From a bacterium (GTDB lineage Bacteria > UBP7 > UBA6624), in assembly GCA_002716355.1 (NCBI GenBank), contig PBAU01000002.1:96373-106681 (forward strand): a DNA stretch of 10,309 nt. Reading direction: 5' to 3'. Positions 1 through 10,309 of this stretch are shown piece by piece. The notes under the pieces are model-generated. The model saw only the letters and a program-made list of their open reading frames with translations. It did not search any database and was not told the origin of the DNA. Both the position numbers and the translations under genes were made by a program. Positions within the stretch are counted from its first letter, which is position 1. Every line of letters starts with the position of its first letter.

Positions 1-464
1 TCTGGATAGACTGATGCAAAGCCAGCTCCCCAGATCAGATGGTGTATTTCTTCTTGGGAGGCGTCTCTTTGGTTTGGGTTGTTTGTCTCCTCCGCATAAA
101 GATCCTGGATAAAGAATCCACCTTTTTCGATTTCTGCAAAATTCTTTATCATGAAGATTTCCGAAAAGCCCATTTCGCTCATAAGCAAAGTGGCCTTGTT
201 GCCTTTGAGCTCTTCAAGCACTGCAGGATTGTCCACCACACCATCCTGGTTGTTGTCAATCCATTGGGCTGCAACATTTGCCGCATGGGCAATCTTCTCT
301 TGCGGAACCATTGATGTTCCGCATATCAGGACGCTTTCAAAGACCACAGCTCCCTTATCGAAAATCTTGGTCGGACATTGTTGAAGATGGCCGTCTTGGG
401 CCTTGAATTCATCACTGCATGAGGATATGAGGAAAGCAATAATGAATACCCCGTATATCCTCAT
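1..464 (-). CDS. Secreted lipoprotein, N-terminal part (cut by window edge)
   Basis: The reading frame stays open from the ATG at 464 to the left edge, giving 154 residues of a longer protein. Residues 1-16 form a lipoprotein signal peptide ending in an LISSC lipobox (Cys16), so it should be lipid-anchored outside the inner membrane. Residues 70-78 (DNNQDGVVD) resemble a calcium-binding EF-hand-type loop. Residues 139-142 read EIHH in the context QEEIHHLIWGAGFA, an acidic/His pair that could bind metal, but the rest of any site lies outside the window. It starts 43 bases after the HAF lipoprotein stop on the same strand, so the two are probably co-transcribed. There is no clear Shine-Dalgarno site. 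I do not recognise a characterised family; I recall similar uncharacterised secreted proteins with an EEVLHLI-like motif, but cannot verify this. Confidence 0.8.
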   Translation of the reverse strand, partial: MRIYGVFIIAFLISSCSDEFKAQDGHLQQCPTKIFDKGAVVFESVLICGTSMVPQEKIAHAANVAAQWIDNNQDGVVDNPAVLEELKGNKATLLMSEMGFSEIFMIKNFAEIEKGGFFIQDLYAEETNNPNQRDASQEEIHHLIWGAGFASVYP

Positions 465-507
465 TTAAGCACCAAATTTTTTGCCTGCTAAAAGAGCTGA
501 ACTATTT

Positions 508-1548
508 TTACTTAAGACCAGCGGCATTTCCTTCAGAAAAAGTTGCGCCTGCAAGTGTGATGGAGTTAATTCCATCTGCCGCTGTCCACCAAAACACATG
601 CTCTTCAGTACCGTCATCGCTGTTACCAACAATCATCCCATTGTTGCTTATGGCAAATGGATATGAAGCTTCATGCCCTGGGAGAGTTGGAAGCAGGTTG
701 TAATAACCGATCGTAATCGGATCCCAATACCATCCAAAAACACCGGTACCACTGTTTGAGTTTCCAACAATTGTGCCAGCATCATTAATAGCTAAAGCCC
801 TTGAGTCATTCCCATTTAGCGGAAAATCAATATCGACCGCTCCGGTAGTAGCGTTTTGCCAGTACCATCCAACGGTGAGATTGCCGAAAGCACCTCCTCC
901 ATCCCCATAGCCGACAATCGTACCTTGGTTATTGATATCTTTAGCCATTGCCCAGGTTGCTAACGGGAGTTTGTCGATAACAGTCGTTGTCGGATTCGAG
1001 GCAGCAGTGTCATAATACCAGGAATCATATGGCCCAGTACCGCTCCACCCGACGATGACCCCATAATCGTTGACCCCTTCTGCTTGACTCCAGAACTGTC
1101 CAGCAGCATGCGGGATTATGACAAATCCAGCTGATGGGTTTGATATTTCATAATACCAAGGAATCAACCCTTGTGACGTATACCCCACAATCATTCCATT
1201 TTCATTGATGTCAACAGCCCAAGTGTCTCTCCAGCCATCCACCTGTCCGACATTGGTCCAACCAGTGCCTTCTTCCCAATAGGCAAGGCTGAAGTCATCA
1301 CCGGAGACGGTGTTGAATTCGGCTCCGACAATGATCCCATTTTCATTGGCTGCTTTGGCAATATATGATGTTCCGATATCCACAGCGCCTTCAGTTGGAG
1401 TCCAATAGAAAGCGTACTGCCCCGGATTCTGGTCATAGTTAGCCTGGCCAACAACCATATTCTCTTGTGAAACCGGAGTTGGTCCCCCTCCACCTCCACA
1501 AGACACAAAAAACAAGACCAATCCAAAAGTCATCAATAATTTTTTCAT
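508..1548 (-). CDS. HAF-repeat lipoprotein, seven repeats
   Basis: A 346-aa lipoprotein: the signal peptide ends at FVSC (Cys17), followed by a Gly-rich linker. The rest is built from a repeat of 41-49 residues whose core is (I/V)N-x-x-G-x-IVG, as in the extracellular HAF repeat family. The IVG-type core ends near residues 34 (variant MVVG), 75, 122, 167, 213, 262 and 308. An aromatic cluster (FYW, AYW, WYY, WYY, WYW, WYW, FWW) occurs once per repeat near 47, 90, 131, 177, 228, 273 and 319. Seven copies filling the whole mature protein fit a seven-bladed beta-propeller-like fold (inference). No catalytic residues are recognisable; a binding or surface role is likely. The ATG at 1548 is preceded by a G6 run 7 bases upstream that could act as a wobble Shine-Dalgarno site. 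Confidence 0.88.
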   Translation of the reverse strand: MKKLLMTFGLVLFFVSCGGGGGPTPVSQENMVVGQANYDQNPGQYAFYWTPTEGAVDIGTSYIAKAANENGIIVGAEFNTVSGDDFSLAYWEEGTGWTNVGQVDGWRDTWAVDINENGMIVGYTSQGLIPWYYEISNPSAGFVIIPHAAGQFWSQAEGVNDYGVIVGWSGTGPYDSWYYDTAASNPTTTVIDKLPLATWAMAKDINNQGTIVGYGDGGGAFGNLTVGWYWQNATTGAVDIDFPLNGNDSRALAINDAGTIVGNSNSGTGVFGWYWDPITIGYYNLLPTLPGHEASYPFAISNNGMIVGNSDDGTEEHVFWWTAADGINSITLAGATFSEGNAAGLK

Positions 1549-1573
1549 AAAAATACCCCCCTAGTTAAAAAAC

Positions 1574-1579
1574 ATTATA
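1574..1579 (-). promoter_or_regulatory. -10 box for the HAF lipoprotein gene
   Basis: The minus strand reads TATAAT, 25 bases before the ATG at 1548. No good -35 box is seen at 16-18 bp; that position falls in the G/C-run of the adjoining repeat. The promoter is divergent from that of the C13 peptidase gene. Confidence 0.45.
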
Positions 1580-1580
1580 C

Positions 1581-1768
1581 ATAAAGGGGGGATTATAGGG
1601 GGGTATATATAAAGGTTAAAGGAGGATTCCAAAGGAGGACTAGGAAAAGCATGCATGCCGGATGCCCATCCCTTTCTCGCACGCATTATGTGCGCACATG
1701 CGCATCGCGCATCTAAAGGGGGGAGACTATAGAGGGGGGATTAGAAAGGGATGGTATGGAAGGGGGAA
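1581..1768 (+). repeat. G-rich dispersed repeat, copy A
   Basis: A repeat of about 190 bp, matched by the reverse complement of 5668-5861. From 1621 to 1768 the two copies differ by about ten substitutions and one single-base indel (counted by eye); the first 40 bases are less alike. Layout: a left module ATAAAGGGGGG...GGGGGG (1581-1604), a stretch with AAAGGAGGA twice (from 1618 and 1631), a GC-rich palindromic core holding GCATGCATGC (1649-1658), ATGTGCGCACAT (1688-1699) and the hairpin ATGCGC-ATC-GCGCAT (1698-1712), then a second G6-N-G6 module (1713-1743) and a purine-rich tail. All G runs are on the plus strand, the sense strand of the following C13 peptidase gene. No transposase or target-site duplication is visible. 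Confidence 0.9.
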
Positions 1769-1774
1769 GGGTAG

Positions 1775-1780
1775 TATAAT
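1775..1780 (+). promoter_or_regulatory. -10 box for the C13 peptidase gene
   Basis: A perfect TATAAT begins 7 bases after the end of repeat copy A and ends 11 bases before the TTG start at 1792. Transcription would begin only a few bases before the start codon, implying a leaderless or nearly leaderless mRNA. The -35 position lies inside the purine-rich tail of the repeat and does not match consensus. Confidence 0.55.
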
Positions 1781-1791
1781 TTGACTCGAAA

Positions 1792-2706
1792 TTGAGATAC
1801 CTTTCTTTGCTTTTGGCTTTTTTCCTATGTGCTGCTGCGCCTAGCAAGGTCAACCCGTCAAGAGGTCCGTCCCAGGCAAGAAAGGACTATTCAGCAGTTC
1901 AATCGTTAGTCAGGAAATCGCTGAATTCTGAAATTGCAAATGAGAATCCAGGTGAAATTGATCTTTTTTTCCTAGGTATTGCTCTTTACGGTGACCAGGA
2001 TGTGTTCATGAGGGAAACACTCTATGCTCACAACCTCTTTGAAGACAGGTATCACGACCTGTACGGATCCGGAAAAAAATCTTTTGGCTTATCGCTGGTC
2101 AACAACATCAAGACAGCAAACAGGTATCTTTTCGCAACCAAGGAGAATATTGCTGAAATTTTGAAGCTCTTGGGCAAGAAAATGGGTGAAGAGGATATTC
2201 TGTTCATCTATTTCACATCGCATGGCTCAAGAAGTCACAAATTGTCGATGACATTGCCGAGACAGTTCAGAAACAATTTGGATTCAGAAGAAATAAGAAC
2301 AATGCTTGACGATGCGGATATACCCTGGCGCATGCTTATTGTTTCTGCATGTTTTTCTGGCGGATTCATCCCAGGATTGGAGTCACCAAAGACTCTTGTT
2401 GCTACAGCTGCAGATCCAAACCACAGTTCTTTTGGCTGCACAGACACCAGAAATTTTACCTATTACGGAGAAGCTTTGTTCAAAAGACAGTTGAACGAAG
2501 GTACAGGCTTGCTTGATTCCCTTTACAGGATGCCCCCGATCATCAAGGTGATGGAGGATGAGCAGGGTTATAAAAATTCCAATCCACAAATGGTGATTGG
2601 GGATGATTTTTTGGAGCATTGGCAAAAATATCAAGACGATTTAAGGGAAAGATTGACATATCGCAAGGAAGAAAGGCCCAAAAGACCGCCTAAAAGAGGC
2701 TGGTAG
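1792..2706 (+). CDS. Secreted caspase-clan cysteine peptidase, C13 (legumain-like) family
   Basis: A 304-aa protein with an N-terminal signal sequence (about residues 1-16; Cys13 is not in a good lipobox). The C13-type catalytic core is clear: hydrophobic strand DILFIYF then TSHGS with the catalytic His144, and MLIVSACFSGGF with the catalytic Cys187. Flanking motifs known from bacterial C13 proteins are also present: PWRMLIVSAC, TLVATAADPNHSSFGC and TYYGEALF (residues 224-230). The Lys/Arg/Pro-rich tail (281-304) is probably unstructured. The family cleaves after Asn or Asp in eukaryotic legumains and GPI transamidase; bacterial substrates are not established. The start is TTG at 1792: the frame has a stop at 1777-1779 and no other start before the signal peptide. 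No Shine-Dalgarno site is present. Confidence 0.88.
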   Translation: MRYLSLLLAFFLCAAAPSKVNPSRGPSQARKDYSAVQSLVRKSLNSEIANENPGEIDLFFLGIALYGDQDVFMRETLYAHNLFEDRYHDLYGSGKKSFGLSLVNNIKTANRYLFATKENIAEILKLLGKKMGEEDILFIYFTSHGSRSHKLSMTLPRQFRNNLDSEEIRTMLDDADIPWRMLIVSACFSGGFIPGLESPKTLVATAADPNHSSFGCTDTRNFTYYGEALFKRQLNEGTGLLDSLYRMPPIIKVMEDEQGYKNSNPQMVIGDDFLEHWQKYQDDLRERLTYRKEERPKRPPKRGW

Positions 2707-2753
2707 TAAAAATTTAACTAGAATAGTACAAATCATTACACAAGGAGATACAC

Positions 2754-2963
2754 ATGGCAGACAGAGTAAAAGGCACTGTAAAGTGGTTTAACGAAAAGAA
2801 AGGCTTCGGCTTCATATCAAGAGAAGACGGAGGCGATGTTTTTGTTCATTTTTCCGACATTCAAAGCGATGGCTTCAGAACATTAGCTGAAAACCAAGCA
2901 GTTGAATTCGAAATAACAACAGATGACAAAGGCGAAAGAGCTACTAACGTTTCAACAGCTTAA
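2754..2963 (+). CDS. Cold-shock domain protein, CspA family
   Basis: A 69-aa single cold-shock domain, the usual family length. Residues KGFGFI (RNP1) and VFVHF (RNP2) carry the aromatic residues that stack on single-stranded RNA or DNA, with the typical start [12 protein letters not shown]. It should act in the cytoplasm as a nucleic-acid chaperone. A strong Shine-Dalgarno AAGGAG lies 7 bases before the ATG, unlike the SD-less upstream gene. The gap to the C13 peptidase stop is 47 bases, so co-transcription is possible, though a TAGAAT at 2719-2724 may be its own -10 box. The stop codon overlaps the xylB stop codon from the other strand. The sequence does not show whether it is cold-induced. 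Confidence 0.97.
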
Positions 2964-4213
2964 CTATTTGGTTTAACAATTTCCTTAATTGATTTATCTT
3001 GGTTGTTTTTGCAGCCATTCACCATTGAAGCTTGAATTGCAGCCCCTAGGGAAGCTGTGTCAAATTCAGATAGTACCGAAATATCGGAATTGAACGTATT
3101 GGCAATCGTTTGAACCCACAGTTTGTTTTTGGCACCGCCACCAACCACTCTTATTTCTTTTGCACCGCCGCAAGCATTGCGAATTTTGTCATATCCTCTT
3201 TTCAGAGACCTTGTGATGTTTAGGATTTTGTTCAAATAAATCTTACCTTCTTTTTGATTTGGATTCTGAGATGAAATTTTGGCCAAATCCTCATGGTTTA
3301 AACCAAAACGATCAGTCAGTGCATCTAGCTCTAGTGCACAATCGTTTAGGCAAAAAAGAGGCAGCCAACCACCTATGGCATCACAAAAAGCAGAAATTTC
3401 CGGATCTGATTGCTGGATACACTTTTCACTATGACAAAAAACCGTACCACTAGTTCCAAGACTGATTGCCAATGTGCCACTTTGCAAAATCCCTGAACCC
3501 AGTGCGCTCATCATGTTATCGCCACTGCCTGGAGACACTATGGTTTGTTTACTGATTCCAAATAGTTCTGAGATTTCCCTTGTGATGCTGCCTATGGGCT
3601 TGAATTGATCAACCAGCTTAGGAATCGAGCCCTCCAGATCATCATCTATTGCCATCATTGTTTTTTTATCAAAATTTCGATTTTCAATATCAAAAAAACC
3701 AGTACCACTTGCATCACCAGCCTCCATAACTTTCTGGCCAGTGAGATAAAAATTAATGTAATCATGTGGCAGTAAAACAGTATCAAGTCGCTTGAAACTG
3801 TCCGGTTCTTTTCTTTTCATCCATAATATCTTGCTTGCGGTATAGCGAACAGAAATTTCTTTTCCAGCTATGTTGGAAAGGTCTTCCGCCTCATTGTGCG
3901 TTTCTGTATCGCACCATAATTTTGCAGGCCTTATGACTATGTTTTTTTTGTCCAAAGCCACGAAACCGTGCTGTTGCCCGGAAACCCCAATGCCTTTTAT
4001 TTTTTGCCTATCTGTGATGTTCTTGAGCGCTTTCGCAAGTGATTTGTTGACAGCTTCAATCCATACAGATGGATGCTGTTCTGCCTTGCCATTTTCATCT
4101 ACATCCAAGCCATAAGAATGATGTCCCCTGCTTACGACAGTCTGAATCTCAGCATCCCAAATAAGAGCTTTGGTGCTTTGTGTTCCGACATCCAGACCGA
4201 TATATAAAGACAC
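2960..4213 (-). CDS. xylB: Xylulokinase, internally shortened
   Basis: A FGGY-family sugar kinase that phosphorylates D-xylulose to xylulose 5-phosphate in the cytoplasm. Seen: N-terminal ATPase motif [15 protein letters not shown] (6-20), sugar-site QQHG (80-83), LWCDTET (99-105), the catalytic base Asp232 in PGSGDN, second phosphate motif SLGTSGTVF (251-259) and the adenosine motif [11 protein letters not shown] (356-366). It has 417 residues against about 480-500 in typical XylB. The block with the conserved GERTP motif, expected between KEGKIYL (321-327) and [15 protein letters not shown] (331-345), is absent, a loss of about 40 residues without frameshift; the C-terminus is also short. 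Activity is therefore uncertain. The start is GTG, 2 bases after the xylA stop, so translation is probably coupled. Confidence 0.92.
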
Positions 4214-4215
4214 GA

Positions 4216-5418
4216 TTATCTAGTGCCCATGATGTGCTCAACTGCGATTTGGTCAAGCTTTTCATATTGCAACCCTGCTTTAGACAGTTTTTCTGGGTTT
4301 GCATTCATGCTCCGGATTGCTTCAGCATTTTCTTTAGAGTAAGAAAGAATTCCACTTAGGTTGTTTGAATCGCTATGATTCTTGAGAAGAATCTCTTTTA
4401 CTTCGGGGTCATTATTGAATGAATTTGCTTTTTCGGCAAGCATTTTGTAAGTCCTCATGCAACCTTTTGCAAAATCCCAAACGCCTTCTTGGCTTTCTGT
4501 GCGATAGGCATGTGCATCAAAATGTTTTGGGCCATCATATTTTGGATATCCACCACAGCCTTCAAGCAAGCGTACCAAAAAGAAGGCACCCTTGATGTCT
4601 TCGCTGCCAAACCGCAAATCTTGATCGTATCTTCCTATCTTTTGTGCGTTGAGGTCAATATGGAAAAGCTTGCTTGCCTCCATTGCTTGTGCAACAGCAA
4701 AAACCATTGAAAGTCCAGTCATGTTTTCATGGGCAACTTCCGGATTGACACCACACATTTCGGGTTTGTCTAGGGTCGATATGAAATGAAGCATTGACCC
4801 TGTGGTTGGATAGTAAATATCTCCCCTAGGCTCATTCGGCTTGGCTTCAAGTGCAAATTTTAGATTCCAGCCTTGGTCGTTTACCCAGTGACTTAAAAAA
4901 TTGATTGCATCTCGATACCAGCCAATCGCATCCCTTGGATCCTTGCCAGAATCCGTTTCTGCACCTTCTCTACCCCCCCAAAAAACAATTGTTTCAGCTC
5001 CCAGTTCAACACCCATGCTGATTGATTGCATCGATTTTTGTAACGCAAATGCTCTGATTTCTGGATTGCTAGATGTGAATGCTCCATCTTTGAATACGGG
5101 ATGATGAAATAGGTTTGTGGTTGCCATGGGAACCTTCAATCCGGTTTCCTTCAGGGCTTCCTTGAATTTTCCGACAACTGCTTGTTTTTCTTTTTGGCTG
5201 CATCCAAAAGGGATTAGGTCATTGTCATGCAGGTTTACGCCATAAGCGCCACACTCGGCAAGTCCGTGAACTATTTGGACAGGATTAATTTTTTCCCTTG
5301 TAGGCAGTCCAAAAGGGTCTCCACCAGGGTTGCCGACTGTCCACAAGCCAAATGTGAACTTGTCATTTTTTTCAGGTTGGTACATTTCATTCATTGGGTA
5401 TAGATTGTATGTGCGCAT
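4216..5418 (-). CDS. xylA: Xylose isomerase, actinobacterial (class I) type
   Basis: Converts D-xylose to D-xylulose in the cytoplasm with two divalent metal ions. The family residues are in place: His64 and Asp67 in VNLHDND, FWGGREG (146-152), metal ligands Glu191 and Lys193 in LEAKPNEPRGD, Glu227 and His230 in NPEVAHENM, Asp255 in IDLNAQ, Asp265 and Asp267 in DQDLRFG, and Asp301 in FDAHAYRTE. The length of 400 fits the short class (about 390). The coordinates use the outermost ATG, but the family start aligns with the ATG at 5394 or 5385 (MNEMYQP or MYQP before FTFGLWTVG). The outermost ATG lies inside a long inverted repeat and has no Shine-Dalgarno site, so a start at 5394 or 5385 is more likely. 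It lies between a small membrane protein gene and xylB. Confidence 0.96.
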   Translation of the reverse strand: MRTYNLYPMNEMYQPEKNDKFTFGLWTVGNPGGDPFGLPTREKINPVQIVHGLAECGAYGVNLHDNDLIPFGCSQKEKQAVVGKFKEALKETGLKVPMATTNLFHHPVFKDGAFTSSNPEIRAFALQKSMQSISMGVELGAETIVFWGGREGAETDSGKDPRDAIGWYRDAINFLSHWVNDQGWNLKFALEAKPNEPRGDIYYPTTGSMLHFISTLDKPEMCGVNPEVAHENMTGLSMVFAVAQAMEASKLFHIDLNAQKIGRYDQDLRFGSEDIKGAFFLVRLLEGCGGYPKYDGPKHFDAHAYRTESQEGVWDFAKGCMRTYKMLAEKANSFNNDPEVKEILLKNHSDSNNLSGILSYSKENAEAIRSMNANPEKLSKAGLQYEKLDQIAVEHIMGTR

Positions 5419-5442
5419 ATGGCTAAAACCATCATGCGCACA
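5410..5442. promoter_or_regulatory. 33-bp inverted repeat at the xylA start
   Basis: On the plus strand TGTGCGCAT-ATGG, a 6-base loop CTAAAA, then CCAT-C-ATGCGCACA: 13 matching pairs with one bulged base. It covers the first possible xylA ATG and lies just upstream of a TACAAT (minus strand, 5404-5409) that sits 9 bases before the better xylA start at 5394. It could be an operator for a sugar-responsive repressor, or an mRNA hairpin between the small ORF and xylA. It shares TGTGCGCA/TGCGCACA with the palindromic core of repeat copy A. Confidence 0.6.
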
Positions 5443-5449
5443 ATACTCT

Positions 5450-5617
5450 TTACTTAGAGGATCTTTGGGCTCTGGACATTAAACCCATAGCAAAAAGGGT
5501 CCATGCCAAGAAAGGCTCCACGGCATCATTCCAGGTCCAACTGTTGTTTACGGCTTCCATTCCAAGCATCCATCCGATGCCCGCCCAAACACAAAACCAA
5601 TCAAGATCAATCTTCAT
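5450..5617 (-). CDS. Small hydrophobic protein, 55 aa, first gene of the xyl operon
   Basis: ATG at 5617 to TAA at 5450-5452. A textbook Shine-Dalgarno, AAGGAGGTG, has its GGAGG core 7 bases before the ATG, the strongest in the window. The product has two hydrophobic stretches, about residues 6-23 (DWFCVWAGIGWMLGMEAV) and 34-48 (EPFLAWTLFAMGLMS), joined by a polar Asn/Asp/Trp segment and ending in a basic tail (RAQRSSK). This fits a small two-helix inner-membrane protein. It ends 31 bases before the outermost xylA ATG on the same strand. I do not recognise a family. The Shine-Dalgarno site, placement and membrane-like composition argue that it is real; a translation-coupling or leader role is an alternative. 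Confidence 0.72.
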   Translation of the reverse strand: MKIDLDWFCVWAGIGWMLGMEAVNNSWTWNDAVEPFLAWTLFAMGLMSRAQRSSK

Positions 5618-5653
5618 AATCGCACCTCCTTAAACATATATACCTTGAAATCT

Positions 5654-5659
5654 ATCATA
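5654..5659 (-). promoter_or_regulatory. Candidate -10 box for the small-ORF-xylA-xylB operon
   Basis: The minus strand reads TATGAT, 36 bases before the small-ORF ATG and 8 bases beyond the end of repeat copy B. At 17-bp spacing, CTGGAA (minus strand of 5677-5682) in the repeat tail is a weak -35 match. The position mirrors the TATAAT next to copy A. Confidence 0.35.
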
Positions 5660-5667
5660 AAGTTGCT

Positions 5668-5861
5668 CTTTCCCCCTTCCAGACCATCCCTTTCCAATCC
5701 CCCCTCTATATCTCCCCCCTTTAGATGCGCAATGTGCATGTGCGCGCATAATGTGTGCGAGAAGGGGATGGGGATCCGGCATGCATGCTTTTCCTAGTCC
5801 TCCTTTGGAATCCTCCTCTCACCTTTAATTTAATCCCCCCTCTATATCTCCCCCCTTTATA
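5668..5861 (-). repeat. G-rich dispersed repeat, copy B (inverted relative to copy A)
   Basis: The reverse complement of this stretch matches 1581-1768. Here the two internal modules are nearly identical to each other: TAAAGGGGGGAGATATAGAG plus a further G-run and ATT, at 5831-5861 and 5696-5724, bracketing the core. The core keeps GCATGCATGC, while the hairpin of copy A is weakened to ATGCAC-ATT-GCGCAT (one mismatch). The G runs are on the minus strand, the sense strand of the small-ORF-xylA-xylB operon. Of the 308-base gap between 5617 and 5926, this repeat fills most. The remaining 5862-5925 is AT-rich and leads into the Shine-Dalgarno of the zinc peptidase gene; I see no strong promoter there beyond a TAGAAT at 5901-5906. 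Confidence 0.9.
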
Positions 5862-5925
5862 TTGGAAACGCTGCATAAAATAATAGCCTAAATATTTTTG
5901 TAGAATAGGGCTTGGAGGTTTTGTT

Positions 5926-6576
5926 ATGTTTTTATGGTTGATAATTTTCATGATCATTTCATCAGTGGTGCAGAATTCAGTGAGGAAATCCATGGATCGT
6001 GGCCACAGGATTCCCGAAGGCACAGGGATGACTGGAGCGCAGGCTGCAGAGGCTGTTCTTGAAAAGAAAGGCGTTTCTGGAATTGTTGTTGAGGAGGGCC
6101 GCTTTGACCATTATGACCCTAGGGAAAAGGCGATACGCCTGAGCCCGGAGAACTTCAGGAACTCCAGCGTCACTGCAGTTGCAGTCGCATTGCATGAGGC
6201 AGGACATGCACTGCAGCATGCCGAGGAAAGCGCTTCACTGAAAGTCAGGACAGCCTTTGTACCGGTTGCAAGCCTTGGAAGCTCAATGGCTGGGCCACTT
6301 CTGCTTTTCGGGATCTTCACTGGTGCCATGAACCTTGTCTGGCTTGGGATCATTGGTTTTGCGTTTGCGGTTGTTTTCCACATTGTGACATTGCCTGTCG
6401 AGTTTGACGCTTCCAACAGGGCGTTGACCATGGCTGAGGGTTACGGTTTCCTTAAATCTCCTGAGGAGATGAGGGCAGGGCGCAAGGTTCTGGGTTCAGC
6501 GGCATTGACATATGTTGTTGCGGCATTGATAGCACTTGTTCAGTTGATCCATTGGATTGGGATAGCCAGGCGATAA
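5926..6576 (+). CDS. YugP-type membrane zinc metallopeptidase
   Basis: A 216-aa integral membrane protein of the neutral zinc peptidase family typified by Bacillus YugP. Residues 1-14 are a hydrophobic N-terminal helix. The active site is HEAGH (His90, Glu91, His94) in AVALHEAGHALQH, and LPVEFDAS supplies the probable third metal ligand Glu159. Hydrophobic segments lie at about 111-131, 135-156 and 189-212. Typical family motifs GMTGAQAAEAVLEKKG and HYDPREKAIRLSPENF precede the zinc site. It probably cleaves membrane or membrane-associated proteins; the substrate is unknown. GGAGG 9 bases before the ATG supports the start. It runs away from repeat copy B, and by eye it is richer in G than the xyl genes. 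It converges with the MerR-like gene. Confidence 0.93.
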   Translation: MFLWLIIFMIISSVVQNSVRKSMDRGHRIPEGTGMTGAQAAEAVLEKKGVSGIVVEEGRFDHYDPREKAIRLSPENFRNSSVTAVAVALHEAGHALQHAEESASLKVRTAFVPVASLGSSMAGPLLLFGIFTGAMNLVWLGIIGFAFAVVFHIVTLPVEFDASNRALTMAEGYGFLKSPEEMRAGRKVLGSAALTYVVAALIALVQLIHWIGIARR

Positions 6577-6612
6577 GCCGGCCACCCCGCACCAAATTTA
6601 CCTAGATATTAC

Positions 6613-7290
6613 CTAATAGTCAACGCCGTAAGGTCGGCCATCCTCCCATTCTTCGCGGATGTTTCTTGTGAATTCGCTGAATATGTTTCTGAAGAGCCTT
6701 AATTTTCTGCCCCGCATCCTTTCAAAGAGCCATGTGGGAACCTCTATGTAGCAGCCATCGCCCAAATGGAATCTTCTCATCCTATAGTCATCACGATCCC
6801 AGTCATAGGGACGACGCCTCCTCCAAGGCGGTGGAGGGGGTATGGACCTCTCGTGGCGAGGAGTGTGGTCTCTTCGTTCATATACATCCATGCTTCTCAT
6901 TTTTTTTGGATTCGGTGCCTCCATGATCATCATGTCTGTTTTTGCCAACTCCCTTTCATCCTTGTAGTGTTCCGGAAACTCTCTTTTCATCTGCATCTTT
7001 ACCTCCTTGTTCGAGAACCCTTGATCCTGCCTTTTCAGGATCAGTTTTGCCAAGCTGTAGTGCTTGTGCCCATAACCTCCGCTCCTGCTGCGTTTTGGCT
7101 TTGGGAGAAGTCCTTCGACCACCCAGTAGCGAATCTTCCTCCCAAGCTTGCCTATTGCGGAATCTGTCATTGCAAGATCCTTTCCAATCCTTTCTGCAAG
7201 GTCTTTAAGTGTTATCTCCCCTGTTGGAAAGTCTTGCTGCAACCCAGTTGCCTGGTTTGCGAAAAATGGGCTTAATTCTTTTTTAGTCAT
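6613..7290 (-). CDS. MerR-like transcriptional regulator with Arg/Pro-rich linker
   Basis: A 225-aa protein. Residues about 26-101 resemble a MerR-type winged helix: LKDLAERIG, then KIRYWVVEGLLPKPKRSRSGG, where the RYW-EGLL-P pattern is diagnostic, HYSLAKLILKRQDQGFSNKEV. Typical MerR proteins place the helix-turn-helix at the very N-terminus; here 25 residues precede it. No long dimerisation coiled coil and no Cys metal site follow. Instead there is a low-complexity basic/proline segment (130-172, with PPPPPWRRRR) and a short C-terminal unit (173-210) containing GDGCYIEVPTWLFERM. The effector is unknown. There is no Shine-Dalgarno; the promoter places transcription start a few bases before the ATG. 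Palindromes around its -35 suggest autoregulation. It lies downstream of the glycosylasparaginase gene on the same strand. Confidence 0.8.
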   Translation of the reverse strand: MTKKELSPFFANQATGLQQDFPTGEITLKDLAERIGKDLAMTDSAIGKLGRKIRYWVVEGLLPKPKRSRSGGYGHKHYSLAKLILKRQDQGFSNKEVKMQMKREFPEHYKDERELAKTDMMIMEAPNPKKMRSMDVYERRDHTPRHERSIPPPPPWRRRRPYDWDRDDYRMRRFHLGDGCYIEVPTWLFERMRGRKLRLFRNIFSEFTRNIREEWEDGRPYGVDY

Positions 7291-7303
7291 TTTTTGTGTT
7301 TTT

Positions 7304-7332
7304 ATTATATATTATATAAATGACAGTGTCAA
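7304..7332 (-). promoter_or_regulatory. Consensus sigma-70 promoter of the MerR-like gene
   Basis: On the minus strand TTGACA (7327-7332), a 17-bp spacer and TATAAT (7304-7309), a perfect match to both hexamers at the ideal distance. The -10 ends 13 bases before the ATG at 7290, so the expected leader is about 6-7 nt with no room for a Shine-Dalgarno. Confidence 0.85.
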
Positions 7333-7405
7333 TTAAATAATATATATCATATAAATATAAAATATTTTCTATGAATATTGACAGTTTAAATATTTAAGTG
7401 ACACT
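7321..7405. promoter_or_regulatory. TGACA/TGTCA operator-like array upstream of the MerR-like gene
   Basis: Within an AT-rich spacer (7291-7434) there are three related elements: the palindrome TGACA-G-TGTCA (7321-7331), which overlaps the -35 box; TGACAGT (7379-7385); and the palindrome AGTG-A-CACT (7397-7405), also containing TGACA. They are the only non-AT-rich words in this spacer. This is the expected layout for regulator binding, most simply by the MerR-like protein itself. MerR operators classically sit between -35 and -10, so overlap with the -35 would favour repression (inference). Confidence 0.55.
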
Positions 7406-7434
7406 ATTAATTTAGGAATATTGTTTTAAGGCGA

Positions 7435-8379
7435 CTATTTAACGAGAGTGTTCTTGCCTTCTTTCCATACTGCTGCTTCGAAGTTGCCCGTTGTTGATCC
7501 GTATCCGGTTTTTCCATCGCGTCTCATTGCGACAAAGCCGACCATCCTGTCAGGCCTTGATGTATCGCGCCGTATTATCCTTTGGCAAACCCTTTTTATG
7601 GCATCATTGGGGTCCATTCCCTGCCTCATGAATTCCACTACTTGATAGCTTCCTGCAACCTTGATGACCTCTTCACCTACACCTGTTGCAGCCGCTCCGC
7701 CAGCTTCGTCGTCACAGTACAGCCCATGTGCAATTAATGGTGAATCGCCAACACGTCCAGGAATCTTCCAGGCAAGCCCGCTTGTTGTGCATGAGGCTGC
7801 CATCTTTCCGTCTTCTCCCATGAGAACCATCCCTATCGTGTCATGGTCCTCCCTTAAGGGGGCTTGTTTTTTCCAGGCCTCTTTGGCTTGTGGGGTTAGT
7901 AGATTCTCTTTTTTGAACCCATATTCAATAGCAAAATCTTGTGCTCCTTGTCCAACCAGGAGGACATGGGGTGTTTCTGAGAGGACTAATGATGCCACTG
8001 CAACGGGATGCTTGATCCCCTCGATTCCCGCCACAGCTCCAGCCTCCAAATCTTCTCCCCTCATGATTGCTGCATCAAGCTGGACTATGCCATCTCGGTT
8101 TGGCCAACCTCCATATCCCACGCTTGTGACATTTGGATCAGCTTCCGAAACCATCACGCCACGCTTTGCGGCTTCAATCGGATTGCCTGTGGTTTTTAGG
8201 ACCTTCGCAGCTTCTTCATTTGCTGCCAGGCCATGGTTCCATGTCGATATGATGATTGGCCCTTTGCCTTTTTTGACAGGTGAGGAATCTTGTTTTGACG
8301 GTTTTCCGCGAGGTCCAAGGAAACCCAGACCCGCTACTGTTGTCCCTTTCAGAAAATCCCTTCTTGAAAATTCAGTCAT
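7435..8379 (-). CDS. Glycosylasparaginase (N4-(beta-N-acetylglucosaminyl)-L-asparaginase), Tat-exported
   Basis: A 314-aa N-terminal-nucleophile hydrolase that cleaves the GlcNAc-Asn bond of glycoasparagines, the last step in N-glycoprotein breakdown. The self-cleavage site is Asp180-Thr181 in REDHDTIGMVLMG, making Thr181 the nucleophile of the beta chain. TTSG (198-201) and GRVGDSPLIAHGLYCDDEAG (208-227) match the substrate-binding region, with Arg209 and Asp212. The N-terminus SRRDFLKGTTVAGLGFLG is a twin-arginine signal, so the enzyme should be folded in the cytoplasm and exported. Length fits the bacterial family. The start has a TATAAT 12 bases upstream and no Shine-Dalgarno. A broader isoaspartyl or asparaginase activity is possible, but the HDTIGMV context favours glycosylasparaginase. 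Confidence 0.93.
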   Translation of the reverse strand: MTEFSRRDFLKGTTVAGLGFLGPRGKPSKQDSSPVKKGKGPIIISTWNHGLAANEEAAKVLKTTGNPIEAAKRGVMVSEADPNVTSVGYGGWPNRDGIVQLDAAIMRGEDLEAGAVAGIEGIKHPVAVASLVLSETPHVLLVGQGAQDFAIEYGFKKENLLTPQAKEAWKKQAPLREDHDTIGMVLMGEDGKMAASCTTSGLAWKIPGRVGDSPLIAHGLYCDDEAGGAAATGVGEEVIKVAGSYQVVEFMRQGMDPNDAIKRVCQRIIRRDTSRPDRMVGFVAMRRDGKTGYGSTTGNFEAAVWKEGKNTLVK

Positions 8380-8391
8380 TTTTGTTTATTA

Positions 8392-8397
8392 ATTATA
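8392..8397 (-). promoter_or_regulatory. -10 box of the glycosylasparaginase gene
   Basis: TATAAT on the minus strand ends 12 bases before the ATG at 8379, giving a nearly leaderless transcript. It is preceded directly by TG. No clear -35 is seen. Confidence 0.55.
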
Positions 8398-8411
8398 CAG
8401 ATGTTAATGTC

Positions 8412-8417
8412 TATAAT
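8412..8417 (+). promoter_or_regulatory. -10 box of the Ig-domain lipoprotein gene
   Basis: TATAAT on the plus strand, 18 bases before the ATG at 8436, with AGAGG (8424-8428) as a Shine-Dalgarno 7 bases before the start. It lies only 14 bases from the opposing TATAAT at 8392-8397, so the two divergent promoters overlap within a 56-base spacer and may compete. Confidence 0.5.
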
Positions 8418-8435
8418 TAGGCTAGAGGTATTTTC

Positions 8436-9848
8436 ATGAAAAGAGTATTTTTATTGTTTGTTTTTTTCGCATTTTATGCTTGTGGAGGAGGGGGTTCAGG
8501 CAGTTCTGGTGCTGAAGACAATGAAAGACCAGACACGCTAATAACCAATCTTGGCTTGCTGGATGATCCAACCTCGGAAACTACCAGAACATATCAATTT
8601 ACCTGTAGCGATGGTCCTGTCCCGAATTCAAATTGCACTTATCAATGTAGATTCAACGGAGGGCCTTGGGGAGAATGTTCAAGCCCTGAAACATATGAAC
8701 CATTGACTCTTGGTTCGTATCTTTTTGAGGTTGTTGCAACTGATTTATCAGGCAACACAGACCTTTCACCTGCTTCTGACTCTTGGTCAGTTGTGCCGTT
8801 ATGGTCTCAGGAAATTTTAGATTCAGCAGATCCATGGGAGCATATGTGGACAAATTTAACATTTGATAATAATGACAATGCTCATATTGTCCTTTACAAC
8901 GATGTGGCAACAAGCGTCAATCATGTTTACAAAAACCTTATGGATGATACATGGAATGAGGTTGCAATTGACTTCAGTGGCGATGTTGGGGGATGGCCCA
9001 GCTCTGTTTTTGATGGTGTTAATCTCCATGTTTTTTATCATGATTTTGACAATGCTGATCTAAAGCATGCTGAACGAGATGTAATGGGGAATTGGTCAGT
9101 GAATGGTCCTGCAGGATACACCGGATTGGCAAACAATACCGGGAAATTCTCGAGTGCAGCATTGAATACAGTTAATGGTTCTGTCTATGCAGCGTTTCAA
9201 TGGGATGCTGATGCTTCGTGCCTGTTGAATGCTTGCAAAGATGAGATTAGGTACACAGGAACACCTTTATGGGAAAGCCCAGTTATAAAAGTGCAATCAT
9301 CAACAAACACCAGTCAAATGGGAGATGGACTCAGTCTGATTTTTGTAGGAGGCGATGAGCATATTGCCTTTCATCATGCGGGAACCTTGTGGTTTCTAGA
9401 CGATGCGTCAGAACTGACAGTGATTGATGATGTCAGTAGTGTAGGGACAAGCCCTTCACTTGGTTATGATGCCGATAATAGTAGGTTTTATGTTGCTTAC
9501 TGGGCACAAAACAAAATCAAAATTGCATCATCTGCAACAAATGGCGTCTCCTGGGAAACATTCATCTTTGGCGATGGTCAGTCTGATTTTGCTGGAATCG
9601 ACATGAAAATTGATAATGGTACAGTGCATGTATGCTGGACAAATCCCGTATCTCCATCCCAGCTCCTTTATCGTTCTGGTACATGGGACAACTGGAATGT
9701 TGAGGAGGTTGTTGACACCAATGTAGATCCCGACACCGAATTCAGCTATTGTTCTATAGACACGGACTCCTCAGGCGTTATCAAAATTTCGTATGTTGAA
9801 TCGAATTCAACTGATTCTCATTTGAAACTTGCTACAAGGGGAAGCTAA
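8436..9848 (+). CDS. Lipoprotein with Ig-like domain and beta-rich, propeller-like region
   Basis: A 470-aa lipoprotein: the signal peptide ends at FYAC (Cys16), followed by a Gly/Ser linker. Residues about 32-120 match an Ig-like domain common in bacterial surface proteins (PDT-IT..., CRFNGGPWGECSSPETYEPL, SYLFEVVATDLSGNTD). They carry four cysteines (57, 67, 71, 81) that could form disulfides outside the cytoplasm. The remaining 350 residues contain spaced units of the type (N/D)-x-(A/V)-H-(I/V)-x-(Y/F/W), for example NAHIVLYND, LHVFYHDFDNADLKHA, EHIAFHHAG and VHVCWTNP. These resemble sialidase/BNR-like beta-propellers but lack recognisable sialidase catalytic residues, so a binding role is likelier. 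The gene is followed with no gap by the Gfo/Idh gene. Confidence 0.85.
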   Translation: MKRVFLLFVFFAFYACGGGGSGSSGAEDNERPDTLITNLGLLDDPTSETTRTYQFTCSDGPVPNSNCTYQCRFNGGPWGECSSPETYEPLTLGSYLFEVVATDLSGNTDLSPASDSWSVVPLWSQEILDSADPWEHMWTNLTFDNNDNAHIVLYNDVATSVNHVYKNLMDDTWNEVAIDFSGDVGGWPSSVFDGVNLHVFYHDFDNADLKHAERDVMGNWSVNGPAGYTGLANNTGKFSSAALNTVNGSVYAAFQWDADASCLLNACKDEIRYTGTPLWESPVIKVQSSTNTSQMGDGLSLIFVGGDEHIAFHHAGTLWFLDDASELTVIDDVSSVGTSPSLGYDADNSRFYVAYWAQNKIKIASSATNGVSWETFIFGDGQSDFAGIDMKIDNGTVHVCWTNPVSPSQLLYRSGTWDNWNVEEVVDTNVDPDTEFSYCSIDTDSSGVIKISYVESNSTDSHLKLATRGS

Positions 9849-10309
9849 ATGTCAAAATTGAAAATTGGAATGGTTGGAGGAGGTCCTGATGCCTTTATAG
9901 GAGGGGTCCATAGGATCGCCCTCAATATGGATGGTGATTTTGATCTTGTTGCTGGAGCCTTCAGTTCAGATCCTGATAAAAGCAGGCAGACTGGAGATGA
10001 GCTTGAACTTGACCCTGAAAGGGTTTATGGTTCATGGATTGAAATGGCTGAAAAGGAGGCGCAGCTTCCAAGCGATCAACGCATTGATGCTGTTTCCATT
10101 GTGACTCCAAACCATATGCATGCGGGACCGATAATCGAATTCATAAACAGAGGCTTTCATGTCATCTGTGACAAGCCATTGACCACATCTTCAGAGAACG
10201 CTCAAGACATTAAGGATGTTGTTGATGCAAGCGATAGGATTTTTGCTCTAACCCATAATTACATTGGCTATCCGATCATCCGTGAGGCAAGGGATTTTGT
10301 CCAGGGTGG
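9849..10309 (+). CDS. Gfo/Idh/MocA-family NAD(P)-dependent oxidoreductase, N-terminal part (cut by window edge)
   Basis: The ATG directly follows the TAA of the preceding lipoprotein gene. The first 153 residues are in the window. The Rossmann fold starts with KIGMVGGGPDAFIGGVHRIA, the nucleotide-binding glycine motif of the family. AVSIVTPNHMHAGPI and VICDKPLTTS follow, where the EKP-like Lys of CDKP is the conserved catalytic or binding lysine. THNYIGYP begins the linker to the C-terminal sugar-binding domain, which is missing here. Such enzymes oxidise or reduce sugars and inositols; the exact substrate cannot be read. AGGGGA within the end of the upstream gene provides a Shine-Dalgarno site, so the two genes are in one operon. 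Confidence 0.94.
   Translation, partial: MSKLKIGMVGGGPDAFIGGVHRIALNMDGDFDLVAGAFSSDPDKSRQTGDELELDPERVYGSWIEMAEKEAQLPSDQRIDAVSIVTPNHMHAGPIIEFINRGFHVICDKPLTTSSENAQDIKDVVDASDRIFALTHNYIGYPIIREARDFVQG

Follow-up and report, generated by a model that had tools for sequence, protein, structure and literature searches.

An inverted pair of intergenic repeats in divergent gene gaps of a UBP7 bacterium, a candidate control module

The repeat pair and its gene neighborhood

The window analyzed here, a stretch of 10,309 nt, is C2:96373-106681 (contig:positions) of a UBP7 genome of 1.26 Mb in 16 contigs; to our knowledge this phylum has no cultured member. Two copies of a repeat (L and R) bracket a segment with a C13 peptidase gene, a cold-shock protein gene (csp) and xylB- and xylA-like genes. 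The same-genus genome used for comparison (the sister) is, to judge from its sequence, UBP7 isolate UBA7824. The features are as follows.

508-1548, minus strand, DUF3466 lipoprotein gene, 33 nt from the outer end of L; the sister lacks it at the corresponding place
1581-1768, plus strand, repeat copy L, between the lipoprotein gene (minus) and the C13 peptidase gene (plus)
1586-1603, plus strand, L outer G-tract pair, GGGGGGATTATAGGGGGG
1592-1619, minus strand, outward sigma70-like promoter TTAACC-16-TATAAT (a consensus match only), directed toward the lipoprotein gene
1677-1712, plus strand, L core, two adjacent 6-bp hairpins and a 19-nt alternating purine-pyrimidine tract (1687-1705)
1718-1739, plus strand, L inner G-tract pair, GGGGGGAGACTATAGAGGGGGG
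1775-1780, plus strand, TATAAT -10-like box (TAGTATAAT) before the C13 gene, just inward of the inner edge of the repeat; kept in the sister
1792-2706, plus strand, C13 peptidase gene
2754-2963, plus strand, csp
2960-4213, minus strand, xylB-like FGGY kinase gene
4216-5418, minus strand, xylA-like sugar isomerase gene
5450-5617, minus strand, 55-aa ORF between xylA and R
5668-5861, minus strand, repeat copy R, between the xyl unit (minus) and the Zn peptidase gene (plus)
5699-5719, minus strand, R inner G-tract pair, GGGGGGAGATATAGAGGGGGG
5835-5855, minus strand, R outer G-tract pair, GGGGGGAGATATAGAGGGGGG
5926-6576, plus strand, Zn_peptidase_2 gene, outside R

A preliminary description of this DNA had claimed an inverted pair of about 190 bp around C13-csp-xylB-xylA, and the pair is real: L and R are 89.6% identical over 192 nt (pairwise BLAST, E 2e-68), a similarity far above chance expectation. 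When positions 5660-5870 were used as a BLAST query against their own genome, the L copy was matched at 90% over query positions 11-201 (E 6e-67), and a repeat search of the window gave inverted arms at 1598-1726/5711-5839 (129 nt, 90%) and a second arm pair at 1716-1768/5670-5722 (53 nt, 87%).

Each full copy consists of two diverged units, which accounts for a 31-nt direct repeat, 136 nt apart, within R. Each unit opens with a TATA-like core set between two G6 tracts (6-10 nt apart) and continues with purine-rich sequence; GGGATGG..TGGAAGGG or near variants are common to the inner units and the longer outer units. These G-tract units are atypical of a genome with 36% GC, and when all 60-nt windows of the genome are ranked by a G4Hunter-type score, the four repeat copies take the first four places. 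Folded as DNA, the core between the units has a z score of -3.0 in L and -4.0 in the L of the sister, and a weaker one in R. Folded as RNA, the repeat did no better than shuffled sequences, and a structured RNA was set aside on this ground together with the lack of any gathering-level Rfam match in the window. The idea that the repeat as a whole came from a plasmid or phage was also rejected, as matches were no longer than about 33 nt.

Two of the bracketed ORFs deserve a remark in their own right. The protein product of the 55-aa ORF does not differ between the two species (the DNA is 97% identical), and a Pfam search with it gave no match. The xylA-like gene has no match in the other UBP7 genus, and the closest named relatives that it has beyond the phylum are from Planctomycetota (67%), which suggests that the gene was acquired.

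Copies, conservation and exchange between the arms

The genome was scanned piecewise with a profile built from four full copies, L and R here and their counterparts in the sister. Only L and R are full-length in the 1.26 Mb, accompanied by two half copies. The first (C2:95982-96078) lies about 300 bp left of the window, and a third lipoprotein gene starts about 44 nt away from it; the second (C9:30891-30996) is degenerate, a weak match (E 0.06) located in the gap that separates the 3' end of an mqnC-like gene from the start of an hflK-like one. UBA7824 carries the repeat pair around C13-csp-xylB-xylA with positions and orientation unchanged. Its XylA (contig DLTY01000003.1) is 93% identical, the segment at 338-4632 has the same gene order and orientation at 88% identity, and about 0.70 Mb of that genome, when scanned, contained its own L and R only. 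The C13 gene is also present in a third UBP7 genome, which has neither the repeat nor an xylA match, and the repeat was not found in the other bacteria sampled. The search of the source genome and its relatives that the preliminary description had proposed thus found copies in both; its suggestion that an absence of other copies and of relatives with the repeat would indicate a single local duplication does not apply, since UBA7824 has the pair. With so few copies and the same pair in UBA7824, a high-copy MITE and a fresh local duplication can both be set aside.

The comparison between species, which covers two genomes of which the sister is incomplete (62%), indicates that the arms exchange sequence. 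The two arms of the sister are identical to each other over their inner 105 nt, yet farther out they agree at only 55 of 82 positions; such a mosaic is the product to be expected from gene conversion or recombination between arms, and by itself is no proof of inversion. The most similar pair of repeats is L here and R of the sister (97% over 195 nt), and conservation of the repeats between the species (81% and 89%) is not above that of nearby coding DNA.

The genes outside the arms also differ. The DUF3466 lipoprotein gene adjoins L here, the SCSDEF lipoprotein gene directly faces L in the sister, and a different lipoprotein gene lies outside the R of the sister. As a separate observation, the SCSDEF lipoprotein (window positions 1-464) has a different signal peptide in each species and is otherwise alike; the similarity stops right at the signal peptide, as if the 5' end had been swapped.

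Divergent position, promoter-like signals and competing explanations

All four full copies in the two species sit between divergently transcribed genes. Here the outer side of every copy or half copy is occupied by an envelope-type gene (lipoproteins or membrane peptidase in three cases, hflK in the other), and the outer-side genes of the sister copies are two lipoproteins; this pattern was spotted post hoc. The outward promoter-like match in L agrees with the consensus at 10 of 12 positions; chance alone would give 0.5 such matches over the same stretch. When the outer pair of L is read on its C-rich strand, it is CCCCCC-TATAAT-CCCCCC, preceded by TTAACC at a spacing of 16 nt; R lacks an outward TATAAT and has TATATC there. 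The preliminary description had both copies facing inward and ending just before the first -10 box of each gene set. The G-rich strand agrees with the former statement, while the sigma70-like promoter that scores best around L points outward; the latter holds on the C13 side, where TAGTATAAT is conserved in the sister, and fails on the xyl side, where the -10-like TATGAT at about 5650 is not kept.

Taken together, the divergent gaps, the outward TTAACC-TATAAT, the conserved inward TAGTATAAT and the G4Hunter rank favor a divergent control module. We would give about an even chance to the repeat being a low-copy, lineage-specific intergenic module for divergent promotion or control, its arms kept similar by gene conversion. 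A full copy would occupy the gap between divergent units, with two G-tract units around a core of two small hairpins, and would probably provide both units with promoters and regulator-binding sites, acting outward on envelope genes and inward on the C13-csp and xyl units. Homologous exchange between arms (gene conversion) would preserve their similarity, and the inverted layout would follow from having the same module in two neighboring divergent gaps. Consensus promoter matches are weak evidence for such a module; promoter activity, regulator binding and a role for G-tract structure or a G-quadruplex are what we infer from the letters. Among the three options of the preliminary description (MITE-like element, promoter or regulator-binding module, inversion arms), the regulatory one fits best. 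The module resembles duplicated divergent promoter regions under gene conversion in its placement between divergent genes and its arm mosaic, and differs from them in that its activity is only predicted and in its G-tract units, which are unusual at 36% GC.

An unlikely alternative is that the edge of the repeat is a recombination hotspot where lipoprotein genes come and go, the repeat having no regulatory role. When the two species are compared, each has a lipoprotein gene inserted exactly outside one arm, the gene and the arm not being the same in both, the half copy left of the window adjoins a third such gene, and the closest match of L is the R of the sister, all of which this reading would accommodate. 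It rests, however, on the same two genomes, one of them incomplete, and gain and loss alone leave the divergent-gap position and the conserved -10 boxes unexplained.

We consider it equally improbable that the repeat is left over from several insertions of a small non-autonomous element (MITE- or REP-like) that has since decayed, its promoter-like sequence being accidental. MITEs and REPINs are small repeats dispersed among the intergenic regions of bacteria (PMC2229807, PMC3116915), and the present repeat is similar in being short, intergenic, partly palindromic and present at more than one place (the C2 cluster and the half copy on C9). Two other bacteria have G-tract/ACTATA sequences beside C-tract hairpins, which also speaks for this origin. 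Unlike those families, the repeat is full-length at only two places in 1.26 Mb, which are also the places of the sister copies, and has no known mobilizing enzyme. With two full and two half copies, the profile scan revealed neither MITE-like dispersal nor the high copy number of REPIN/RAYT systems. Terminal inverted repeats were not found, as both ends carry direct G-tract units, and no target-site duplication is visible at the aligned edges of the four copies, in agreement with the preliminary description. That the 4.3-kb C13-xyl segment is flipped by recombination between L and R, with a swap of divergent partners, is very improbable: long inverted arms flank the segment and exchange sequence in the sister, but its orientation is identical in both genomes and no recombinase-like ORF was recognized among the ORFs read around the window.

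The G-tract/TATA/G-tract motif in phages and other bacteria

The core of the units also occurs outside UBP7. A search of IMG/VR with GGGGGG-NNN-CTATA-NN-GGGGGG gave 58 matches, and the reversed core gave none. In a scan for G7 pairs (tracts exactly 6 nt apart, first and last base of the spacer non-G), 49 of 87 spacers among the matches listed were A(C/T)NATA, including 25 ACTATA and 15 ATTATA. The motif sites sort by flanking sequence into about 50 groups, and some matches inside open reading frames may be coding coincidences. G7-A(C/T)TATA-G7 (C7-TATAGT/TATAAT-C7 on the other strand) is a specific motif, found in dozens of unrelated phage contigs.

In one large set the motif is upstream of a gene that matches families of the terminase small subunit (terS). 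Packaging sites are common upstream of this gene. C6-8-TATAGT-C6-7 is present in 29 of 60 distinct regions upstream of terS relatives, mostly at a distance of 39-100 nt from the start; other C-tract forms, for example of the C6-TCCCCTACCCCT-C6 type, occur in many of the remaining regions. With about half of the distinct regions lacking the TATAGT form, a strict -10 reading of the phage motif was rejected; in these regions the hexamer is less well conserved than the C/G tracts. The repeat core also matches positions -6 to +3 of the T7 promoter. A T7-like phage promoter was rejected, since the single-subunit RNA polymerase family PF00940 was present in none of the three UBP7 genomes and in 1 of 37 motif-bearing phage records.

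A search of 386 genomes for G6-AYTATA-G6 found it in four, of which two are UBP7. In the other two bacteria GGGGGGACTATAGGGGGG immediately follows a C-tract/G-tract hairpin, outside long ORFs, and this arrangement resembles an intergenic palindromic repeat. A literature search with the motif strings found no relevant paper, and BLAST with the motif alone gave no match, probably an effect of its low-complexity masking.

The phage C7-TATAGT-C7 element and the UBP7 repeat share a G-tract/AYTATA/G-tract core of about 20 nt; the phage element differs in its packaging-gene context, in being mostly single and in the absence of a 190-nt repeat. A sequence of about 20 nt is too short to tell whether the two are of common descent. 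We propose tentatively, as a possibility on the doubtful side, that paired G-tracts around AYTATA are an undescribed cis-element that arose or spread in phages, before terS and at other sites, as well as in UBP7 chromosomes, acting through G-tract structure and/or a C-tract-flanked -10, that was recruited in UBP7 as a divergent control module of envelope genes.

The repeat itself is ordinary in kind, a low-copy intergenic repeat of an obscure phylum whose most likely role is that of a control module, and as a lead the phage motif is more surprising. The pair provides a defined, testable candidate control module for phylum UBP7 and a case of sequence exchange between inverted intergenic copies. 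The G-tract/TATA/G-tract element of phages, which may be a signal for packaging or for the control of terS, is worth study.
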